Positions 1 to 64,000 of a stretch of DNA of 64,000 bases are shown one piece after another. Made by a program: the position numbers and the translations under genes. The notes under the pieces are model-generated. The model saw nothing but the letters and a program-made list of their open reading frames with translations. It had not been told where the DNA came from and searched no databases. This stretch comes from Mycobacterium sp. ITM-2016-00316 (lineage in GTDB: Bacteria > Actinomycetota > Actinomycetes > Mycobacteriales > Mycobacteriaceae): the NCBI RefSeq assembly GCF_002968335.2, contig NZ_CP134398.1:4774001-4838000 (forward strand), written 5' to 3'. Positions within the stretch are counted from its first letter, which is position 1. Each line of letters opens with the position of its first letter.

Positions 1-749
1 TGCTCGGCATCGTCGGCGCCGACCTGCGCATCCCGTTCGACCCGCGCGATGTGATCGCCCGCATCGTGGACGGCTCGGACTTCGACGAGTTCAAACCGCT
101 CTACGGTTCATCGCTGGTCACCGGATGGGCCACGCTCTACGGCTATCCGGTCGGCATCCTCGCCAACGCCCGCGGCGTGCTGTTCTCCGAGGAGTCGCAG
201 AAGGCCACCCAGTTCATCCAGCTGGCCAATCGCGCGAACACGCCATTGCTGTTCCTGCACAACACCACCGGATACATGGTCGGCAAGGCGTACGAGGAGG
301 GCGGCATGATCAAACACGGATCGATGATGATCAACGCCGTCTCCAACTCGACGGTGCCGCACATCTCCCTGCTCATCGGGGCGTCCTACGGGGCCGGCCA
401 CTACGGGATGTGCGGGCGCGCCTACGACCCGCGTTTCCTGTTCGCTTGGCCCAGTTCGAAATCCGCGGTGATGGGCGGCACGCAGCTGGCCGGCGTGCTG
501 TCGATCGTCAGCCGGGCCGCCGCCGAAGCCCGCGGCCAGCAGGTCGACGAGGCCGCCGACGCCGCGTTGCGCGCCGCGGTCGAGGCGCAGATCGAGGCGG
601 AATCCCTGCCGATGTTCCTGTCCGGCCGGCTCTACGACGACGGTGTCATCGACCCGCGCGACACCCGCACCGTGCTGGGAATGTGCCTGTCCGCCATTGC
701 CAGCGGACCGATCGAGGGGACGTCGAACTTCGGCGTCTTCAGGATGTGA
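1..749 (+). CDS. accD2: Acyl-CoA carboxylase beta (carboxyltransferase) subunit, AccD2-like, 5' end missing
   Basis: The reading frame is open from base 3, so the gene enters from the left edge and only its last 249 codons or so are here. The carboxyltransferase subunit moves CO2 from biotin to an acyl-CoA. Typical C-terminal carboxyltransferase features are visible: the segment around [15 protein letters not shown], the glycine-rich [16 protein letters not shown] stretch and the [11 protein letters not shown] segment, which build the acyl-CoA/biotin pocket. It is followed by the biotin-carrying alpha subunit, an acyl-CoA dehydrogenase and an enoyl-CoA hydratase, the order of M. tuberculosis accD2-accA2-fadE12-echA7. 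The set resembles branched-chain (leucine/isovalerate type) acyl-CoA catabolism; the exact substrate is inferred, not shown. Confidence 0.93.
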
Positions 750-772
750 GCGTCGTGACCACTCCCTCCTCA

Positions 773-825
773 GCGATTTGCGCACCATCAGTAACGGTGA
801 GCGTTACAGATGGTGCGCAAATCGC
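773..825 (+). promoter_or_regulatory. Long inverted repeat between carboxylase subunit genes
   Basis: Two 24-nt arms (773-796 and 802-825) are complementary except for one A-A mismatch (790/808) and enclose a 5-nt loop. The outer arm is GCGATTTGCGCACCATC and the inner part contains GTAACG/CGTTAC. No T-run follows, so it does not look like an intrinsic terminator. A GGAAAG ribosome-binding site begins at 826, right after the right arm. It may be an operator, an mRNA-stability element or a translational control stem. Confidence 0.8.
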
Positions 826-840
826 GGAAAGCATCGCGAA

Positions 841-2805
841 ATGATCACCAGAATCCTCGTCGCCAACCGTGGCGAGATCGCCCGCCGGGTGTTCACCACC
901 TGCCGTCGCCTCGGCATCGGTACCGTCGCGGTGTACACCGATCCCGATGCCGCGTCCCCGCACGTCGACGAGGCCGATGTCCGGGTGCGCCTGGAGGGCC
1001 GCAACGGCTACCTCGATGCCGGACAGCTCATCGCCGCGGCGCATACGGCCGGCGCCGACGCCATCCATCCGGGATACGGATTTCTCTCCGAGAACGCGGA
1101 TTTCGCCGAGGCCGTGCAGCGGGCCGGGTTGGTCTGGATCGGCCCGCCGGTGTCGGCGGTGCAGTCGATGGGCTCCAAGATCGAAGCCAAGAAACTGATG
1201 GCCGCCGCCGGCGTTCCGGTGCTGGCCGAACTGGATCCGGCCGCGGTGACGGCCGCGCAGCTGCCGGTGCTGATCAAGGCGTCCGCCGGCGGTGGCGGAC
1301 GCGGTATGCGGGTGGTTCGCGATCTCGCGGCGCTGCCCACCGAAGTGGCTGCCGCGCAACGGGAAAGCCAGTCTGCGTTCGGCGATCCGACGGTGTTCTG
1401 CGAACGCTATCTGGCCGCCGGCCACCATATCGAGGTCCAGGTGATGGCCGATCAGCATGGCACCGTGTGGGCCGTCGGCGAGCGTGAATGCTCGATTCAG
1501 CGCCGGCACCAGAAGGTCATCGAGGAGGCGCCCTCGCCCCTGGTGGAACGCACACCGGGGATGCGCGCCAAGCTCTTCGAGGCGGCCCGGCTGGCCGCGG
1601 GAGCCATCGGGTACACCGGAGCGGGCACCGTCGAGTTCATGGCCGACGCACACGGGGACTTCTTCTTCCTGGAGATGAACACCCGGCTGCAGGTGGAGCA
1701 TCCGGTCACCGAGGAAACCACCGGTCTCGACCTCGTCGAATTGCAGATCGAAGTGGCCGACGGGGTCGCACTTCCCGCGCAACCCCCCGCGGCGCAGGGG
1801 TATTCGATCGAGGCCCGGCTGTACGCCGAGGATCCGGCCAGGGGCTGGCAGCCGCAGGCCGGTGCCGTGCACCATTTCGCGGTTCCCGCTGCGCGCACCG
1901 AGTTCGGCACGCTCGGCCGGGTCGGGGTCCGGCTGGATTCGGGCATCGTGGACGGTTCACAGGTATCGGTGTTCTATGACCCGATGCTGGCGAAGGTGAT
2001 CTCGTTCGCGTCCACCCGGCAGCGAGCCGCGGCGACCCTTGCGGATGCGTTGGCCCACGCCCGGATTCACGGGGTGGGGACCAACCGCCATCTGCTGGTC
2101 AATGTGTTGCGGCACCCGGCGTTCCTGGCCGGTGACACCGACACCGCGTTCTTCGACACCCACGGACTGGCCGACCTGGCGGCCGCCCCGCCGGACACCG
2201 CCGCCCTGTCGGCGCTGGCTGCCGCGCTCGCCGATGCCGCACACAACCGCAGCACCGCCACTGCTTTCGGTCCCGCGCCCAGCGGGTGGCGCAACCTCTT
2301 CTCGGGCTACCAGACCCGGGTGTTCCGGGACGCCGCCGGAGAGGAACAGCTCATCCGGTATCGCGTCGGCCGCAGTGCGGTCGAGTTGCCCGACTTCCCG
2401 GATGTCACCGTGGTGTCGAGCAGCCCCAGCCGGGTGGTGCTGTCCGTGGGCGGCGCCGAGCAGCCGTTCGACGTGGCCCGCTACGGAGACGACGTCTTCG
2501 TCGATTCGCCGATCGGTCCCGCCCCGCTGATCAGCCTTCCGCGTTTCCCGGACCCGGACTCCGCGGTGGCGCACGGTTCGCTGCTCGCCCCGATGCCCGG
2601 CTCGGTGGTGCGGGTGGGTGCCGCAGCAGGAGACACCGTCACCTCCGGACAGCCGTTGATCTGGCTGGAGGCCATGAAAATGGAGCACACCATCACCGCC
2701 CCGGGCGACGGTGTGCTCGCCGAACTGAATGTGCAGCCCGGACAACAGGTCGAGGTCGGAGCCGTCCTGGCCCGGATCGAGAACCCCGAAGGAGATCAAT
2801 CGTGA
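841..2805 (+). CDS. accA2: Acyl-CoA carboxylase alpha subunit (biotin carboxylase + biotin carrier), AccA2-like
   Basis: 654 residues. It carboxylates its own biotin using ATP and bicarbonate and feeds the AccD partner encoded just upstream. The N-terminus ITRILVANRGEIARRV is the classic biotin-carboxylase start; an ATP-grasp loop (ASAGGGGRGMR, about residue 150), the QRRHQKVIEEAPSP stretch and MNTRLQVEHPVTE follow. The C-terminal biotinyl domain carries EAMKMEH with the biotinylated Lys at about residue 613. The frame is open to 643, but ATG 841 is chosen because homology starts there and GGAAAG lies 9 nt upstream. Its TGA overlaps the GTG of the next gene (GTGA), indicating translational coupling. 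Confidence 0.95.
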   Translation: MITRILVANRGEIARRVFTTCRRLGIGTVAVYTDPDAASPHVDEADVRVRLEGRNGYLDAGQLIAAAHTAGADAIHPGYGFLSENADFAEAVQRAGLVWIGPPVSAVQSMGSKIEAKKLMAAAGVPVLAELDPAAVTAAQLPVLIKASAGGGGRGMRVVRDLAALPTEVAAAQRESQSAFGDPTVFCERYLAAGHHIEVQVMADQHGTVWAVGERECSIQRRHQKVIEEAPSPLVERTPGMRAKLFEAARLAAGAIGYTGAGTVEFMADAHGDFFFLEMNTRLQVEHPVTEETTGLDLVELQIEVADGVALPAQPPAAQGYSIEARLYAEDPARGWQPQAGAVHHFAVPAARTEFGTLGRVGVRLDSGIVDGSQVSVFYDPMLAKVISFASTRQRAAATLADALAHARIHGVGTNRHLLVNVLRHPAFLAGDTDTAFFDTHGLADLAAAPPDTAALSALAAALADAAHNRSTATAFGPAPSGWRNLFSGYQTRVFRDAAGEEQLIRYRVGRSAVELPDFPDVTVVSSSPSRVVLSVGGAEQPFDVARYGDDVFVDSPIGPAPLISLPRFPDPDSAVAHGSLLAPMPGSVVRVGAAAGDTVTSGQPLIWLEAMKMEHTITAPGDGVLAELNVQPGQQVEVGAVLARIENPEGDQS

Positions 2806-3962
2806 CCAGCTTCATCGAGACCGAGGAACAGCAGGCGCTGCGTAAGGCCGTCTCGGCGATGGCCGCCAACTACGGCCAGGACTACTACCTGGAGAAGGCG
2901 CGCGCCGGCGCTCACACCGACGAACTGTGGTCGGAGGCAGGCAAGCTCGGCTTCATCGGGGTCAACCTGCCCGAGGAGTACGGCGGCGGCGGCGCTGGCA
3001 TGTACGAGTTGTCGATGGTGATGGAGGAGATGTCGGCGGGCGGCTGCCCGCTGCTGATGATGGTGGTCTCCCCCGCCATCAACGGCACCATCATCAGCAA
3101 GTTCGGTACCGACGAACAGAAGAAGCGCTGGATCCCGGGGATCGCCGACGGCTCGATCACGATGGCCTTCGCCATCACCGAACCCGATGCCGGCTCCAAC
3201 AGCCACCGCATCACCACCACCGCGCGCCGCGACGGCAGCGACTGGATCCTGTCGGGGCAGAAGGTCTACATCTCCGGTGTCGACCAGGCCCAGGCGGTAC
3301 TCGTGGTCGGGCGCACCGAGGATCACAAGACCGGCAATCTGAAGCCGGCGCTGTTCGTGGTGCCCACCGACACCCCGGGGCTGTCCTGGACGAAGATCGA
3401 GATGGAGATCCTCAGCCCCGAGTACCAGTTCCAGGTCTTCCTCGACGAGGTGCGGCTGCCGTCGGACGCGTTGGTCGGTTCCGAGGACGCGGCGATCGCG
3501 CAGCTGTTCGCCGGGCTGAACCCCGAGCGCATCATGGGGGCGGCCAGCGCCGTCGGCATGGGACGCTTCGCCATCGGCAAGGCCACCGACTACGTCAAGA
3601 CCCGGCAGGTGTGGAAGACACCCATCGGCGCGCATCAGGGCATCTCACATCCGTTGGCGCAGAATCACATCGAGATCGAGCTGGCCAAGCTGATGATGCA
3701 GAAGGCCGCCGCGCTCTATGACAGCGGTGACGATTTCGGCGCCGCTGAGTCCGCGAACATGGCCAAGTACGCCGCCGGCGAGGCTTCGGTGCGCGCGGTG
3801 GACCAGGCCGTGCAGTCGCTGGGCGGCAACGGGTTGACCAAGGAGTACGGCATCGCGTCGGTGCTGACCGCCTCCCGGCTGGCCCGTATCGCGCCGGTGA
3901 GCCGGGAGATGATCCTGAACTTCGTCGCGCAGACCTCGCTGGGCCTGCCCCGGTCGTACTGA
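2802..3962 (+). CDS. fadE12: Acyl-CoA dehydrogenase, FadE12-like
   Basis: 386 residues, a normal length for the FAD-dependent acyl-CoA dehydrogenase family, which inserts the alpha-beta double bond into acyl-CoA. Visible signatures are LPEEYGGGGAGM, the FAD/substrate segment AFAITEPDAGSNSHRI and the C-terminal QSLGGNGLTKEYGIA. The GTG start at 2802 overlaps the stop of accA2, and an in-frame upstream extension to 2286 is only a shadow inside accA2. It sits between a biotin carboxylase and an enoyl-CoA hydratase, so it probably supplies the unsaturated acyl-CoA for that pathway (an isovaleryl/citronellyl-type substrate is a guess). Its stop TGA shares one base with the next ATG. Confidence 0.93.
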   Translation: MTSFIETEEQQALRKAVSAMAANYGQDYYLEKARAGAHTDELWSEAGKLGFIGVNLPEEYGGGGAGMYELSMVMEEMSAGGCPLLMMVVSPAINGTIISKFGTDEQKKRWIPGIADGSITMAFAITEPDAGSNSHRITTTARRDGSDWILSGQKVYISGVDQAQAVLVVGRTEDHKTGNLKPALFVVPTDTPGLSWTKIEMEILSPEYQFQVFLDEVRLPSDALVGSEDAAIAQLFAGLNPERIMGAASAVGMGRFAIGKATDYVKTRQVWKTPIGAHQGISHPLAQNHIEIELAKLMMQKAAALYDSGDDFGAAESANMAKYAAGEASVRAVDQAVQSLGGNGLTKEYGIASVLTASRLARIAPVSREMILNFVAQTSLGLPRSY

Positions 3963-4717
3963 TGCTCGTCCAGTACGCCGTGGAGGGCCGGGTCGCCCGG
4001 CTGACGCTGGATTCCCCGCACAACCACAACGCGCTGTCCACCGCGCTCGTCGAACAGCTGCACCGCGGTGTCGACGACGCCGTCGCGGCCGGGGCGCGGG
4101 TGGTGGTGCTCGGGCACACCGGGCGGACCTTCTGCGCCGGCGCCGACCTCAGTGAGGCCGCCGACCGGGACCCGGGAGACATCGCGGTGGACAGCGCCCG
4201 CGAGATGACCCGGCTGCTGCGGGCCATCTTGGCCGCACCGGTGCCGGTGATCGCCGCGGTGGACGGTCACGTCCGCGCCGGCGGCATGGGACTGGTCGGT
4301 GCGTGCGATATCGCGGTGGCCGGGCCGCAGAGCACGTTCGCGCTCACCGAGGCCCGCATCGGTGTCGCCCCGTCGATCATCTCGCTGACGCTGCTGCCGA
4401 AGTTGACCGCGCGGGCGGCGGGCCGCTACTTCCTCACCGGCGAGAAGTTCGGCCCGGCGGAGGCCGCCGACATCGGGTTGATCACCATCGCCGCCGACGA
4501 CGTGACCGGCACGGTCGACACCCTGACCGCCGATATCGCCAAGGCCTCCCCGCAGGGTCTGGCGGCGTCCAAGGCGCTCACGACGGCCGGGATCCTCGCC
4601 GGGTTCGATACGCACGCCGACGCGTTGACCGCACAGTCCGCCGAGCTGTTCACCTCCGCCGAGGCCCGCGAGGGCATGCTGGCCTTCCTGCAGAAACGCA
4701 GCCCCGACTGGGCGTGA
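3962..4717 (+). CDS. echA7: Enoyl-CoA hydratase/isomerase family protein, EchA7-like
   Basis: 251 residues of the crotonase fold. FCAGADLSEA and VRAGGMGLVGACDIAVA provide the oxyanion-hole loops, and LTEARIGVAPS carries a Glu in the catalytic region. It starts at ATG 3962, overlapping the previous stop (TGATG), so the four genes from accD2 to here are one coupled operon. In a leucine-type pathway this position would be a methylglutaconyl-CoA hydratase-like enzyme; that specificity is inferred only from context. Confidence 0.92.
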   Translation: MLVQYAVEGRVARLTLDSPHNHNALSTALVEQLHRGVDDAVAAGARVVVLGHTGRTFCAGADLSEAADRDPGDIAVDSAREMTRLLRAILAAPVPVIAAVDGHVRAGGMGLVGACDIAVAGPQSTFALTEARIGVAPSIISLTLLPKLTARAAGRYFLTGEKFGPAEAADIGLITIAADDVTGTVDTLTADIAKASPQGLAASKALTTAGILAGFDTHADALTAQSAELFTSAEAREGMLAFLQKRSPDWA

Positions 4718-4789
4718 GCGAACACCTCGGGTTTGCCAGTTTCGACGACGAGCTTGCGTTTACCGGCGTGAGTCGTAGGCTCAGTAACG

Positions 4790-5368
4790 ATGAGCACTTC
4801 GTCGTGGCAGAACGGCTCGACCCGCGCCGGCGACGCCGAGCGCATTCAGGTAGCTCAGTTGCTGACCGACGCCGCCTCTCAGGGCAGGCTGTCGATGGAC
4901 GAATACGAACAGCGGTTGGCCAAGGCCTATGCCGCCACCACGCACGGCGAACTGGCCCGGTTGTCCGCCGATCTGCCGGATTTCGCCACCACCGCCAATT
5001 GCGGGGGCACCCGCAAGCCCGCACCATCGACGTTGCTGCTGGCCATCCTGAGCGGCTTCGAGCGGCGCGGCCGCTGGAACGTCCCGAAGCGGCTCACCGC
5101 GTTCGCCCTGTTCGGGGGTGGTGTGATCGATCTGCGGTACGCCGATTTCACCTCGCCCGAGGTGGACATCCACTCGATCTCGATCTTCGGCGGGCAGACC
5201 ATCCTGCTGCCGCCGGAGGTCAACGTCGCCGTCCGCGGCCACGGCGTGATGGGGTCCTTCGATCACGTCGGCGAGCAGGGCACACCCGGCGCACCGTGCA
5301 TCACCATCCGCGGGTTCTCACTGTGGGGCAGCGTCGGCATCAAGCGTAAGAAGCGCAAGAACAGCTGA
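4790..5368 (+). CDS. DUF1707 (SHOCT-like) domain protein
   Basis: 192 residues. The N-terminal third holds a DUF1707 module (ERIQVAQLLTDAASQGRLSMDEYEQRLAKAYAA, read here in two pieces: residues ~15-50), an alpha-helical domain of unknown function common in actinobacteria. The C-terminal half (FGGGVIDLRYADF ... HSISIFGGQTILLPPEVNV) is a beta-rich repeat region like that of LiaF-type cell-wall stress proteins. It ends with a basic KRKKRKNS tail. It corresponds to Rv0966c in M. tuberculosis. ATG 4790 is the first good start; no strong Shine-Dalgarno is visible. Role unknown. Confidence 0.85.
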   Translation: MSTSSWQNGSTRAGDAERIQVAQLLTDAASQGRLSMDEYEQRLAKAYAATTHGELARLSADLPDFATTANCGGTRKPAPSTLLLAILSGFERRGRWNVPKRLTAFALFGGGVIDLRYADFTSPEVDIHSISIFGGQTILLPPEVNVAVRGHGVMGSFDHVGEQGTPGAPCITIRGFSLWGSVGIKRKKRKNS

Positions 5369-5411
5369 AGCGTTTTCTTTGCTCGAACTCCACGCGTACG
5401 CCCGGAATCCG

Positions 5412-7376
5412 TCAGCGGCGGCGGGCCCGTAGATAGTCCCCGACCACCGCTGCGCCCAGCCCGTCCAGATCCGGCACCACCACCCGGCCCCCGACGCGGC
5501 GCGCCACCTGGTCGATGAACCGGGCCAGTCCCGGATCGCTGCCGAGGCGGAAGATCGTCAGCTGCGCCCCGAGCGCGGCCAACTCGTCGAATCCCTTCAC
5601 CGTCAGCGCAATGGTGCGTGGGTGCGGTGGGTAGTAGAAGAACGCCTCGGCACCGTCGCCGAAATCCTCCAGGTGCGCGGTCGGCTCGCCGTCGGTCACG
5701 ATCATCACCACTGGCTGCGCATTGGGGTGCCTGCGCAGATGCCGGGCGGCCAGCGCCAGCGCGTGGTGCAGGTTGGTGCCCTGATCGCGCACGCCCTCCA
5801 GCGCGGTCAACTCCGCGGCGCTGACGGTGCGCGCGTGCCTGCCGAACGCGATGATCTCCAGGTCGTCGGAACGGAACCGGGTGCTCACCAGATGGTTGAG
5901 CGCCAGCGCGGTCCGCTTCATCGGCAGCCACCGGTTCTCCATCACCATGGAGAAGCTGGTGTCGACCAGCAGTGCCACGGCCGACTGGGTTCGGGTCTCG
6001 GTCTCGGAGATCTCGACATCCTCGACGCTGAACTGCACCGGGCCGTCGGTTATCCCTCCGCCGGCTTGCCGCAGCACCGCATTGGTGATGGTGCGGGTGA
6101 CGTTCCACGGTTCGGTGTCCCCGAACGCCCACGGCCGGGTGGCGCCGGTCAGCTCGCCCGCCGCACCGGCCCGGCGCGTCTCACGCTCACCGTGGCGACC
6201 GGAAAGCTGTCGCGCCACATCACGCAGCGCGGTCTGCCCGAGCTGTCGCATCGCCTTGGGTGACAACCGGAACTGACCGTCGGAGCCGCGGTCCAGGAAG
6301 CCCTGTTCGGTCAGGGCGCGCTCGAGGTCGGCGAGCGTGCGCGCGTTGACCGCGGCCTCGTCGCCGAGCTGGCGGGCCAGCATGTCCAGGTCGACGTCCT
6401 CCATGGTCGCGCCGGCGTAGCTCTGCGACAGCTGCTCGGCGAGTTGCTCGAGCTCGCTGATATCGGCCAGCGCCTGAGTGCCCTGGCCCATGCCCATCGG
6501 GTCGTCACCGCTGAATTCTTCGGAACCCGACCAGTCCTCGCCGGGGCGGGCCGCCTGCAGGTTGGCGTCCAGCCGGTTCAGCGCGTTCATCAGCGACGGG
6601 GATCCGAAGGCCTGCTGCGCCAGCGCATCCAGTTCGGCACGCTGGGATTCGGACAGGCTGTTGCGGAAACGCTGCGCGGTGGCGGAGCGCTTGGCCAACG
6701 AGTCCATCAGTTCGTCGACATTGCGCGGGTTCTCCGGGAAGTGCTGGCCGTGTTCGGCCATGAACTTCTCGAAGTCCTCTTGGGTGTCTTCGCCCTTGGC
6801 GTGCTTCTCCAGCAGATCGTTGAGGTCGTCGAGCATCTTGTTGATCGCCTGCCGGTCCTCGTCGGTGGCGTTCTGCAGCGCCTCCTTCATCCCGGCGAAG
6901 CGTTGGTCGAGCATCTCCCTGCCGAGCAGATCCTTGATCTGGTCGTACTTTTCCCGGGCCTCCGGTGAGCGCCAGTCGTATTCGGCGAGTTCCTGGACCG
7001 CCTTGGCCGGGGACGGCGACAGCGCCTCGATCTGCATCTCGTTGAAGCGGGCGTCATCGTCCAGCGCCCGCGCGAGCTCCTTGCGCTCGGCCAGCACGGC
7101 CTCGTCGAGCAGCTTCTTGACCTCGGCCAGGGTCCCGTCGAGATTGTTGCGCTGCAACAGTTCCCGACGCCGGCGGTTCACCTCGGCGGCCAGCCGATCG
7201 GCCCCCGGCATGTTCTCGGTGCCGCGGCGCATCAGCTCCTGCAACGCCCGGCGCGGTGAGGCACCGGACATGACGTCCTCACCGATCGCATCGAGCGCCT
7301 CCCGCAGATCGACCGGGGGCGCCAGCGGGTCGGGCCCACCGGAGTACCGCGAATACCTGGAAAGGCGTTTAGCCAT
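5412..7376 (-). CDS. VWA-domain protein, partner of MoxR-type ATPase
   Basis: 654 residues from ATG 7376, chosen because it overlaps the TAA of the upstream ATPase gene (ATGGCTAA); a start 18 nt earlier is possible. A long, charged, helical N-terminal and middle region (about residues 20-440) is followed by a C-terminal von Willebrand A domain with an intact MIDAS motif, VDTSFSM (DxSxS), and MIVTDGEPTAH. This architecture with an adjacent AAA+ ATPase is typical of MoxR/VWA chaperone-like systems that insert metal or remodel protein complexes. It corresponds to Rv0959. The client is not identifiable from sequence. Confidence 0.9.
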   Translation of the reverse strand: MAKRLSRYSRYSGGPDPLAPPVDLREALDAIGEDVMSGASPRRALQELMRRGTENMPGADRLAAEVNRRRRELLQRNNLDGTLAEVKKLLDEAVLAERKELARALDDDARFNEMQIEALSPSPAKAVQELAEYDWRSPEAREKYDQIKDLLGREMLDQRFAGMKEALQNATDEDRQAINKMLDDLNDLLEKHAKGEDTQEDFEKFMAEHGQHFPENPRNVDELMDSLAKRSATAQRFRNSLSESQRAELDALAQQAFGSPSLMNALNRLDANLQAARPGEDWSGSEEFSGDDPMGMGQGTQALADISELEQLAEQLSQSYAGATMEDVDLDMLARQLGDEAAVNARTLADLERALTEQGFLDRGSDGQFRLSPKAMRQLGQTALRDVARQLSGRHGERETRRAGAAGELTGATRPWAFGDTEPWNVTRTITNAVLRQAGGGITDGPVQFSVEDVEISETETRTQSAVALLVDTSFSMVMENRWLPMKRTALALNHLVSTRFRSDDLEIIAFGRHARTVSAAELTALEGVRDQGTNLHHALALAARHLRRHPNAQPVVMIVTDGEPTAHLEDFGDGAEAFFYYPPHPRTIALTVKGFDELAALGAQLTIFRLGSDPGLARFIDQVARRVGGRVVVPDLDGLGAAVVGDYLRARRR

Positions 7377-8751
7377 AGACGGTTTCACCCTCATCGGATT
7401 GCTTGTCGATGCGCTTGGCCAGATACAGGCCCTCCAGCACGAGCTCCACCGCGGCCGCGCGCTGCCCCTCGGTCTGGGCGCCGAGGCGCTCGGCGATCTC
7501 GTCGAGCACCGGCAGTTCGGGCAGAGCGGCCAGCACGTCCTTCGCCGATACCCGCTCCCCCGTGGTCACCGGCGAACCGGCCTCCACGGCAGCCACCAAC
7601 GGCCCGACATCGATGCCGCCGAGGGCACGGGACGCGGTATCCGCGGTGGCGCGGCGCAGCAGGTGCTCCATCACCGCCTGCTCGCGGCCCTCCTCACCGG
7701 ATTCGAATTCCAGCTTGCCGCGCAGCACCTCGATCACGGTGCCGAGATCGACCACCCTGGCCACCGGATCCTGCTCGCCGAGGATGGCGCCGCGGTGCCG
7801 GGCCGAGGCCGCCACCGTCTCGGCGGCGGCGATGGCGAAGCGCGCCGAGACACCCGAGCGCTGATCGACCGCGGTGGATTCGCGCAGGGCGCGGGCGAAC
7901 CGGGCGATGACGGCCAGCAGATATTCGGGGACCTCGGCGGACAGGTGCGCCTCCTGGGAGATGACACCGACCTCGGCATCGAGTTCCAGCGGGTAGTGCG
8001 TCCGGATCTCGGCGCCGAAGCGGTCCTTGAGCGGGGTGATGATGCGGCCGCGGTTGGTGTAGTCCTCGGGGTTGGCGCTGGCCACCACGAGCACGTCGAG
8101 CGGCAGCCGCAGCGTGTAGCCGCGCACCTGGATGTCGCGCTCCTCCATCACATTGAGCATCGCGACCTGGATGCGCTCGGCGAGGTCGGGCAGCTCATTG
8201 ACCGCGACGATGCCCCGGTGCGAACGCGGAATGAGACCGTAGGCGATGGTTTCCGGATCGCCGAGACTGCGGCCCTCGGCGACCTTGATGGGGTCGATAT
8301 CGCCGACCAGGTCGGCCACGCTGGTGTCCGGGGTGGCGAGCTTCTCGGTGTAGCGCTCGCTGCGGTGGATCCACCCGATCGGCAGGCCGTCGCCCGCGGC
8401 GGCCGCCTGGCGGATCGATGCCGGGGTGATCGGGGAATAGGGATGCTCGCGCAGCTCGGAACCTTCGATCACCGGCGTCCACTCGTCGAGCAGCCCGATC
8501 AGCGACCGCAGCAGCCGGGTCTTGCCCTGGCCGCGCTCACCGAGCAACACGAAGTCGTGGCCGGCGATCAACGCACGCTCCACCTGGGGCAGCACCGTGT
8601 CCTCGAAACCGAACAGCCCGGTCCAGATCTCGTCGCCTTCGGCGAGGCGTGCGAGCAGGTTCTCCCGGATCTCCTGCTTGATCCCGCGCTCCTGATGGCC
8701 TGAGGCGCGCAGCTCGCCGACGGTGCGGGGCAGATCATTAGGTGACGTCAC
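7369..8751 (-). CDS. MoxR / magnesium-chelatase-like AAA+ ATPase
   Basis: 460 residues starting at GTG 8751 (TSPNDLPRTVGELRASGH); the frame runs on to 9822 but that part is antisense to the esterase gene. Walker A is GERGQGKT at residues 71-78, and a Walker B/sensor region lies around VAVNELPDLAERIQVAMLN, with LNVMEERDIQVRGY following, as in magnesium-chelatase subunit I-like proteins. It overlaps the VWA gene by 8 nt and is co-transcribed with it. It probably hydrolyses ATP to work with the VWA protein as an adaptor; it corresponds to Rv0958. Despite the usual name, chlorophyll-type chelatase activity is not implied. Confidence 0.92.
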   Translation of the reverse strand: MTSPNDLPRTVGELRASGHQERGIKQEIRENLLARLAEGDEIWTGLFGFEDTVLPQVERALIAGHDFVLLGERGQGKTRLLRSLIGLLDEWTPVIEGSELREHPYSPITPASIRQAAAAGDGLPIGWIHRSERYTEKLATPDTSVADLVGDIDPIKVAEGRSLGDPETIAYGLIPRSHRGIVAVNELPDLAERIQVAMLNVMEERDIQVRGYTLRLPLDVLVVASANPEDYTNRGRIITPLKDRFGAEIRTHYPLELDAEVGVISQEAHLSAEVPEYLLAVIARFARALRESTAVDQRSGVSARFAIAAAETVAASARHRGAILGEQDPVARVVDLGTVIEVLRGKLEFESGEEGREQAVMEHLLRRATADTASRALGGIDVGPLVAAVEAGSPVTTGERVSAKDVLAALPELPVLDEIAERLGAQTEGQRAAAVELVLEGLYLAKRIDKQSDEGETVYG

Positions 8752-8824
8752 GACGTCCACGCTACGACTGCTGTCGACTGTGGGCTTGCCCACCTGACCG
8801 TTCCGGGCTTCGCCATGAGAAAAA

Positions 8825-8842
8825 TACCCAGTACCATGGGTA
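8825..8842 (+). promoter_or_regulatory. TACCCAGTACC motif within an inverted repeat at the esterase start
   Basis: TACCCAGTACCATGGGTA: outer arms TACCCA/TGGGTA flank 6 nt. The first 11 bases match motifs at 37467-37477 (identical) and 39684-39694 (one difference), also upstream of genes. Candidate operator of an unidentified regulator. Confidence 0.5.
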
Positions 8843-9858
8843 CCGTGAACTTGCACGAATGGCGTGATCGGCCCAGCACAGTGAGCTTCGGCCCGGCGTC
8901 CTGGCAGTCCCGCGCACTGGGCATACTGACCGCACTCACGCTGCGGCCGGTCCTGGGATTGCTCACGTGCATCGGCCTGCTCGTCAACCGGATCTGGCCG
9001 GCCGGCCTGCAGCGCGCGCACCTCGACATCATCGACCGCCCGCTGCGCCTCATCCGGGCGCTGCCCGGCACCGTCGTCACCCCCGAACGGCTGCCGCACT
9101 GTCCCGCCGAATGGGTGCTGGCGCCCACCTCTGAGGATTCGGATCGCGTCATCATCTATTTCCACGGTTCGGCGCTGGTGACACTCGGCCTGAACTCGCA
9201 CCGCCGGTTCGCCTCGAAGCTCTCGGCCGCCACGGGTGCCCGGGTGCTGAACGTCGGCTACCGGCTGGCACCGCAGGCCAGCATCGACGAGGCCGTGGAG
9301 GACGGGTTGGACGCCTACCGGCACGCGCTGACGCTGGGCTTTGAGCCCGGCCGCATCGTGCTCGCCGGCGATTCGGCGGGCGGGCTGATCGCCGCCGACA
9401 CCGCATTGGCCATCCGGGACGCCGGGTTGACGGTCCCCGCCGGGCAGGTGCTGCTGTCGGCGTTGACGTCCGCCGATATGGACCTCAAGTACCGCGCCCT
9501 GCGCGATCACAAGGACGTGCTGTTCCCGTTCATGACGGTGAAGTTCATCTACGACGTGTTCGCCACCGTCAACGGGACACGGCCGGTGCCGGTCATGCCC
9601 GCCGAGTCCAACGCGGCGGGGTTGGGCCCGTTCCTGCTGCAGATCGGCACTGACGAGATGCTGCGCAACGACACCTTCGTGCTGGCCGATCAGCTCACCG
9701 CCGCGGGTGTACCGGTGTGGGTTCAGGTCTGGGACAAGGCGATGCACATGTTCCAGCTGTCCTTCGACGTCAACCCCGACGCCCGCCGCGCCGTCGGGGA
9801 GATCGCGTCCTTCGTCGACCACGTGACGGCAGCCGCAAGTCGCGAAGCCACCGCCTGA
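8836..9858 (+). CDS. Alpha/beta-hydrolase fold esterase (hormone-sensitive-lipase-like)
   Basis: About 340 residues from ATG 8836; ATG 8815 and GTG 8845 are in-frame alternatives, and the second would leave the operator-like repeat wholly upstream. A hydrophobic N-terminal segment (ALGILTALTLRPVLGLLTCIGLL) could be a membrane anchor. The hydrolase core has the nucleophile elbow GDSAGG (around residues 178-183), an Asp in the GTDEMLRND region and a His in KAMHMFQ. The oxyanion motif reads FHGSA rather than the HGGG usual in this lipase family. Substrate unknown, probably a short acyl ester or lipid. It is convergent with purH. Confidence 0.85.
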   Translation: MGTVNLHEWRDRPSTVSFGPASWQSRALGILTALTLRPVLGLLTCIGLLVNRIWPAGLQRAHLDIIDRPLRLIRALPGTVVTPERLPHCPAEWVLAPTSEDSDRVIIYFHGSALVTLGLNSHRRFASKLSAATGARVLNVGYRLAPQASIDEAVEDGLDAYRHALTLGFEPGRIVLAGDSAGGLIAADTALAIRDAGLTVPAGQVLLSALTSADMDLKYRALRDHKDVLFPFMTVKFIYDVFATVNGTRPVPVMPAESNAAGLGPFLLQIGTDEMLRNDTFVLADQLTAAGVPVWVQVWDKAMHMFQLSFDVNPDARRAVGEIASFVDHVTAAASREATA

Positions 9859-9873
9859 CCCCGGTTCGCCGTA

Positions 9874-11433
9874 CTAGTGCGCGAAGTGCCGTGCCCCGGT
9901 GAGGTACAGCGTGATGCCGGCCGCCGTCGCCGCCGCGGTGACCTCGTCGTCGCGCACCGATCCGCCCGGATGCACCACCGCCTTGACCCCGGCGTCGATC
10001 AGCGTCTGCAGGCCATCCGGGAACGGGAAGAAAGCGTCCGATGACGCCACCGCGCCCTGGGTACGCTCACCGGCCCGCTCGACGGCGAGCCGCGCCGCGT
10101 CGACCCGGTTGACCTGTCCCATACCGACACCGACAGTGGCGCCGTCCTTGGCGATCACGATGGCATTGGACTTCACCGCCCGGCCCGCACGCCAGGCGAA
10201 GACCAGATCGGCCAACATCGCCGGGTCGGCCGGATCGCCGGAGGCCAACGTCCAGTTGTTCGGATCGTCGCCCTCGGCGTCGAGTGCGTCGCGCTCCTGC
10301 ACCAGCAGCCCGCCACTGATCGGCCGGAAATCGACAGCGGCCCCCTCAGGTTCAGCGGCCACCAGGATGCGGATGTTCTTCTTCTTGGTCAGCGCCTCCA
10401 CCGCGCCGGGCTCATAGGCCGGGGCCACGATCACCTCGGTGAAGATATCGGCCACCGTCTCGGCCATCTCGACGCTGACGGTGCTGTTGGTGGCGATCAC
10501 TCCGCCGAAGGCCGACAACGGATCACACGCGTGCGCCTTGGCGTGCGCATCGGCGACCGACACCGACGACACCGCGATACCGCAGGGGTTGGCGTGCTTG
10601 ATGATCGCCACGCAGGTCTGCTGGTGGTCGAACGCGGCACGCCAGGCGGCGTCGGCGTCGGTGTAGTTGTTGTAGGACATCTCCTTGCCGTGCAACTGCT
10701 CGGCCTGGGCAAGTCCCGGCCAGCCGGAGTCGTCGCGGTACAGCGCCGCCTTCTGGTGCGGGTTCTCGCCGTAGCGGAGCACCACGGTGCGGCGCGAGGT
10801 CGACCCGACCCACCGCGGCAGTTCCGCACCCTCTTCCGGGGCGAGCACCGAGACCATCCAGGCCGCCACCGCCACGTCGTACTCGGCGGTGTGCTGGAAA
10901 GCCAGCGCGGCCAGCTTCTTCCGCTCCGTGAGGGTGAACCCGCCGGAGCGCACCGCGGCCAGCACACCGTCATACCCGAGCGGGTCGACGACCACGGCGA
11001 CACTGGGATGGTTCTTCGCGGCCGCCCGCACCATGGACGGGCCACCGATATCGATCTGCTCGACGCACTCGTCGGGCCCGGCGCCGGAGGCCACCGTCTC
11101 GCTGAACGGGTACAGGTTCACCACCACGAGTTCGAACGGCGCGATGCCCAAGTCGGTCAGCGCCGCCTCGTGCTCGGACTTGCGCAGATCGGCCAGCACG
11201 CCGGCGTGCACCTTGGGGTGCAACGTCTTCACGCGGCCGTCGAGCACCTCGGGGAAACCGGTGACATCCTCCACCGGCGTCACCGGGACCCCGGCGCCGG
11301 CAATGGTTTTCGCGGTCGAACCGGTGGAGACGATGCTGACGCCCGCCTCGTGCAGGCCGCGGGCGAGGTTCACCAACCCCGTCTTGTCGTACACACTGAT
11401 CAACGCACGCCGGATCGGCCGCTTGTCACTCAT
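9874..11433 (-). CDS. purH: Bifunctional AICAR transformylase / IMP cyclohydrolase
   Basis: 519 residues, the family's usual length. It performs the last two steps of purine synthesis: formylation of AICAR with 10-formyl-THF and ring closure to IMP. The N-terminal MGS-like cyclohydrolase domain shows [18 protein letters not shown] and STGSTAKTI, followed by [10 protein letters not shown]. The C-terminal transformylase domain carries [22 protein letters not shown] and [12 protein letters not shown]. It lies 12 nt downstream of purN, with which it forms an operon giving both folate-dependent formyl transfers, as in Rv0956-Rv0957. Confidence 0.97.
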
Positions 11434-11445
11434 CGCTGTCTCTCC

Positions 11446-12081
11446 TCAACATCCGAACATCGCTTTTCGTCCGGTCCAGGTCACACCGCGCGTCGCCAGC
11501 GCGGCCAGCACGTCCACCAGCAGTCGTCGTTCGACGTCCTTGATGCGTTCGTGCAATGTCTCTGCGGTGTCATCCTCGTGCACCGCCACGGCTTCCTGCG
11601 CCAGGATCGGCCCGGTATCCACCCCGCTGTCGACCAGATGCACGGTGCACCCGGTGACGCGCACGCCGTAGTCGATCGCGTCCGGTACCGCGTGGGCGCC
11701 GGGGAAGGCGGGCAGTAGGGCCGGATGGGTGTTCACGATCCGGCCTTCGAAGCGCGAAAGAAACTGTTGCCCAAAAATTTTCATGAAACCGGCGCTGACC
11801 ACCAGGTCCGGCGCGTGCTGTGCGACGGCCTCGGTGAGCGCGCTGTCCCAGGCGGCGCGATCCGGATGGTCGCGCAGACGCACCTGGAATGACGGGATCG
11901 CCGCCTCGGCGGCGACGTCCAGCGCGGGGCAGGCCCGGTCGGCGCCGACGGCCACCACGCGCCCTGGGTAGTCCCCGGTGCCGGCCTCCAGCAACGAGGA
12001 CAGCAGCGAACCGGTACCGGAAGCCAGTACCACCAGCCGGGCCGGCGCGGTCGCCGGTACGCGGAGTGGTCGCTGCTGCAC
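11446..12081 (-). CDS. purN: Phosphoribosylglycinamide formyltransferase
   Basis: 211 residues from GTG 12081. It transfers a formyl group from 10-formyl-THF to GAR in purine synthesis. The N-terminal LVVLASGTGSLLSSLL binds the phosphoribosyl group. The catalytic Asn/His/Asp triad is visible as NTHPALLPAFPGAHA and HLVDSGVDTGPI. The open frame extends to 12186, but that part is inside the perM gene; the start used lies 10 nt after the perM stop. purN and purH are adjacent and same-strand. Confidence 0.95.
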   Translation of the reverse strand: MQQRPLRVPATAPARLVVLASGTGSLLSSLLEAGTGDYPGRVVAVGADRACPALDVAAEAAIPSFQVRLRDHPDRAAWDSALTEAVAQHAPDLVVSAGFMKIFGQQFLSRFEGRIVNTHPALLPAFPGAHAVPDAIDYGVRVTGCTVHLVDSGVDTGPILAQEAVAVHEDDTAETLHERIKDVERRLLVDVLAALATRGVTWTGRKAMFGC

Positions 12082-12091
12082 CCGCAGCAGC

Positions 12092-13477
12092 CTAGTCGTC
12101 CTGATCGCGTGGCTTTTCGGCGGTCGTGCCGGGAAGATCGCCGTCGACCACGAAATGCTCCTCGGGGTCCAGCAGCGGGTCGTCATGCGGCTCGGCGGGC
12201 GCCGGCGGTGCGCCGAGTTCGAGGGACTCGGCGCGCTCGGGCAACTCGGCCTGCGCGTCCAGCAGGACGATATCGGTGATCGTGTCCTCGTCCTCGAACA
12301 CGTCCTCGGGTTCCGGTTCGGGAGCCGGAGTCGGGACCGGCTTCACCTTCTTCGGCCTGCGCACCAGCCCGCCGGCCATCACGACCGTCAGACCGCCGAT
12401 GGACAGGAACCACAGCAACACCGCGGGCCCGAAGGTGACCTGGTCGACACCGACGTCGCCGAAGTTACCGAGCCGGCCGCCACCGGCGTACCCGAGCAGC
12501 GCCATCGTCAGCGCGGCCACCAGGGCGGCCACCCCGAGTTTCGCGGCGGCGATCGGCCAGGGTGCCGCCCGGCGCGCACACTGCTGGCCCAACGCCACCG
12601 CCGAGACCGCGGCCACGATCAGCAGCGCCACCCAGATCGGCCCCAGCGGCGGCGTCGGCACCGCAGCGAGCACCGGCACCGCCGGGATGTCCCCACCGAG
12701 CACGGTGAAGGAGCTGAAGTTGGCCAGCCCGATGTGCGCGCTGGAACCCACCGCGACGGCGGCCGTCCCGACCAGCACGTTGGGGATGTAGAGCACCGAG
12801 AGCAAGGCCAGGCTGAACTGGCCGAACATCGAATCGGTGATACCGAACAGGTCGTGCATGGTCCCCCAGTGCACGACGATCGAACCGGCCGCCACCACAC
12901 CGGACAGGCCGAGCAGCGCGAGCACCCCGGCCGCGGCGGCCCGCAGCGACTCGGGCAGCCAGTTCGGGACCCCCGGCAGCGTGAGCAACCGCCCGGCCAT
13001 CGCGACGCCGATCAGCGCACCGATGGCGTGCACCACCAGCACCCCGGCGAACGCCCGGGAGGCCTCGGGGGTCTGCAATTCGGTGATCACCGAGGCCGCG
13101 TCGTGGATGACGGCCAGCGACAGTGCCGCGATGAGCAGCGGCCCGCCCAGCGCCGAGGCCACCACCCAGCGGATGACGAACCACGAGGACCGTGCCGCTG
13201 CCGCCGCGGTGGTACGTGCGGTACCCCACACCATCAGCAGCACCGGCAGCAGCGGCATCACACCGAGTTCGCTGCCACCGATGGAAACCGGAACCTGGTG
13301 CACGCCCAGCCACATGCTGGCGATCGCGCCGAACGCGCCGGTCATATCGCTGTTGGCGATGAGCAGCTGAATCAGCGTCACCGCCGCGATCACACCGAGC
13401 GCGACGACCGACGGCCCGAACGCGACCCTGAGCAGGTCGCGAGCCTGTCGGGTACCGACTGACCGGTTGTCCACCAC
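12092..13477 (-). CDS. perM: DUF6350 polytopic membrane protein, PerM-like
   Basis: About 461 residues from GTG 13477, which follows a GAGGAG site by 11 nt; an ATG at 13510 is the alternative. The N-terminal three quarters contains eight or more hydrophobic segments (for example [53 protein letters not shown]), then a long acidic, proline-rich cytoplasmic tail from about residue 380 ([16 protein letters not shown]). It matches Rv0955/PerM, reported to act in cell division. It sits between purN and the Rv0954-like gene on the same strand. Confidence 0.88.
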
Positions 13478-13537
13478 TAGCTGGGTCGCTCCTCGCGCGC
13501 GTCGACGCATCCGACGTCCGGGTGCGCGACGCCCAGA

Positions 13538-14395
13538 CTACGACGAGGGCGTGCCGGACTGCGGTGAGGACTCGGGCTGGCTCTGGGGTGTCGCGGACGG
13601 TTGCGCCGGAACCGCGGCGGTCGGCGCCGAGGAACCCTGCGGCTGTTGCGGCTGCCCGAACGCCGGGAATCCGGTGGGCGGCGTCGGCGGGCCGTTGTGC
13701 GAACCGGGGGCGCCGGCGGCGGACTGGAATCCGCCGGTGTTCGGGGCGCCCTGGTAGCCGTACTGCGACGGGTAGCCGGGACGCTGCTGCTGCGGTTGAT
13801 GCGTCGGTGCGCCGTACTGCTGCTGGCCGCCCGGCTGTCCGTAGTACGGCGAGCCGTACTGGCCGTAGGGCTGCTGCTGCTCGTAGCGGGGCTTGGGGGC
13901 CGGCGGCGACAGGACACCCGCATCGAACAGCAGCGCGGCGATGGCGGCGCCGGTCTGCAGCAACGTGGCGGCGATGACCAGGTACAGCCCCCAGCCGATG
14001 GACAGCCCGGCCGGGGCATTGATGACCTCGGCCAGCACCAGCAGGAACGACAGCGTGGACGCAACGGCCACCAGACCGGTACGGGCCTTCTGCTTGGGCA
14101 GCAGACCGACACCGGCCAGCAGCGCGGCGAGCACCGAGGCCGCGACCGCCAGGCCGAGACCGGGCGTGCTGCCGCTGGCGCTGCCGAACTGCGGGAAGTC
14201 CGAGTTGCTGATGGTCAGCAGCGGACCGAAATTGAACGCGTAGGTCGCCAGACCGAACACTGCGACGGCAGCGCTCAGGTAGACAGGCAGCTTGCTGGGG
14301 CCTACCTCTGCGGGCTCGCCGTACTGCTGGGTGGGCGCGTACTGGTTGCCCTGCTGGGCAGGCGGATATCCGGGGTTACCGGGCGGGTAAGTCAT
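13538..14395 (-). CDS. DUF5336 membrane protein, '34 kDa antigenic protein' homologue (Rv0954-like)
   Basis: 285 residues. A short Pro/Gln/Tyr-rich start (MTYPPGNPGYPPAQQGNQY) leads into four transmembrane helices (about residues 33-175: LPVYLSAAVAVFGLATYAF, LGLAVAASVLAALLAGVGL, LVAVASTLSFLLVLAEVI, LYLVIAATLLQTGAAIAAL). A C-terminal half rich in Gln, Pro, Tyr and Gly (KPRYEQQQPYGQYG onward) is low complexity and probably unstructured. The M. tuberculosis homologue has been linked to the divisome, fitting its position beside perM. No enzymatic motif is visible. Confidence 0.87.
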   Translation of the reverse strand: MTYPPGNPGYPPAQQGNQYAPTQQYGEPAEVGPSKLPVYLSAAVAVFGLATYAFNFGPLLTISNSDFPQFGSASGSTPGLGLAVAASVLAALLAGVGLLPKQKARTGLVAVASTLSFLLVLAEVINAPAGLSIGWGLYLVIAATLLQTGAAIAALLFDAGVLSPPAPKPRYEQQQPYGQYGSPYYGQPGGQQQYGAPTHQPQQQRPGYPSQYGYQGAPNTGGFQSAAGAPGSHNGPPTPPTGFPAFGQPQQPQGSSAPTAAVPAQPSATPQSQPESSPQSGTPSS

Positions 14396-14452
14396 GACTC
14401 TCCTGTGTGAGCGATTTCGAACCCACGCTAGCGCACCCCGCTGGGCGGCGGC

Positions 14453-15592
14453 TCAGGCCGATACGAGCACCGGAGCGTCCGGAGCGCTCTGATCGACGGC
14501 CTCGATTTCCCGGACGAGCGGCAACACCTTTTGCCCGAAGTACTCGATTTCCTCCTGGAAGTGGAGGAAGCCGCCCAGGATGAGGTCCACCCCGCGTTTG
14601 CGGTACGCCGCGATCCGCTCGGCGATCTGTTCCGGGGTGCCGATGAGCTGGGTGCGGAATCCGTCGTTGTATTGGACGAGATCCTCGAACGACGAGTCCG
14701 CCCACATGCCCTTCTTGTCCCCGGTCGAATTGCCGGCCTGCTGCACGGCCCCCCGAAAGCCCTCGACGGCCGGCTTGTTGGCCTTGTCGATGATCTCGCG
14801 CAGGGTGTCACGGGCTTCCTTCTCGGTATCGCGGGCGATGATGAACCCGTTCAGCCCGACCTTGACCTCGCGGCCCACGGTGCGGGCGTGGTCGCGCACC
14901 TCCACCACCTGCTCGGTGATGCCGGCGAAATCCTTGCCGTTGGAGAAGTACCAGTCCGAGTAAAGGCCGCCGTTGCGGCGCGCGGCGGTGGAGTTGCCGC
15001 CCTGGAACAGTTCCGGGTTCGGACGCTCGGCGGTATTAAGCGGCTTGGGCTTCAGGGTGAAATCGTGAATCCGGTAGAAATCCCCGCGAAAGTCCACCTC
15101 GTCCTCGGTCCAGATCTTGCGCAGAACCTGCAGGAACTCCGCGCTGCGGCGGTAGCGCTCGTCGTGCTCCAGCCACGGCTCGCCCAGATGGGTGAACTCG
15201 TCCTTGAACCAGCCGGACACCACGTTGACCGCGAACCGGCCACCCGACAGCTGGTCGGCGGTGGCCCCCAGCTTGGCCAGCACCGCGGGCTGCCACAGGC
15301 CCGGGTGCACCGCGGCGATCACCTTGAGCCGTTCGGTGGCCAGCAGCAGCGCCAGGCTGAAGCTCGTCGACTCGTGCTGATACTCCGCGCCGTAGCTGGC
15401 CTCGTAGCGCACCTGGGACAACGCGTACTCGAAACCGTTGTTCTCCGCGGTCTGCGCCAGCTTCTTGTTGTACTCGTAGTTCCAGTCCGTGCGCTGCTCG
15501 ATATCGCTGGTCACCAGGCCGCCGCTGACGTTGGGCACCCAGTAGGCGAACGTGATCTGGTCGGCGATGCGTTCGGTCGTCATGGCTGCCAT
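14453..15592 (-). CDS. sfnG: LLM-class flavin-dependent monooxygenase, SfnG (dimethylsulfone) type
   Basis: 379 residues (ATG 15592; ATG 15583 is a second choice). Bacterial luciferase-like TIM barrel: FAYWVPNVSGGLVTSDI at the N-terminus, HPGLWQPAVLAKLGATAD, then SGGRFAVNVVSGW and HDERYRRSAEFLQVLRKIWTE, all close to FMNH2-dependent sulfone/alkanesulfonate monooxygenases of the SfnG/SsuD group. These release sulfite or a sulfinate from organosulfur compounds as a sulfur source. It is divergent from an F420-type LLM gene, and a KstR-like operator lies 84 nt upstream. Substrate assignment is inferred from family resemblance. Confidence 0.85.
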   Translation of the reverse strand: MAAMTTERIADQITFAYWVPNVSGGLVTSDIEQRTDWNYEYNKKLAQTAENNGFEYALSQVRYEASYGAEYQHESTSFSLALLLATERLKVIAAVHPGLWQPAVLAKLGATADQLSGGRFAVNVVSGWFKDEFTHLGEPWLEHDERYRRSAEFLQVLRKIWTEDEVDFRGDFYRIHDFTLKPKPLNTAERPNPELFQGGNSTAARRNGGLYSDWYFSNGKDFAGITEQVVEVRDHARTVGREVKVGLNGFIIARDTEKEARDTLREIIDKANKPAVEGFRGAVQQAGNSTGDKKGMWADSSFEDLVQYNDGFRTQLIGTPEQIAERIAAYRKRGVDLILGGFLHFQEEIEYFGQKVLPLVREIEAVDQSAPDAPVLVSA

Positions 15593-15675
15593 CCGAGCAC
15601 CCGGGCACCCCCGCAGTCACCAGTAACGATCTGGCTGAGCGGAACGGCTTGCGGCCCGGCCTTGCGCTGGCGGAC

Positions 15676-15689
15676 TAGAACACGTTCTA
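15676..15689 (+). promoter_or_regulatory. KstR-type operator (TAGAACACGTTCTA)
   Basis: A perfect fit to the published KstR consensus TnnAACnnGTTnnA, and a near-perfect palindrome. It ends 10 nt before the ATG of the LLM gene at 15699 and overlaps the expected -10 position (TAATTC, 15688-15693), so binding would block transcription. Very similar arrangement at 38765. Confidence 0.75.
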
Positions 15690-15698
15690 ATTCTGGGC

Positions 15699-16547
15699 AT
15701 GGACTACGGGCTCGTACTTTTCACCAGTGACCGCGGCATCGCTCCGGCACCGGCGGCCAAGCTGGCCGATGACCACGGTTTCACCACCTTCTACGTGCCC
15801 GAGCACACCCACATCCCGATCAAGCGGGAAGCGGCGCACCCGACGACCGGCGACGAGTCGCTGCCCGATGACCGCTATATGCGCACCCTCGATCCCTGGG
15901 TCAGCCTGGGCACCGCGGCCGCCGTCACCAGCCGGGTTCGGCTGTCCACCGCGGTGGCCCTGCCCGTCGAGCACGACCCGATCACGCTGGCCAAGTCGAT
16001 CGCGACGCTGGATCACCTGTCCGGGGGCCGTGTCAGCCTGGGCGTCGGATTCGGCTGGAACACCGATGAATTGGCCGACCACAAGGTGCCGCCGGGCCGT
16101 CGCCGCACCATGCTGCGCGAGTACCTGGAGGCCATGCGCTCGCTGTGGACCGACGAAGAAGCCTCCTACGACGGCGAATTCGTCAGCTTCGGCCCGAGCT
16201 GGGCGTGGCCCAAGCCGGTGCAGTCACACATCCCGGTGCTGGTCGGCGCGGCGGGCACCGAGAAGAACTTCAAGTGGATCGCGAAGTCGGCCGACGGCTG
16301 GATCACCACCCCGCGCGACTTCGACATCGACGAGCCGGTGAAGCTGCTGCAGGACACCTGGGCGGCGGCCGGCCGCGAGGGCGCCCCGCAGATCGTGGCA
16401 CTGGACTTCAAGCCGGATCCCGAGAAGCTGGCCCGCTGGCGCGATCTCGGTGTCACCGAGGTGCTGTTCGGGTTGCCCGACAAGCCCGAGGCCGAGGTCG
16501 CCGCCTACGTGGAGCGGCTGGCGGGCAAGCTCGCCCAGCTGGTGTAG
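15699..16547 (+). CDS. LLM-class F420-dependent oxidoreductase (Rv0953c-like)
   Basis: 282 residues of the luciferase-like fold that uses F420 in mycobacteria. Typical strings are YVPEHTHIP, SIATLDHLSGGRVSLGVGFGW, TMLREYLEAMRSLWTDEEA and PVLVGAAGTEKNFKWIAKSADGW. ATG 15699 begins only 10 nt after a KstR-type operator and has no ribosome-binding site, consistent with a leaderless mRNA. The operator suggests induction with sterol or similar substrates and hence a possible role in steroid or lipid breakdown. The substrate is not known. Convergent with the thiolase-like gene, 3 nt away. Confidence 0.88.
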   Translation: MDYGLVLFTSDRGIAPAPAAKLADDHGFTTFYVPEHTHIPIKREAAHPTTGDESLPDDRYMRTLDPWVSLGTAAAVTSRVRLSTAVALPVEHDPITLAKSIATLDHLSGGRVSLGVGFGWNTDELADHKVPPGRRRTMLREYLEAMRSLWTDEEASYDGEFVSFGPSWAWPKPVQSHIPVLVGAAGTEKNFKWIAKSADGWITTPRDFDIDEPVKLLQDTWAAAGREGAPQIVALDFKPDPEKLARWRDLGVTEVLFGLPDKPEAEVAAYVERLAGKLAQLV

Positions 16548-16550
16548 CCC

Positions 16551-18083
16551 CTAGGCCAGGGTCGCCAGGTTGATGCCGTCCTCGGTGGACTTCACCTCGA
16601 TGCGCGCACCCAGCGGATCACCGTCGGACATCAGCGCCACCAGGGCTTCGTCGGTGCTCAGTGCCATGAACCGCGAGCCGTCGGCCTCGAGCCGGCCGAT
16701 GATGACACCGGTGGTCTCGGGCCAGTCATAGCGCACCGAATACGTCTCGATGACACCCGTGCCGTCGGCGTCACGGGTGACGGGCACCGTGGGAAGCGCG
16801 GCGATCTCGGCCTGCCGCGCCTTGCTGTCATCGGCCGCCCACTCGGCGGGCGTCGTCGAGTACACCCCGACCGAATACTTGCTCATCACCCCGCCGTTGG
16901 CGCCGACCAGTCCGAACGATCCTGGCTCGGAACGCATTTCGTTCACGGTCTCGGCGATACCGTGCAGGGAGTAGCTGTTTCCCGGTCCGCCGAAGTACGG
17001 CAGTCCACCGGTCAGGGTGAGACCGCGCGGATCATCGGTCGCCAGCCCGGTTGAGTCGCAGACGGAGAACACCGGGAACGGGAAGCAGCTGTACAGGTCG
17101 AAGGTCGACACTTCGGCCAGCCCGATACCGGCTACCCGAAGCGCCTCTGCCACAGCCTTTTCCGCGGACAAGCTCGTGCTCAGGTCCTCGCGGTCGAGCA
17201 GCTGCTGCTCCACCATGTCGGCGTGGCCGTGCAGGTAGACCCATTTGCTTTCGGGCACCGACAGCCGGCGGGCCGCGGCCACCGACATGATCAGCACGGC
17301 GGCGCCCTGGTTCACCTGGTCGCGGGCCACCATCAACCGCGGGTAGGGATCACAGATCATCCGGTTCTCCGAGGTGACGGTGAGCAGTTCCTCGACTGAG
17401 CGGGGGACCGGAGACGAGGACAGCGGGTTCCTGGCGGCGACTTCGGAGAACGGCGCGAACAACTCGGCCATGTCGCGTCGGTAGTCGTCCACCGTGACGC
17501 CGAGGCGGGCCCGCCGCGCGTTGTCCAGCAACCCGTACTGCACGGGAGCACCGGTCAATCCGTGCTTGGCGGTGTACTCGTTCATGTACTGATCGAACCC
17601 GTATCCGCGGTCCTCGAGTTGCCCGCCGACCCGTTCGGAGTGGTCGGGTTTGTCCTCGCGGCCGGCGAAATACCGCAGCGTCGAACCGTTCTCGGACCCG
17701 AGCACCAGGACCACCTCGGCGTCGCCGGCCGCGATGGCGCCGGAGAACTCGGTGACGACCTTCTGCGATCCGTGCCCGCCCAGCGGTTCGAGCACCGCGC
17801 GAGCCGGATCGGCACCGGTACGGGCCGCGACCGATCGCGGGTAGTTGTCCGAGCACCCCAGCGGCGCCTCGGAGAACGGCGTGCAGATCTCGAACTGCCG
17901 GAGCCCGACGAAGACCTCGATCGCCGCAGCCACCGCGGCCGCGTCGGCGCCGGTGTCGGCCAGCGCGGCCCGCACCGCCTCGGTGGCGAGGTCGACCGAC
18001 GACATCCCGCGGTAGTCCGGCGCGTCGACGCGCTCGGTGAACTGTCCGACACCGACGATCACCGGCGTACGTGGATCCACCAT
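16551..18083 (-). CDS. Thiolase-like acetyl-CoA acetyltransferase family protein (PRK08257 type)
   Basis: 510 residues, longer than a classical thiolase (~390-400). The N-terminal half has TPVIVGVGQFTERVD and GDAEVVLVLGSENGS. The second half has DLYSCFPFPVFSVCDSTGL, LPYFGGPGNSYSLHGIAE and LVGANGGVMSKYSVGVYST. A C-terminal extension of about 80 residues (from VIETYSVRYDWPE) resembles an OB-type domain. At the place of the usual acyl-binding Cys the sequence reads EPLGGHGSQKVV, so the canonical nucleophile appears missing. An AGGAGG site lies 6 nt before the ATG, and a KstR-like palindrome lies 47-60 nt upstream. It may act in steroid side-chain or fatty acid degradation; true activity is uncertain. 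Confidence 0.85.
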   Translation of the reverse strand: MVDPRTPVIVGVGQFTERVDAPDYRGMSSVDLATEAVRAALADTGADAAAVAAAIEVFVGLRQFEICTPFSEAPLGCSDNYPRSVAARTGADPARAVLEPLGGHGSQKVVTEFSGAIAAGDAEVVLVLGSENGSTLRYFAGREDKPDHSERVGGQLEDRGYGFDQYMNEYTAKHGLTGAPVQYGLLDNARRARLGVTVDDYRRDMAELFAPFSEVAARNPLSSSPVPRSVEELLTVTSENRMICDPYPRLMVARDQVNQGAAVLIMSVAAARRLSVPESKWVYLHGHADMVEQQLLDREDLSTSLSAEKAVAEALRVAGIGLAEVSTFDLYSCFPFPVFSVCDSTGLATDDPRGLTLTGGLPYFGGPGNSYSLHGIAETVNEMRSEPGSFGLVGANGGVMSKYSVGVYSTTPAEWAADDSKARQAEIAALPTVPVTRDADGTGVIETYSVRYDWPETTGVIIGRLEADGSRFMALSTDEALVALMSDGDPLGARIEVKSTEDGINLATLA

Positions 18084-18113
18084 TACAGGCCTCCTGACAC
18101 GTGTTAGTTCGTC

Positions 18114-18119
18114 AGGCTA
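18114..18119 (-). promoter_or_regulatory. Candidate -10 element for the thiolase-like gene
   Basis: On the minus strand TAGCCT fits the mycobacterial TANNNT pattern, about 31 nt before the ATG at 18083. The KstR-like palindrome at 18130-18143 would then cover the -35 region. Confidence 0.35.
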
Positions 18120-18129
18120 ACTGACCGAC

Positions 18130-18143
18130 TGGAACATGTTCCA
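18130..18143 (-). promoter_or_regulatory. KstR-type operator (TGGAACATGTTCCA)
   Basis: A perfect 14-nt palindrome matching TnnAACnnGTTnnA, located 47 nt upstream of the thiolase-like start and on the left of the S9 peptidase promoter region. It could control either divergent gene; the distance favours the thiolase. Confidence 0.65.
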
Positions 18144-18190
18144 GTCCGGGCACCGCCACACCTGCACGGCCCCGATCTCGCTTGACGGTC

Positions 18191-18232
18191 TTGTCACTTA
18201 GTGACACTGTGGAGTTGTCACTTAGTGACACT
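18191..18232 (+). promoter_or_regulatory. Tandem palindromic operators upstream of the S9 peptidase gene
   Basis: The 18-nt sequence TTGTCACTTAGTGACACT occurs twice, at 18191-18208 and 18215-18232, 24 bp apart. Each copy holds the palindrome TGTCAC-TTA-GTGACA (18192-18206 and 18216-18230). The second copy ends 18 nt before the GTG start. Two equal palindromes at about two helical turns indicate cooperative binding by a dimeric repressor that is not encoded nearby. Confidence 0.7.
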
Positions 18233-18250
18233 CCATCGAGAAAGGACCTC

Positions 18251-20119
18251 GTGACCGACACGACGCAATCCCCCGCGATCATTTCCGTCGAGGACTTCTT
18301 CAGCCCGCCCGAGCGGGCCGGGGCCACCATCTCCCCGGACGGCACCCGCATCGCCTACCTCGCCCCCTGGCGGAACCGCCTCAACGTGTGGGTGCAGGAC
18401 GTGGACGGCAAGGAGGACCCCCGCTGCGTCACCGCCGACGAGACCCGCAGCGTGTACTTCTACAGCTGGACCCACGATTCGCGGTGGCTGCTGTACATGC
18501 AGGACAGCGGTGGCGACGAGCACTGGCACGTGTACCGGGTGGACCCGGATGTGCCGGACACCCCGGCCGTGGACCTCACCCCGTTCCCCCGGGTGCGCGC
18601 CTCCTACGAACTGCTCAAGGCGCGTCCGGGCAAGGCCCTGGTCCAGCACAACGCGCGCAATGCCGAACTGGTCGACGCCTTCGAACTCGACATCGCCACC
18701 GGTGAGCTCACCCTGCTCGCCGAGAATCCCGGCACCGTGGTCAGCTGGATCGGCGGGCCCGGCGGCGAACTGTTCACCAACACCCTGACCGCCGAGGGCG
18801 ATGTCGAGATCTCGCAATGGGATCCGGCCACCCGGTCACTGCGCACGATCAGGGTCTACGAGGGTCGGGACTACCCCCTGGGCATCCACCCGATCGCCGT
18901 CTCCCCCGATGGCGCCGGCATCTGGCTGGGCTCCTATCAGGGCAGCGACCGGCTCCGGCTGGCCCGTATCGACGTCGCCTCCGGCGAGGAGACCGAGGTA
19001 CACAGTCACCCGACGCTCGACCTCGGCGCGCAATTGGTGCTGCCGTCACCGTTCATCATCAGCGAGCGGACCGGGGAACTGGTCGGCGCCCGCTACTACG
19101 GTGAGCGACAGGTGATCCACGCTCTCGACGACGAGTTCGCCCAGGTATTGGGCAAGCTCACCGAACTTTCCGACGGCGACCTGGCCGGAATGTCGTGCGA
19201 TGACAGCGGGCAACGCTGGGTGGTCAACTTCAGCCACGACCGCGATCCGAATGTCACCTATTTCTACGACCATGCGACCGGCGAGAGCAGACTGTTGTTC
19301 CGGCCCTATCCACACCTGGATCCCGCGGCGCTGGCCGAGATGACACCGGTCACCATCACCTCACGCGATGGACTGGACCTGCATTCGTATCTGACGCTGC
19401 CGGTGGGTAGGCCGCCGGAGAACCTGCCGCTGGTGCTGCTGGTGCACGGTGGCCCGTGGTCACGGGACTGCTGGGGCTACCAGCCCGACGTGCAGTTGCT
19501 GGCCAACCGCGGATATGCGGTGCTGCAGGTCAACTTTCGCGGATCGACCGGATACGGCAAGGCCTTCACCCAGGCCGCCATCGGCGAATTCGCCGGCAAG
19601 ATGCACGACGATCTGATCGACGCGGTGGACTGGGCGGTCAAGCAGGGCTTCGCCGACCGGGACCGGGTGGCCATCTTCGGCGGCTCCTATGGCGGATACG
19701 CCACGCTGGTCGGCGTCACGTTCACCCCGGACGTCTTCGCCGCGGCCATCGACTACGTCGGGATCTCCAGCCTGCCCAACTTCATGCGCACGCTGCCCGA
19801 TGTCGGCCGCAGGTTCCTGGCCAACAACTGGAACCTCTACGTCGGTGACCCGAAGGATCCCGCGCAGGAGGCCGATATGCTGGCCCGCTCGCCGATCACC
19901 AAGGTCGATCAGATCCGCACCCCGCTGCTGGTGGTGCAGGGCGCCAACGACTCTCGCGTCGTACAGGCCGAGTCCGACAACATGGTGGCGGCCCTGCGCG
20001 CCCGTGGTGTCGAGGTCGAGTACATGGTCAAGGAGGACGAGGGGCACGGATTCCTCAACCCGGACAACAACATCGACATGTACCACGCCGTCGAGAAATT
20101 CCTCGCCAAGCACCTCTGA
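18251..20119 (+). CDS. S9-family prolyl oligopeptidase / acylaminoacyl peptidase
   Basis: 622 residues from GTG 18251, chosen because GAAAGGA lies 4 nt upstream; an upstream frame to 18182 would run through the operators. The N-terminal ~370 residues are WD/beta-propeller-like (FSPPERAGATISPDGTRIAYLAPW and repeats). The C-terminal alpha/beta-hydrolase domain has LLVHGGPWSRDCWGYQ, the nucleophile elbow FGGSYGGYATL (Ser about residue 479), a likely Asp in GANDSRVV and the His in DEGHGFLNP. It should cleave short peptides or N-acyl amino acids in the cytoplasm. No signal peptide seen. It ends at a strong bidirectional terminator. Confidence 0.93.
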   Translation: MTDTTQSPAIISVEDFFSPPERAGATISPDGTRIAYLAPWRNRLNVWVQDVDGKEDPRCVTADETRSVYFYSWTHDSRWLLYMQDSGGDEHWHVYRVDPDVPDTPAVDLTPFPRVRASYELLKARPGKALVQHNARNAELVDAFELDIATGELTLLAENPGTVVSWIGGPGGELFTNTLTAEGDVEISQWDPATRSLRTIRVYEGRDYPLGIHPIAVSPDGAGIWLGSYQGSDRLRLARIDVASGEETEVHSHPTLDLGAQLVLPSPFIISERTGELVGARYYGERQVIHALDDEFAQVLGKLTELSDGDLAGMSCDDSGQRWVVNFSHDRDPNVTYFYDHATGESRLLFRPYPHLDPAALAEMTPVTITSRDGLDLHSYLTLPVGRPPENLPLVLLVHGGPWSRDCWGYQPDVQLLANRGYAVLQVNFRGSTGYGKAFTQAAIGEFAGKMHDDLIDAVDWAVKQGFADRDRVAIFGGSYGGYATLVGVTFTPDVFAAAIDYVGISSLPNFMRTLPDVGRRFLANNWNLYVGDPKDPAQEADMLARSPITKVDQIRTPLLVVQGANDSRVVQAESDNMVAALRARGVEVEYMVKEDEGHGFLNPDNNIDMYHAVEKFLAKHL

Positions 20120-20131
20120 GCCGGTCCACGA

Positions 20132-20168
20132 GAAAGCCCCTGGAATCCTATTGATTCCAGGGGCTTTT
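20132..20168. terminator. Bidirectional intrinsic terminator between S9 peptidase and sucD
   Basis: Fifteen-base-pair perfect arms (20133-20147 and 20153-20167) with AAAGCCCCTGGAATC on the left, loop CTATT, and T4 at 20165-20168 on the plus strand. The A-run at 20133-20135 serves as the U-tract on the minus strand. It separates convergent transcripts. Confidence 0.93.
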
Positions 20169-20181
20169 CGCGTGCTTGGGG

Positions 20182-21084
20182 TTACAGGCCTGCGAGCAGC
20201 TCGCGTGCCTTGGCGGCGGTCTCCGACGGGGTCTTGCCGACCTTCACGCCGGCGGCCTCGAGCGCCTCCTGCTTACCGGCCGCGGTACCCGCACCGTCGG
20301 ACACGATGGCGCCGGCATGGCCCATCGTCTTGCCCTCGGGAGCGGTGAAGCCCGCGACGTAACCGACGACCGGCTTGGTGACGTTGGCCTTGATGTAGGC
20401 CGCGGCCTTCTCCTCGGCGTCGCCACCGATCTCGCCGATCATCACGATCAGCTTGGTCTCGGGATCCTTCTCGAACGCCTCGATGGCGTCGATGTGGGTG
20501 GTGCCGATGACCGGGTCGCCGCCGATGCCGATGGCGGTGGAGAAGCCGAGATCGCGCAGCTCGTACATCATCTGGTAGGTCAGGGTGCCGGACTTGGAGA
20601 CCAGTCCGATCGGGCCCTTACCGGTGATGTTGTTGGGCGTGATGCCGACCAGCGACTCACCGGGGGTGATGATGCCGGGGCAGTTCGGCCCGATGATGCG
20701 GGTCTTCTCACCCTTCTCGACGTTATAGGCCCACGCATACGCGCTGTCCTGCACCGGGATGCCCTCGGTGATGACGACCAGCAGCGGGATCTCGGCGTCG
20801 ATGGCCTCGATGATCGCGTCCTTCGAGAAGGCCGGTGGCACAAAGGCGATCGACACGTCGGCGCCGGTCTCCTTCATGGCTTCGGCCACCGAGGCGAACA
20901 CCGGGAGCTCGATGTCGTTGCCGTCTTTGTCGACATGCGACACCGTGGTGCCGGCCTTGCGGGCGTTGACGCCACCGACGACCTGGGTGCCGGCCTTGAG
21001 CATCAGCTTGGTGTGCTTGGTGCCTTCACCGCCGGTGATGCCCTGGACGATGACCTTGGAATCCTTGTTCAGGAAGATAGACAT
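20182..21084 (-). CDS. sucD: Succinyl-CoA synthetase alpha subunit
   Basis: 300 residues. TCA-cycle enzyme making succinate and a nucleoside triphosphate from succinyl-CoA. The Rossmann CoA-binding domain starts at [23 protein letters not shown] (residues ~2-24), and [13 protein letters not shown] is characteristic. The phosphorylated His lies in [14 protein letters not shown] near residue 253. It begins 14 nt after the sucC stop and is the second gene of sucCD. Confidence 0.98.
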
Positions 21085-21098
21085 CTTTGTTGGCTCCC

Positions 21099-22262
21099 TT
21101 ACTTGTTGGCCAGCTCGGCGGCCTTGTCGGCGCCGGCGTCCATGGTGTCGGCCTGGATGACCAGGGGGTGGTTGGCCTCGTCGAGGATGCGACGGCCCTC
21201 TTCGACGTTGTTGCCGTCCAGGCGGACCACCAGCGGCTTGTTCGCACTGTCGCCGAGCTTCTTGAGCGCACCGACGATGCCGTTGGCGACCGCGTCGCAG
21301 GCGGTGATGCCGCCGAACACGTTGACGAAGACGCTCTTGACCTGGCTGTCGCCCAGGATGACGTCGAGACCGTTGGCCATCACCTCGGCCGAGGCGCCGC
21401 CGCCGATGTCGAGGAAGTTGGCGGGCTTCACGTTGCCGTGACGCTCACCGGCGTAGGCGACGACGTCCAGCGTCGACATGACCAGGCCGGCACCGTTACC
21501 GATGATGCCCACCTCGCCGTCGAGCTTGACGTAGTTGAGGTCGTTCTCCTTGGCCTTGAGCTCGAGGGGATCGGTGGCGTCCTTGTCCTCGAACTCGGCG
21601 TGGCCGGGCTGCCGGAAGTCGGCGTTCGCGTCCAGGGTGACCTTGCCGTCCAGGGCCAGGATCTGATCGTCGGGCGTGCGCACCAGCGGGTTGACCTCCA
21701 CCAGGGTGGCGTCCTCACCGATGAAGACCTCCCAGAGCTTCTGGATGGTCACGGCCGCGGCGTCGAGCACCTCGGCGGGCAGGTGGCCCTTCTCGGCGAT
21801 CTCACGTGCGAAGGCCAGATCGACACCCTTGACGGCGTCGACGGGCACCTTGGCGAGCCGCTCGGGCTTGGTCGCGGCGACCTCTTCGATCTCCATGCCA
21901 CCCTCGACCGAGCACATGGCCAGGTAGGTGCGGTTGGAGCGGTCGAGCAGGAAGGAGATGTAGTACTCCTCGGCGATGTCACTGGCCTCGGCGACCAGCA
22001 GCTTCTTGACGATGTGGCCCTTGATGTCGAGGCCCAGGATGTTGGTGGCGTGCTCCAGGGCGTCGGCGGGGGTGGCCGCGTACTTCACGCCGCCGGCCTT
22101 GCCGCGGCCGCCGACCTTGACCTGAGCCTTCACCATGACCGGCTTGCCGATTTCTTCGGCGATCGCCTTGGCGTCCTCCGGCGAGTCGGTGACCCGGCCG
22201 GGCGTCGTGGGTACGTTGTGCTTGGCGAAGAGCTCTTTCGCCTGGTATTCGAACAGATCCAT
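21099..22262 (-). CDS. sucC: Succinyl-CoA synthetase beta subunit
   Basis: 387 residues. [22 protein letters not shown] is the usual N-terminus of the family; it is preceded by AGGAAG, so ATG 22262 is preferred over the frame extension to 22385. An ATP-grasp domain ([17 protein letters not shown]), [19 protein letters not shown] for metal binding and the C-terminal [18 protein letters not shown] are present. Forms the heterotetramer with SucD. Two CRP-like palindromes lie 130-171 nt upstream, in the space shared with the divergent M23 gene. Confidence 0.97.
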
Positions 22263-22391
22263 GAGCTTCCTAAATCGCGTCGGTGCGAACTGATCTTCTG
22301 AAGTGGGCCGCCGGACCGGCCGGAAGGCCGCGACAGGCTCGCTGGCACTGTATCCACCTCGGTGTCGGCCGCCGTCATCGCCCACCGCTCA

Positions 22392-22407
22392 TGTGGTACA
22401 TCTCACC
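22392..22407. promoter_or_regulatory. Weak CRP-like site
   Basis: TGTGGTACATCTCACC matches 8 of the 10 fixed bases of TGTGA-N6-TCACA. Centre-to-centre distance to the stronger site at 22418 is 26 bp. Confidence 0.4.
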
Positions 22408-22417
22408 GGGCCTCGTT

Positions 22418-22433
22418 GGTGATACAAGTCACA
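22418..22433. promoter_or_regulatory. CRP-like site between sucC and the M23 peptidase gene
   Basis: GGTGATACAAGTCACA matches 9 of the 10 fixed bases of the mycobacterial CRP (Rv3676) consensus TGTGA-N6-TCACA. It lies in the 276-nt divergent region between a TCA-cycle operon and a cell-wall peptidase gene. Confidence 0.6.
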
Positions 22434-22538
22434 TTCGGAGTGGGAATGCTCACTTGAGTTGCCACCAACATTGGGATTTGGTTAACGTGCCTACTGGTCT
22501 TGATAACGGACAGGTCACGACGCGAAGGGCACTCCAGG

Positions 22539-23630
22539 TTGGCTGAGCACAGTTCGTCCCGAACCCTCCGGGGGGTAGCGACGAAAGGGCTCTCCACCCC
22601 ACGCCCCGCAGAAGTCACCGACATCATCCCGTTCAACGAGTTCGGCGACCTGCATGACCTGGACTTTCGCGAGAGCTCCGCGTTCGACAAAGAACAGCGG
22701 GTGATCGCCGCCCCCGAACTCGACGACCTTCACGACACCGACGACCTGGTGCCGTTGCGGCTCCTCATCCCGAGCGAATTCCGGTCACGGACGGCATCGA
22801 CCGGCGATGCCGGCGAGGATCACGGTTCGACGCACGCCTATCGCGATAGTCACACCGACCTCAGCGACGGCAACGCCCTCACCGATGTGATCGACATGCG
22901 CGGCGGCCCCCTGCAACGCAGCGGCGGCGCCCACCGCAAGCAGACCGTCGGAGCGGTCAAGAGCCGCCTGATGATCGCGGCCATGGCCGCCGGCGCGACC
23001 GCCTCGGGCGCGTACTCGCTGAGCAACCCGGAGAGCACCCCGACCACCGACACGGTGCTGGCCGCCGACAACGCGCTCATCAACGGCGCCGCCATCAGCG
23101 GCTCCCCCGACGGTATGCAGATCGTCGCGGTGCAGCCGGTCGCCTCAGGGGCGATCCACGCCGAGGAGATCACCAAGGCCGCCGCGTTCGCGCAGGAGCG
23201 CGCCGAGCGCGAGGCGCGCCTGGTGCGACCGCTCTTCGCGATGCCGACCAAGGGCGTGTGGACCTCCGGATTCGGGTACCGCTGGGGCGTGCTGCACGGC
23301 GGCATCGACATCGCCGGTCCGATCGGCACCCCGATCATGGCGGCCAGCGACGGCGTCGTCGTCGAGGTAGGCCCGACGGCCGGTTACGGCGCGCTGGTGA
23401 AGTTGCGCCACTCGGACGGCACCGTGACGCTGTACGGCCACATCAACACCTGGCTGGTCAGCAAGGGCCAGCGGGTGATGGCCGGTGACCAGATCGCCAC
23501 CATGGGCAACCGCGGCAACTCGACCGGCCCGCATCTGCACTTCGAGGTGCTGATGAACGGCTCCAACCGGATCGACCCGGTGCCGTGGCTGGCACAGCGG
23601 GGGCTCAGCCCCGGCAGCTACGTCGGCTGA
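22539..23630 (+). CDS. M23 (LytM-type) peptidase domain protein, membrane-anchored (Rv0950c-like)
   Basis: About 363 residues from TTG 22539, chosen for GAAGGG 9 nt upstream; TTG 22500 and GTG 22575 are alternatives. A long charged N-terminal region (~130 residues) precedes a single hydrophobic segment (RLMIAAMAAGATASGAYSL) that probably anchors the protein. The C-terminal LytM/M23 domain has the zinc ligands HGGIDIA (HxxxD) and HLHFEV (HxH), with VTLYGHINTWLVSKGQRV between them. Active-site residues are complete, so peptidoglycan endopeptidase activity is plausible. Divergent from sucC with CRP-like sites between. Confidence 0.9.
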   Translation: MAEHSSSRTLRGVATKGLSTPRPAEVTDIIPFNEFGDLHDLDFRESSAFDKEQRVIAAPELDDLHDTDDLVPLRLLIPSEFRSRTASTGDAGEDHGSTHAYRDSHTDLSDGNALTDVIDMRGGPLQRSGGAHRKQTVGAVKSRLMIAAMAAGATASGAYSLSNPESTPTTDTVLAADNALINGAAISGSPDGMQIVAVQPVASGAIHAEEITKAAAFAQERAEREARLVRPLFAMPTKGVWTSGFGYRWGVLHGGIDIAGPIGTPIMAASDGVVVEVGPTAGYGALVKLRHSDGTVTLYGHINTWLVSKGQRVMAGDQIATMGNRGNSTGPHLHFEVLMNGSNRIDPVPWLAQRGLSPGSYVG

Positions 23631-23682
23631 GAAGGCCACGTCGGCCGAAAAGCTACATCGGCCTGAAAGCTACGTTGGACGG

Positions 23683-24261
23683 GTGACCCCGGATCCACCC
23701 GAACCGCCTGCTGATCACCCTCGCATCATTCGCCGGACCCCCACCGGTTCCTTTCCCGCGTTGAACGCTCCCTCGTTGAGTGACGACCGCACCGTGTTTG
23801 TCCCTAACGCGGCCGCCGTACGTCACGACGCCGAGGCGGGACAGACCGCCTACATCCCACGGCCCGTCCCGGTCGCCGTCCCCTCGCGACGGTCACCCGG
23901 GCCCGCCACCGCCATCGCGGCCGCCGTGCTGAGCATCCTGTCCGGCTGGGCCACGGCCGTCATCGCGACCGATCTGATCGCCGGGTGGTGGAACACCGAT
24001 CTGCTGTTCTGCATCGCCATCGGATTCCTCACCGCCATCTCGGCCGCCGCCGGTATCGGCGGGCTGATCGCACTGCTACTGCAGCGCCGGATGGGACGGC
24101 TGTTGATCGCCGTCGGCGCCGCCATCGGGCTGCTGATCTTCGGCAGCCTGTTCCTGGCCGGCGCCAAACTGCACCCGGTGGTGTACGCGATGCCGCTGTT
24201 GCCGGTCTCCGCGATCGTGCTCGCACTCTTGCCGAGCACCCGCGAGTGGGCGCGGGATTAG
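23683..24261 (+). CDS. Hypothetical membrane protein with proline-rich N-terminus
   Basis: 192 residues, GTG start at 23683. The first ~70 residues are hydrophilic and proline-rich (TPDPPEPPADHPRIIRR). They are followed by four hydrophobic segments (ATAIAAAVLSILSGWATAVIA, LLFCIAIGFLTAISAAAGIGG, LLIAVGAAIGLLIFGSLFLAG, VYAMPLLPVSAIVLALL). No family recognised. Its TAG overlaps the minus-strand TAA of uvrD1 by two bases. It follows the M23 gene by 52 nt and may be co-transcribed. Confidence 0.75.
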   Translation: MTPDPPEPPADHPRIIRRTPTGSFPALNAPSLSDDRTVFVPNAAAVRHDAEAGQTAYIPRPVPVAVPSRRSPGPATAIAAAVLSILSGWATAVIATDLIAGWWNTDLLFCIAIGFLTAISAAAGIGGLIALLLQRRMGRLLIAVGAAIGLLIFGSLFLAGAKLHPVVYAMPLLPVSAIVLALLPSTREWARD

Positions 24262-26606
24262 AGTTTCTGCACCGGTGCGTGGTTGTGCATCAGCTTGACG
24301 CGGCCGGCGCTGCCGAAGTCGATGAGCGACATCGCCGACTCCCCCATCCCGGAGACCTCTTCGACGCGGCCCAGCCCGTACTTGTCGTGGGTGACCCGAT
24401 CCCCCGGCTCCAGCGTGAAGATCGCCCGGTTGCGCGCCTTCGCCGGGACCGGCGCCGGGCGTGCACTGTCGGCGAACCGTCCGACCCGCGGGGCGCTCAA
24501 CGCCGCCGACGGCGCCTCGACGCGGCGCCAGTTGATCAGGTCCTCCGGGATCTCGCGCAAGAACCGCGACTCCGGATTGAGCATCGGCTGCCCCCACGAC
24601 GAACGCACCTTGGCCCGGCTCAGGTACAGCCGCTGCCGGGCGCGGGTGATGCCGACATAGGCCAGCCGGCGTTCCTCGGACAGCTCGGTCGGGTCACCGA
24701 GGGCCCGCATGTGCGGGAACATGCCGTCCTCCCACCCGGTCACGAACACGACCGGGAACTCCAGACCTTTGGCGGTGTGCAGCGTCATCATGGTGACCAC
24801 GCCGGATTCGTGTTCGGGGATACCGTCGGCGTCGGCGACCAGCGACACCCGCTCCAGGAACTGGGCCAACACGCTGGTGTCGGGAACGTCCTCGTCCTCG
24901 GGTATGCCCTCTTCGTCGCGTAACGCCTGCGCGTTGGCCAGGTCGATACTGAATTCGTGTGCGACGCTGACGAGTTCGTTCAGGTTGTCCAGCCGCGCCA
25001 GATCCTGCGGGTCGCTGGAGGCTTCGAGTTCGCGCCGGTATCCGGTGCGGTCCAGCACGGCCTCCACCAGATCGCCGAGCTCACCGTCCAGACCGCCGCG
25101 CAGGCTGTCGAGCAGCTGGGTGAACGACGCGATCGCCTTCTCCGAGCGGGTGTTCAGCATCGGCACCCGCCCCTCGGCGGCGGCCTGCAGGGCATCGTTG
25201 AAGCTGCCGCCGGTGTTCTCGGCGTACACCGCCACGCAGGCTTCGGCGCGGTCACCGATACCGCGGCGCGGGGTGTTCAGGATGCGCCGCATGCTCACCG
25301 CATCGCCGGGGTTGTCCAGCACCCGCAGGTAGGCGACGATGTCGCGGATCTCTTTGCGCTCGTAGAACCGCACTCCGCCAACGACTTTGTACGGGATGCC
25401 GGCGCGGATGAACACTTCTTCCAGCGCCCGCGACGAATTGTTGGTCCGATAGAAAACGGCCACATCGGAATAGTTGACCTGGTGCCCGTCGGCCAGCGCG
25501 TCGATCTCCTCGGCGACGAAGCGTGCCTCGTCGTGCTCGTTGTCGGCGACATAGCCGACGATCAGTTCACCCTCACCGGAGTCGGTCCACAGCCGCTTCT
25601 CCCGGCGCCCGGCGTTGCGGGAGATGACGGCGTTGGCAGCGTTGAGGATCGTCTGCGTGGAGCGGTAATTCTGTTCCAGCAGAATCGTGGTCGCGTTCGG
25701 ATAGTCGCGCTCGAAATCCTCGATATTGCGGATGGTGGCGCCGCGGAACGCATAGATCGACTGATCGGCGTCACCCACCACACACAGCTCGGAAGGAGGC
25801 ACACCGGCCGGGTCCTCAGGGTGTGTCTCCACGCCGACGAGCTCGCGCACCAACATGTACTGGGCGTGGTTGGTGTCCTGGTACTCGTCGACCAGGATGT
25901 GCCGGAACCGCCGCCGGTAGTACTGGGCGATCTGCGGAAAGGCTTGCAGCACAGCGACTGTCTCACCGATGAGATCGTCGAAGTCCAGGGCGTTGGCCGC
26001 CCGCAGCCTGCGCTGGTACTCGCCGAACACCGAAGCCACGGTCTTGGACATGTCGTCGGCGGTCTCGGTGAGATCGGCGAGCGCCCGGTCCGGGTCGATC
26101 AGCTCGTTCTTCAGGTTGGAGATGCTGTTGGCCAACAGCCGCGGCGAGTACCGCTTGGTGTCCAGGCCCATGTCCTTGGCGATCATCATGAGCAGCCGCC
26201 GCGAGTCGTCGGCGTCATAGATGGAGAAGTTGGAGTTCAGCCCGGGCAGCAGCGAGGCCTGGTTGCGCAGGATGCGCACGCAGGTGGCGTGGAAGGTGGA
26301 CACCCACATGCTCCGGGCACGCGGCCCGATGAGTGCCACGACACGTTCGCGCATCTCCGCGGCGGCCTTGTTGGTGAACGTGATGGCCAGCACCTGGCCG
26401 ACGCCCACCTCGCGGGCGGCCAGTAGATAGGCGATGCGCCGGGTGAGCACCGCCGTCTTGCCCGACCCGGCACCGGCCACGATGAGCAGCGGGGACCCTT
26501 CGTGCAATACGGCCTGGCGCTGCTGCGGGTTGAGCCCGTCCAGCAGCTGGTCGGTTTCGGAGGCCCCACCGGAAGCGTGAGCTGGTGCGTGAGAAAGCGA
26601 TGTCAT
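24258..26606 (-). CDS. uvrD1: ATP-dependent DNA helicase PcrA/UvrD1
   Basis: 782 residues from ATG 26606; the open frame to 26681 runs into the divergent promoter region. Superfamily 1 helicase used in nucleotide excision repair and replication-fork rescue. Motifs are intact: Walker A GAGSGKTAVLTRR, motif II LVDEYQDTN, motif III VGDADQSIYAFRGA, motif IV EQNYRST and motif V TLHTAKGLEFPVVFV. The C-terminal ~50 residues form the Tudor-like tail (EPGDRVTHDKYGLGRVEEV) seen in PcrA/UvrD1, which in mycobacteria contacts Ku. I looked for a LexA box upstream and found none convincing. Confidence 0.96.
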   Translation of the reverse strand: MTSLSHAPAHASGGASETDQLLDGLNPQQRQAVLHEGSPLLIVAGAGSGKTAVLTRRIAYLLAAREVGVGQVLAITFTNKAAAEMRERVVALIGPRARSMWVSTFHATCVRILRNQASLLPGLNSNFSIYDADDSRRLLMMIAKDMGLDTKRYSPRLLANSISNLKNELIDPDRALADLTETADDMSKTVASVFGEYQRRLRAANALDFDDLIGETVAVLQAFPQIAQYYRRRFRHILVDEYQDTNHAQYMLVRELVGVETHPEDPAGVPPSELCVVGDADQSIYAFRGATIRNIEDFERDYPNATTILLEQNYRSTQTILNAANAVISRNAGRREKRLWTDSGEGELIVGYVADNEHDEARFVAEEIDALADGHQVNYSDVAVFYRTNNSSRALEEVFIRAGIPYKVVGGVRFYERKEIRDIVAYLRVLDNPGDAVSMRRILNTPRRGIGDRAEACVAVYAENTGGSFNDALQAAAEGRVPMLNTRSEKAIASFTQLLDSLRGGLDGELGDLVEAVLDRTGYRRELEASSDPQDLARLDNLNELVSVAHEFSIDLANAQALRDEEGIPEDEDVPDTSVLAQFLERVSLVADADGIPEHESGVVTMMTLHTAKGLEFPVVFVTGWEDGMFPHMRALGDPTELSEERRLAYVGITRARQRLYLSRAKVRSSWGQPMLNPESRFLREIPEDLINWRRVEAPSAALSAPRVGRFADSARPAPVPAKARNRAIFTLEPGDRVTHDKYGLGRVEEVSGMGESAMSLIDFGSAGRVKLMHNHAPVQKL

Positions 26607-26690
26607 TTCGGTCTCGAATCTACCGCTGAACGGTGACATCCCCGTGACCCGGCTTTGCACCGAATCTGCGTCGGGTGGCACACTCGGTTC

Positions 26691-26948
26691 GTGTCACCCG
26701 AGCCCGCCGCCAACATCGACGATCTGCGTCTGGAGATCGACGAACTGGACGCCACGATCCTGGCCGCGGTGCAACGCCGTACCGAGGTTTCCCGGATCAT
26801 CGGCAAGGCCCGGATGGCCTCCGGTGGCACCCGGCTCGTGCACAGCCGGGAGATGAAGGTCATCGAGCGCTACAGCGAGCTCGGCCCGGAGGGCAAAGAC
26901 CTGGCCATGCTGCTGTTACGCCTGGGCCGCGGCCGGCTCGGCCACTAG
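26691..26948 (+). CDS. Chorismate mutase, AroQ type (Rv0948c-like)
   Basis: 85 residues from GTG 26691. All-helical AroQ fold converting chorismate to prephenate for Phe/Tyr synthesis: IDDLRLEIDELDATILAAV (helix 1), QRRTEVSRIIGKARMASGG and HSREMKVIERYSELG. It is cytoplasmic (no signal peptide) and low-activity forms of this type are stimulated by the DAHP synthase in M. tuberculosis. It starts 84 nt from uvrD1 on the opposite strand. Confidence 0.92.
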   Translation: MSPEPAANIDDLRLEIDELDATILAAVQRRTEVSRIIGKARMASGGTRLVHSREMKVIERYSELGPEGKDLAMLLLRLGRGRLGH

Positions 26949-26955
26949 CCCCGGC

Positions 26956-28404
26956 TCAGGGCGTGAAGGCGATGTACTTGGTCTCCAGGTACTCCTCGAT
27001 ACCTTCGGAACCGCCCTCACGCCCGAACCCGGATTCCTTGATCCCGCCGAACGGGGCGGCCGCATCCGAGATGACGCCGCGGTTCACCCCGACCATGCCG
27101 GCCTCGACGGACTCCGCCACCCGCAACGCCCGGTCGAGTGACTGGGTGTAGATGTAGGACGCCAGGCCGTATTCGGTGGCATTCGCCGCGGCGATGCCCT
27201 CCTCCTCGGTGTCGAAACCGGTGATCGGCGCGACGGGACCGAAGACCTCCTCCTTGAGGATGCGGGCGTCGGCGGGCACGTCGGCCAGCACGGTGGCCGG
27301 GTAGAAGTGTCCGGGGCCGCCGGGCGCGACCCCGCCGACCGCCACCTCGGCGCCGCGCGCCACCGCGTCGGACACCAGGTCGGCGACGATGCCGAGCTGC
27401 TTTGCCGAGATCAGCGGGCCCAGCGTCGACGAATCCTCCAGGCCGTTGCCCAGGGTGTACTCGCTCATCCGCTTCACCAGCTTGTCGGTGAACTCCTCAC
27501 GCACCGCGTTGGCCACGTGGAAGCGGTTGGCGGCGGTGCACGCCTCGCCGCCGTTGCGCATCTTGGCCAGCAGGGCGCCCTCGACCGCGGCGTCGACATC
27601 GGCGTCGTCGAACACCACGAACGGGGCGTTGCCGCCCAGTTCCATCGAGGTGCGCAGCAGCTTGTCGCTGGACTGTTTCACCAGCGCCTTGCCCACCCCG
27701 GTCGACCCGGTGAAGGTCAGCTTGCGCAGCCGGCCGTCGTCGATCAGGGCGCCGGTCAACTCGCCGGGCTTGGTGGTCGGCAGCACCGACAGCACCCCCT
27801 TGGGCAGGCCGGCATCGTCGATCAGCTTGGCCAGCAGCAGCATGGTCAGCGGCGTCTCCTGGGCGGGCTTGACCAGCATGGTGCAGCCGGCGGCCAGGGC
27901 CGGTCCGATCTTGCGGGTGCCCATCGCCAGCGGGAAGTTCCACGGGGTGATGGCGTAGCAGGGGCCGACGGGCATCTTGGTGACCAGGATGCGGCCGGTG
28001 CCCGCCGGCGCCGGGGTGTAGCGGCCGCCGATGCGCACCGCCTCCTCGGCGAACCAGCGGAAGAACTCGGCGCCGTACTTGACCTCGCCGCGGCTCTCGG
28101 CGATCACCTTGCCCATTTCGAGGGTCATCAGGGTGGCGAGGTCTTCGCTTCGCGCGGTGAGGGTTTCGAAGACCGAACGCAGGATCTCGCCGCGTTCGCG
28201 GGCCGGGGTGGCGGCCCAGTCCGCCTGTACCGCGGCGGCGGCGTCCAGCGCGGCGATACCGTCCTGCGCTCCTGCGTCGGCCACCGAGGTGATGACCTCG
28301 TCGGTGGCCGGGTTGAGCACGTCGAAGGTGGACGAGCCTGCCCGTTCCTCACCGCCGATCCACAGCCCGGTCGGCACGGATGCAATCAAGTCTTCAATGC
28401 TCAT
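26956..28404 (-). CDS. gabD: NAD(P)-dependent succinate-semialdehyde dehydrogenase family
   Basis: 482 residues, standard aldehyde-dehydrogenase length. [35 protein letters not shown] and [16 protein letters not shown] (catalytic Glu) are present. The catalytic Cys lies in [14 protein letters not shown]. Closest in style to GabD-type enzymes that oxidise succinic semialdehyde to succinate, which would feed sucCD metabolites, but other aldehydes are possible. Divergent from pgi with a 50-nt gap. M. tuberculosis does not carry such a gene at this locus. Confidence 0.88.
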
Positions 28405-28454
28405 ACATCCATCATGTACACCCTCGATCCGGGCGCCGCACTAAGGTCAGAAGA

Positions 28455-30104
28455 ATGAGTGCTGACATCACCGAAACGGCCGCATGGCATTCGCTGCAAC
28501 GCCACCATGACGCGGTGGCGTCGAAGAATCTTCGGGAGCTCTTCGCCGAGGACCCGGCCCGCGGCACCGAACTGACCCTCACCGTCGGCGATCTCTACAT
28601 CGACTACAGCAAGCACCGGGTGACACGCGAAACCCTGGGCCTGCTGGCCGATCTGGCCGCGGCCGCCGACCTGGAGGGCCGCCGCGCCGCGATGTTCTCC
28701 GGCACGCACATCAACACCTCCGAGGACCGTGCGGTGCTGCACACCGCCCTGCGCCTGCCCAGGGGCGCCGAGCTGGAGGTCGACGGGCAGGACGTCGTCG
28801 CCGACGTGCACGAGGTGCTCGACGCGATGGGCACGTTCACCGACCGGTTGCGGTCCGGCGAGTGGACGGGCGCGACGGGTGCGCGGATCACCTGCGTGGT
28901 GAACATCGGCATCGGCGGCTCTGACCTGGGTCCGGTGATGGTGTACGACGCGCTGCGCCACTACGCCGACGCCGGCATCTCGGCCCGGTTCGTCTCCAAC
29001 GTCGATCCCGCCGACCTGGTCGCCACGTTCGACGGTCTCGACCCGGCGACAACGCTTTTCGTGATCGCCTCGAAGACGTTCTCCACCTTGGAGACGTTGA
29101 CCAATGCCACCGCGGCGCGGCGCTGGCTCACCGCGGCACTGGGCGATGACGCGGTGTCCAAGCATTTCGTGGCGGTGTCGACCAACAAGAAGCTGGTCGA
29201 CGAGTTCGGTATCGACACCGACAACATGTTCGGCTTCTGGGACTGGGTCGGCGGCCGGTACTCGGTGGACAGCGCGATCGGCCTGAGCGTGATGGCGGTG
29301 ATCGGCAAGGAGCGGTTCGCGGAGTTCCTGGCCGGCTTCCATCTGGTCGACGAGCACTTCCGCACCGCGCCGCTGGCCGAGAACGCTCCGGCACTGCTCG
29401 GCCTGATCGGCCTCTGGTACAACAACTTCTTCGGTGCGCAGTCCCGCGCGGTGCTGCCCTACTCCAACGACCTGTCCCGGTTCGCGGCCTACCTGCAGCA
29501 GTTGACGATGGAGTCCAACGGCAAGTCGGTGCGCGCCGACGGCACGCCCGTCACCACCGACACCGGCGAGATCTATTGGGGCGAACCGGGAACCAATGGA
29601 CAACACGCCTTCTATCAGTTGCTGCACCAGGGCACCCGGCTGATCCCCGCCGATTTCATCGGGTTCTCCCAGCCCACCGATGATCTGCCGACCGCCGACG
29701 GCACCGGCAGCATGCACGACCTGTTGATGAGCAACTTCTTCGCCCAGACCCAGGTGCTGGCCTTCGGCAAGACCGCCGAGGAGATCGCCGGCGAAGGCAC
29801 CGCCGCCGACGTCGTCCCGCACAAGGTGATGCCGGGCAACCGCCCGACGACGTCGATCCTGGCGACCAAGCTGACGCCCTCGGTGGTGGGCCAGTTGATC
29901 GCGCTCTACGAGCACCAGGTCTTCACCGAGGGTGTGATCTGGGGGATCGACTCGTTCGACCAGTGGGGTGTGGAGCTGGGCAAGACCCAGGCCAAGGCGC
30001 TGCTGCCGGTGCTCACCGAGGATGCGGCACCGGCCGAGCAGAGCGACAGTTCCACCGATGCGCTGGTCCGGCACTACAGGAGCGAACGCGGCCGCAGCGC
30101 CTGA
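28455..30104 (+). CDS. pgi: Glucose-6-phosphate isomerase
   Basis: 549 residues from ATG 28455 ([18 protein letters not shown]); a longer frame to 28380 overlaps gabD. Interconverts glucose-6-phosphate and fructose-6-phosphate. Signatures: [46 protein letters not shown] and [17 protein letters not shown]. The C-terminal [17 protein letters not shown] signature is complete. Corresponds to Rv0946c. Confidence 0.98.
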
Positions 30105-30635
30105 CTATTCGGGCTCGACGTCCACGCGCGTCCAACCCAAGATCATGGCGGGCAGACAGCCGCCGATGAGCAGGACCGTCAGCGCCATCAGCCCGCCGGC
30201 ATACGCCATGTCGGTATCGGTGCCGTCGGTGATCGTGGAACCGAAGATCAGGTACCCGATGGGCAGCATCATCAGGTACTGCGTTGCGGTCAGCCCGATG
30301 GACCGGGCGCTGTTGCGTTGGGCGATCTCGAATTCGTCGAGCGCGGCCTCCGGTGCGTCACCGCGCCTGCCCGAGACCAGTTGCAGCACGGTCCACATGG
30401 GGAAGAACGCCACGCAGGCCGGCAGCCACAGCAGCGGCGCCCACCACAGGCCGAACGCGCACAGCACCGCGACGGCGGCCATGAACGCGAACGTCACCGC
30501 CAGTCCGACCACGAGCATCCGTCGGCGGCGGCGGTTGCGCCACGCGGGCAGTGAATTGGCATATGTGCGTTCCTGTTTCAGGAACCTTCTGGTCCGGAAA
30601 TCCTGGTACCTGTCGAGGATGCTCGTCTCTGTCAC
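30105..30635 (-). CDS. Hypothetical four-helix membrane protein
   Basis: 176 residues. A charged N-terminus with a run of Arg (NRRRRRML) is followed by four hydrophobic segments in two hairpins (MLVVGLAVTFAFMAAVAVLCAFG, APLLWLPACVAFFPMWTVL, LMMLPIGYLIFGSTI, LMALTVLLIGGCLPAMILG). Family not recognised. Its ATG overlaps the stop of the upstream XRE regulator by 4 nt, so the regulator and membrane protein are made together. Small HTH/membrane pairs of this kind usually have the regulator controlling its own operon. Confidence 0.8.
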   Translation of the reverse strand: MTETSILDRYQDFRTRRFLKQERTYANSLPAWRNRRRRRMLVVGLAVTFAFMAAVAVLCAFGLWWAPLLWLPACVAFFPMWTVLQLVSGRRGDAPEAALDEFEIAQRNSARSIGLTATQYLMMLPIGYLIFGSTITDGTDTDMAYAGGLMALTVLLIGGCLPAMILGWTRVDVEPE

Positions 30636-30919
30636 GGCCGCGTCCCTTCCGTTCGTTGCCTGTTTCCATAGAGTTCGGCCGACAGTGGCGTGAACGGTTC
30701 TCGGGAGAACACCGCCTCCACCGGCAACTCGAAGACGTCACAGATGCGGAACGCCAGGTCAAGGCTCGGGTAGTGGTCGCCTCGCTCCAGCGCACCGACG
30801 GTCTGCGGGTTGACGTCGATCAGCCCGGCCAGCTGCACCCGTGTCATGCGCCGCTCGGCGCGCAGCACGCCGATGCGGTTATGAATGGGAAGCTGGTCCC
30901 CACGCCGTACCGGACTCAT
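30632..30919 (-). CDS. XRE/Cro-type HTH transcriptional regulator
   Basis: 95 residues from ATG 30919. The HTH covers about residues 14-68: HNRIGVLRAERRMTRVQLAGL, then IDVNPQTVGALERGDHYPSL as the recognition helix region, then AFRICDVFELPVEAVFS. No other domain is present. An imperfect palindrome 10 nt upstream of the start (30929-30946) is a plausible auto-operator. The open frame continues to 30988 but reads through the operator. Confidence 0.88.
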   Translation of the reverse strand: MSPVRRGDQLPIHNRIGVLRAERRMTRVQLAGLIDVNPQTVGALERGDHYPSLDLAFRICDVFELPVEAVFSREPFTPLSAELYGNRQRTEGTRP

Positions 30920-30928
30920 GCAACCTAT

Positions 30929-30946
30929 TGTTAGGAAAACCCAACA
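30929..30946 (-). promoter_or_regulatory. Candidate operator of the XRE regulator
   Basis: TGTTAGG-AAAA-CCCAACA: 7-nt arms with 6 matches, just upstream of the regulator's ATG. Inferred autoregulatory site. Confidence 0.5.
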
Positions 30947-31008
30947 CTCTGTCAAGAAAATGACCCAGGATGCCCATCCGAGGCGCACGGGCCGCGGCCC
31001 GAAATGCG

Positions 31009-31048
31009 CGAAATGGCTGCCCCGGACGTACCGGGAGCAGCCATTTCG
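31009..31048 (-). terminator. Stem-loop downstream of the collagen-like gene
   Basis: Arms CGAAATGGCTGC (31009-31020) and GCAGCCATTTCG (31037-31048) are perfectly complementary, with CCGG-ACGTA-CCGG extending the stem inside. No T-run follows on the minus strand. It lies 26 nt after the stop of the gene at 31074 and is probably its terminator or 3' stabiliser. Confidence 0.6.
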
Positions 31049-31073
31049 TGAACTTCGAGAGCGTGTTTACGTC

Positions 31074-31553
31074 TTAGGGAGCGGGGATCGTGGCACACCC
31101 GATACCCGGGATGCAGCCACTGGCTCCACCGGGGCCTGCGCTACCGACCGGGCCGCCGGGGATCACTCCGCTGGCACCGTCGGGACCGGCAGTCCCGCCC
31201 GGGCCACCCGGGATCGAGCCGGTGGCACCCTCGGGGCCGGCCGAACCGCCGGGACCACCCGGAATCACGCCGCTGGCGCCTCCGGGACCGGCTTCACCGG
31301 CCGGGCCACCGGGGATCGCACCTTCGGCGCCACCGGGTCCGGCCTCACCAACCGGGCCACCGGGCACCGCGACATCGACGCCGCCGGGACCTGCGGTGCC
31401 GACCGAGGCACACGGGGTGCCGTCGGCGTTCCAGCACGGCGGCGGCGGCGGCGGGGGTGCGGGGGTCGCGCCGGCCACGGGCGAGAAGGCGATAGCCGCG
31501 CCCATGGCACCGGCGAACAATACGGGCGTCATCTTCGTCAGTTTCACCATCAT
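31074..31553 (-). CDS. Secreted collagen-like Gly/Pro repeat protein
   Basis: 159 residues. A signal peptide (MVKLTKMTPVLFAGAMGAAIAFSPVAGATP in all, hydrophobic core VLFAGAMGAAIAF, cleavage likely near AGA-TP) leads to a proline run (PAPPPPPPPC). Then come five full and one partial copies of a 17-residue unit of the form GxAGPxGAxGxIPGGPx. Two Cys pairs (CWNADGTPC near 40-48, CIPGIGC near 147-153) flank the repeat and could close it with disulfides. No enzyme domain. Probably an exported structural or surface protein; function unknown. The start could also be ATG 31550. Confidence 0.78.
   Translation of the reverse strand: MMVKLTKMTPVLFAGAMGAAIAFSPVAGATPAPPPPPPPCWNADGTPCASVGTAGPGGVDVAVPGGPVGEAGPGGAEGAIPGGPAGEAGPGGASGVIPGGPGGSAGPEGATGSIPGGPGGTAGPDGASGVIPGGPVGSAGPGGASGCIPGIGCATIPAP
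31104..31400 (-). repeat. 51-bp in-frame tandem repeat (17-residue collagen-like unit)
   Basis: Five complete units at residues 52-68, 69-85, 86-102, 103-119 and 120-136 plus a 14-residue sixth. Units differ at 3-6 positions, mostly in E/S/T/D and A/V/G, so the array is old rather than newly expanded. Confidence 0.85.
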
Positions 31554-31607
31554 GCAAGGACGGTTACCACCCGCTGAGACGACATAAACATCCCGCAGAC
31601 GAAGCTC

Positions 31608-32357
31608 TCAGGCGAAGCGTTTGGTGTACTTCGGCGGCAGCAGTCGCATGATCTGCGTGATCGGCGCCCACGGCCAGGACGGCACCACGGCGCGCCCCTT
31701 TTCCTTCTCGATGGCCTCGACCATCTTGCGGACACCGGTCTCGTTGTCGACCATCAGCAGGGTGGTCGCCGACTTCGCGGTCATCTCGGACTCGATGTAG
31801 CCGGGCTCGATGACGGTGATCCGGATGGGCCCCTTGTCGTACTCGGCGCGCAGGGATTCCCCCAGTGAGGTCATTCCGGCCTTGCTCGCGCAGTAGGCCG
31901 CCTTGCCGCCGGGCACCCCGGTGTTTCCGAGCACCGAGGAGATCAGCACGAGGTGTCCACCGCCGGACTTCTTGAACATCTCCAGTGCGGTCTCGATCTG
32001 CACCATGCCCGAGATCAGGTTGGTGTTGATGGTGGCCTTGTTGGCCCACGGCTTACCTTCACCGAGCGGCCAGCCCTTACCGATTCCCGCGTTGACGATG
32101 ACACGGTCGATACCGCCGAGTTCGTCGGACAGTTCGCCGAACACCCGCGGGATGGCCTCGTGGTCGTCGACGTCCAGCGCAGCGATGGCGACCTTGGCAT
32201 ATGGGTGCTTGTCGAGGATCTCGGCGCGCAGTTCTTCGAGCCGCTCGACGCGGCGGGCACACAATGCCAGGTCCCGGCCCTTGGCCGCGAAGGCACGCGC
32301 CATGCCGGCGCCCAGGCCCGAGCTTGCACCGGTGATGAGGATCTTCTGGCGGGTCAT
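31608..32357 (-). CDS. Short-chain dehydrogenase/reductase (Rv0945-like)
   Basis: 249 residues of classical SDR type. The cofactor motif TGASSGLGAGMARAF is at the N-terminus with arginine-rich CARRVERL after strand 2, which suggests NADP(H). NAGIGKGWPLG and the active-site YCASKAG (Tyr-x3-Lys) with a preceding SSVLGNTGVPGG Ser are present. A C-terminal segment PPKYTKRFA is short. Corresponds to Rv0945. The substrate is unknown; a lipid or steroid ketone reductase is only a guess. Confidence 0.9.
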   Translation of the reverse strand: MTRQKILITGASSGLGAGMARAFAAKGRDLALCARRVERLEELRAEILDKHPYAKVAIAALDVDDHEAIPRVFGELSDELGGIDRVIVNAGIGKGWPLGEGKPWANKATINTNLISGMVQIETALEMFKKSGGGHLVLISSVLGNTGVPGGKAAYCASKAGMTSLGESLRAEYDKGPIRITVIEPGYIESEMTAKSATTLLMVDNETGVRKMVEAIEKEKGRAVVPSWPWAPITQIMRLLPPKYTKRFA

Positions 32358-32398
32358 GGCAGCAGGATAACCGAGTTATACATCTTGGGAGCAAACCC

Positions 32399-33622
32399 TC
32401 ACAGCTCGGTCGTCGATTCGGGATCCGTTCCACGGCGCGCAATCGCGTTCCAGGCCGCGAATCCGCTGGTGAATCCCAACGCGATCGACATCATCGACAC
32501 CAGCATGACCGTGATCGCCGCACTGCCCTGCCCTGACGCCAGTGCGGCGACCCCGATCATCCCGATCGAGCTGGGCACCAGCAGCCAGAACCCGGGGGCG
32601 AGCATCACCTGGGCCACCGGTGTCATCGACAGTCTGCTGAGCGCCAACGCGCAGAGGATCAGGATCAGCCCGCCGCCGAAGCCGCTGACATACCCGCCGA
32701 ACGCCGCGTTGGTCAGCACCTGGGCGCCGTACGCGGTGAACAGGACCAGCATCAGCCACGGGGCGAAGCCGCGGGGCGGCCCGAGGTGCAGCGTGATCCC
32801 GACGGCGTACACGGCGACACCCAACCAGGGCGCCCAGCTACCGAGCGTGTTGACGGGGGCATCGGCGAGCTCCGACCAGGACAGCCCGAGCAATTGGACG
32901 GCCAGCAGGATCCCCAGCGCCAGTTGTGCCAGTCGCATCAATCCGGCCATCAGCCGCGCCGATCCGGACACCATCTCACTGGTCGACGATTCGATGACCG
33001 CCAGCGTGATCGCCACCCCGGGCAGGAACAGCGTCAGCGGCGCGATCAACACCCGCAGGCTGTCATGGCCCATGTGCAGCAGCCGCCCGAGACTGAAGGC
33101 GACATAGGTGACCAGGAATGCGCTGAGGACCGGCAGCAGTTGGCGCAACGCGGCATTCTTGCGGGTCGCCAGCTCCAGCAGTCCGACGATCAGCCCGAAC
33201 CCGGTGGCGGCGATCAGCGACACCACCGTCGGTTGCAGGATCAGGCCGTAGGCGGCGCTTTGCAACCCATAGCCGATCACCCCGACCCAGCCGGGGAAGC
33301 GCCGCGGCAGCGCGTGGATGCGATCCAGCTCGGCGATCCCCTCGACCGGGTCGACCCGGCGGCGCTGGGCCTGCTCCACCAACTCGCCCAACGGGAAGGT
33401 CTGGTCGTAGCGCAATGCGGCACCACGCACCACCGTGGTGTGGTGCCGGTCGCCGGCCTGGATGAAGTTCGGCAGCACCAGCACCGGGCAGTCTGTTTCC
33501 TGCCGGGCGGCCACCCGCTCGAGAGCATGGCGCACCATCGTCACCGGATAGTCCGCGCTGAGCATCGCCGAGCCGAGCCGGGCGATGAACTCGATGGCGG
33601 TGGGATCGTCGTTGTCAGGCAC
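32399..33622 (-). CDS. Threonine/serine exporter-like membrane protein (ThrE family)
   Basis: 407 residues. The N-terminal ~125 residues are soluble (EFIARLGSAMLSADYPVTMVRHALERVAAR), as in ThrE. About ten transmembrane segments follow, in two blocks that match the ThrE and ThrE_2 halves (GWVGVIGYGLQSAAYGLILQ, LTLFLPGVAITLAVIE, WAPWLGVAVYAVGITLHLG). Members export threonine, serine or small metabolites. It overlaps the MFS gene upstream by 8 nt, so the two transporters are likely one transcript. Confidence 0.85.
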   Translation of the reverse strand: MPDNDDPTAIEFIARLGSAMLSADYPVTMVRHALERVAARQETDCPVLVLPNFIQAGDRHHTTVVRGAALRYDQTFPLGELVEQAQRRRVDPVEGIAELDRIHALPRRFPGWVGVIGYGLQSAAYGLILQPTVVSLIAATGFGLIVGLLELATRKNAALRQLLPVLSAFLVTYVAFSLGRLLHMGHDSLRVLIAPLTLFLPGVAITLAVIESSTSEMVSGSARLMAGLMRLAQLALGILLAVQLLGLSWSELADAPVNTLGSWAPWLGVAVYAVGITLHLGPPRGFAPWLMLVLFTAYGAQVLTNAAFGGYVSGFGGGLILILCALALSRLSMTPVAQVMLAPGFWLLVPSSIGMIGVAALASGQGSAAITVMLVSMMSIALGFTSGFAAWNAIARRGTDPESTTEL

Positions 33623-35129
33623 GGGCAGGCCTCATCAGGATCAGCGCCGCCACGATGGCCGCCAGCGGCACCGCGGTCAGCGTCCAGCCGAGCGTATGGA
33701 TGGCGTCGATCATGCTCGCGTGCGCGCCGTCGACCACCTCACGGGCCCGCTGTGGGTCCAGCACGTTGGTGCCCGCGGCCGAACCGGCCCCGCCGTGGGC
33801 CGCCCGCAACGCCTCGCGCGCCTGCTCTTCGCTGATCCCGCTGCCGGCGAGCTTGCCGGCAGCGGAGTGCACGAAGACGCTGGTGCCGATCAGCGCGAAC
33901 AGCGCCGGCCCCATCGAGTACGCCGCTTGTCCGACAGCGCTTTTCACCGCGGCGACCGCGCCGCTCAGCTCCACCGGCGCGGTCTGCAGCATGACGGTGG
34001 CCTCGATGGTCTCGACGACGGCCGCGCCGACGGCGTTGAAGGCCACCGCCGCGAACAGCAACCACAGTGAGCTCTGCTCGCCGAGCCGGGTGACCACCAG
34101 CAGTCCCGCGACCAGCAACACCAGCCCGCCGACGAGCACGCCGCGCTGCCCCAGTCGCACCGCGGCCCGGCCGGCCGCCGCGGCCGCGACGGCCGACAGC
34201 AGCGCGGCGGGCGCCATGAGAAGACCGAGCACAGTGGGTGATTCGCCGCGGACGGCGACGAGGTAGAAGGCCAGCAGGACCGTCACGCCGCCGCTGAGGA
34301 AGTTGAAGGCGATGCCGGCGAAGACGGCGGCATTGAACGGCCCGGAGGAGAATATGCGCAGATCCAGTGCGGGGCTGGGCGTGCGTCGTTCGAAGATCAC
34401 GAAGGCGACCGCGGCGACCAGCCCGACGGCCAGCGACCCGATCACGCCCGCGTTCAGACCGCTCTGCAGCCGGGAAAGCCCGAAGACCGTCCCCGACAGT
34501 GCGACGGCCACCAGCAGCAGACCGACCACGTCGAGTCGGCGCTCGGCGCGTGGTGTCTCCGGCACGTACCTGCGCACCATGGCCAGCGCGATCAGCGCCA
34601 GGACGGGGGCCACCAGAAAGCAGGTGCGCCAACCGAAGTGTTCGGCGAGCAGTGACCCAATCGCCGGCATCGGCACCGCAGCGACGAACCCGGCCCCCAG
34701 GTGCAACGAGATGGCGGTGGCCCGGCGCTCGGGCGGGAAGACGACGTTGACGATGGCCAGCGCCAATCCCAGTTGCAGGGCGAATGCCAGTCCCACCCCG
34801 GCGCGGGCGGCGATCAGCACCCCGGCGTTCGGCGCCGAGGCGGCCAGCACACCGAACACGACCGTGCCCATCAGGCCGAGCGAGAACATCCGCCTCATGC
34901 CGTACTTGTCCCCGAGTGCGCCGGCTCCGAGCACGCCCGCCGCCAGGGACAGGGTGGCCACGCTGGCGACGAAGCTGGCGGTGCCCGGCGACAGCTCCAG
35001 CCCGTCCCGGACCGCCGAGATGTTCGCCGACAGGATCACCGGATCCGCCGCGGTGATGCTGGCGCCCAGGCCCGTCGCCACAATCGTCATCGTCGCGGCG
35101 GTGCCGGACACCACGTGCGGACGGGTCAC
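33615..35129 (-). CDS. MFS transporter, 12-14 TM (DHA2-like)
   Basis: About 504 residues from GTG 35129, which begins 10 nt after the fpg stop; the frame runs on to 35228 inside fpg. It has the N-terminal motif region GALGDKYGMRRMFSLGLMG, MGMR-like loop residues and a helical array that continues past the central loop (RRYVPETPRAERRLD). There is a further hydrophobic stretch at the C-terminus (AVPLAAIVAALILM) after an extracytoplasmic, Ala/Gly-rich loop. Drug:proton antiporters of this form are common in mycobacteria, but no substrate can be assigned. Confidence 0.85.
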   Translation of the reverse strand: MTRPHVVSGTAATMTIVATGLGASITAADPVILSANISAVRDGLELSPGTASFVASVATLSLAAGVLGAGALGDKYGMRRMFSLGLMGTVVFGVLAASAPNAGVLIAARAGVGLAFALQLGLALAIVNVVFPPERRATAISLHLGAGFVAAVPMPAIGSLLAEHFGWRTCFLVAPVLALIALAMVRRYVPETPRAERRLDVVGLLLVAVALSGTVFGLSRLQSGLNAGVIGSLAVGLVAAVAFVIFERRTPSPALDLRIFSSGPFNAAVFAGIAFNFLSGGVTVLLAFYLVAVRGESPTVLGLLMAPAALLSAVAAAAAGRAAVRLGQRGVLVGGLVLLVAGLLVVTRLGEQSSLWLLFAAVAFNAVGAAVVETIEATVMLQTAPVELSGAVAAVKSAVGQAAYSMGPALFALIGTSVFVHSAAGKLAGSGISEEQAREALRAAHGGAGSAAGTNVLDPQRAREVVDGAHASMIDAIHTLGWTLTAVPLAAIVAALILMRPARA

Positions 35130-35139
35130 GGCTGGAAAT

Positions 35140-35994
35140 CTACTTGAGCAGACGCGACATTCTGCGATCTGCGAGCACTTTGCCGCCGGTCTGGCATGTC
35201 GGGCAGTACTGGAACGACTTGTCCGCAAACGACACCTCGGCCACCGTGTCCCCGCAGACGGGGCACGGCAGCCCGGTGCGGGCGTGCACCCGCAACCCGG
35301 AACGCTTCTCCCCTTTCAGCGTTGCGGCCTGCTGGCCCACCGAACGCGACACCGCATCGGTGAGTACCGAGGACATCGCGTCGTGCAGGTCGGCCAGTTG
35401 CGCGTCGGAGAGTTTGTTGGCGGTCGCGAACGGCGACAGCTTCGCCACGTGCAGGATTTCGTCGCTGTAGGCGTTGCCGATCCCGGCGATCACCTTCTGA
35501 TCGGTGATGACGTTCTTGATGCGGCCCCCATGACCGGCCAGCACCTCGCGCAGCCCGTCGGGATCCAGCGCCAGCGCATCGGGTCCCAGGCCGGCGATCT
35601 GCGGGATGTCCATCGGGTCCCGGACCACCCACACCGCCAGGCGTTTCTGGGTGCCGGCCTCGGTCAGGTCGAAGCCCTGCGAGTCGCCCAGGTGCACGCG
35701 CAGCGCGATGGGGCCCTTACCGGGTTTCAGCGGCGTCGGCGACAGCTTGTCCGACCAGCGCAGCCAACCGGCCCGCGACAGGTGGGTGATGAGGTAGAGC
35801 TCGCCGACCTGCAGACCGAGGTATTTGCCCCACCGAGCCGCCCCGGTGACGTCGTGTCCGTGCAGCGCGGTGACCGGCGGGTCGAAGGTTTTGAGCACCG
35901 ACAGGGCGGAGATGTCGACCCTGCCGACGGCCTTGCCGACGGCATGCCGGCGCAGGTGATCGGCGAGCGCCTCCACTTCGGGCAGTTCGGGCAT
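35140..35994 (-). CDS. Fpg/Nei-family DNA glycosylase
   Basis: 284 residues. Base-excision-repair glycosylase/AP lyase. PELPEVEALADHL carries the catalytic Pro2 and Glu3, a conserved Lys lies in ARWGKYLGL, the H2TH helix is in IKNVITDQKVIAGIGNAYSDEI and the zinc finger reads CPVC ... CPTC near the C-terminus. It removes oxidised bases. In M. tuberculosis the corresponding Rv0944 is a shorter protein; this copy looks full length. Ends 10 nt before the MFS GTG. Confidence 0.93.
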   Translation of the reverse strand: MPELPEVEALADHLRRHAVGKAVGRVDISALSVLKTFDPPVTALHGHDVTGAARWGKYLGLQVGELYLITHLSRAGWLRWSDKLSPTPLKPGKGPIALRVHLGDSQGFDLTEAGTQKRLAVWVVRDPMDIPQIAGLGPDALALDPDGLREVLAGHGGRIKNVITDQKVIAGIGNAYSDEILHVAKLSPFATANKLSDAQLADLHDAMSSVLTDAVSRSVGQQAATLKGEKRSGLRVHARTGLPCPVCGDTVAEVSFADKSFQYCPTCQTGGKVLADRRMSRLLK

Positions 35995-36150
35995 GTCACC
36001 AGTGTGACTCGAGTGTCGCCCGGGCGGGCACCGATATCGTCTCCCGTGTGCGCGGGTGTGCCGGAGCGCCGGCCGAGCAACGCGCGGCGGGCCACGGGCA
36101 GTTAGAACGCCGCCGATCCCGGGGCGATCGCGGCGACGGGGCCTGATCCG

Positions 36151-36546
36151 TTACTGCACAGCCTTTTTCGCATCACCGGCCACCAGGGACAGTAGCCAGC
36201 TGACGATGGACAGCACGATCGCGGCCCAGATCGCGGTCCACCAGAAATCCTCGATGAACAGGCCCCAGTGCGTGGTGTGTTCGGTGATCCACGAGGTGAT
36301 CCAGAGCATCAGGGCGTTGATGACGATGTGGATCAAGCCGAGGGTCAGGATGTAAAGCGGTATCGAAATGAACTGCACGATGGGCTTGATCACCGCATTG
36401 ACGAGCCCGAAGACCACCGCGACGACGAAGATGATGCCGGCCCGTTGCAGGGTGGAATCGCCCCCGAGGATGCTGACGCCGGGCACCACGAGGGTCACCA
36501 CCCACAACGCGACTCCGGTCAGTGCGGCGCGCAGCAGAAAATTCAT
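36151..36546 (-). CDS. Phage-holin-family-like small membrane protein (four TM)
   Basis: 131 residues with four hydrophobic segments (MNFLLRAALTGVALWVVTLVV, AGIIFVVAVVFGLVNAVI, FISIPLYILTLGLIHIVINALML, WTAIWAAIVLSIVSWLLSLVAG), matching the actinobacterial DUF/holin-like family often annotated as a phage holin although it is chromosomal. The start ATG is the last triplet of a 65-bp repeat unit and its GAGG ribosome-binding site lies inside a predicted hairpin. Function unknown. Confidence 0.85.
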   Translation of the reverse strand: MNFLLRAALTGVALWVVTLVVPGVSILGGDSTLQRAGIIFVVAVVFGLVNAVIKPIVQFISIPLYILTLGLIHIVINALMLWITSWITEHTTHWGLFIEDFWWTAIWAAIVLSIVSWLLSLVAGDAKKAVQ

Positions 36547-36673
36547 GCGGTTGCCTCGCAGGCTCGGCTACCGCATGCCGTCTGTCGATTCGCTCCGCAA
36601 GCTTCGCTCATGCGGTTGCCTCGCAGGCTCGGCTACCGCATGTCGTCTGTCGATTCGCTCCGCAAGCTGCGCT
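36544..36673. repeat. 65-bp tandem duplication covering the start codon of the small membrane protein gene
   Basis: Units at 36544-36608 and 36609-36673 differ at only two positions (36578 C / 36643 T; 36604 T / 36669 G). Each unit begins with an imperfect hairpin: CATGCGGTTGCC (36544-36555) pairs with GGCTACCGCATG (36566-36577) with one mismatch. The duplicated copy also contains an ATG-like end, but only the first is in frame with the gene. Confidence 0.9.
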
Positions 36674-36681
36674 CATGCCGC

Positions 36682-37431
36682 TCAGTCTGCCGTGCGCAGC
36701 AGGTAGATGTCCATGATCCAGCCGTGCCGTTCCCTTGCCGCGGCGCGCATTTCGGCGATCTGCTCACCCACCTCGCCGACGGTGCCGTGGACGAGCAACT
36801 CGTCGGGCGTGCCGAGGTAGGCACCCCACCAGATCCGGGTGTCGGGCAGGGTACGCAGGAACGAACATTCGCCGTCGAGCATCACCACGGCCGCCCCGTG
36901 CACACCCTCATCCCGCAGCCGGCGACCGGTGGTGATGAGGACGGCCTCGCCAATATCGTTGAGCGGGATGCGATGCCGCGCGGTGAGCGCCTGGATGGCG
37001 GTGATGCCGGGAATCACGTCGAAGTCGAATTCCACATGCTCGGCGACGCGGTCCAGGATGCGCAGCGTGCTGTCATACAGCGACGGGTCGCCCCAGGCCA
37101 GGAATGCCCCGACTCCGTCGGGGCCGAGTTCGGTCTCGATGGCCCGCGCCCACAGCGCGGCGCGCGCGGCGTGCCAGTCGCTGACGGCCTGCTCGTAGGC
37201 GGGCCCGTCGGTCGCCGGGGCCCTCTTGGGGTCCGGCAGTGCGACGAACCGGTAGCCGGGTTCGTCGATGAACCGCTCGCAGATGAGCCGCCGCAGTGCG
37301 ACCAGATCGTCCTTGGCGTCGCCCTTGTCCATGGCGAAGAAGACCTGCGTGTCATTGAGCGCCGAGATGGCCTGCGCCGTCACGTAGTCGGGATCGCCCG
37401 CACCGATACCGATGACATGAATTGTGCGCAC
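36682..37431 (-). CDS. cobF: Precorrin-6A synthase (deacetylating)
   Basis: 249 residues. SAM-dependent methylase of the aerobic cobalamin pathway that methylates C-1 of precorrin-5 and releases acetate. The N-terminus HVIGIGAGDPDYVTAQAIS is the SAM-fold tetrapyrrole methylase signature, and ALPDPKRAP and GAFLAWGDPSLYDST follow. No other cob gene lies nearby. M. tuberculosis has lost cobF, while other mycobacteria keep it near the fpg gene, as here. The gap to the AurF-like gene carries TACC-type repeats that could serve either. Confidence 0.93.
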   Translation of the reverse strand: MRTIHVIGIGAGDPDYVTAQAISALNDTQVFFAMDKGDAKDDLVALRRLICERFIDEPGYRFVALPDPKRAPATDGPAYEQAVSDWHAARAALWARAIETELGPDGVGAFLAWGDPSLYDSTLRILDRVAEHVEFDFDVIPGITAIQALTARHRIPLNDIGEAVLITTGRRLRDEGVHGAAVVMLDGECSFLRTLPDTRIWWGAYLGTPDELLVHGTVGEVGEQIAEMRAAARERHGWIMDIYLLRTAD

Positions 37432-37466
37432 CCGCGAAGGCTAGCGGGGCCACCGCAGGAGAGAAT

Positions 37467-37500
37467 TACCCAGTACCGCGGGTATTGACTACCGCTGGTA
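37467..37500 (+). promoter_or_regulatory. TACCCAGTACC motif with TACCGCnGGTA direct repeats
   Basis: TACCCAGTACCGCGGGTA (37467-37484) has the same first 11 bases as 8825-8835. It overlaps TACCGCGGGTA at 37474-37484, which recurs as TACCGCTGGTA at 37490-37500. The site lies between cobF and the AurF-like gene, 36 nt from the first and 45 nt from the second start. Confidence 0.5.
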
Positions 37501-37545
37501 TCGAACGTAGCTTCAAGGCTCACGCACCATTCGAGGGAGTCGACG

Positions 37546-38739
37546 ATGACAGCTTCGGTGAAGACACAGACCACTCGCGCGGAGTTCGCCGAACGCCTGC
37601 TCAAGGGGTCGGTGCGCAAGTCCTACGAACCCGTCGTGGATATCGACTGGGAAGCGCCGCTGGATCCGGACAAGTTCTATCTGCCACCCAAGGTGGTGTC
37701 GCTGTACGGCACGCCGATCTGGGAGGCGATGAGCCGGGCCGAGCAGATCGAACTGTCCCGCCAGGAACTGGTGAACACGCTGTCAGCCGGCATCTGGTTC
37801 GAGAACATCCTGAACCAGGCACTGCTGCGCAAGATGATGCACCAGGACCCGACCGCGGCCACCACCCACTACGAACTCACCGAACTCGGCGACGAGACCC
37901 GGCACATGGTGATGTTCGGCAAGGCCATCGCCAAGGTCGGTGCCGATCCGGTGCGCCCCAGGCTCTATCAACGCATCGCCATCAACGCCCTGCCGTTCGC
38001 GTTCCGCGGGTCGGTGCTGTGGGTCGCCGCGCTGATCGGCGAGGAGATCTTCGACTCGCTGCAACGCCAGATGATGGACGATGACGAACTGCAGCCGGTG
38101 GTGCAGCGCCTGATGCGCATCCATGTCACCGAGGAGGCCCGCCACATCCAGTTCGCCCGCGACGGACTGCGCAAGCGCATGCCGACGATGTCGCGCGCCA
38201 AGCGGATGTGGGTGGGCAACCTCAACGGACTCGGCGGACCGTTCTTCCGGTTCCTGTTCACCAACAAGGTGCAGTATCACCGGGTCGGCCTGGACGGCCG
38301 GGCGGCGCGGCGGATGGCACGCCGGTCCCCGCACCGCCACCAGGTGCAGATCGCGGGCTTCGCCCCGCTGGCCTCGTTCCTGGAGGAGGTCGGCCTGATG
38401 GGCCCGATCGCGCGGCGGATGTGGCGGCGCAGCGGATTCCTGCCCGGCGGTGCGGTACAGCCGGCCGGGCGCGCCGAGATCGAGGAATCCGAGGACCTCT
38501 ATGACGGACCCGCCACCATCGAGGGCCGGGTGTCCCGGGTCCGACTCACCGGCCACCTGGACCCGATCGATGGTCAGTACCACTGGCAGGGAACCGTTTT
38601 CGAGGCGCTGCCCGATGACGCACGCAATCCCCTGTCCATCACGATCGAAAACCGGTCCGCGTCGGCCCGGTTCACCGAACGCAGCCAGCAGGGTGGCTAC
38701 TCGATCGCCGGCGTCGGCGTTCCGCCCTTCCCGCGGTAG
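37546..38739 (+). CDS. AurF-like diiron oxygenase fused to a DUF4873 domain
   Basis: 397 residues. The N-terminal ~270 residues are a ferritin-like four-helix diiron protein related to AurF p-aminobenzoate N-oxygenase. Two ExxH metal motifs are visible, GDETRHMVMFG and TEEARHIQFARDG, together with IGEEIFDSLQ for further carboxylate ligands. A C-terminal ~85-residue DUF4873 domain (YDGPATIEGRVSRVRLTGHLDP) follows; this domain normally accompanies Baeyer-Villiger-type monooxygenases in mycobacteria. It may activate O2 to oxidise an aromatic or aliphatic substrate. The start ATG 37546 has GAGGGAG 8 nt upstream. Confidence 0.83.
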   Translation: MTASVKTQTTRAEFAERLLKGSVRKSYEPVVDIDWEAPLDPDKFYLPPKVVSLYGTPIWEAMSRAEQIELSRQELVNTLSAGIWFENILNQALLRKMMHQDPTAATTHYELTELGDETRHMVMFGKAIAKVGADPVRPRLYQRIAINALPFAFRGSVLWVAALIGEEIFDSLQRQMMDDDELQPVVQRLMRIHVTEEARHIQFARDGLRKRMPTMSRAKRMWVGNLNGLGGPFFRFLFTNKVQYHRVGLDGRAARRMARRSPHRHQVQIAGFAPLASFLEEVGLMGPIARRMWRRSGFLPGGAVQPAGRAEIEESEDLYDGPATIEGRVSRVRLTGHLDPIDGQYHWQGTVFEALPDDARNPLSITIENRSASARFTERSQQGGYSIAGVGVPPFPR

Positions 38740-38764
38740 CTCAGGTCATTCCATGCCACAGAAC

Positions 38765-38778
38765 TAGAACGTGTTCTA
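38765..38778 (+). promoter_or_regulatory. KstR-type operator (TAGAACGTGTTCTA)
   Basis: Perfect match to TnnAACnnGTTnnA; with flanking bases the palindrome extends (CTAGAACGTGTTCTAG). It overlaps the -10 TAGTAT (38777-38782) and ends 11 nt before the LLM start. Confidence 0.75.
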
Positions 38779-38782
38779 GTAT
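38777..38782 (+). promoter_or_regulatory. -10 element for the LLM gene, leaderless
   Basis: TAGTAT fits TANNNT. Its distance to the ATG at 38790 is that expected for a transcript starting at the A of ATG, and no ribosome-binding site is visible. Confidence 0.55.
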
Positions 38783-38789
38783 CGGCGTC

Positions 38790-39671
38790 ATGCGGTTCAC
38801 CTATGCGGAAGCCATGACCGATCCCAAGTACTACATCCCGTTGGCGAAAGCCGCCGACGAGGCCGGGTACCACGGGATGACCATCGCCGACAGCGTCGCC
38901 TACCCCAAGGTCTCGGACTCGACATATCCCTACACCGAGGACGGCAACCGCGAATTTCTCGACGGCAAGTCGTTCATCGAGACCTTCGCGCTCATCGGGG
39001 CATTGTCCGCGGTGACGACGAAACTCCAGTTCAACGTCTTCGTGCTCAAGCTGCCGATCCGGCCGCCGGCGCTGGTCGCCAAGCAGGCCGGTTCGCTCGC
39101 GGCGATGTTCGACAACCGCCTCAACCTCGGTGTAGGCACCAGCCCGTGGCCGGAGGACTACGAGATCATGGGCGTGCCGTACGCACGCCGCGGTAAGCGG
39201 ATGGACGAGTGCATCGACGTCATCCGCGGGCTCACCTCCGGTGACTACTTTGAGTATCACGGCGAGTTCTACGACTTCCCGTCCTTCAAGATGACCCCGG
39301 CGCCCACCAAGCCGATCCCGATCCTGATCGGTGGGCACGCGGACGCCGCGCTCAAGCGCGCCGCGCGCAACGACGGCTGGATGCACGGTGGCGGCGATCC
39401 CGCGGAGCTCGACCCACTGCTGGCCAAGCTGAAGAAGTACCGGGAGGAAGAGGAACGCATCGGCCTGGCCGACGAGTTCCAGATCCACGTCATCTCGATC
39501 GACGGTTTCACCCTGGACGGCGTCAAGCGCCTGGAGGACAAGGGCGTCACCGATGTCATCGTGGGCTTCCGGATTCCTTACATCATGGGACAGGACACCG
39601 AGCCGCTCGACGACAAGATCCGCAACTTGGAGTGGTTCGCCGAAAATGTGATCGCCAAGGCCAACGGGTAG
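38790..39671 (+). CDS. LLM-class F420-dependent oxidoreductase (Rv0940c-like)
   Basis: 293 residues. Luciferase-like TIM barrel: RFTYAEAMTDPKYYIPLAKA, FVLKLPIRPPALVAKQAGSLA, RLNLGVGTSPWPEDYEIMG, then KPIPILIGGHADAALKRAARNDGWMHGG. The strings are typical of the mycobacterial F420 clade represented by Rv0940c. The second LLM gene of the window with a KstR-type operator at its start codon, so likely part of the sterol-catabolism regulon. Substrate unknown. Confidence 0.9.
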   Translation: MRFTYAEAMTDPKYYIPLAKAADEAGYHGMTIADSVAYPKVSDSTYPYTEDGNREFLDGKSFIETFALIGALSAVTTKLQFNVFVLKLPIRPPALVAKQAGSLAAMFDNRLNLGVGTSPWPEDYEIMGVPYARRGKRMDECIDVIRGLTSGDYFEYHGEFYDFPSFKMTPAPTKPIPILIGGHADAALKRAARNDGWMHGGGDPAELDPLLAKLKKYREEEERIGLADEFQIHVISIDGFTLDGVKRLEDKGVTDVIVGFRIPYIMGQDTEPLDDKIRNLEWFAENVIAKANG

Positions 39672-39680
39672 CTCCTCGGT

Positions 39681-39695
39681 GGGTACCCGGTACCC
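39681..39695 (+). promoter_or_regulatory. GGGTACCCGGTACCC palindrome at the NTF2-like start codon
   Basis: Perfect 7+1+7 palindrome abutting the ATG at 39696. TACCCGGTACC (39684-39694) matches the TACCCAGTACC sites at 8825 and 37467 in 10 of 11 bases. Confidence 0.5.
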
Positions 39696-40067
39696 ATGAC
39701 GGACAATCTGGTCGACTCACTGCTGGACATGGAACGCGCGGGCTGGGACTCGTTGTGCGACTCCACCGGATCGGAGTTCTACGGCGCGACGATGCTCGCG
39801 GACGCGGTCATGGTGCTGGCCAACGGGATGGTGATGGACCGCCGGACCGTGGTGAACGCGCTGTCCGAATCACCGCCGTGGCGCACCTACGAGATCAGCG
39901 ATGTCCGGTGCATCCCGATCGACGACGCCAACGCGGCACTGGTCTACACCGGCACCGCGTGGCGCGACGGCGCGGAACCCGCGTTCCGGGGCGTCATGTC
40001 GAGCGTGTACCACCGCACCGGTGACGCGTGGCGGCTCGCGCTCTATCAGCAGACGCAGGTGCCGTGA
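39696..40067 (+). CDS. NTF2/SnoaL-like domain protein
   Basis: 123 residues, DUF4440-type. DNLVDSLLDMERAGWDSLCD, EFYGATMLADAVMVLANGMV and FRGVMSSVYHRTGDAWRLALYQQ fit the cone-shaped NTF2 fold (a helix pair followed by a curved sheet). Such proteins are small enzymes or ligand binders, often isomerases, hydrolases or oxidoreductase partners; no catalytic residues can be assigned. It starts 24 nt after the LLM gene and could be its partner. Confidence 0.75.
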   Translation: MTDNLVDSLLDMERAGWDSLCDSTGSEFYGATMLADAVMVLANGMVMDRRTVVNALSESPPWRTYEISDVRCIPIDDANAALVYTGTAWRDGAEPAFRGVMSSVYHRTGDAWRLALYQQTQVP

Positions 40068-40069
40068 GG

Positions 40070-41212
40070 TCAGGCGCTCTGCGCGTCGATGGCCGCCACG
40101 CTGAGCACCTGATCGAGCACGATGGTGGCGGTGCCGACCGTGGCCGACCGGTCACCATGAGCCGCCGGACGCACCCGCAGCGCACCGGTGGCCTGCGCAG
40201 TCGCGTTGCGGTACAACGTCTCCCGTAGTCCCGCGACGAAGATCTCGTGCACGCCGGCCATATCGCCGGCCACCACGATCAGCGCCGGGTTGAGCAGGTT
40301 GACCGCCGGGGCGATGCCCTCCCCCACATAGCGGCCGCTGTCGCGGACCATCCGGCGGGCCTCCGGGTCGCCGTCATTGGCGAGTTCGGCCACATCGCGC
40401 AGGTGCCGCACCGGGCGCCCCTGCTGCTGCAGGGCGCGCACGATGGCCCAGCCGCCGGCGACCGCCTCCAGACAGCCCGTGTCACCGCAGCGGCACGGAA
40501 CATCCTGTGCGGCAGGAATCTTGTTGTGCCCGAACTCGCCTGCGGCCTGACCGGCTCCGCGCAGCAGCAGGCCGCCGGCGATGATGCCCGCGCCCATCCC
40601 GCTGGAGGCCTTCAGCACCAGCACATCGTCCTCGTCGCCGCGTTCGGCGAGCGCGATGGCGTTGGCGTCGTTGTCGAGCACCACCGGCGTGCCGGTCAGG
40701 GACGGCAGCGAATCGAAATACGGCCGCAGCGCCACGCCGTCCCAGCCCCGCAGGATGGCCGATCCGCAGCTGCAGCCGCGTTCGGCGTCCACCGTGCCAG
40801 GCAGGCTCAGACCGACCCCGTAGACCGGCTCACCCGGGAACTGTTCGAGCAGCACGTCCAGGCCCTTGACCACGTCGGGCATCAGGTCGTCGGGGCCGAG
40901 CGCGACCTCCTGGTCGATATCGGCCAGCGCCAGAACGGTGCCCGCGAGGTTGCACACCGCGAGCCGGGTGCGGCTGATGCCGATGGCCACCGAGAGCACC
41001 ACACCGGCGTCGGCGTTGAAGCTCAGTTGGGTGGCCGGACGGCCGCCCGTAGAGGCCGCCGGTTGGCATTCGACGACCAGCCCGGTCTCCAGGAGCACCG
41101 CCAGTCTTGCGCCCACGGCGGTGCGGGACAGTCCGGTGCGCGCGGCGATCTCCGCGCGGGTGATCTCGCCTTGCCCCCTGATCAGGGCAAATGTCTCACC
41201 GACGCTGGTCAC
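40070..41212 (-). CDS. ROK-family transcriptional regulator
   Basis: 380 residues from GTG 41212. An N-terminal winged HTH (GEITRAEIAARTGLSRTAVGARLAVLLETG, about residues 15-45) is fused to a ROK sugar-kinase fold. The ROK ATP/phosphate motifs (VLDNDANAIALAERG, SSGMGAGIIAGG, AGEFGHNKI) and the zinc-binding CRCGDTGCLEAVAGG are intact. It usually senses sugars and represses a transporter or metabolic operon. It is divergent from an MFS transporter, and direct repeats in the 99-nt gap look like operators. Confidence 0.9.
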   Translation of the reverse strand: MTSVGETFALIRGQGEITRAEIAARTGLSRTAVGARLAVLLETGLVVECQPAASTGGRPATQLSFNADAGVVLSVAIGISRTRLAVCNLAGTVLALADIDQEVALGPDDLMPDVVKGLDVLLEQFPGEPVYGVGLSLPGTVDAERGCSCGSAILRGWDGVALRPYFDSLPSLTGTPVVLDNDANAIALAERGDEDDVLVLKASSGMGAGIIAGGLLLRGAGQAAGEFGHNKIPAAQDVPCRCGDTGCLEAVAGGWAIVRALQQQGRPVRHLRDVAELANDGDPEARRMVRDSGRYVGEGIAPAVNLLNPALIVVAGDMAGVHEIFVAGLRETLYRNATAQATGALRVRPAAHGDRSATVGTATIVLDQVLSVAAIDAQSA

Positions 41213-41270
41213 GCCTTCGATTTCACCATGAATACGTAAGTTTCGCCACTTTCAACCGAAAAGAGCAAAA

Positions 41271-41303
41271 CTAAGTTGTCGCTACGACCTAAGTCGTCCT
41301 ACG
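41271..41303 (+). promoter_or_regulatory. Direct repeats in the ROK/MFS divergent promoter
   Basis: CTAAGTTGTCGCTACG (41271-41286) and CTAAGTCGTCCTACG (41289-41303) are spaced 18 bp. They lie just before the GTG of the MFS gene and 59 nt from the regulator start. Confidence 0.5.
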
Positions 41304-41311
41304 CTGAACCG

Positions 41312-42532
41312 GTGACACCCAGCCTCGAACGCCCCACCCGCCCGCAGTCCGTCATCGCCACCGATCCCACGGTCCGATGGCTGGCCGTGTTCGCGCTGGC
41401 CCTGGGCGGTTTCGGGATCGGCACCACCGAATTCGTCGCGATGGGGCTGCTCCCCGATATCGCGGCCGGCTTCGGCATCAGCGAACCGACGGCGGGCCAT
41501 GTCATCTCCGCCTACGCCCTGGGGGTGGTGGTCGGTGCGCCGACCATCGCCGCGCTGACGGCCCGCGTGCCGCGCCGCGCCCTGCTGCTCGGGCTGATGG
41601 TGGTCTTCACCCTCGGCAACCTGGCCAGCATGGTCGCCCCGACCTACGCGACGCTGGTGATCGCGCGGTTCGTCGCCGGCCTGCCCCACGGTGCGTTCTT
41701 CGGGATCGCGGCGCTGGCCGCCGCCCATCTGATGGGGCCGCAGAACCGGGCCAAGGCCGTCGCGCACGTGCTGTCCGGTCTGACGGTCGCCACCGTGCTC
41801 GGCGTACCGATCGCGTCCTGGCTGGGCCAGGGCCTGGGCTGGCGCAGCGCCTTCGCGCTCGTCGTGTTCATCGGCGTGCTCACCGTCATCGCGCTCTGGT
41901 TCTGGCTGCCCGATCAGTTACGCACCATGCACGTCACCAGCCCGCTGACCGAGCTCGGCGCGCTGCGCCGCCCGCAGGTGCTGCTGGCCGTGCTGGTCGG
42001 CATGATCGGCTTCGGCGGCATGTTCGCGGTCTACACCTACATCAGCACCACGATGACCGATGTGTCCGGGCTGTCCCGGACACTGGTTCCGGTGGCGCTC
42101 ATGGTCTTCGGCCTCGGCATGGTCGTCGGCAACCTGGTCGGCGGACGGCTGGCCGATATCTCGGTGATCCGCGCGCTGTACCTGTCGCTGGGCCTGCTCG
42201 GCGTGCTGCTCGCGGTGTTCGTGGCCGCGGCGCACAATCCGTGGACCGCGCTGCTGGTGCTGTTCGGCATCGGCGCCGCCGGTTCGGCCGTCGGCCCCGC
42301 CCTGCAGACCCGGCTGATGGACGTGGCCCAGGATGCGCAGACGCTGGCCGCCGCGCTGAACCATTCCGCGCTCAACATCGGCAATGCGACCGGTGCGTGG
42401 GTCGGCGGCCTGGTGATCGCCGCAGGATTCGGCTACACCGCCCCGGCCGCGGCCGGCGCCGTGCTGGCCGTGGCCGGGCTGGCGGTGCTCACCGTCTCGG
42501 TATTGCTGGGCAGGTCAGCTACTCCTCGATGA
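41312..42532 (+). CDS. MFS transporter, AraJ/DHA1-type
   Basis: 406 residues from GTG 41312 (TPSLERPTRPQSVIATD); a TTG at 41276 would read through the operator-like repeats. About twelve TM segments: VFALALGGFGIGTTEFVAMGLLPDIA is the typical TM1 signature of the AraJ/Cmr-like group, RRALLLGLMVVFTLGNL is motif A and GLPHGAFFGIAALAAAHL lies in the next block. Transport substrate unknown (sugar or drug efflux). Likely controlled by the divergent ROK protein. Its 3' end overlaps DUF5709 by 14 nt. Confidence 0.88.
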   Translation: MTPSLERPTRPQSVIATDPTVRWLAVFALALGGFGIGTTEFVAMGLLPDIAAGFGISEPTAGHVISAYALGVVVGAPTIAALTARVPRRALLLGLMVVFTLGNLASMVAPTYATLVIARFVAGLPHGAFFGIAALAAAHLMGPQNRAKAVAHVLSGLTVATVLGVPIASWLGQGLGWRSAFALVVFIGVLTVIALWFWLPDQLRTMHVTSPLTELGALRRPQVLLAVLVGMIGFGGMFAVYTYISTTMTDVSGLSRTLVPVALMVFGLGMVVGNLVGGRLADISVIRALYLSLGLLGVLLAVFVAAAHNPWTALLVLFGIGAAGSAVGPALQTRLMDVAQDAQTLAAALNHSALNIGNATGAWVGGLVIAAGFGYTAPAAAGAVLAVAGLAVLTVSVLLGRSATPR

Positions 42533-42911
42533 CGTGGACCGCGGCCTCCTCGGCCGACGCCGCGCCACCGTCGATACCGACGTCGCTGCCCAGCAGATCG
42601 GACTCGCTGTCCTCGCCGAAACCGGCATCCGGTGCCACCAGCCGGCCCGAACGACGGGCCCCGACCTCGTCATCGCCGAACTGCTCGTCGGGGATGGCAT
42701 CACCGTCGAGGAGTGCCGGATCCGGCTGCTCGTCGGCCAGCCGCTCATCCAGCGATTCGTGCTCGCGCGGCTCCTGCCAGCGGTCGGGCGGTGAATATCC
42801 CTCGTCGAGCACGTCGTCGACGCCGCGATCCACGAGGGTGTCTTCCTGGGAAAGCTGGTCCTCGTCGTCGATGCTGTAGCCCTCGGCCTCTTCCGGCGTC
42901 TCTGCACTCAT
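42519..42911 (-). CDS. DUF5709 acidic protein
   Basis: 130 residues. Very acidic and helix/coil-rich (AETPEEAEGYSIDDEDQLSQEDTLVD, then DEGYSPPDRW, the DUF5709 core) with a C-terminal DLLGSDVGIDGGAASAEEAAVHV. Small actinobacterial proteins of this family are often stress-induced; no function can be assigned. Convergent overlap of 14 nt with the MFS gene. Confidence 0.8.
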   Translation of the reverse strand: MSAETPEEAEGYSIDDEDQLSQEDTLVDRGVDDVLDEGYSPPDRWQEPREHESLDERLADEQPDPALLDGDAIPDEQFGDDEVGARRSGRLVAPDAGFGEDSESDLLGSDVGIDGGAASAEEAAVHVIEE

Positions 42912-42963
42912 GCCACAACGATGTCACTGCAGCGCGCAGACGGCCACCCGTTACGGTGGACAG

Positions 42964-43425
42964 ATGACCGACTGGGCCGACGAGCATCTGGCGATGTACC
43001 TCGAATCCGGCGGGGCCAAGGGCCACATCCTGGACCTGAGCGAAGGGGGCGGCCGCGCCTTCACCACCAACTGCCTGATCCGCTACCGGGGCCGCACGTC
43101 GGGCCAGACCTATGTCAAGCCGCTCATCTACGGAAACTTCGGCGGCGAACTCGTCGTGGTGGCCTCCAAGGGCGGCGCCGACGTTCATCCGCAGTGGTAC
43201 AACAACATTCGGGCGAGTTCAACGGTCGACGTACAGGTCGCCACCCAGGCTTTCGAGGCGAGCTGGCGTGAGCTCGAGGATGAGGAGCGACACGAAGCCT
43301 GGTCGTATATGACCCACCTGTATCCGCCGTACATCACCTATCAGCAGTCGACGAGCCGCCGGATTCCACTGGTGGCGCTGGCCGTCGGCCGACCGATCGA
43401 TATCTTCACGCAGCACAGCGCTTGA
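42964..43425 (+). CDS. Nitroreductase/deazaflavin-dependent (Ddn-like) family protein
   Basis: 153 residues from ATG 42964 (TDWADEHLAMYLESGGAKGH). Split beta-barrel flavin/F420-binding fold of the Ddn family: LIRYRGRTSGQTYVKPLIYG, ELVVVASKGGADVHPQWYNN and EERHEAWSYMTHLYPPYITYQ. Mycobacterial members use F420H2 to reduce quinones, mycotoxins or nitroimidazoles. Its last 20 nt overlap the glycosyltransferase gene on the other strand. Confidence 0.87.
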   Translation: MTDWADEHLAMYLESGGAKGHILDLSEGGGRAFTTNCLIRYRGRTSGQTYVKPLIYGNFGGELVVVASKGGADVHPQWYNNIRASSTVDVQVATQAFEASWRELEDEERHEAWSYMTHLYPPYITYQQSTSRRIPLVALAVGRPIDIFTQHSA

Positions 43426-44683
43426 GCGCATTGGCAATGGCATCGATCGGTGTCGTCGCTTCGATCGCTCGTTGTATCCGCCGTCCCGCCGCCCGGTAGC
43501 GGTCATCGCACAGAACGCGGTCGACGGCATCACCGATGGCGGCGGCAGTGGGCATGGAGGTGCCCAGATCCACCCCGACGCCGGTGTGATCGACGCGGGC
43601 GGCCACCTCCGCTTTGTCGGATGTCTCGCCGGCGACCACCAGCGGCACCCCGTGACTCAGCGCGTACTGCACACCGCCGTAGCCGCCGTTGGTGACCATG
43701 ACATCGACGTGTGGCATCAGCGCCGGATACGGCAGCCAGTCCGTCACCCGCGTGTTCGCCGGTATGGGGCAGGTCAGAGTCGCATCGGCGCGCGCGGTGG
43801 TGACCACCACCAGGAGATCGTCCCGATCACCGAGAGCCGCCAGCGTCGGCGAGATCAGCTGGTCGAGGTCGGTGTTGTCGAATGTCCCCTGGGTGACGTG
43901 CACGACCGCCCGGGCCCGCTGAACATCGGACCACCATTCCGGTAGTTCTCTGTCTCCCTTGTTTTTCGCGGCCAGGACCGGGCCCACGAACTCCACCGTC
44001 GGTGGCAGATCCGAACGCGGGTACTCGAACTCCTGGACCGACAGCTGGACCACCGCGTCGGCCAGGCGGGGCCAGTCGCTGATGAACACCGGGGCCGGAC
44101 GGGAACCGGCGCTGCGCAGTGCGCGGTCGAACCGGCGCTGACTGCCGCGCATGATGACGCGGTGGGCGACGGCCGTCATCGGCCGATAGTCGACGCCCGT
44201 TTCGGGTTGCCACGCCATGCCGAAGGGCGGGATGTCGGCGCTGGAGAGGGTCAGCGGTCCCACGTTGCACACCAGCACCGGAGGCCGTGGCCCCTCCTGC
44301 AGCAGCAGGGGTAGCGCACCGGTGAAGGTCACGTCCGCCAGCACGGCGTCAAAGGTGTCACCCTGCAGCGCGGCACGCAGAGAACGGGCCTCCGCGGCAA
44401 GCGGTCTGGCAAAAACGGTGTCCAGTTCGGCGCGCCCCAACCAGAACCGCCGCAGTTGCGCCGGGACACGACGCAACACCGCGGGGGCAGCCGACGGCGG
44501 ATCGATCTGGATGTCCTCGGGCAGGGCGAGTACGGGCAGCCCGGCCCTGCGTGCCAAGTCGCCGAACCCCGAGCCGGTCAGCAGGGTGACATCGTGCCCG
44601 AGTTCCCGCAGCCCCGTCCCGATATCGATCATCGGCAACACGTGACCCCGAATCGGGCTGACGGCAAGCAGGTATCGCGCCAA
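43406..44683 (-). CDS. UGT-type (CrtX-like) glycosyltransferase
   Basis: 425 residues from TTG 44683, which has AAGGAAG 4 nt upstream. GT-B fold: ARYLLAVSPIRGHVLPMIDIG at the N-terminus and a C-terminal nucleotide-sugar-binding block with VVHVTQGTFDN, DWLPYPALMPHVDVMVTNGG and QYALSHGVPLVVAGE. It is divergent from crtE, 200 nt away, which suggests it glucosylates the carotenoid, comparable to CrtX. Linkage to carotenoids is inferred from position only. Confidence 0.8.
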   Translation of the reverse strand: MARYLLAVSPIRGHVLPMIDIGTGLRELGHDVTLLTGSGFGDLARRAGLPVLALPEDIQIDPPSAAPAVLRRVPAQLRRFWLGRAELDTVFARPLAAEARSLRAALQGDTFDAVLADVTFTGALPLLLQEGPRPPVLVCNVGPLTLSSADIPPFGMAWQPETGVDYRPMTAVAHRVIMRGSQRRFDRALRSAGSRPAPVFISDWPRLADAVVQLSVQEFEYPRSDLPPTVEFVGPVLAAKNKGDRELPEWWSDVQRARAVVHVTQGTFDNTDLDQLISPTLAALGDRDDLLVVVTTARADATLTCPIPANTRVTDWLPYPALMPHVDVMVTNGGYGGVQYALSHGVPLVVAGETSDKAEVAARVDHTGVGVDLGTSMPTAAAIGDAVDRVLCDDRYRAAGRRIQRAIEATTPIDAIANALKRCAA

Positions 44684-44883
44684 TCCACTTCCTTCGCTCG
44701 GGACACCCCTGGTGCCCTGTTTGCTCCCCGCTCAAACCGAGCATCACCTGCACCACGCTACCCACTGAATATCGTTGTGCCGGAGACCCACTGCGAGCCC
44801 GTCACCGTCGGGGGGTGGGTGCCGTCCGGGCAATGCCGTCACTCGCCGCTTAGAACCGGAAAAAGTGGGTACATTCAAGATCG
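44684..44883. promoter_or_regulatory. Divergent promoter region of the carotenoid cluster
   Basis: 200 nt between the glycosyltransferase and crtE. On the crtE side GGGTAC (44867-44872) has the -10 shape of mycobacterial SigF/SigB-type promoters and would give an mRNA starting next to the ATG, but no matching -35 GGTTT was found at the expected spacing. The other 180 nt hold nothing clear. Confidence 0.35.
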
Positions 44884-45999
44884 ATGGCAGCACGAACCGA
44901 GGCCGCGACTCAGCCACCCGTCGTCGCCGGCTCGACAGACTCTCCGTGGCTGACGCCGTTGCGCGACCGGGTGCTGGCAGCCGTGGCCGACTTCCTGGAC
45001 ACGCGCTGCAGCGACGCCCTGCACGGCGCCCACGTCGATATCGCCGAAGGAGTCCTGCGCGGCATGCTGGCCGAAGGCAAGTGCGTGCGCTCCAGTTACC
45101 TCTATCTCGGCTGGCAATGCGGTGCCCAACCTTCCGAGGCGACGGTGCGGGCGGCGGCGAGCCTGGAATTACTGCATGCCTTCGCACTGGTCCAGGACGA
45201 TGTGATGGACGAGTCCGATATGCGGCGCGGACGTCCGAGCGCTCACCGCGCGTTCGAGCGATGGCACCAGGAGCGCGGTCTGCCCGGATCATCGGCCCGA
45301 TTCGGCGAGTCCGCCGCCGTCCTGCTCGGCGATCTGTGTCTGGTGTGGGCGGAGCAGATGCTTCGCGAAAGCGGTGTGGGTGCGACCGCACTGGCACGCG
45401 CCTGGCCGCGGTACGACGCGATGCGCACCGAACTCGCGGTCGGACAGTTCGCCGATCTGGTCAATGACAGTGCGGGGTTTCCCAGCCTCGCCGACGTGCT
45501 CGACGTCGCGCGCCGCAAGTCCGGCAACTACACGGTGCGCCGGCCGCTGGAGATCGGCGCCGCACTCGCCGGCTGTGATGACACGGTGCTCGCCATGCTG
45601 GGCCGCTACGGCGGCGCGATCGGTGAGGCCTTCCAGCTCCGCGATGACCTGCTGGGGGTCTTCGGCGCACCCGCGACGACCGGCAAGCCCACCGGTACCG
45701 ATCTGATCGCGCGGAAGGCCACGACCGTGGTGGTCGCGGGATACGAACTGGCATCCGGCGCCCAACAGCGCCAGTTCAAGGAATTCATGACGGCCGACCA
45801 TCTCAGCTCCGATGACGTGACTCGGTGGCAGGCCCTGATCTCGGAGGTGGGAACGGTGAACTGGATAGAGGACATGATCGGCCAGAGACACACGGCGGCG
45901 GTCGAGGCGTTGGGTAGCCTCAGCCCGAACGAACTCGATGCCGGCGCCCGGTCGGCGCTCATCACCATGGCCTCGGCCTGCACCGAGCGGGCGGCCTGA
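44884..45999 (+). CDS. crtE: Geranylgeranyl diphosphate synthase
   Basis: 371 residues. Trans-prenyltransferase that builds the C20 substrate GGPP for phytoene. The first aspartate motif LVQDDVMDESDMRRG (DDxxD) and the second QLRDDLLGVFG are both intact, and MLAEGKCVRSSYLYLGW binds the diphosphate. First gene of the crt operon. Its stop shares one base with the crtI ATG (TGATG), showing tight coupling. No ribosome-binding site is visible before ATG 44884. Confidence 0.93.
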   Translation: MAARTEAATQPPVVAGSTDSPWLTPLRDRVLAAVADFLDTRCSDALHGAHVDIAEGVLRGMLAEGKCVRSSYLYLGWQCGAQPSEATVRAAASLELLHAFALVQDDVMDESDMRRGRPSAHRAFERWHQERGLPGSSARFGESAAVLLGDLCLVWAEQMLRESGVGATALARAWPRYDAMRTELAVGQFADLVNDSAGFPSLADVLDVARRKSGNYTVRRPLEIGAALAGCDDTVLAMLGRYGGAIGEAFQLRDDLLGVFGAPATTGKPTGTDLIARKATTVVVAGYELASGAQQRQFKEFMTADHLSSDDVTRWQALISEVGTVNWIEDMIGQRHTAAVEALGSLSPNELDAGARSALITMASACTERAA

Positions 46000-47510
46000 T
46001 GCGCACCGTGCCCGGACGGACCGAGAACGTGGTCGTGGTGGGTGCCGGCCTGTCGGGGCTGTCGGCGGCGCTACACCTGGCCGGACGGGGACGGCGGGTC
46101 ACCGTCGTCGAACGTGGCTCCCACCCCGGTGGGCGGGTCGGCCGCGCCGATGTGTCCGGGTACCGCATCGACACCGGACCGACGGTCCTGACGATGCCCG
46201 ACATCCTCGATGAAGCCTTCGCCGCGGTCGGAGAATCCACCGCGGACCGTCTCGACCTGATGCCCGTCGACCCCGCCTACCGCGCCTCTTTCGCCGATGG
46301 CAGCAGCCTGGACGTGCACAGCGATGTCAACGCGATGGCCGCCGAGATCGAGCGGTTCGCCGGACGCGCCGAGGCCGACGGATACCTGCGGCTGCGGGAG
46401 TGGCTGACCCGGCTCTATCAGCTCGAGTTCGACGGGTTCATCGGTTCGAACTTCGACTCGCCGCTGTCCCTGCTCACCCCCCAGCTGGCGAAGCTGGCGG
46501 CGATCGGCGGTTTTCGGCGGTGGGAGCCGATGGTGCGACGGTTCATCACCGACGAGCGGCTGCTGCGGGTGTTCACCTTCCAGGCCCTCTATGTCGGGGT
46601 GCCGCCCAAGCGGGCACTGGCTGCCTACGCCGTCATCGCCTACATGGACACCGTCTCCGGTGTCTATTTCCCGCGGGGCGGTATGCGTGCCCTGCCCGAC
46701 GCGTTGGCCGCCGCCGCGTCGGACGCCGGTGTCGAGTTCCGCTACGACGCCAAGGTTTCCGAAATCGAGCGGTCCGGATCGCGGGTCACCGCGGTGCGTA
46801 CCGACACCGGTGAGCGGTTCGCGGCAGACGCGGTCATCCTCACCACAGAGCTGCCCGACACCTACCGGTTGCTCGGACGCACGCCCCGTCGTCCGGCCCG
46901 ACTGCAGCCGGCGCCGTCGGCGGTGGTCGCGCATATCGGTTGCCGCGCTTCCGCTTCCGCGGATGCCGCATCGCATCACACCATCCTGTTCGGCAACGAA
47001 TGGGACCGGACGTTCGATGAGATCATCGATCAGGGCCGGCCGATGGTGGACCCGTCGCTGCTCGTCACCCGCCCGACCGCCGGCGATCCGACCCTCGCCC
47101 CGGACGGCCGGGACCTGCTCTATGTTCTTGCACCGGCTCCCAATACCGATGTCGGGGGCAAGGATTGGGATAGCGACCGCGCCGACTACACCGCGCAGAT
47201 GCTGGACACCGTCACCGCACGGCTCCCGCACCTCGGTGAGGATCCCGAGATCCTGCACGTCGTGACACCCCGGGACTGGGCCCGTCAGGGAATGATCGCG
47301 GGCACCCCGTTCGCGTTGTCCCACACTTTCGGTCAGACCGGGCCGTTCCGGCCGGCCAACACGATTCGCGGTATCGACAATGCGGTGCTGGCCGGCTCGT
47401 CCACCGTGCCCGGCGTCGGCATCCCGACCGCCATCGTGTCGGGTCGCCTGGCCGCCGACAGAATCACCGGAGTCGTAACACCGACCCGCGCACGGACTGT
47501 GACTCGATGA
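45999..47510 (+). CDS. crtI: Phytoene desaturase (CrtI-type)
   Basis: 503 residues. FAD enzyme converting phytoene to lycopene. Dinucleotide motif VVVGAGLSGLSAALHLAGRG and FAD loop HPGGRVGRADVSG at the N-terminus; the C-terminal AGSSTVPGVGIPTAIVSGR is the carotenoid-desaturase signature. Length and motifs are complete. It overlaps crtE by one base and ends 13 nt before crtB. Confidence 0.95.
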   Translation: MRTVPGRTENVVVVGAGLSGLSAALHLAGRGRRVTVVERGSHPGGRVGRADVSGYRIDTGPTVLTMPDILDEAFAAVGESTADRLDLMPVDPAYRASFADGSSLDVHSDVNAMAAEIERFAGRAEADGYLRLREWLTRLYQLEFDGFIGSNFDSPLSLLTPQLAKLAAIGGFRRWEPMVRRFITDERLLRVFTFQALYVGVPPKRALAAYAVIAYMDTVSGVYFPRGGMRALPDALAAAASDAGVEFRYDAKVSEIERSGSRVTAVRTDTGERFAADAVILTTELPDTYRLLGRTPRRPARLQPAPSAVVAHIGCRASASADAASHHTILFGNEWDRTFDEIIDQGRPMVDPSLLVTRPTAGDPTLAPDGRDLLYVLAPAPNTDVGGKDWDSDRADYTAQMLDTVTARLPHLGEDPEILHVVTPRDWARQGMIAGTPFALSHTFGQTGPFRPANTIRGIDNAVLAGSSTVPGVGIPTAIVSGRLAADRITGVVTPTRARTVTR

Positions 47511-47523
47511 TGGGGGCCAGCAC

Positions 47524-48495
47524 ATGATCCACTCCGAACTGGATGCGGCGGGGGTACAGGGGGCGCAACTGCGGGCGGCCTACCAACGCTGCCGGGCGCT
47601 CAATGCCGCCCACGGCAAGACGTTCTTCCTGGCAACCCGGTTGTTGTCGCCGCGGCAACGCCCGGCCGTGCACGCGCTCTACGGTTTCGCCCGGCGGGCC
47701 GACGACGTGCTGGACGGATTCGACGATCGCACGACCACCGAGCGCGCCGACGAGTTACAGGGGCTGGCCGACGCACTGCACAGCCGGTTGGTGATGAACC
47801 GCGTGGAAGGTGACGATCCGGTGCTGGATGCGGTCGTCGACACCGCCCGCAACTACGGTCTGGAGTGGCAGCTGTTCGACGACTTCCTGGCCTCCATGCG
47901 GATGGATCTCACCGTCACCGACTATCCCGACCGGGCTGCACTGGACAGGTACATGTACGGGTCCGCCGAGGTGATCGGCCTGCAGTTGTTGCCGGTGCTG
48001 GGCACCGTGGTCTCCCGCGCGGAGGCGGCCCCGCACGCCGCGGCCCTGGGAAAAGCGTTCCAGCTCACCAACTTCCTGCGTGATATCGACGAAGACCTCA
48101 CCCGTGGGCGGGTGTACCTGCCCGCCGATGAACTGGCCCACCACGGCGTGGACCGCGAGGTGCTCACCTGGTGCCAGCAGAACCGCCGCACCGACCCGCG
48201 ACTGCGGGCCGCCCTGGTCGAGCAGCACGCGCTGACCCGGGGCATCTATGACCACGCCGAACGCGGTATCCCGTTGCTGGAGCCGCAATCCCGGCCGTGT
48301 ATCCGGGCGGCCCTGACGCTGTACTCAGAAATCCTCGACCGCATCGAGGAGATGAACTTCGAGGTCTTCAGCCATCGTGCGACAGTATCGAACCGCCGCC
48401 GCCTGCAGGTCGCAGGCCGTGGACTGATCGATGCATGGCGCGCCCGCGCCCGCCACAAGGGGGAACCGCCGGCGGGCAAGGCCGATGCCGCATGA
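47524..48495 (+). CDS. crtB: Phytoene synthase
   Basis: 323 residues. Joins two GGPP to phytoene. YGFARRADDVLDGFDD contains the first Asp-rich motif and FLRDIDEDLTRGRVYLP the second; DLTVTDYPDRAALDRYMYGSAEVIG is the trans-isoprenyl synthase signature. ATG 47524 follows GGGGG. Overlaps the next gene by ATGA. Confidence 0.95.
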   Translation: MIHSELDAAGVQGAQLRAAYQRCRALNAAHGKTFFLATRLLSPRQRPAVHALYGFARRADDVLDGFDDRTTTERADELQGLADALHSRLVMNRVEGDDPVLDAVVDTARNYGLEWQLFDDFLASMRMDLTVTDYPDRAALDRYMYGSAEVIGLQLLPVLGTVVSRAEAAPHAAALGKAFQLTNFLRDIDEDLTRGRVYLPADELAHHGVDREVLTWCQQNRRTDPRLRAALVEQHALTRGIYDHAERGIPLLEPQSRPCIRAALTLYSEILDRIEEMNFEVFSHRATVSNRRRLQVAGRGLIDAWRARARHKGEPPAGKADAA

Positions 48496-49202
48496 GCACT
48501 ACGCAATACAATGTTCCCGAGGCCTTCGACGCCGGCGCAGGCGCCTATGACGGGTTGGTCGGCGCCAACCCGGGCTACCACCGACACCTGCGGCTGTCCG
48601 CCGAGCGCATGCGCCTACCCGACGGCGGCCGAGGGTTGACACTGCTCGATATCGGCTGCGGCACAGGAGCTTCCACTGCTGCGCTGCTGCATGCGGCGCC
48701 GCACGCGCGCATCGTGGGCGTCGACGGTTCGGCGGGAATGCTCGCCTGTGCCCGCTCGAAGACGTGGCCCGCCACGGTGTCATTCGTGCAGAGCCGCGCC
48801 GAAGATCTGGCACAGGCCGGTGTGAGCGGGCCGTTCGACGGGATCCTGTCCGCCTATCTGGTCCGCAATCTGCCCGACCCCGACCCGGTGCTGCGCGCGC
48901 TGCTGGCCCTGCTGAAACCCGGTGGCATCTTAGCCGCGCACGAATACTCGGTGCGTGACTCCCGCCGCGCCACCGCGATGTGGAATCTGGTGTCGTGCGC
49001 CGTCATCATCCCGGCCGGAAAGATCCGGACCGGCGACGCGGAGCTGTACCGATACCTGCGCCGCAGTGTCAACGACTTCGACGGCGCTGCCCGGTTCCGG
49101 GAGCGGCTGCAACACAACGGCTTCGTCGATGTCCGCAGCGAGACCATGCCGGGGTGGCAGAACGGGATCGTGCACACCTTCCTCGGCAGGGCGGCGTCGT
49201 GA
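48492..49202 (+). CDS. SAM-dependent methyltransferase of the carotenoid operon (CrtT-like)
   Basis: 236 residues from ATG 48492, coupled to crtB by ATGA. Class I methyltransferase: LLDIGCGTGASTAALLHA (motif I), GVDGSAGMLACARS (motif II) and FDGILSAYLVRNLPDPDPVLR (UbiE-like region). A methyltransferase-like gene lies at the same place in other actinobacterial isorenieratene clusters (crtT), but its substrate is unsettled; CrtU moves a methyl group and does not need SAM. Ends in a GTGA overlap with crtU. Confidence 0.85.
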   Translation: MSTTQYNVPEAFDAGAGAYDGLVGANPGYHRHLRLSAERMRLPDGGRGLTLLDIGCGTGASTAALLHAAPHARIVGVDGSAGMLACARSKTWPATVSFVQSRAEDLAQAGVSGPFDGILSAYLVRNLPDPDPVLRALLALLKPGGILAAHEYSVRDSRRATAMWNLVSCAVIIPAGKIRTGDAELYRYLRRSVNDFDGAARFRERLQHNGFVDVRSETMPGWQNGIVHTFLGRAAS

Positions 49203-50734
49203 GCGATACCCGCCGGGTCCTGCACCCCGCGGCGCCGGGCCTGCCGCACGCCGCACAGCTACCCGACCGTCCCACGGTGGCGGTCGTGGGCGGCGGTATC
49301 GCCGGGCTGAGCGCGGCGGCCGCGCTGGCCGAGCGCGGTGTCCAGGTGCATCTTTTCGAGCGGCAGTCCTATCTGGGCGGGCGGGTGGGCGGTTGGACCG
49401 AGACCCTGCCGGATGGCTCGCCGGTGGCGATGAACCGCGGCTTCCACGCCTTCTTCCGCCAGTACTACAACCTGCGCAACCTGCTTCGACGCATCGATCC
49501 CGATTTGTCCATGTTCAGCCCGCTGGACGACTATCCACTCGTCGATGCGAATGGCCGACGCGACACCTTCCGGGGGCTGCCACGCACACCACCCTTCAAC
49601 GCCATGGCATTCGCGTTGCGTAGCCCGACGTTCCGGCTACGCGATCTGGTGCGCCTGGACGCGAAGGCGGCGGCCCCACTGGCGGCGGTGTCGGTGCCCG
49701 AGACCTACTGGCAACTCGACGACATCGACGCCGAATCCTTCCTGCGGGATATCAACTTTCCCGCGGCGGCCCGGCATCTGGCGTTCGAGGTGTTCTCCCG
49801 CAGCTTCTTCACCCGGCCCGAGGCGCTGTCGGCTGCCGAGTTGGCGACGATGTTCCACATCTACTTTCTCGGCTCCAGCGAAGGCCTGGTATTCGACGTC
49901 GCTGCGGCGAACTTCGATGTCGCGCTGTGGCAACCGCTGGAGCGGTATCTGCGCGGCCACGGCGCCCAGATCTACCTGGAGACCGCGGTCCGCAGCGTCA
50001 CCGATGACGGCGACGGCTCGTTCACGGTGACCGACGACTCCGGTGCCACCGTCAGCGCAGACGGCGTGGTGCTGGCCACCGAGGTGCCGGCACTGCAACA
50101 CATCGTCGCCGCATCTCCGGGCCTCGGCGACAGCGAATGGCGCGGCCAGATAGGCGATCTCGGGTCGGCTGCTCCGTTCGTGGTGCGTCGGCTCTGGCTG
50201 GACCGCCCGGTGAACGACGACAGACCTGCCTTTCTGGGCACCGGCGGGTTGCCGCCGCTGGACAACATCAGCGTGCTGAACCGCTACGAGAGTGAAGCGG
50301 CGTCCTGGGCGCGGCGCACCGGGGGCTCCGTGGTGGAACTGCACGCCTACTCCGTCACCGAGGACACCCCGGAGTTGCGCAGCCGACTGGACGCCCGACT
50401 CTACGAGTTGTACCCGGAGACCGCAGCGGCCGGCGTGGTCCACGAAAGCACGTTGTGCCGCAGCGATTGTCCGCGCCTGGGCCCGGGGGATTTCGCGAAC
50501 CGGCCCACCGTGGCGACGTCGCAGGACGGACTCGTGCTGGCCGGTGACGGTATCCGGATCGATCTGCCGGTGGCGCTGATGGAGCGTGCGGCAACCACCG
50601 GCCTCGCCGCGGCCAACACCCTCCTGGGGCGCTTCGGCGTGCGGGGCCACGATCTGTACACGGTGCCGGTACGCGGGCGCTCTGCCGTGCTGCGGGGCCT
50701 CGCCGACCGGGTGGAGGGGCGGGTGCGGACATGA
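49199..50734 (+). CDS. crtU: Carotenoid phi-ring synthase (isorenieratene synthase, CrtU)
   Basis: 511 residues from GTG 49199, overlapping the previous stop. FAD-dependent desaturase/methyl-shift enzyme that turns beta-ionone rings into aromatic phi rings. Motifs: VAVVGGGIAGLSAAAALAERG, YLGGRVGGWTETLPDGSP, then MNRGFHAFFRQYYNLRNLLR, which is typical of CrtU, and TMFHIYFLGSSEGLVFDV. The C-terminus VLAGDGIRIDLPVALMERA closes the FAD site. Acts on a cyclised carotene, so a lycopene cyclase is needed upstream in the pathway but none is found in this operon. Confidence 0.88.
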   Translation: MSDTRRVLHPAAPGLPHAAQLPDRPTVAVVGGGIAGLSAAAALAERGVQVHLFERQSYLGGRVGGWTETLPDGSPVAMNRGFHAFFRQYYNLRNLLRRIDPDLSMFSPLDDYPLVDANGRRDTFRGLPRTPPFNAMAFALRSPTFRLRDLVRLDAKAAAPLAAVSVPETYWQLDDIDAESFLRDINFPAAARHLAFEVFSRSFFTRPEALSAAELATMFHIYFLGSSEGLVFDVAAANFDVALWQPLERYLRGHGAQIYLETAVRSVTDDGDGSFTVTDDSGATVSADGVVLATEVPALQHIVAASPGLGDSEWRGQIGDLGSAAPFVVRRLWLDRPVNDDRPAFLGTGGLPPLDNISVLNRYESEAASWARRTGGSVVELHAYSVTEDTPELRSRLDARLYELYPETAAAGVVHESTLCRSDCPRLGPGDFANRPTVATSQDGLVLAGDGIRIDLPVALMERAATTGLAAANTLLGRFGVRGHDLYTVPVRGRSAVLRGLADRVEGRVRT

Positions 50735-51801
50735 AAGCCTGGCCATTTCAACTGCTTCCGCGCCTCGAATGGAGCCGACAGCGACCGACCTTCGGTCAGG
50801 CCGCGCCCTCGCTGATCGCCGCCGCGCTGGCCAGGTCCCAGCGCAGGCCCAGCGGGAACTGGTATGTGGTCGGGGCCAGCACCGATGTCGCGGGCACGCC
50901 GTTCGGTGTGACGGTCGCCGGGGCCGAACTGGTGTGCTGGCGCGATGGCGAAGGCGGACTCCACGCCGGACCGGCGCGGTGTCCGCACCTGGGCGCCGAT
51001 CTGTGCACCGCAGCGATCGACCGCGGCCACCTGGTCTGCCCGTGGCACGGATTGCGACTGACCGGCCGGGGACGGCCGGACTGGCCCACCCTGCCGGTGT
51101 TCGACGACGGTGTGCTGGTGTGGGTTCGGCTGGATCGGATCGGCGGCGAGCAACCCACCGAGTCCCCGATTCTGTCAGCCCGCCCTGATGGTCCGCGAAT
51201 CTCGGCGGTTGCCAGCATGTCCGGCGCGTGTGAACCGGCCGATATCATCGCCAACCGAATGGACCCGTGGCACGGCGCCTGGTTCCATCCCTATTCGTTC
51301 GCCCAGCTGGAGGTATTGAGCGCGCCGGCTGAGGATCCGGATCTGGCCGAGGACGAGGACCGGTTCCTGGTGGCGGTCACATTCCGGATCGGCCGGCTCG
51401 GGGTGCCGGTGATCGCCGAGTTCACCAGCCCCGAGCCACGGACACTGACCATGCGCATCATCGACGGTGAGGGCAGCGGTAGCGTGGTCGAAACCCATGC
51501 GACCCCTAACGGCCGCGGGCCGGACGGCCGCCCGCGCAGCACGGTGATCGAAGCGGTCGTCGCACACTCCGACCGTCCCGGGTTCGCGCGGGCGCTGCCG
51601 GCGCAGTCGTTGATCGTGCCATTCATGCGCAAGGCGGCCCATCGGCTGTGGCGTGACGACCTGGAGTACGCCGAGCGCCTGCAGGTGGTGAACCGTCAGG
51701 ACGCCGATGGCACAGCGGATTTGCTCAGGCCGCCGGCCGAGCCCAGCCCGGCAGATCCGCAGCCTCCAGCAGTGGTACCTGATCCTGCGCCCAAGGGCTG
51801 A
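50731..51801 (+). CDS. Rieske non-heme iron oxygenase-like protein (DUF5914) at the end of the carotenoid operon
   Basis: 356 residues, ATG overlapping crtU (ATGA). The Rieske [2Fe-2S] domain has CPH (C84, H86) and CPWH (C103, H106). The second domain has NRMDPWHGAWFH (N175, D178, H181, H186), matching NxxDxxHx4H of mononuclear-iron sites in Rieske oxygenases. RDDLEYAERLQ near 308 resembles the C-terminal region that supplies the third (Asp) ligand, possibly D309 or D310. So it looks like a complete oxygenase, for example a ring hydroxylase of the carotenoid. The last ~25 residues are a Pro-rich tail (PPAEPSPADPQPP) coded antisense to the end of idi. Confidence 0.82.
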   Translation: MKAWPFQLLPRLEWSRQRPTFGQAAPSLIAAALARSQRRPSGNWYVVGASTDVAGTPFGVTVAGAELVCWRDGEGGLHAGPARCPHLGADLCTAAIDRGHLVCPWHGLRLTGRGRPDWPTLPVFDDGVLVWVRLDRIGGEQPTESPILSARPDGPRISAVASMSGACEPADIIANRMDPWHGAWFHPYSFAQLEVLSAPAEDPDLAEDEDRFLVAVTFRIGRLGVPVIAEFTSPEPRTLTMRIIDGEGSGSVVETHATPNGRGPDGRPRSTVIEAVVAHSDRPGFARALPAQSLIVPFMRKAAHRLWRDDLEYAERLQVVNRQDADGTADLLRPPAEPSPADPQPPAVVPDPAPKG

Positions 51802-52279
51802 TCGCCCAGTCCAGGGCGGCGGCGGAGCGCACCTCGCTCCAGTCGACCCACACCATGTCCATGACCTCACGCGGCTCCGGTGCAAGCGCACCGTCGATGA
51901 GCGCACAGAAGACCGGGCATATCTCGTTCTCCACGGTGCCATCGGCGGCGCGGGCGCGGTAGCGGAATTCCGGGAGCACGCAGTGCACATCCCGGATCGC
52001 CACGCCGAGTTCCTGGTAACCGCGCCGGTGCACGGCGTCGACGATCGCTTCACCGGGAGCGGGATGGCCACAGAAGGAGTTGGTCCACACTCCGGGCCAG
52101 GTCTGTTTGTCCAGCGCGCGACGGGTCAGCAGGACGCGGCCGGATTCGTCGAACAGGTAGCAGGAGAATCCCAGGTGCAACGGGGTATCGGTGTGGTGGA
52201 CGGCGGCCTTGGCGGCGCTCCCGATCATGTTGCCTGCATCATCGAGCAGGACGACCTGCTCCTCCGGGATCGCATTCAC
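51725..52279 (-). CDS. idi: Isopentenyl-diphosphate delta-isomerase type I
   Basis: 184 residues from GTG 52279, chosen because family proteins begin at VNAIPEEQVVLLDD; earlier in-frame GTG codons (52345, 52450) would run into the secreted-protein gene. Nudix-like fold: TRRALDKQTWPGVWTNSF, the catalytic Cys in NSFCGHPAPGE and the Glu in GTVENEICPVF. Isomerises IPP to DMAPP, supplying prenyl units to crtE. Convergent with the operon; its last 77 nt overlap the Rieske gene. Confidence 0.94.
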   Translation of the reverse strand: MNAIPEEQVVLLDDAGNMIGSAAKAAVHHTDTPLHLGFSCYLFDESGRVLLTRRALDKQTWPGVWTNSFCGHPAPGEAIVDAVHRRGYQELGVAIRDVHCVLPEFRYRARAADGTVENEICPVFCALIDGALAPEPREVMDMVWVDWSEVRSAAALDWAISPWAQDQVPLLEAADLPGWARPAA

Positions 52280-52325
52280 AGTGCTGGAGATAGCCGGTGG
52301 GAACGATGCCGAAACCTGGTGGAGA

Positions 52326-52856
52326 TCACCGCAGATGCTCCTCACAGTTGGAGGTGAGGTTCGAGAAGTGCACCGCGGGCGCGCCGTCGACGAGCACGAA
52401 GTCCGTGCCGGGGTACCACTGGGTGCCGGGACGGATCCAGGGCGGGGCACCGTCGGGGTAGGCGATCGTCATGTCCGCATAGAAGCGGGCGTCCGGCGGG
52501 CACGCGGCGCTGTTCGACGGCAGCGGGTTCCAGGCATGCACCACAACGGGATTCGTCAGGCGCGGGCCCTGCGCACAGTTGGGCTGACACTCGACCGAGA
52601 TGTCGTTACCGAATCCATTGGCGCCCTGCGCATCCCAGGTCGACCAGACCATGTTGTGCAGCACCCCGGTGCCGTCGCAGTTGTAGTCGAACACCGCCGG
52701 GCGCTGCGGCAGCGGGTTCTGCGTGTCGTAGCACATGCCGATGGCATACCGGGCAGACTCGGCGGCCGGGTCGGCCCCGGCGGACGGGGCATCTGCCAGC
52801 GCGGCGCTCGACAACGCGACGAGGACGGCGGCGGGCGCAGCGAGCAGGCAGTTCAC
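52326..52856 (-). CDS. Exported protein of unknown function
   Basis: 176 residues. Signal peptide MNCLLAAPAAVLVALSSAALA (cleavage likely after ALA-DAP), then a Cys-containing mature part (YAIGMCYDTQNPLPQRP, FDYNCDGTGVLHNMVWSTWD, ISVECQPNCAQGP, SNSAACPPDAR, SNLTSNCEEHLR). The six or seven Cys outside the signal suggest disulfide bonds. Conserved in mycobacteria as a secreted protein; no activity can be read from it. Confidence 0.8.
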   Translation of the reverse strand: MNCLLAAPAAVLVALSSAALADAPSAGADPAAESARYAIGMCYDTQNPLPQRPAVFDYNCDGTGVLHNMVWSTWDAQGANGFGNDISVECQPNCAQGPRLTNPVVVHAWNPLPSNSAACPPDARFYADMTIAYPDGAPPWIRPGTQWYPGTDFVLVDGAPAVHFSNLTSNCEEHLR

Positions 52857-52908
52857 TCCGGGAGACTAGCAATCCCGGCACGCCGCGGCATGTCGTTCAC
52901 GCTGCCGG

Positions 52909-54606
52909 TCAGAACGGTGCGACCAACTCGCGCCGATACCGTTGCACCCACCCGATGTGGGATTGCCGTTCGTCGTCGATGCGTGTGGCGCGGTCCTCGG
53001 CCCGGGTGCGCTCGCGCCGCGGCATGGTCAACCCCTCGGTGTGCTTCCGTGGCGGCGCCCCGACGATCTGGACCGCGGCCGTCGGTGCGCAGAGCTCGGG
53101 GAACAGCGCCCGACTTCCCGGCCTGGTGATGTGTGTGCCGCCGTCCGGGTCGGTCCATTCCAGGGTGCCGTCGGCGAACTGGCGGCTACGCCAGCCCGCC
53201 CAGAACGTCTTGCCCAGGTGGTGCTCGCGGCACAGGCAGGTCAGGTTCGAGGCTGCGGTCGGCCCGAACGGGTACGGGATCGTGTGATCGATATCGGTGA
53301 CGGTGCGGGTACAGCCGGGGAATCGGCAGGTGCGGTCGCGGCAGCGCACGAATCCCGCCAGCGCCGTCGATGGCCGGTACCCCGATTCCGGCGGGGATTG
53401 GCCGGGGTGAATCAGGGGACGCAGCGTGGCGTGCAGCGCAACCTGGGCGATCACCGGGGCGGGCACGACCGGTCCGCCCACGATCACCCCGGGGGCCACC
53501 GGGCAGAACTCACCGCAGTCCCCGCGCAGGCCGGAGATCAGCTCGGGCCAGGTATGCAGGTACCACGGTTTGGCGAACAGCGGCCTGCGTCTGGCGGTCA
53601 GCGCCCGGCGCTGTGCCGTCAGGTCGCCGACCGGTGGCGTCTCCGATTCTGGGTCCGGCCCGGGCTCGGGCTCGGGCTCGGGCTCGGACTCGGGCTCGGA
53701 CTCGGGCTCAGCTTCGGCCGGCCGGCCGGCGGGTGCGACACCGCCGCCGCTACCGTCACCCGGCCCCGGGTCCTCGGCGGGGGCCTCAGGCGCGGCGCCG
53801 ACGGCATCCTGGCGGGCGATCACGTAGATCACCACCCCACCGGCGGGCGGCTTGGCCGCGGCCTCGCAGTCCGCGCGTTCACACAGACACGGCAGCCGAT
53901 CCCAGCCGAAACCCATCGCTCCGAGCGCCGCAGCGCGTCGCATATCCCACGAGCGGGGGTCGTGATCGCACACCGTGCGGGCCAACGCATCGGCCCGCTT
54001 GTCGACGGCCATGCCGTCGGTGACCGACAGGGAGGCGTTCAGATGCGCGGTCCCCGAGGCGTCGTCGACACATACGTCGGCCCGGTGCCCGTGCGCGGTG
54101 GCCTCGGAGCGGCGCACCGCGAGCGGATCGTGGGTCAGAACCACAGTGTCGACGGCCTTCTCGATCTGATCCACCGACATCGCGGCGCCGGAAGCGAACT
54201 CGATGGACAGTGCGGTGTCGATGGTGCGCCGCGCATCGGGATCCTTGACCAGCAGGGTGCGGGTGCAGATGATGTGCACCGTCTTGTAGGACAGCGCGCC
54301 GGCGGCGAACAGCGCGCGCAGCTTCGGCAGCCGTTCGGCCAGCGCCACCGCGTCCATCAGCAGCCCCGAGGCCACTCCACTGGTGATGCCATGGCTCGCG
54401 CCGATCTGCGCACACACCGCCGACCAGTTGTCGAACCTCCACTGCTCACGCTCTGCCGAGCCCGCCGCGGCGTACGCGGCCGCGAGCATGTCGGCCATGG
54501 ACGACAACCGGGCCGCACAGGCGGCGTTCTCCAGCCGCGCGTAGGCGCGGACCCGCGCAGCGGGGGTCCTGGCAGCACCCACTTCCGCCAACCGTTCCTC
54601 GAACAT
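52909..54606 (-). CDS. 13E12-type protein: DUF222 with C-terminal HNH nuclease
   Basis: 565 residues from ATG 54606 (MFEERLAEVG); the open frame to 54732 adds no similarity. The N-terminal DUF222 (SSMADMLAAAYAAAGSAER ... HGITSGVASGLLMDAVALAERLP) is that of the mycobacterial 13E12 repeat family. The C-terminal HNH motif reads CRFPGCTRTVTDIDHTIPY and LTCLCREHHLGKTF, with zinc/nucleic acid ligands intact. A Glu-Pro/Glu-Ser low-complexity linker separates them. Multicopy in mycobacteria; function unclear, nuclease activity not established. Copies of this family are used as attachment sites by the phiRv1 prophage in M. tuberculosis. Confidence 0.9.
   Translation of the reverse strand: MFEERLAEVGAARTPAARVRAYARLENAACAARLSSMADMLAAAYAAAGSAEREQWRFDNWSAVCAQIGASHGITSGVASGLLMDAVALAERLPKLRALFAAGALSYKTVHIICTRTLLVKDPDARRTIDTALSIEFASGAAMSVDQIEKAVDTVVLTHDPLAVRRSEATAHGHRADVCVDDASGTAHLNASLSVTDGMAVDKRADALARTVCDHDPRSWDMRRAAALGAMGFGWDRLPCLCERADCEAAAKPPAGGVVIYVIARQDAVGAAPEAPAEDPGPGDGSGGGVAPAGRPAEAEPESEPESEPEPEPEPGPDPESETPPVGDLTAQRRALTARRRPLFAKPWYLHTWPELISGLRGDCGEFCPVAPGVIVGGPVVPAPVIAQVALHATLRPLIHPGQSPPESGYRPSTALAGFVRCRDRTCRFPGCTRTVTDIDHTIPYPFGPTAASNLTCLCREHHLGKTFWAGWRSRQFADGTLEWTDPDGGTHITRPGSRALFPELCAPTAAVQIVGAPPRKHTEGLTMPRRERTRAEDRATRIDDERQSHIGWVQRYRRELVAPF
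53662..53709. repeat. Hexanucleotide microsatellite (GGGCTC/GGACTC)8
   Basis: Eight contiguous 6-nt units inside the 13E12-type gene, coding (minus strand) for alternating Glu-Pro and Glu-Ser. In-frame copy change would alter only linker length. Confidence 0.85.
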
Positions 54607-54755
54607 GCATTCGAGTATTGCCGGATCCGAGACGTGCCGCCACCGCCGAAACCCCAGCCTGTGGACGAATTCGGGATTGTGGATAACCCGGCCATTCACT
54701 CGCGAGGCCGGCCGGAAATAAACCGCAGCCACGCCTGGTTACACCCAACACAATT

Positions 54756-54772
54756 ATGGAACGTTGTTCTAT
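54756..54772 (+). promoter_or_regulatory. Candidate TetR operator upstream of hydrolase-tetR
   Basis: ATGGAACGTTGTTCTAT: arms ATGGAAC/GTTCTAT, 6 of 7 matched, 3-nt centre. It lies 28 nt before the hydrolase ATG. Its 3-nt spacer differs from the 2-nt spacer of the KstR sites, so a different regulator is expected, most simply the adjacent TetR. Confidence 0.55.
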
Positions 54773-54799
54773 GAGATGGTCACACGAGAGAGGAATGAC

Positions 54800-55600
54800 A
54801 TGACAAACGTCGTCTTCATCCACGGACTCTGGGTCGCGCACACCGCTTGGCAACCCTGGATCGAACACTTCGAGACGCGGGGCCATCGGGCCTTCGCCCC
54901 GGCGTGGCCCGGCGAGCACGCCACCCCCGAGCAAACCCGGCTCCATGCCGCCGACCAGGCCGGCAACGGAATCGACGAACTCACCGAGTACTTCGCGCAA
55001 TATCTCGCACAGTTCGACACCCCGCCGGTGGTGATCGGGCATTCGTTCGGCGGACTCATCGCACAGAAGCTGTTGGGCCAGAACAAGGCCGCCGCAGCGG
55101 TCGCGATCGATCCCGCCCCCATCAAGGGCGTCAAGCCGCTACCGCTCGCGCAACTGCGTTCGGCCTTCCCCGTCCTCGGCAACCCGCTCAACAAGGGACG
55201 CGCCAAAGGACTGACCGAAGCTCAGTGGCGCTACGGATTCGGCAATGCCCTGCCACACGAGGAATCCGACGCGCTGTGGCGGCGGTGGGCCATCCCTTCA
55301 CCCGGCAAGCCGCTCTTCGAGGCCGCTACCGCGAACTTCGCCGGCAATTCGCCGGCCAAGATCGATACCGGCAACAGCGCGCGCGGACCGCTGCTGATCA
55401 CCGGCGGCACCGCAGACCACACGGTGCCGTTGGTGAGCACCAGGGCCGCGCACCGGTTGTACGAGAAGTCCGGCGCCATCACCGATTTCCACGAGTTCGA
55501 GGGTCGCGGCCACTCGCTGACCATCGACCACGGCTGGCGCGATGTCGCCGACGTCTCCCTGGATTGGTTGGCGCAACGACAGGTCACCCGGGCGGCATGA
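54800..55600 (+). CDS. Alpha/beta hydrolase
   Basis: 266 residues from ATG 54800 with AGAGAGGA 5 nt upstream. Compact hydrolase: NVVFIHGLWVAHTAWQPW, the nucleophile elbow VIGHSFGGLIAQKLLG, a likely Asp in GGTADHTVP and the His in FEGRGHSLTIDHGW. Related to esterases/haloperoxidase-like enzymes. It is the first gene of a two-gene operon ending with its TetR regulator (ATGA overlap). Substrate unknown. Confidence 0.88.
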   Translation: MTNVVFIHGLWVAHTAWQPWIEHFETRGHRAFAPAWPGEHATPEQTRLHAADQAGNGIDELTEYFAQYLAQFDTPPVVIGHSFGGLIAQKLLGQNKAAAAVAIDPAPIKGVKPLPLAQLRSAFPVLGNPLNKGRAKGLTEAQWRYGFGNALPHEESDALWRRWAIPSPGKPLFEAATANFAGNSPAKIDTGNSARGPLLITGGTADHTVPLVSTRAAHRLYEKSGAITDFHEFEGRGHSLTIDHGWRDVADVSLDWLAQRQVTRAA

Positions 55601-56184
55601 GCTCACGAAAACGCACCGCCAGCCAACAGGTCTCGGCCGCGCTACTCAACGCGGCCGAGACCGTGCTGGATCGCGACGGCACTGCCGGAGTGACTGTGCG
55701 CGCCGTCGCGCACGAGGCGGCGGTCTCCCCCATGAGCGTCTACAACAGATTCGAGCACAAAGAAGGTCTCGTGGTCGCGCTGGCGATGCGCGCCCTTGAG
55801 GGGCTCGCCGATGCGATCGACGTGGCCGGGGAGGTCGAGCCCCGCGAGCGGTTCCGCACGGCGTGCCGCAATTACCGGGACTTCGCGTTGCGGCACCCGG
55901 CGCGCTACTCACTGATCTTCGGAGCGGACAGCCCGCTACAGGATCAATCGTCGGCGGTGGCGGCGACCGGGCGGGCGGTGTTCGACACCCTGACGGGGTT
56001 GATCAAGGCCATGAGAACACCTTCCTCTCAACCGGATTCGGCCGAGGCTGCGCAGATCGTCTGGGGCGCCATTCATGGCGCCGTCACCATCGAACAGGTG
56101 GGTATCGGGCAGACCCCCGACTGCGCCGCCACCTTCGAGAATCTGCTCGATCTTTTCGTCGGCAGCCTGTCGGCCTACCGGTAG
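55597..56184 (+). CDS. TetR-family transcriptional regulator
   Basis: 195 residues. N-terminal HTH (TASQQVSAALLNAAETVLDRDG, VTVRAVAHEAAVSPMSVYNRFEHKEGLV) and a C-terminal ligand domain (TetR_C). The stop overlaps the monooxygenase gene by 10 nt on the other strand. Proximity and the palindrome at 54756 suggest that it represses its own operon with the hydrolase. Confidence 0.9.
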   Translation: MSSRKRTASQQVSAALLNAAETVLDRDGTAGVTVRAVAHEAAVSPMSVYNRFEHKEGLVVALAMRALEGLADAIDVAGEVEPRERFRTACRNYRDFALRHPARYSLIFGADSPLQDQSSAVAATGRAVFDTLTGLIKAMRTPSSQPDSAEAAQIVWGAIHGAVTIEQVGIGQTPDCAATFENLLDLFVGSLSAYR

Positions 56185-57368
56185 CTGGGCAGCTCCGGGT
56201 CGCCGGCGGAGAGATTGATGGGGAGCTTGCCTGCCACTGACGCCGCCGAGGACAGGACTCTGCCGACCGGGCCCGCGACCACGCCGGCCGCCGCGTGCAG
56301 CACCCGGATACCGCTGCGGGTACGCGGGTTCATCAGCCGCAGCATCCTCGGCCGGATGAGGGGTGCCGCATCGATGAAGGGCTTCATCAGCCGTTCATAG
56401 CGAGCCAGCGCCCCGAGCACATCATCACCGGAGCCGAGTTCACCGGCCAGGATGTACGCGCCGATGAGCGCCAGACTGGTTCCGGCGCCACCGAAGGTCG
56501 CGTTGCAGTGCGCTGCATCCCCGAGCAGCGCGACGCGGCCCTTACTCCACGCCGGGCTGCTCATCTGCCCCACCGACGAGAAGTACATCGGCGCACCGGC
56601 ATCCAATTCATCGAGGATGCGGGCCGTGACGTCGCCCAGATCATCGAACGTCCGTCGCAGGATGGCGTTCAGGTCCTCGCGGCCCAAGTCATCCAGACCG
56701 CGCACATCGGAGATGAAGCTGAGCATGGCGCGGGTGGTGCCGAGATTGTCCGGCCGCAGGTGCACCGAGCGGGACTCGGTCGCGTGCTGCCAGATCCACC
56801 AGTTGTCGTCATCGTCGCGGCGGGGAATGGTCGCGTACGCGATGTACATACCGAGGTCGTTGACCTCGGTGGCCGCGACGAAGCGCCGCGTCCGCGAATA
56901 CAGCCCTTCGGCGATCACGACGAGGTCGGCGTCGATGATGTCGCCGTCGTCTAACGTGACAGTGACGCGCTCGCCGTGATCGACGACATCGGCGATCCGG
57001 GTGCCGAACCGGAAGTCGGTCGAGTCGGCGTGCTCGATCAGGATGCGGGACAGTTCGCCGCGCAGGATCTCCAGTTCCGCAGTGGGCCCGTCGGTTCCCG
57101 GCGAAACGGGGAACGCGGCCGCCGTCGCACCGTCGTCCCGCACGAAACGCATCCCGACCTCGGTGGTGTTGGCCGCACGCACGTCGGCGTCGATGCCCAT
57201 CCGCCGGACGACCTCGCGGGCGGCGCCGCGGATGTCGACGTTCTGGCCCTCGTCGCGGCGCTCGGGATACCGCTCGATGACGGTGGTCCGCCAACCGCGG
57301 GACGCGAGCTGATGGGCGAGGGCGGGTCCGCCGATACCGGCGCCTGAGATGACAGCGTGTTGGGCCAC
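56175..57368 (-). CDS. FAD-dependent (PHBH-type) monooxygenase
   Basis: 397 residues from GTG 57368; the longer frame to 57887 is antisense to the VOC gene. GxGxxG in AVISGAGIGGPALAHQLASRG, the DG-like motif in LVVIAEGLYSRTR, and the FAD motif GRVALLGDAAHCNATFGGAG. Typical of aromatic-ring hydroxylases and tetracycline-destructase-like FAD enzymes; there is no substrate evidence. The C-terminal VLSSAASVAGKLPINLSAG is a hydrophobic helix that may touch membrane. Confidence 0.88.
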   Translation of the reverse strand: MAQHAVISGAGIGGPALAHQLASRGWRTTVIERYPERRDEGQNVDIRGAAREVVRRMGIDADVRAANTTEVGMRFVRDDGATAAAFPVSPGTDGPTAELEILRGELSRILIEHADSTDFRFGTRIADVVDHGERVTVTLDDGDIIDADLVVIAEGLYSRTRRFVAATEVNDLGMYIAYATIPRRDDDDNWWIWQHATESRSVHLRPDNLGTTRAMLSFISDVRGLDDLGREDLNAILRRTFDDLGDVTARILDELDAGAPMYFSSVGQMSSPAWSKGRVALLGDAAHCNATFGGAGTSLALIGAYILAGELGSGDDVLGALARYERLMKPFIDAAPLIRPRMLRLMNPRTRSGIRVLHAAAGVVAGPVGRVLSSAASVAGKLPINLSAGDPELPSYR

Positions 57369-57423
57369 CTCTCGAACGTAGCCGCTGGTTCTGTGAGACG
57401 GCTCGCGCCGTAGTCTCGGGGCC

Positions 57424-58053
57424 ATGACCGTCACCGTCGACGAAATCCTGGTCGCCGACCCGCCCGAAGCTTGGGCCGCAGCGGGGTTCAGCATCGACGC
57501 CGACGACGTCTGCCGGGTGGGTGGTGTCCGCATCCGACTGGTGGGACGCGAGGCGGGCGCCGGCATCATCGCCTGGTCGCTGGGCGGGGCCGATGTGGAT
57601 GACCTGGACGGCATTCCCACGGCCGCATCCCAGGCGGCTCCGGGGGCGCCCGCCGAACACGCCAACGGTGTCACCGGCGTCGACCACATCGTGCTGCTGT
57701 CCCCCGACCTCGACCGCACAGTCACAGCGCTGGGTGCGATCGGGCTACTGCCGCGCCGGGAACGGCTGGGTGAACTGGGCGGCCGGCCCATCCGGCAGAT
57801 CTTCTTCCGCTTCGGTGCGGTGATCATCGAGGCCGTCGGCTCACCGGACACCGTCGGCCAGGGTCCATCCACGCTCTGGGGCATCACCTACACCGTCACC
57901 GATATCGACGAGACGGCAGCGTACTTCGCCGGCCGAACCACGCGGGTCAAGGATGCGGTGCAGCCCGGCCGCCGGATCACCACGGTGCATCATCAGGAGT
58001 TCGGTATGTCGGTACGGACCGCAATGCTCTCGGCACCTATTCTCAGCACATGA
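57424..58053 (+). CDS. VOC-superfamily (glyoxalase-like) protein
   Basis: 209 residues. Two beta-alpha-beta-beta-beta modules: the first around residues 1-55 is divergent, and [20 protein letters not shown] ... [25 protein letters not shown] matches metal-binding glyoxalase/dioxygenase half-sites (His and Glu visible). [20 protein letters not shown] starts it. Overlaps rnhA by ATGA. Substrate unknown. Confidence 0.8.
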
Positions 58054-58502
58054 CCGACGACCCGGTGGTGATCCACACCGACGGCGGGTGCCGTCCGAAT
58101 CCCGGTCCCGGCGGATGGGGTGCGGTGCTGCGCCAGCGCCATCATGTCCGCGAGATGTGCGGTGGCGAGCCCGGCGACACGAGCAACAACCGGATGGAAC
58201 TCACCGCGCCGATCATGGCGCTGGAAGCACTGACCCGGCCGGTGCTGGTGCACCTGTACACCGACAGCACCTACGTCCGAAACGGCATCACCAAGTGGGT
58301 GCTCGGCTGGGAGCGCAACGGATGGCTCACCGCCGCAAAGCAACCGGTGAAAAACGTGGATCTCTGGCAGCGTTTACAGGCCGCGTGCGCGCGACATCAG
58401 GTCGAGTGGTTCTGGGTGAAGGGTCATTCCGGCGTCGCCGACAATGAGCTGGCCGATGTGCTGGCGACCCGTGGGCTGGCAGAGGCCATCGCCAACGCGT
58501 GA
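58050..58502 (+). CDS. rnhA: Ribonuclease HI
   Basis: 150 residues. Cleaves RNA in RNA-DNA hybrids. The DEDD residues lie in [53 protein letters not shown] and [15 protein letters not shown] 58050 overlaps the VOC stop. A stand-alone RNase HI of this type occurs in M. smegmatis; M. tuberculosis has it only as part of a fused protein. Confidence 0.95.
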
Positions 58503-58590
58503 AATGCATGCGCCGCACGCGGTGTGATATCCATCGCCCAGCACCCGTCTGGCTTTGCAGACCGTCACCGCCGGTGTCACGCTGGTGGCA

Positions 58591-59181
58591 ATGTATGCAC
58601 GGTTAGCTGGACGCCTTCGCTGGTACCTGCGTGCGCTCGGCTTCCATCCGCTGGTCCGCACCGTTGACCGGCTGGAAGCGCTCGCGGTGCTCGGCGTGCT
58701 GGTCGCCGGTCTCTTCGCGATTCCCGTCGCGGTTTCCGCGGGAACCCTGGTGCACGACGCCAGCCTGCGTACCGCGGAGCAACAGGCCGAGAGCCGGCAC
58801 TCTGTGCAGGCTGTCGTGGTGGCGGGCATAGGTGCGCCCACCGAACTCGACACGCCTGCCTATGTGCGTGCGCAGTGGCGCGAAGGCACTCAGATGCGCA
58901 CGGAGTCGGTCGTCAGCCCCGCGACGATCCGGCCCGGTGATCACATGACGGTCTGGGTGGACGACAGTGGGAAGGTGGTGTCGGCGCCGCTGCGCGCCGA
59001 CGATGCCGCACTGACCGCCACGGCCGCCGCGGTGTCCTTCTGGATCAGCATCGTGACGTGCTGCGCGCTCGTGGCGTACCTCGTCCGCCGCGGACTGGAC
59101 CGCTCTCGCCACCGCGCCTGGGACCGCGAGCTACTCGTGTTGGCGCACAACGACGACGGCTGGGCCAACCGGCACAGCTGA
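58591..59181 (+). CDS. Conserved mycobacterial two-TM membrane protein
   Basis: 196 residues from ATG 58591 (YARLAGRLRWYLRALGF); 58555 is an alternative start. One TM near the N-terminus (ALAVLGVLVAGLFAIPVAVSAG), an external domain of about 95 residues (TAEQQAESRHSVQAVV ... GDHMTVWVDDSGKVV), then TM2 (AAVSFWISIVTCCALVAYLVRRG) and a basic tail. Family of unknown function, seen in many copies in mycobacteria. Confidence 0.8.
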   Translation: MYARLAGRLRWYLRALGFHPLVRTVDRLEALAVLGVLVAGLFAIPVAVSAGTLVHDASLRTAEQQAESRHSVQAVVVAGIGAPTELDTPAYVRAQWREGTQMRTESVVSPATIRPGDHMTVWVDDSGKVVSAPLRADDAALTATAAAVSFWISIVTCCALVAYLVRRGLDRSRHRAWDRELLVLAHNDDGWANRHS

Positions 59182-59188
59182 GGCCGGA

Positions 59189-59833
59189 TCAGCGCGGCAC
59201 AGCTGCCACGGTCACCGGGGCCCCGGTGCGCGCGGTCACCTCGTCGAGATCGACCCCGTCGGCGAGTTCGACCACCGCGAACCCGGTGCCGGTCACATCG
59301 AAAACCCCCAGCTCGGTGATGACCCGGCTGACCACCGCCTTGCCGGTCAAGGGCAGATCGCAGTGCAGAACCAGTTTGGCCGCACCGGATTTGGCGGTGT
59401 GGTCCATCAGCACGATGACGCGTTCGGCGCCGCTGACGAGATCCATCGCACCACCCATGCCCTTGACCATGGATCCCGGAACCATCCAGTTGGCCAGGTC
59501 GCCGTTGGCCGCGACCTGCATACCACCCAGGACCGCGACATCGACGTGGCCGCCGCGGATCATCGCGAAACTGGTGGCCGAGTCGAAGTAGGACGCACCG
59601 TCCACCACCGACACGGTCTGCTTGCCCGCGTTGACCAGATCCGGATCCACCTCGTCGTCATAGGGGAAGGGCCCGACGCCCAGGATGCCGTTCTCGGCGT
59701 GCAGGGTGACGTCGGATCCCTCGGGCAGATGGTCGGGGATCAGGGTGGGCAGACCGATCCCGAGATTGACGTAGTCACCGTCGCGCAGTTCCCCCGCCGC
59801 GCGGCCGGCCATCTGGTCGCGGGTCCAGCTCAT
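59189..59833 (-). CDS. pcaJ: 3-oxoacid/3-oxoadipate CoA-transferase subunit B
   Basis: 214 residues. With subunit A it transfers CoA from succinyl-CoA to a 3-oxo acid. The active-site Glu is in [14 protein letters not shown], and [19 protein letters not shown] and [20 protein letters not shown] are typical. Its start overlaps the stop of subunit A (ATGA). Adjacent enol-lactonase and thiolase suggest 3-oxoadipate as substrate; scoB is the alternative name. Confidence 0.88.
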
Positions 59834-60618
59834 GACGAAATCTCCTGATCTGTTGGCCTCGGGCGGGTGGTGCGCTTCTCGATTCCCTTGCGGGCGGCCT
59901 GTTCCGGGGTGAGTGCGACGACGCGCTGGACGAAGATGCCCGGCAGGTGCACCTCGTCGGGATGCAGTTCGCCAACCTCGACCACCCGTTCGGCCTCGAC
60001 CACCGTGAGACGTCCCGCCATGGCGGCGGGAGGATTGAAATTTCGTGCCGCAGCGTGGAATACGCAGTTGCCGGCCTTGTCCGCGACCGCGGCACGGATC
60101 AGCGCGTAGTCGGTGACGATCGACTCTTCGAGCAGCATCTGCCGGCCGCCGAAGGTGCGAACCTCCTTCGGGGGCGAGGCCAGCGCCACGCTGCCGTCGG
60201 GGTGATAGCGCCAGGGCAGGCCGCCGTCGGCGACCAGGGTGCCAACTCCGGTCGGGGTGAAGAACGCCCCGATTCCGCTGCCACCGGCTCGCATCCGCTC
60301 GGCGAGGGTGCCCTGCGGAGTCAGTTCGACGGTCAGCTCACCGGACAGGTACTGCCGGGCGAACTCCTTGTTCTCCCCGACGTAGGAGGCGATCACGCGG
60401 GTGATGCGGTGCGCCTCCAGCAGCAGGCCCAGGCCGGCGCCGTCGACGCCGCAGTTGTTGCTGACGATCGTCAGGTCGCCGGCGCCCTGCGCGAGCAGCG
60501 CATCGATCAGGAACCAGGGAATGCCGGCCAGTCCGAATCCGCCGACCGCCAGGCTGGCGCCGTGCGGGATGTCGGCCACCGCTTCTGCCGGCGAGTCCAC
60601 GAGCTTGTTCAATGTCAT
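59830..60618 (-). CDS. pcaI: 3-oxoacid/3-oxoadipate CoA-transferase subunit A
   Basis: 262 residues from ATG 60618 ([21 protein letters not shown]); the frame extending to 60852 covers the enol-lactonase gene. Glycine-rich [38 protein letters not shown] and [21 protein letters not shown] mark the SCOT-A fold. Third gene in the order thiolase, lactonase, A, B. The start overlaps the lactonase stop (ATGA). Confidence 0.9.
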
Positions 60619-61385
60619 TGCTGCTCCAGGTGTTCGATGAGCGCGGGGGTGATGATGGCAGGCTGCTCGGCGTTGGCCAGGTGCGCGGCCTGCGGCACGG
60701 TCAGCAGTCGCGACCCGGGGATCCGGGCGACGATCTCCGCCAGCTTGGCCGGCGGTGTCGCGGGGTCGTCTGCACCGGCGATGGCGAGGGTCGGCGCGGT
60801 GATGGTGGAAAGCTGTTCGCGCAGATCGAGTTCGGCGATGGCCGCGCAGCACGCCGCGTAGCCTTCGGCCGGCGTGGCCGCGATCATCTGCTCATACTCA
60901 TTGCGCACGCCGGGGTTCGCATCGAGGTATGCCGGGGTGAACCAGCGCTGCACGACGGCGGCGGCCACCGCCGCGCTGCCCTGGGCGCGAACCATCGCGG
61001 CACGGTCGGTCCACGCCGAGGCCGGGGGCAGCTGCGCTCCGGTGCACAGCAGCGCCAGCCGCTGCACCCGTTCCGGGTTGCGGATCGCCACCCGCATCAC
61101 CGTCATCCCGCCGAGCGACAGACCGACCAGATGGGCCTTGGCGATGTCGAGCCGATCGAGCAGCGCCACCAGGTCATCGGCCAAATCGTCGATCGTATAA
61201 GGCCCTTCGGGCACCGGTGATCCGCCGTGGCCGCGGGTGTCATAGCGCACCACCCGGAAATGCCGCTCCAGGTCGGCGAGCTGGGCGTCCCACATGCGGT
61301 GCGTCGAGCCCAGTGAGTTGGACAGCACGACCGCCGGGGCGTCGGTACGGCCCGAGACGACGGTATGAACCTCGACGGCGCTCAT
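60615..61385 (-). CDS. pcaD: 3-oxoadipate enol-lactonase-like alpha/beta hydrolase
   Basis: 256 residues from ATG 61385, overlapping the thiolase stop by 4 nt. VVLSNSLGSTHRMWDAQ, the nucleophile GLSLGGMTVMRVAIRNP, a likely Asp in AGADDPATPP and the His in PQAAHLANAEQP are the hydrolase triad. Sequence layout is that of PcaD, which opens 3-oxoadipate enol-lactone to 3-oxoadipate. Other alpha/beta hydrolases are possible. Confidence 0.85.
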   Translation of the reverse strand: MSAVEVHTVVSGRTDAPAVVLSNSLGSTHRMWDAQLADLERHFRVVRYDTRGHGGSPVPEGPYTIDDLADDLVALLDRLDIAKAHLVGLSLGGMTVMRVAIRNPERVQRLALLCTGAQLPPASAWTDRAAMVRAQGSAAVAAAVVQRWFTPAYLDANPGVRNEYEQMIAATPAEGYAACCAAIAELDLREQLSTITAPTLAIAGADDPATPPAKLAEIVARIPGSRLLTVPQAAHLANAEQPAIITPALIEHLEQQ

Positions 61386-62593
61386 CGGGCCTCGAAGACC
61401 GCGGCCAGACCCTGACCGCCGCCGATGCACATGGTCTCCAGCACAGTGCGGGCGCCGCGTCTGCGTGCTTCATGGGCGGTGGTGGCCAGGATGCGTGCGC
61501 CGGTCGCGCCGACCGGATGGCCCAGGGAGATCCCGGACCCGTTCGGGTTCAATCGCTCATCGAGCGGATCGACCTTCCACTCGGCCAGCACCGCCAGCAC
61601 CTGGGCGGCGAACGCCTCGTTGAGTTCGATCAGGTCGATCTCGTCGAGGGTGAGACCCGCGCGTTTCAGTGCGGCGGCCGTCGCGGCCACCGGCCCGATG
61701 CCCATGGCCTCCGGGCTGCACCCCGTCACCGCCCAGGACCGCAGCGCCAACATCGGGGTCAGCCCCAGCCGCTCGGCGTCGGCGGCGGTGGTCACGACAC
61801 ACAGTGCGGCGCCGTCGTTTTGGCCCGACGCGTTACCCGCGGTGACCGTCGAGTCGGCGTCGATCTTGGTGCGCACGGCGCGCAGCCCGGCAAGCTTCTC
61901 GACGTCGACATCGGCGCGCGGGTGTTCGTCGCGGTCGACGGTGACATCGGGCCGGCCGCGCGTGCCGGCGATCGTCAACGGCACCAGCTCGTCGGCGAAA
62001 TGGCCTCGCTCATGGGCGGTGATCGCCCGCTGGTGAGAGCGCACCGCCAGCTCATCCTGATCCGCACGGGTGATGCCGTAGTGGCGGCGCAGATTCTCCG
62101 CGGTCTCGATCATTCCACCGGCAATGGGATGGCCGGCGCCACCGGCAGTTTCGCGGGCCCGGTCCAACCGGTCCAGCAGCGCCACTGCGCCTTGGCGCAC
62201 CCCGGTGCGCAACCCCAACGCGTAATGCTCGACATTGGACATCGACTCGGCGCCACCGGCGATGACCACGCTCGCCGCGCCGGCGGCCACCTGACCGGCG
62301 GCGTACAGCACGGCCTGCAGGCCGGAGCCGCAACGCCGGTCGATCTGCAGACCGGGAACCCCGGTGCCGAGGCCGGCATCCAGTGCCGCGATGCGGCCGA
62401 TGGCCGGCGCCTCGCCGCTCGGATAACCGTGCCCGAGCACGACATCATCGACGTCTCCCTCACCGAGTCCGGTCCGATCGACGAGTGCACGCAGGGTGCG
62501 GGTGGCCAGGTCGGCGGCCGTCAGCGCCGACAGCGCACCGCCCATGCGTCCCACCGGGGTGCGCAGTGGATTGCAGATCACGATGTCGGTCAT
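61382..62593 (-). CDS. pcaF: Acetyl-CoA acetyltransferase / 3-oxoadipyl-CoA thiolase
   Basis: 403 residues. The active-site Cys is in RRCGSGLQAVLYAAGQ, the His in SLGHPVGATGARIL and the second Cys in CIGGGQGLAAV; all are intact. First gene of the four-gene operon. Divergent from the LysR gene with a 73-nt gap. In this context it probably cleaves 3-oxoadipyl-CoA to succinyl-CoA and acetyl-CoA. Confidence 0.9.
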   Translation of the reverse strand: MTDIVICNPLRTPVGRMGGALSALTAADLATRTLRALVDRTGLGEGDVDDVVLGHGYPSGEAPAIGRIAALDAGLGTGVPGLQIDRRCGSGLQAVLYAAGQVAAGAASVVIAGGAESMSNVEHYALGLRTGVRQGAVALLDRLDRARETAGGAGHPIAGGMIETAENLRRHYGITRADQDELAVRSHQRAITAHERGHFADELVPLTIAGTRGRPDVTVDRDEHPRADVDVEKLAGLRAVRTKIDADSTVTAGNASGQNDGAALCVVTTAADAERLGLTPMLALRSWAVTGCSPEAMGIGPVAATAAALKRAGLTLDEIDLIELNEAFAAQVLAVLAEWKVDPLDERLNPNGSGISLGHPVGATGARILATTAHEARRRGARTVLETMCIGGGQGLAAVFEAR

Positions 62594-62666
62594 TCCTCGA
62601 CCGTAGGCGGCACCAGAGATATTCTGAAATACTTAAATGGCACCTAGTGATATGCAGGAGGTCTTA
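62594..62666. promoter_or_regulatory. Divergent pcaF/LysR promoter region
   Basis: 73 nt, AT-rich for this genome. ATATTCTGAAATA contains the palindrome TTC-T-GAA and falls in the range expected for a LysR box. An AGGAGGT ribosome-binding site (62656-62662) serves the LysR gene. Confidence 0.45.
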
Positions 62667-63554
62667 ATGGTGGAGCTGCGCCACCTGCGTTATTTCCAGG
62701 CGGTCGCCGAGGAACTGCACTTTGGCAGGGCCGCGGAGCGGCTGCACATGGCGCAACCACCGCTGTCCCAGCAGATCCGGCAGCTGGAGCGAGAACTCGG
62801 CGTCGCCCTGCTGTCCAGGAGTACCCGCCGGGTGGACCTGACGGCGGCCGGCGCGGCATACCTGAAGCGAGTCGTCGCGATCCTGGACGCAGTGGACGAC
62901 GCCGGGCAGCAGGCGCGCCGGGTGGCCGACGGCGTGGAGGGCCACCTCACCATCGGTTGCGTGGGATCGGCGACGTACTCGGTGCTGCCGCGACTGGTCC
63001 GCGCCATGCGTGAGGCGCTCCCGCATCTGGAGATCAGCATCCGCGGTGAGATGCTGGCACCCGCGCAGCTGGACGCCCTGCGCTCCGGAGATATCGACAT
63101 CGGGTTGATGCGGCCGCCGGTCCCGGATGCCGGCTTCCGGTGCGTCACGCTGCGGCACGACGCACTCATCGCCGCGCTGCCGGCCGGGCATCCGCTGGCC
63201 CGGCGTGATGAGCTCGACATCGCCGACCTGCGCGGCCAGGACTTCATCGCCCATGCCGGACACGGGCGTTCGGTGATGGGCGGCGTGCTCGCCGCGGTAT
63301 GCGCGGATGCCGGGTTCGCTCCCCGAATCCGGCATGAGGTCTCCGAGACCTCGACCCTGGTCACGCTGGTCGCGGCGGGCCTCGGGGTTGCGGTGGTACC
63401 CGCCCCCACCGCCGACCTTGATGTCGTCGGCGTCAGTTACCGCCCGCTGCGGCCGGCAACGCTGGGAGTCGACCTGGTGGCAGCGCACCTGAGCGACGCC
63501 GCCTCACCCGCGATCCGGCGGGCACTCGACGTGCTGCGGGAGATCACCCGGTAG
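62667..63554 (+). CDS. LysR-family transcriptional regulator of the adjacent ketoadipate-type operon
   Basis: 295 residues from ATG 62667, preceded by AGGAGGT with 4 nt spacing; a 10-codon extension upstream is not supported. The N-terminal HTH (LRHLRYFQAVAEELHFGRAAERLHMAQPPLSQQ in two parts, residues 4-36) is typical, and the C-terminal substrate-binding domain (ATYSVLPRLVRAMREALPHLEI, AHAGHGRSVMGGVLAAVC) is complete. Likely responds to an intermediate of aromatic degradation such as cis,cis-muconate or 3-oxoadipate; inferred from position. Confidence 0.9.
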   Translation: MVELRHLRYFQAVAEELHFGRAAERLHMAQPPLSQQIRQLERELGVALLSRSTRRVDLTAAGAAYLKRVVAILDAVDDAGQQARRVADGVEGHLTIGCVGSATYSVLPRLVRAMREALPHLEISIRGEMLAPAQLDALRSGDIDIGLMRPPVPDAGFRCVTLRHDALIAALPAGHPLARRDELDIADLRGQDFIAHAGHGRSVMGGVLAAVCADAGFAPRIRHEVSETSTLVTLVAAGLGVAVVPAPTADLDVVGVSYRPLRPATLGVDLVAAHLSDAASPAIRRALDVLREITR

Positions 63555-63559
63555 TCGGG

Positions 63560-64000
63560 TCAGCTGGCATGGCGAAATCTGTTGCCGCCGGCCCGCTTCG
63601 CGGTGTACATCGCCTCATCGGCGGCCATCACGAGGTGCTCGATTTTCGCGCGCAGGGTCGTCTCGTCGCCCGCCAAGGTGCGGACCTCTGCCGACGACGT
63701 CCCGACACTCGCCGTGACGGGCACCGGGAGATCGGCGATCGCCTTGCAGATACGGCGGGACAGCAGCGTCGGGTCGGCGGACAGGCAGGCGGCAGCGACG
63801 ACGAACTCCTCACCACCGATCCGTCCGATCACCGCGGTGGTGTCGAAGACGGCGTGGCCCAGTGCGCGCCCGACCGCCACCAGGGCGTCATCGCCGGCCT
63901 GATGCCCGTACGTGTCGTTGATGTGCTTGAAATCGTCGAGGTCCACCACCGCGACCACCAGATGAGCACGGTCGGTGGCGGCCAGCATCTTCACGATGTG
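63560..64000 (-). CDS. GGDEF-domain protein (diguanylate cyclase), N-terminus beyond the window
   Basis: The frame is open to 64000, so the gene is cut at the right edge. The visible part is a GGDEF domain: VVDLDDFKHINDTYGHQAGDDALVAVGR, RIGGEEFVVAAA and ADEAMYTAKRAGGNRF. The A-site reads GGEEF and should be active. At the position of the inhibitory I-site the sequence is DTTA instead of RxxD, so product feedback is absent. Sensor domains, if any, lie outside the window. Confidence 0.9.
   Translation of the reverse strand, partial: HIVKMLAATDRAHLVVAVVDLDDFKHINDTYGHQAGDDALVAVGRALGHAVFDTTAVIGRIGGEEFVVAAACLSADPTLLSRRICKAIADLPVPVTASVGTSSAEVRTLAGDETTLRAKIEHLVMAADEAMYTAKRAGGNRFRHAS

Follow-up and report, generated by a model that had tools for sequence, protein, structure and literature searches.

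How does an operon that encodes an enzyme for aromatising carotenoid rings obtain the rings? The question is raised by a gene array in the window (the whole 64,000-nucleotide stretch of DNA analyzed here) of a soil mycobacterium closely related to Mycolicibacterium frederiksbergense.

Gene content of the operon

A sequence-only reading of the region 43406..52279 had named its genes, and every one of them was found in its place:

43406..44683, minus strand: MGT/UDPGT-type glycosyltransferase, divergently oriented to crtE (TIGR01426, 104 bits, below the cut-off of 260; PF06722; PF00201)
44848..44871, plus strand: candidate SigF-type promoter, GCTT-N15-GGGTA, upstream of crtE
44884..45999, plus strand: crtE, polyprenyl (geranylgeranyl) diphosphate synthase (PF00348, 157 bits; 39% identity to S. 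anulatus CrtE)
45999..47510, plus strand: crtI, phytoene desaturase (TIGR02734, 507 bits, above cut-off; 59% identity to S. anulatus CrtI)
47524..48495, plus strand: crtB, phytoene synthase (PF00494, 230 bits; 56% identity to S. anulatus CrtB)
48468..48491, plus strand: probable deletion scar at the former crtYc-crtYd site; the final crtB codons look like the end of crtYd
48492..49202, plus strand: crtT, UbiE-type SAM methyltransferase (PF01209, 85 bits; 56% identity to S. anulatus CrtT)
49199..50734, plus strand: crtU, carotenoid ring desaturase/methyl-migrating enzyme (57% identity to the protein at the CrtU position of the S. anulatus crtYTU array)
50731..51801, plus strand: crtV, Rieske non-haem iron oxygenase (Rieske plus DUF5914; 57% identity to S. 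anulatus CrtV)
51725..52279, minus strand: idi, isopentenyl-diphosphate isomerase, convergent (NF002995, 253 bits; TIGR02150, 153 bits; both above cut-off)

The order is crtE-crtI-crtB-crtT-crtU-crtV, with the glycosyltransferase gene divergent and idi convergent. Neighboring genes of the six-gene operon overlap by 1-4 bases at four of the five junctions; at the fifth, crtI and crtB are separated by 13 bp. The crtT start, taken from the sequence, overlaps the crtB stop, and the 3' ends of crtV and idi overlap by 77 bp. We take crtU to be the aromatic phi-end synthase, with the reaction as in the Streptomyces work; a CrtU-specific family model was absent among the NCBIfam matches listed for its protein.

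With crtE, crtI, crtB and crtU in one array and the accessory genes crtT and crtV beside them, the operon has the composition of an isorenieratene-type cluster, except that no cyclase gene lies within it. Indeed, the gene set is that of the Streptomyces isorenieratene cluster (crtEIBV plus crtYTU) save the cyclase, and identities to the S. anulatus proteins are 56-59% for CrtI, CrtB, CrtT, CrtU and CrtV and 39% for CrtE. The set is not a chance array, since crtU and crtV were present in all of the 80 named loci, crtB in 75 and crtT in 73; some of the loci without crtB or crtT are cut off by contig ends. That crtT is invariably kept in the operon is contradicted by 6 of the 75 named loci holding crtB and crtU (L055, L071, L075, L078, L083 and L089). 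Where their cyclase type was tested, these crtT-less loci include either type.

The earlier claim that none of the operon genes encodes a cyclase was borne out when ten proteins of the operon and its neighborhood were scanned: no lycopene cyclase family appeared in the Pfam matches (E 0.001) or among the NCBIfam matches listed (for three of the proteins, the best 25). On the basis of these scans, a cyclase hidden within the operon was rejected.

An unlinked CrtL-type gene

A genome-wide cyclase search, which the sequence-only reading had proposed, yielded a single convincing cyclase gene, of the CrtL type, and no CrtYc/Yd match. The CrtYc/CrtYd (CarR-domain) model TIGR03462 had no match in the whole window genome, while the same model matched 3 of 14 control genomes. 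With the CrtY/CrtL model PF05834, there were 12 matches genome-wide, of which one was convincing (199.2 bits, covering G000:C1:5859871-5860974; next, 36.1 bits). Identification covered the best 3 of the 12, and the two runners-up were rejected as cyclases: one is a halogenase/QhpG-like FAD protein, the other the menaquinone reductase MenJ. An assembly gap hiding a cyclase is unlikely, since the genome is a single contig with 99.99% completeness.

The convincing match belongs to a gene for a CrtL-type FAD enzyme at G000:C1:5859850-5861079, approximately 1.03 Mb from the operon. Its product scored 240.6 bits against TIGR01790, the CrtL-type lycopene cyclase family (above the cut-off of 209.5), and 236.6 bits against the lycopene beta cyclase equivalog NF045687 (below the cut-off of 500). 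At residue 203 it carries the acidic motif LLEET, as do four Rhodococcus/Prescottella proteins; presumably, this LEET-type motif is the catalytic one of CrtL. To our knowledge, the closest characterised enzyme comes from R. erythropolis, which has proteins of the same CrtL-type family that share the LLEET motif and approximately 40% identity. In S. anulatus, the cyclase adjoins crtT-crtU in the crtYTU array, whereas the cyclase of the window genome lies far from the operon and shares only 26% identity with that CrtY. A sequence search for PDB relatives found none at E 0.01. The unlinked CrtL most likely performs ring closure for the operon and would be active on lycopene in the window strain. 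Since this cyclase lies about 1 Mb away, reading the pathway from the single cluster fails here.

Distribution of the two cyclases in the genus

With crtV as the marker gene of the operon, we analyzed 248 same-genus genomes. Among the 164 with crtV, 116 had CrtYc/Yd only, 37 had CrtL only, 8 had both and 3 had neither, so that a cyclase of some kind was present in 161. The three genomes with neither (G127, G167 and G211) have completeness values of 97, 90 and 85%. In the 84 genomes without crtV, neither cyclase was found in 73, CrtL in 2 and CrtYc/Yd in 9. CrtL thus occurs in 45/164 genomes with crtV versus 2/84 without it.

The CrtL search in the named set covered 50 of the 80 loci and their genomes. 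In 32 of these 50 relatives, crtYc-crtYd directly follow crtB, the spot from which the pair is missing in the window. In all 29 genomes that lack CrtL, the operon contains both crtYc (matched over 106-133 residues) and crtYd (96-107 residues). Among the 21 CrtL-bearing genomes, 12 have no trace of crtYc/Yd (E 0.001), 5 retain a short crtYd remnant, 1 (L033) has a truncated crtYc beside crtYd, and 3 have both cyclases. Since some relatives carry both, the two cyclases are not strictly exclusive. The crtYc score of L033 was just above the 1e-10 limit, and because this crtYc is truncated, the locus was treated as not intact in the tree analysis. In L031 and L055, stops in the crtYc matches fall upstream of the protein start.

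On an operon tree (quick method, without bootstrap), the CrtYc/Yd state changes 11 times and CrtL 12 times. The complementarity is replicated: in 10 independent pairs, the two differed in opposite ways in 9 and the same way in none, with 1 pair showing no difference (median p 0.0039). Most likely, one of two cyclases was lost repeatedly and the product is not acyclic; related species appear to have made the cyclase swap many times over.

A probable deletion scar between crtB and crtT

In L012 and L015, crtYc-crtYd occupy the position that corresponds to 48468..48491 of the window. At this site, the 24 bases agree with the end of crtYd at 15 positions for L012 and at 14 for L015; among 2004 in-frame control 24-mers, 1 reached the former score and 24 the latter. 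The site is probably the scar of a crtYc-crtYd deletion. Some CrtL-bearing relatives keep broken crtYc/Yd remnants in place as fossils. Furthermore, the deletion junctions of the window and L011, of L013, and of L014 and L046 differ from one another, pointing to separate events.

Very probably, then, this aromatic-carotenoid operon lost crtYc-crtYd, and an unlinked CrtL of an unrelated family took over cyclisation. The actinobacterial crtE-I-B-T-U-V operon would formerly have held the heterodimeric cyclase between crtB and crtT, and it would lack a ring-forming enzyme today because this older two-part enzyme was deleted, cleanly enough that the crtB/crtT overlap stays. The FAD-dependent CrtL-type cyclase would have assumed the cyclisation step. 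CrtE, CrtB and CrtI would lead to lycopene, CrtL would close one or both of its ends, CrtU would aromatise the ring or rings, and CrtV and CrtT would tailor the predicted chemical product of the operon.

The mycobacterial crtYc-crtYd operons of M. aurum (L015) and M. smegmatis share the order crtI-crtB-...-crtU-crtV with the window. The available part of PMC4694148 gives the M. smegmatis operon as crtIBYcYdUV, a list in which crtT is unnamed, whereas in M. aurum crtT is present after crtYc-crtYd. The window differs from both in that the pair is deleted and cyclisation would be supplied by the unlinked CrtL. Nocardia carotenoid clusters are likewise without a cyclase, and their lycopene cyclase lies in a separate conserved locus; in the accessible portion of that report (PMC7413640), it is not described as a replacement of CrtYc/Yd, and fossils of a lost cyclase are not mentioned. 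Among the titles and abstract openings listed in searches of open-licence papers, none dealt with this CrtYc/Yd-to-CrtL replacement. Here, the replacement of one enzyme by an unrelated one is visible at several stages (both genes, broken remnants, old gene vanished), which makes the question of whether the two cyclases give the same product directly testable.

Origin of CrtL and number of rings

It is conceivable, though we think it rather unlikely, that CrtL spread in Mycolicibacterium by repeated horizontal transfer, with crtYc/Yd decaying after each arrival. The patchy distribution with its 12 CrtL changes on the operon tree would fit such a course, as would the CrtL flanking genes, which differ between species, and the positions of L020 and L024, which disagree between the CrtL tree and the operon tree, a disagreement that is not strongly supported. 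However, the CrtL clades mostly agree with the operon clades, and the 22 CrtL proteins from mycobacteria are united in a single group, apart from 8 of other genera (support, 100/100). Moreover, an Rv2525c-like gene lies within approximately 5 kb of CrtL in the window genome, G250, G280 and G285. Horizontal exchange may account for part of the CrtL presence; we infer that both cyclases are ancestral and were differentially lost.

CrtL could also be a monocyclase like R. erythropolis CrtLm, in which case the swap would turn isorenieratene, with two rings, into a chlorobactene-like one-ring carotenoid, whose open end could be hydroxylated and then glycosylated by the neighboring glycosyltransferase. 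According to the available sections of a review (PMC7502451), CrtLm is a lycopene monocyclase, the AN12 enzyme yields almost exclusively gamma-carotene, and another Rhodococcus makes OH-chlorobactene glucosides. The R. erythropolis proteins compared here would be CrtLm itself. In line with one-ended closure, the CrtL of the window genome is closer to them (40% identity) than to S. anulatus CrtY (26%), and a glycosyltransferase gene adjoins the operon. Yet an identity of only about 40% is too low for the ring number to be read from it, and in the accessible part of PMC2889829, two-ringed canthaxanthin in Dietzia is said to have been made possible by actinobacterial CrtL of the same group. Furthermore, the CruF-type hydratase model PF04240 had no match in the window genome (3 of 14 control genomes matched), the glycosyltransferase also adjoins CrtYc/Yd operons (L015 and L019), and crtU and crtV are kept in 80/80 loci whichever cyclase is present. 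We regard a change to one ring as unlikely. The CrtC-type hydratase model PF07143 had no match in the window genome or in any control genome.

Quite doubtful is a broader scenario in which Mycolicibacterium inherited the two unrelated cyclases and repeatedly dropped either, CrtL closing one end and CrtYc/Yd both, with crtV performing an undescribed oxidation. If the two enzymes differed in this way, each loss would switch between a two-ringed aromatic and a one-ringed glycosylatable pigment, and nature would have run a replicated experiment in pigment topology within this genus.

That the operon works without cyclisation to give an acyclic carotenoid, the distant CrtL having another role, agrees with the missing operon cyclase but is highly improbable given the association of CrtL with crtV (45/164 versus 2/84 genomes), its replacement of CrtYc/Yd and the retention of CrtU, which is thought to require a ring end. 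Of the two options left by the earlier reading, a cyclase elsewhere thus stood, in the form of an unlinked CrtL complementary to CrtYc/Yd, and an acyclic product was not needed.

CrtV as a likely Rieske oxygenase

The CrtV protein carries the Rieske ligands CxH...CxxH from residue 84 and, from residue 175, the motif NxxDxxHxxxxH, which we take to be the mononuclear iron ligand pattern of the Rieske oxygenase family; both were present in 80/80 loci. The Rieske match covers residues 43-116 and the DUF5914 match 138-321, the oxygenase fold extending over both domains, and no esterase family was matched in Pfam and NCBIfam at E 0.001. Despite the label methylesterase given to crtV in Streptomyces coelicolor, the gene product looks like a true Rieske oxygenase by its ligand motifs and domains. 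We found no description of its reaction in the open-licence papers searched. The earlier identification of a Rieske gene therefore holds, but it is not an addition peculiar to the window operon: it is the crtV typical of isorenieratene clusters of the Streptomyces type. A gene common to the Streptomyces and mycobacterial aromatic-carotenoid clusters would thus be reclassified as an oxygenase gene.

Glycosyltransferase and promoter

The glycosyltransferase belongs to a generic macrolide/UDP type. Its gene adjoins crtE in 7 of the 80 named loci (68-96% identity; some loci end with their contig too early to tell), in CrtL and CrtYc/Yd genomes alike. The neighborhoods of three close plasmid relatives, from 128 matched records, were unrelated and had no carotenoid link. 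The enzyme possibly acts in carotenoid glycosylation, and a polar, glycosylated aromatic carotenoid is a possible product of the operon.

The motif GCTT-N15-GGGTA differs at one position from the SigF consensus GTTT-N14-19-GGGTA, as given in the available part of PMC4694148, and possibly serves as a SigF-type promoter of crtE. The exact consensus with a spacing of 14-18 had no match within the window. GGGTA was not seen in the bases taken upstream of crtE in L017 and L020; in L011, L013, L014, L015 and L046, it lies a short distance before the crtE start.

A predicted lycopene cyclase far from the operon

The genome is a single contig of 5.99 Mb (99.99% complete), with the window at G000:C1:4774001-4838000. 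Gene calls and family scans bore out all genes of the sequence-only reading at their window positions, and the plasmid cluster of Streptomyces anulatus (crtE-crtI-crtB-DUF5914 facing crtY-methyltransferase-crtU) served as the reference by which we named its methyltransferase crtT and its Rieske gene crtV. Identity to S. anulatus over the aligned stretches is 59% for CrtI, 56% for CrtB and CrtT, 57% for CrtU and CrtV, and 39% for CrtE. Among the named relatives listed, Mycolicibacterium frederiksbergense LB 501T (L011) is closest (CrtV 98% identical). A possible SigF-like promoter, GCTT-N15-GGGTA, lies directly upstream of crtE at window 44848-44871, and its GGGTA is present in several relatives. 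Elsewhere, an AurF-type N-oxygenase that bears a DUF4873 domain is encoded at window 37546-38739; the gene after it (38790-39671) specifies a luciferase-like monooxygenase.

That reading had found no cyclase in the operon and had considered that one might lie elsewhere. A genome-wide PF05834 search revealed a single convincing match (G000:C1:5859871-5860974; 199.2 bits), the eleven others reaching at most 36.1 bits:

L001:1480-2712, crtL, GTG start, 410 residues, ~1.03 Mb beyond crtV

The protein passes the lycopene cyclase family model TIGR01790 and scores 237 bits with the CrtL model versus 33 bits with the CrtY model TIGR01789, both below the cut-offs of those equivalogs. It carries an LLEET motif, as do Rhodococcus proteins, and its relatives are already labelled "lycopene cyclase family protein" in public sources. 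The heterodimeric cyclase CrtYc/CrtYd, which the same reading had named for a genome search, gave no TIGR03462 match in the whole genome. At G000:C1:5039531-5041045 we observed a distant CrtO/CrtI-family protein (NF045689, 143 bits, well short of the cut-off of 1000), which may be a carotenoid ketolase or have another function.

The operon's probable former cyclase genes

M. aurum (L015) and a closely related draft genome (L012) carry two short reading frames precisely between crtB and crtT; both frames of L012 match TIGR03462 above its cut-off. CrtL was searched for in 50 named genomes (50 of the 80 named loci). In each of the 29 CrtL-less genomes crtYc and crtYd are both present, with matches of 106-133 residues for crtYc and 96-107 for crtYd. 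Of the 21 with CrtL, 12 lack any sign of crtYc/Yd at E 0.001, five hold a short crtYd remnant (L017, L024, L025, L047 and L090), L033 retains crtYd beside a truncated crtYc, and three retain both genes (L022, L045 and L053). The crtYc start is still present in L090 (tblastn) and L025 (read by eye).

In the window, the 24 bases preceding crtT match the L012 crtYd tail at 15 positions, a score reached by 1 of 2,004 control 24-mers, and the L015 tail at 14 (24 of 2,004); the site is otherwise clean. On the operon tree, L012, which retains crtYc and crtYd and in whose 4.0-Mb draft CrtL was not found, adjoins window/L011 within L013 (support 89). The deletion junctions of window/L011, L013 and L014/L046 are not alike.

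Distribution of the two cyclases

Among 248 same-genus genomes, CrtL (E 1e-30) occurs in 47, a TIGR03462 match in 133 and crtV (PF19299) in 164.

Cyclases in same-genus genomes with and without crtV
With crtV (164): CrtYc/Yd only, 116; CrtL only, 37; both, 8; neither, 3
Without crtV (84): CrtYc/Yd only, 9; CrtL only, 2; neither, 73

In one of the eight genomes with both, G142, the TIGR03462 match is weak and CrtL has the same place as in the L025 genome, where only a remnant of CrtYc/Yd is left in the operon. Within the 164, Fisher's test of CrtL against CrtYc/Yd gave p = 2e-25, ignoring kinship. A quick tree built from concatenated CrtI, CrtB, CrtU and CrtV (51 rows) showed 11 changes of state for CrtYc/Yd and 12 for CrtL; ten independent pairs on well-supported branches comprised nine opposite differences, none the same way and one without difference (median p 0.0039). 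Across the wider family, counting the genus itself, CrtL matches (E 1e-20) occur in 204 of 251 genomes and in 26 of 31 genera. Separately, mycobacterial-type crt genes occur on a contig deposited under a Bifidobacterium breve draft genome (L056), probably through contamination.

Ancestry of CrtL

The CrtL tree mostly repeats the operon-tree clades, with 22 mycobacterial proteins forming one supported group against eight from other genera. An Rv2525c-like gene lies within ~5 kb of CrtL in G000, G250, G280 and G285. When it was used as a query in 17 CrtL-less genomes, four (L210, L211, L213 and L215) had it with the same convergent neighbour as in G000, and CrtL was absent from the stretch examined around it. 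We therefore favor two ancestral cyclases, one of which was repeatedly lost. The genes flanking CrtL vary, so horizontal exchange is possible.

A split arrangement was reportedly described for sioxanthin in Salinispora, in a study cited by PMC7413640. An unlinked lycopene cyclase as such is already known from Nocardia (PMC7413640). The open-licence papers searched gave no account of a repeated takeover from CrtYc/Yd by CrtL in Mycolicibacterium with remnants left at the site.

Product, crtV and crtT

CrtL shares 40% identity with R. erythropolis proteins and 26% with S. anulatus CrtY. The CrtLm product of R. erythropolis AN12 is almost only gamma-carotene, according to a review (PMC7502451); in Dietzia, formation of the two-ringed canthaxanthin is credited to a CrtL from the same actinobacterial group (PMC2889829). 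The retention of crtU and crtV with either cyclase type argues mildly for the same product.

window 48492-49202, crtT, methyltransferase
window 50731-51801, crtV, putative Rieske oxygenase

Gene lists published for Streptomyces and M. smegmatis enter crtV as a methylesterase; its motifs and predicted fold suggest a Rieske non-haem iron oxygenase. crtT is dispensable and not universal: 6 of the 75 named loci with crtB and crtU lack a match (L055, L071, L075, L078, L083 and L089). Eight same-genus genomes (G043, G057, G168, G172, G176, G184, G186 and G224) each have two crtV (DUF5914) matches, and some of them may hold second crt clusters.
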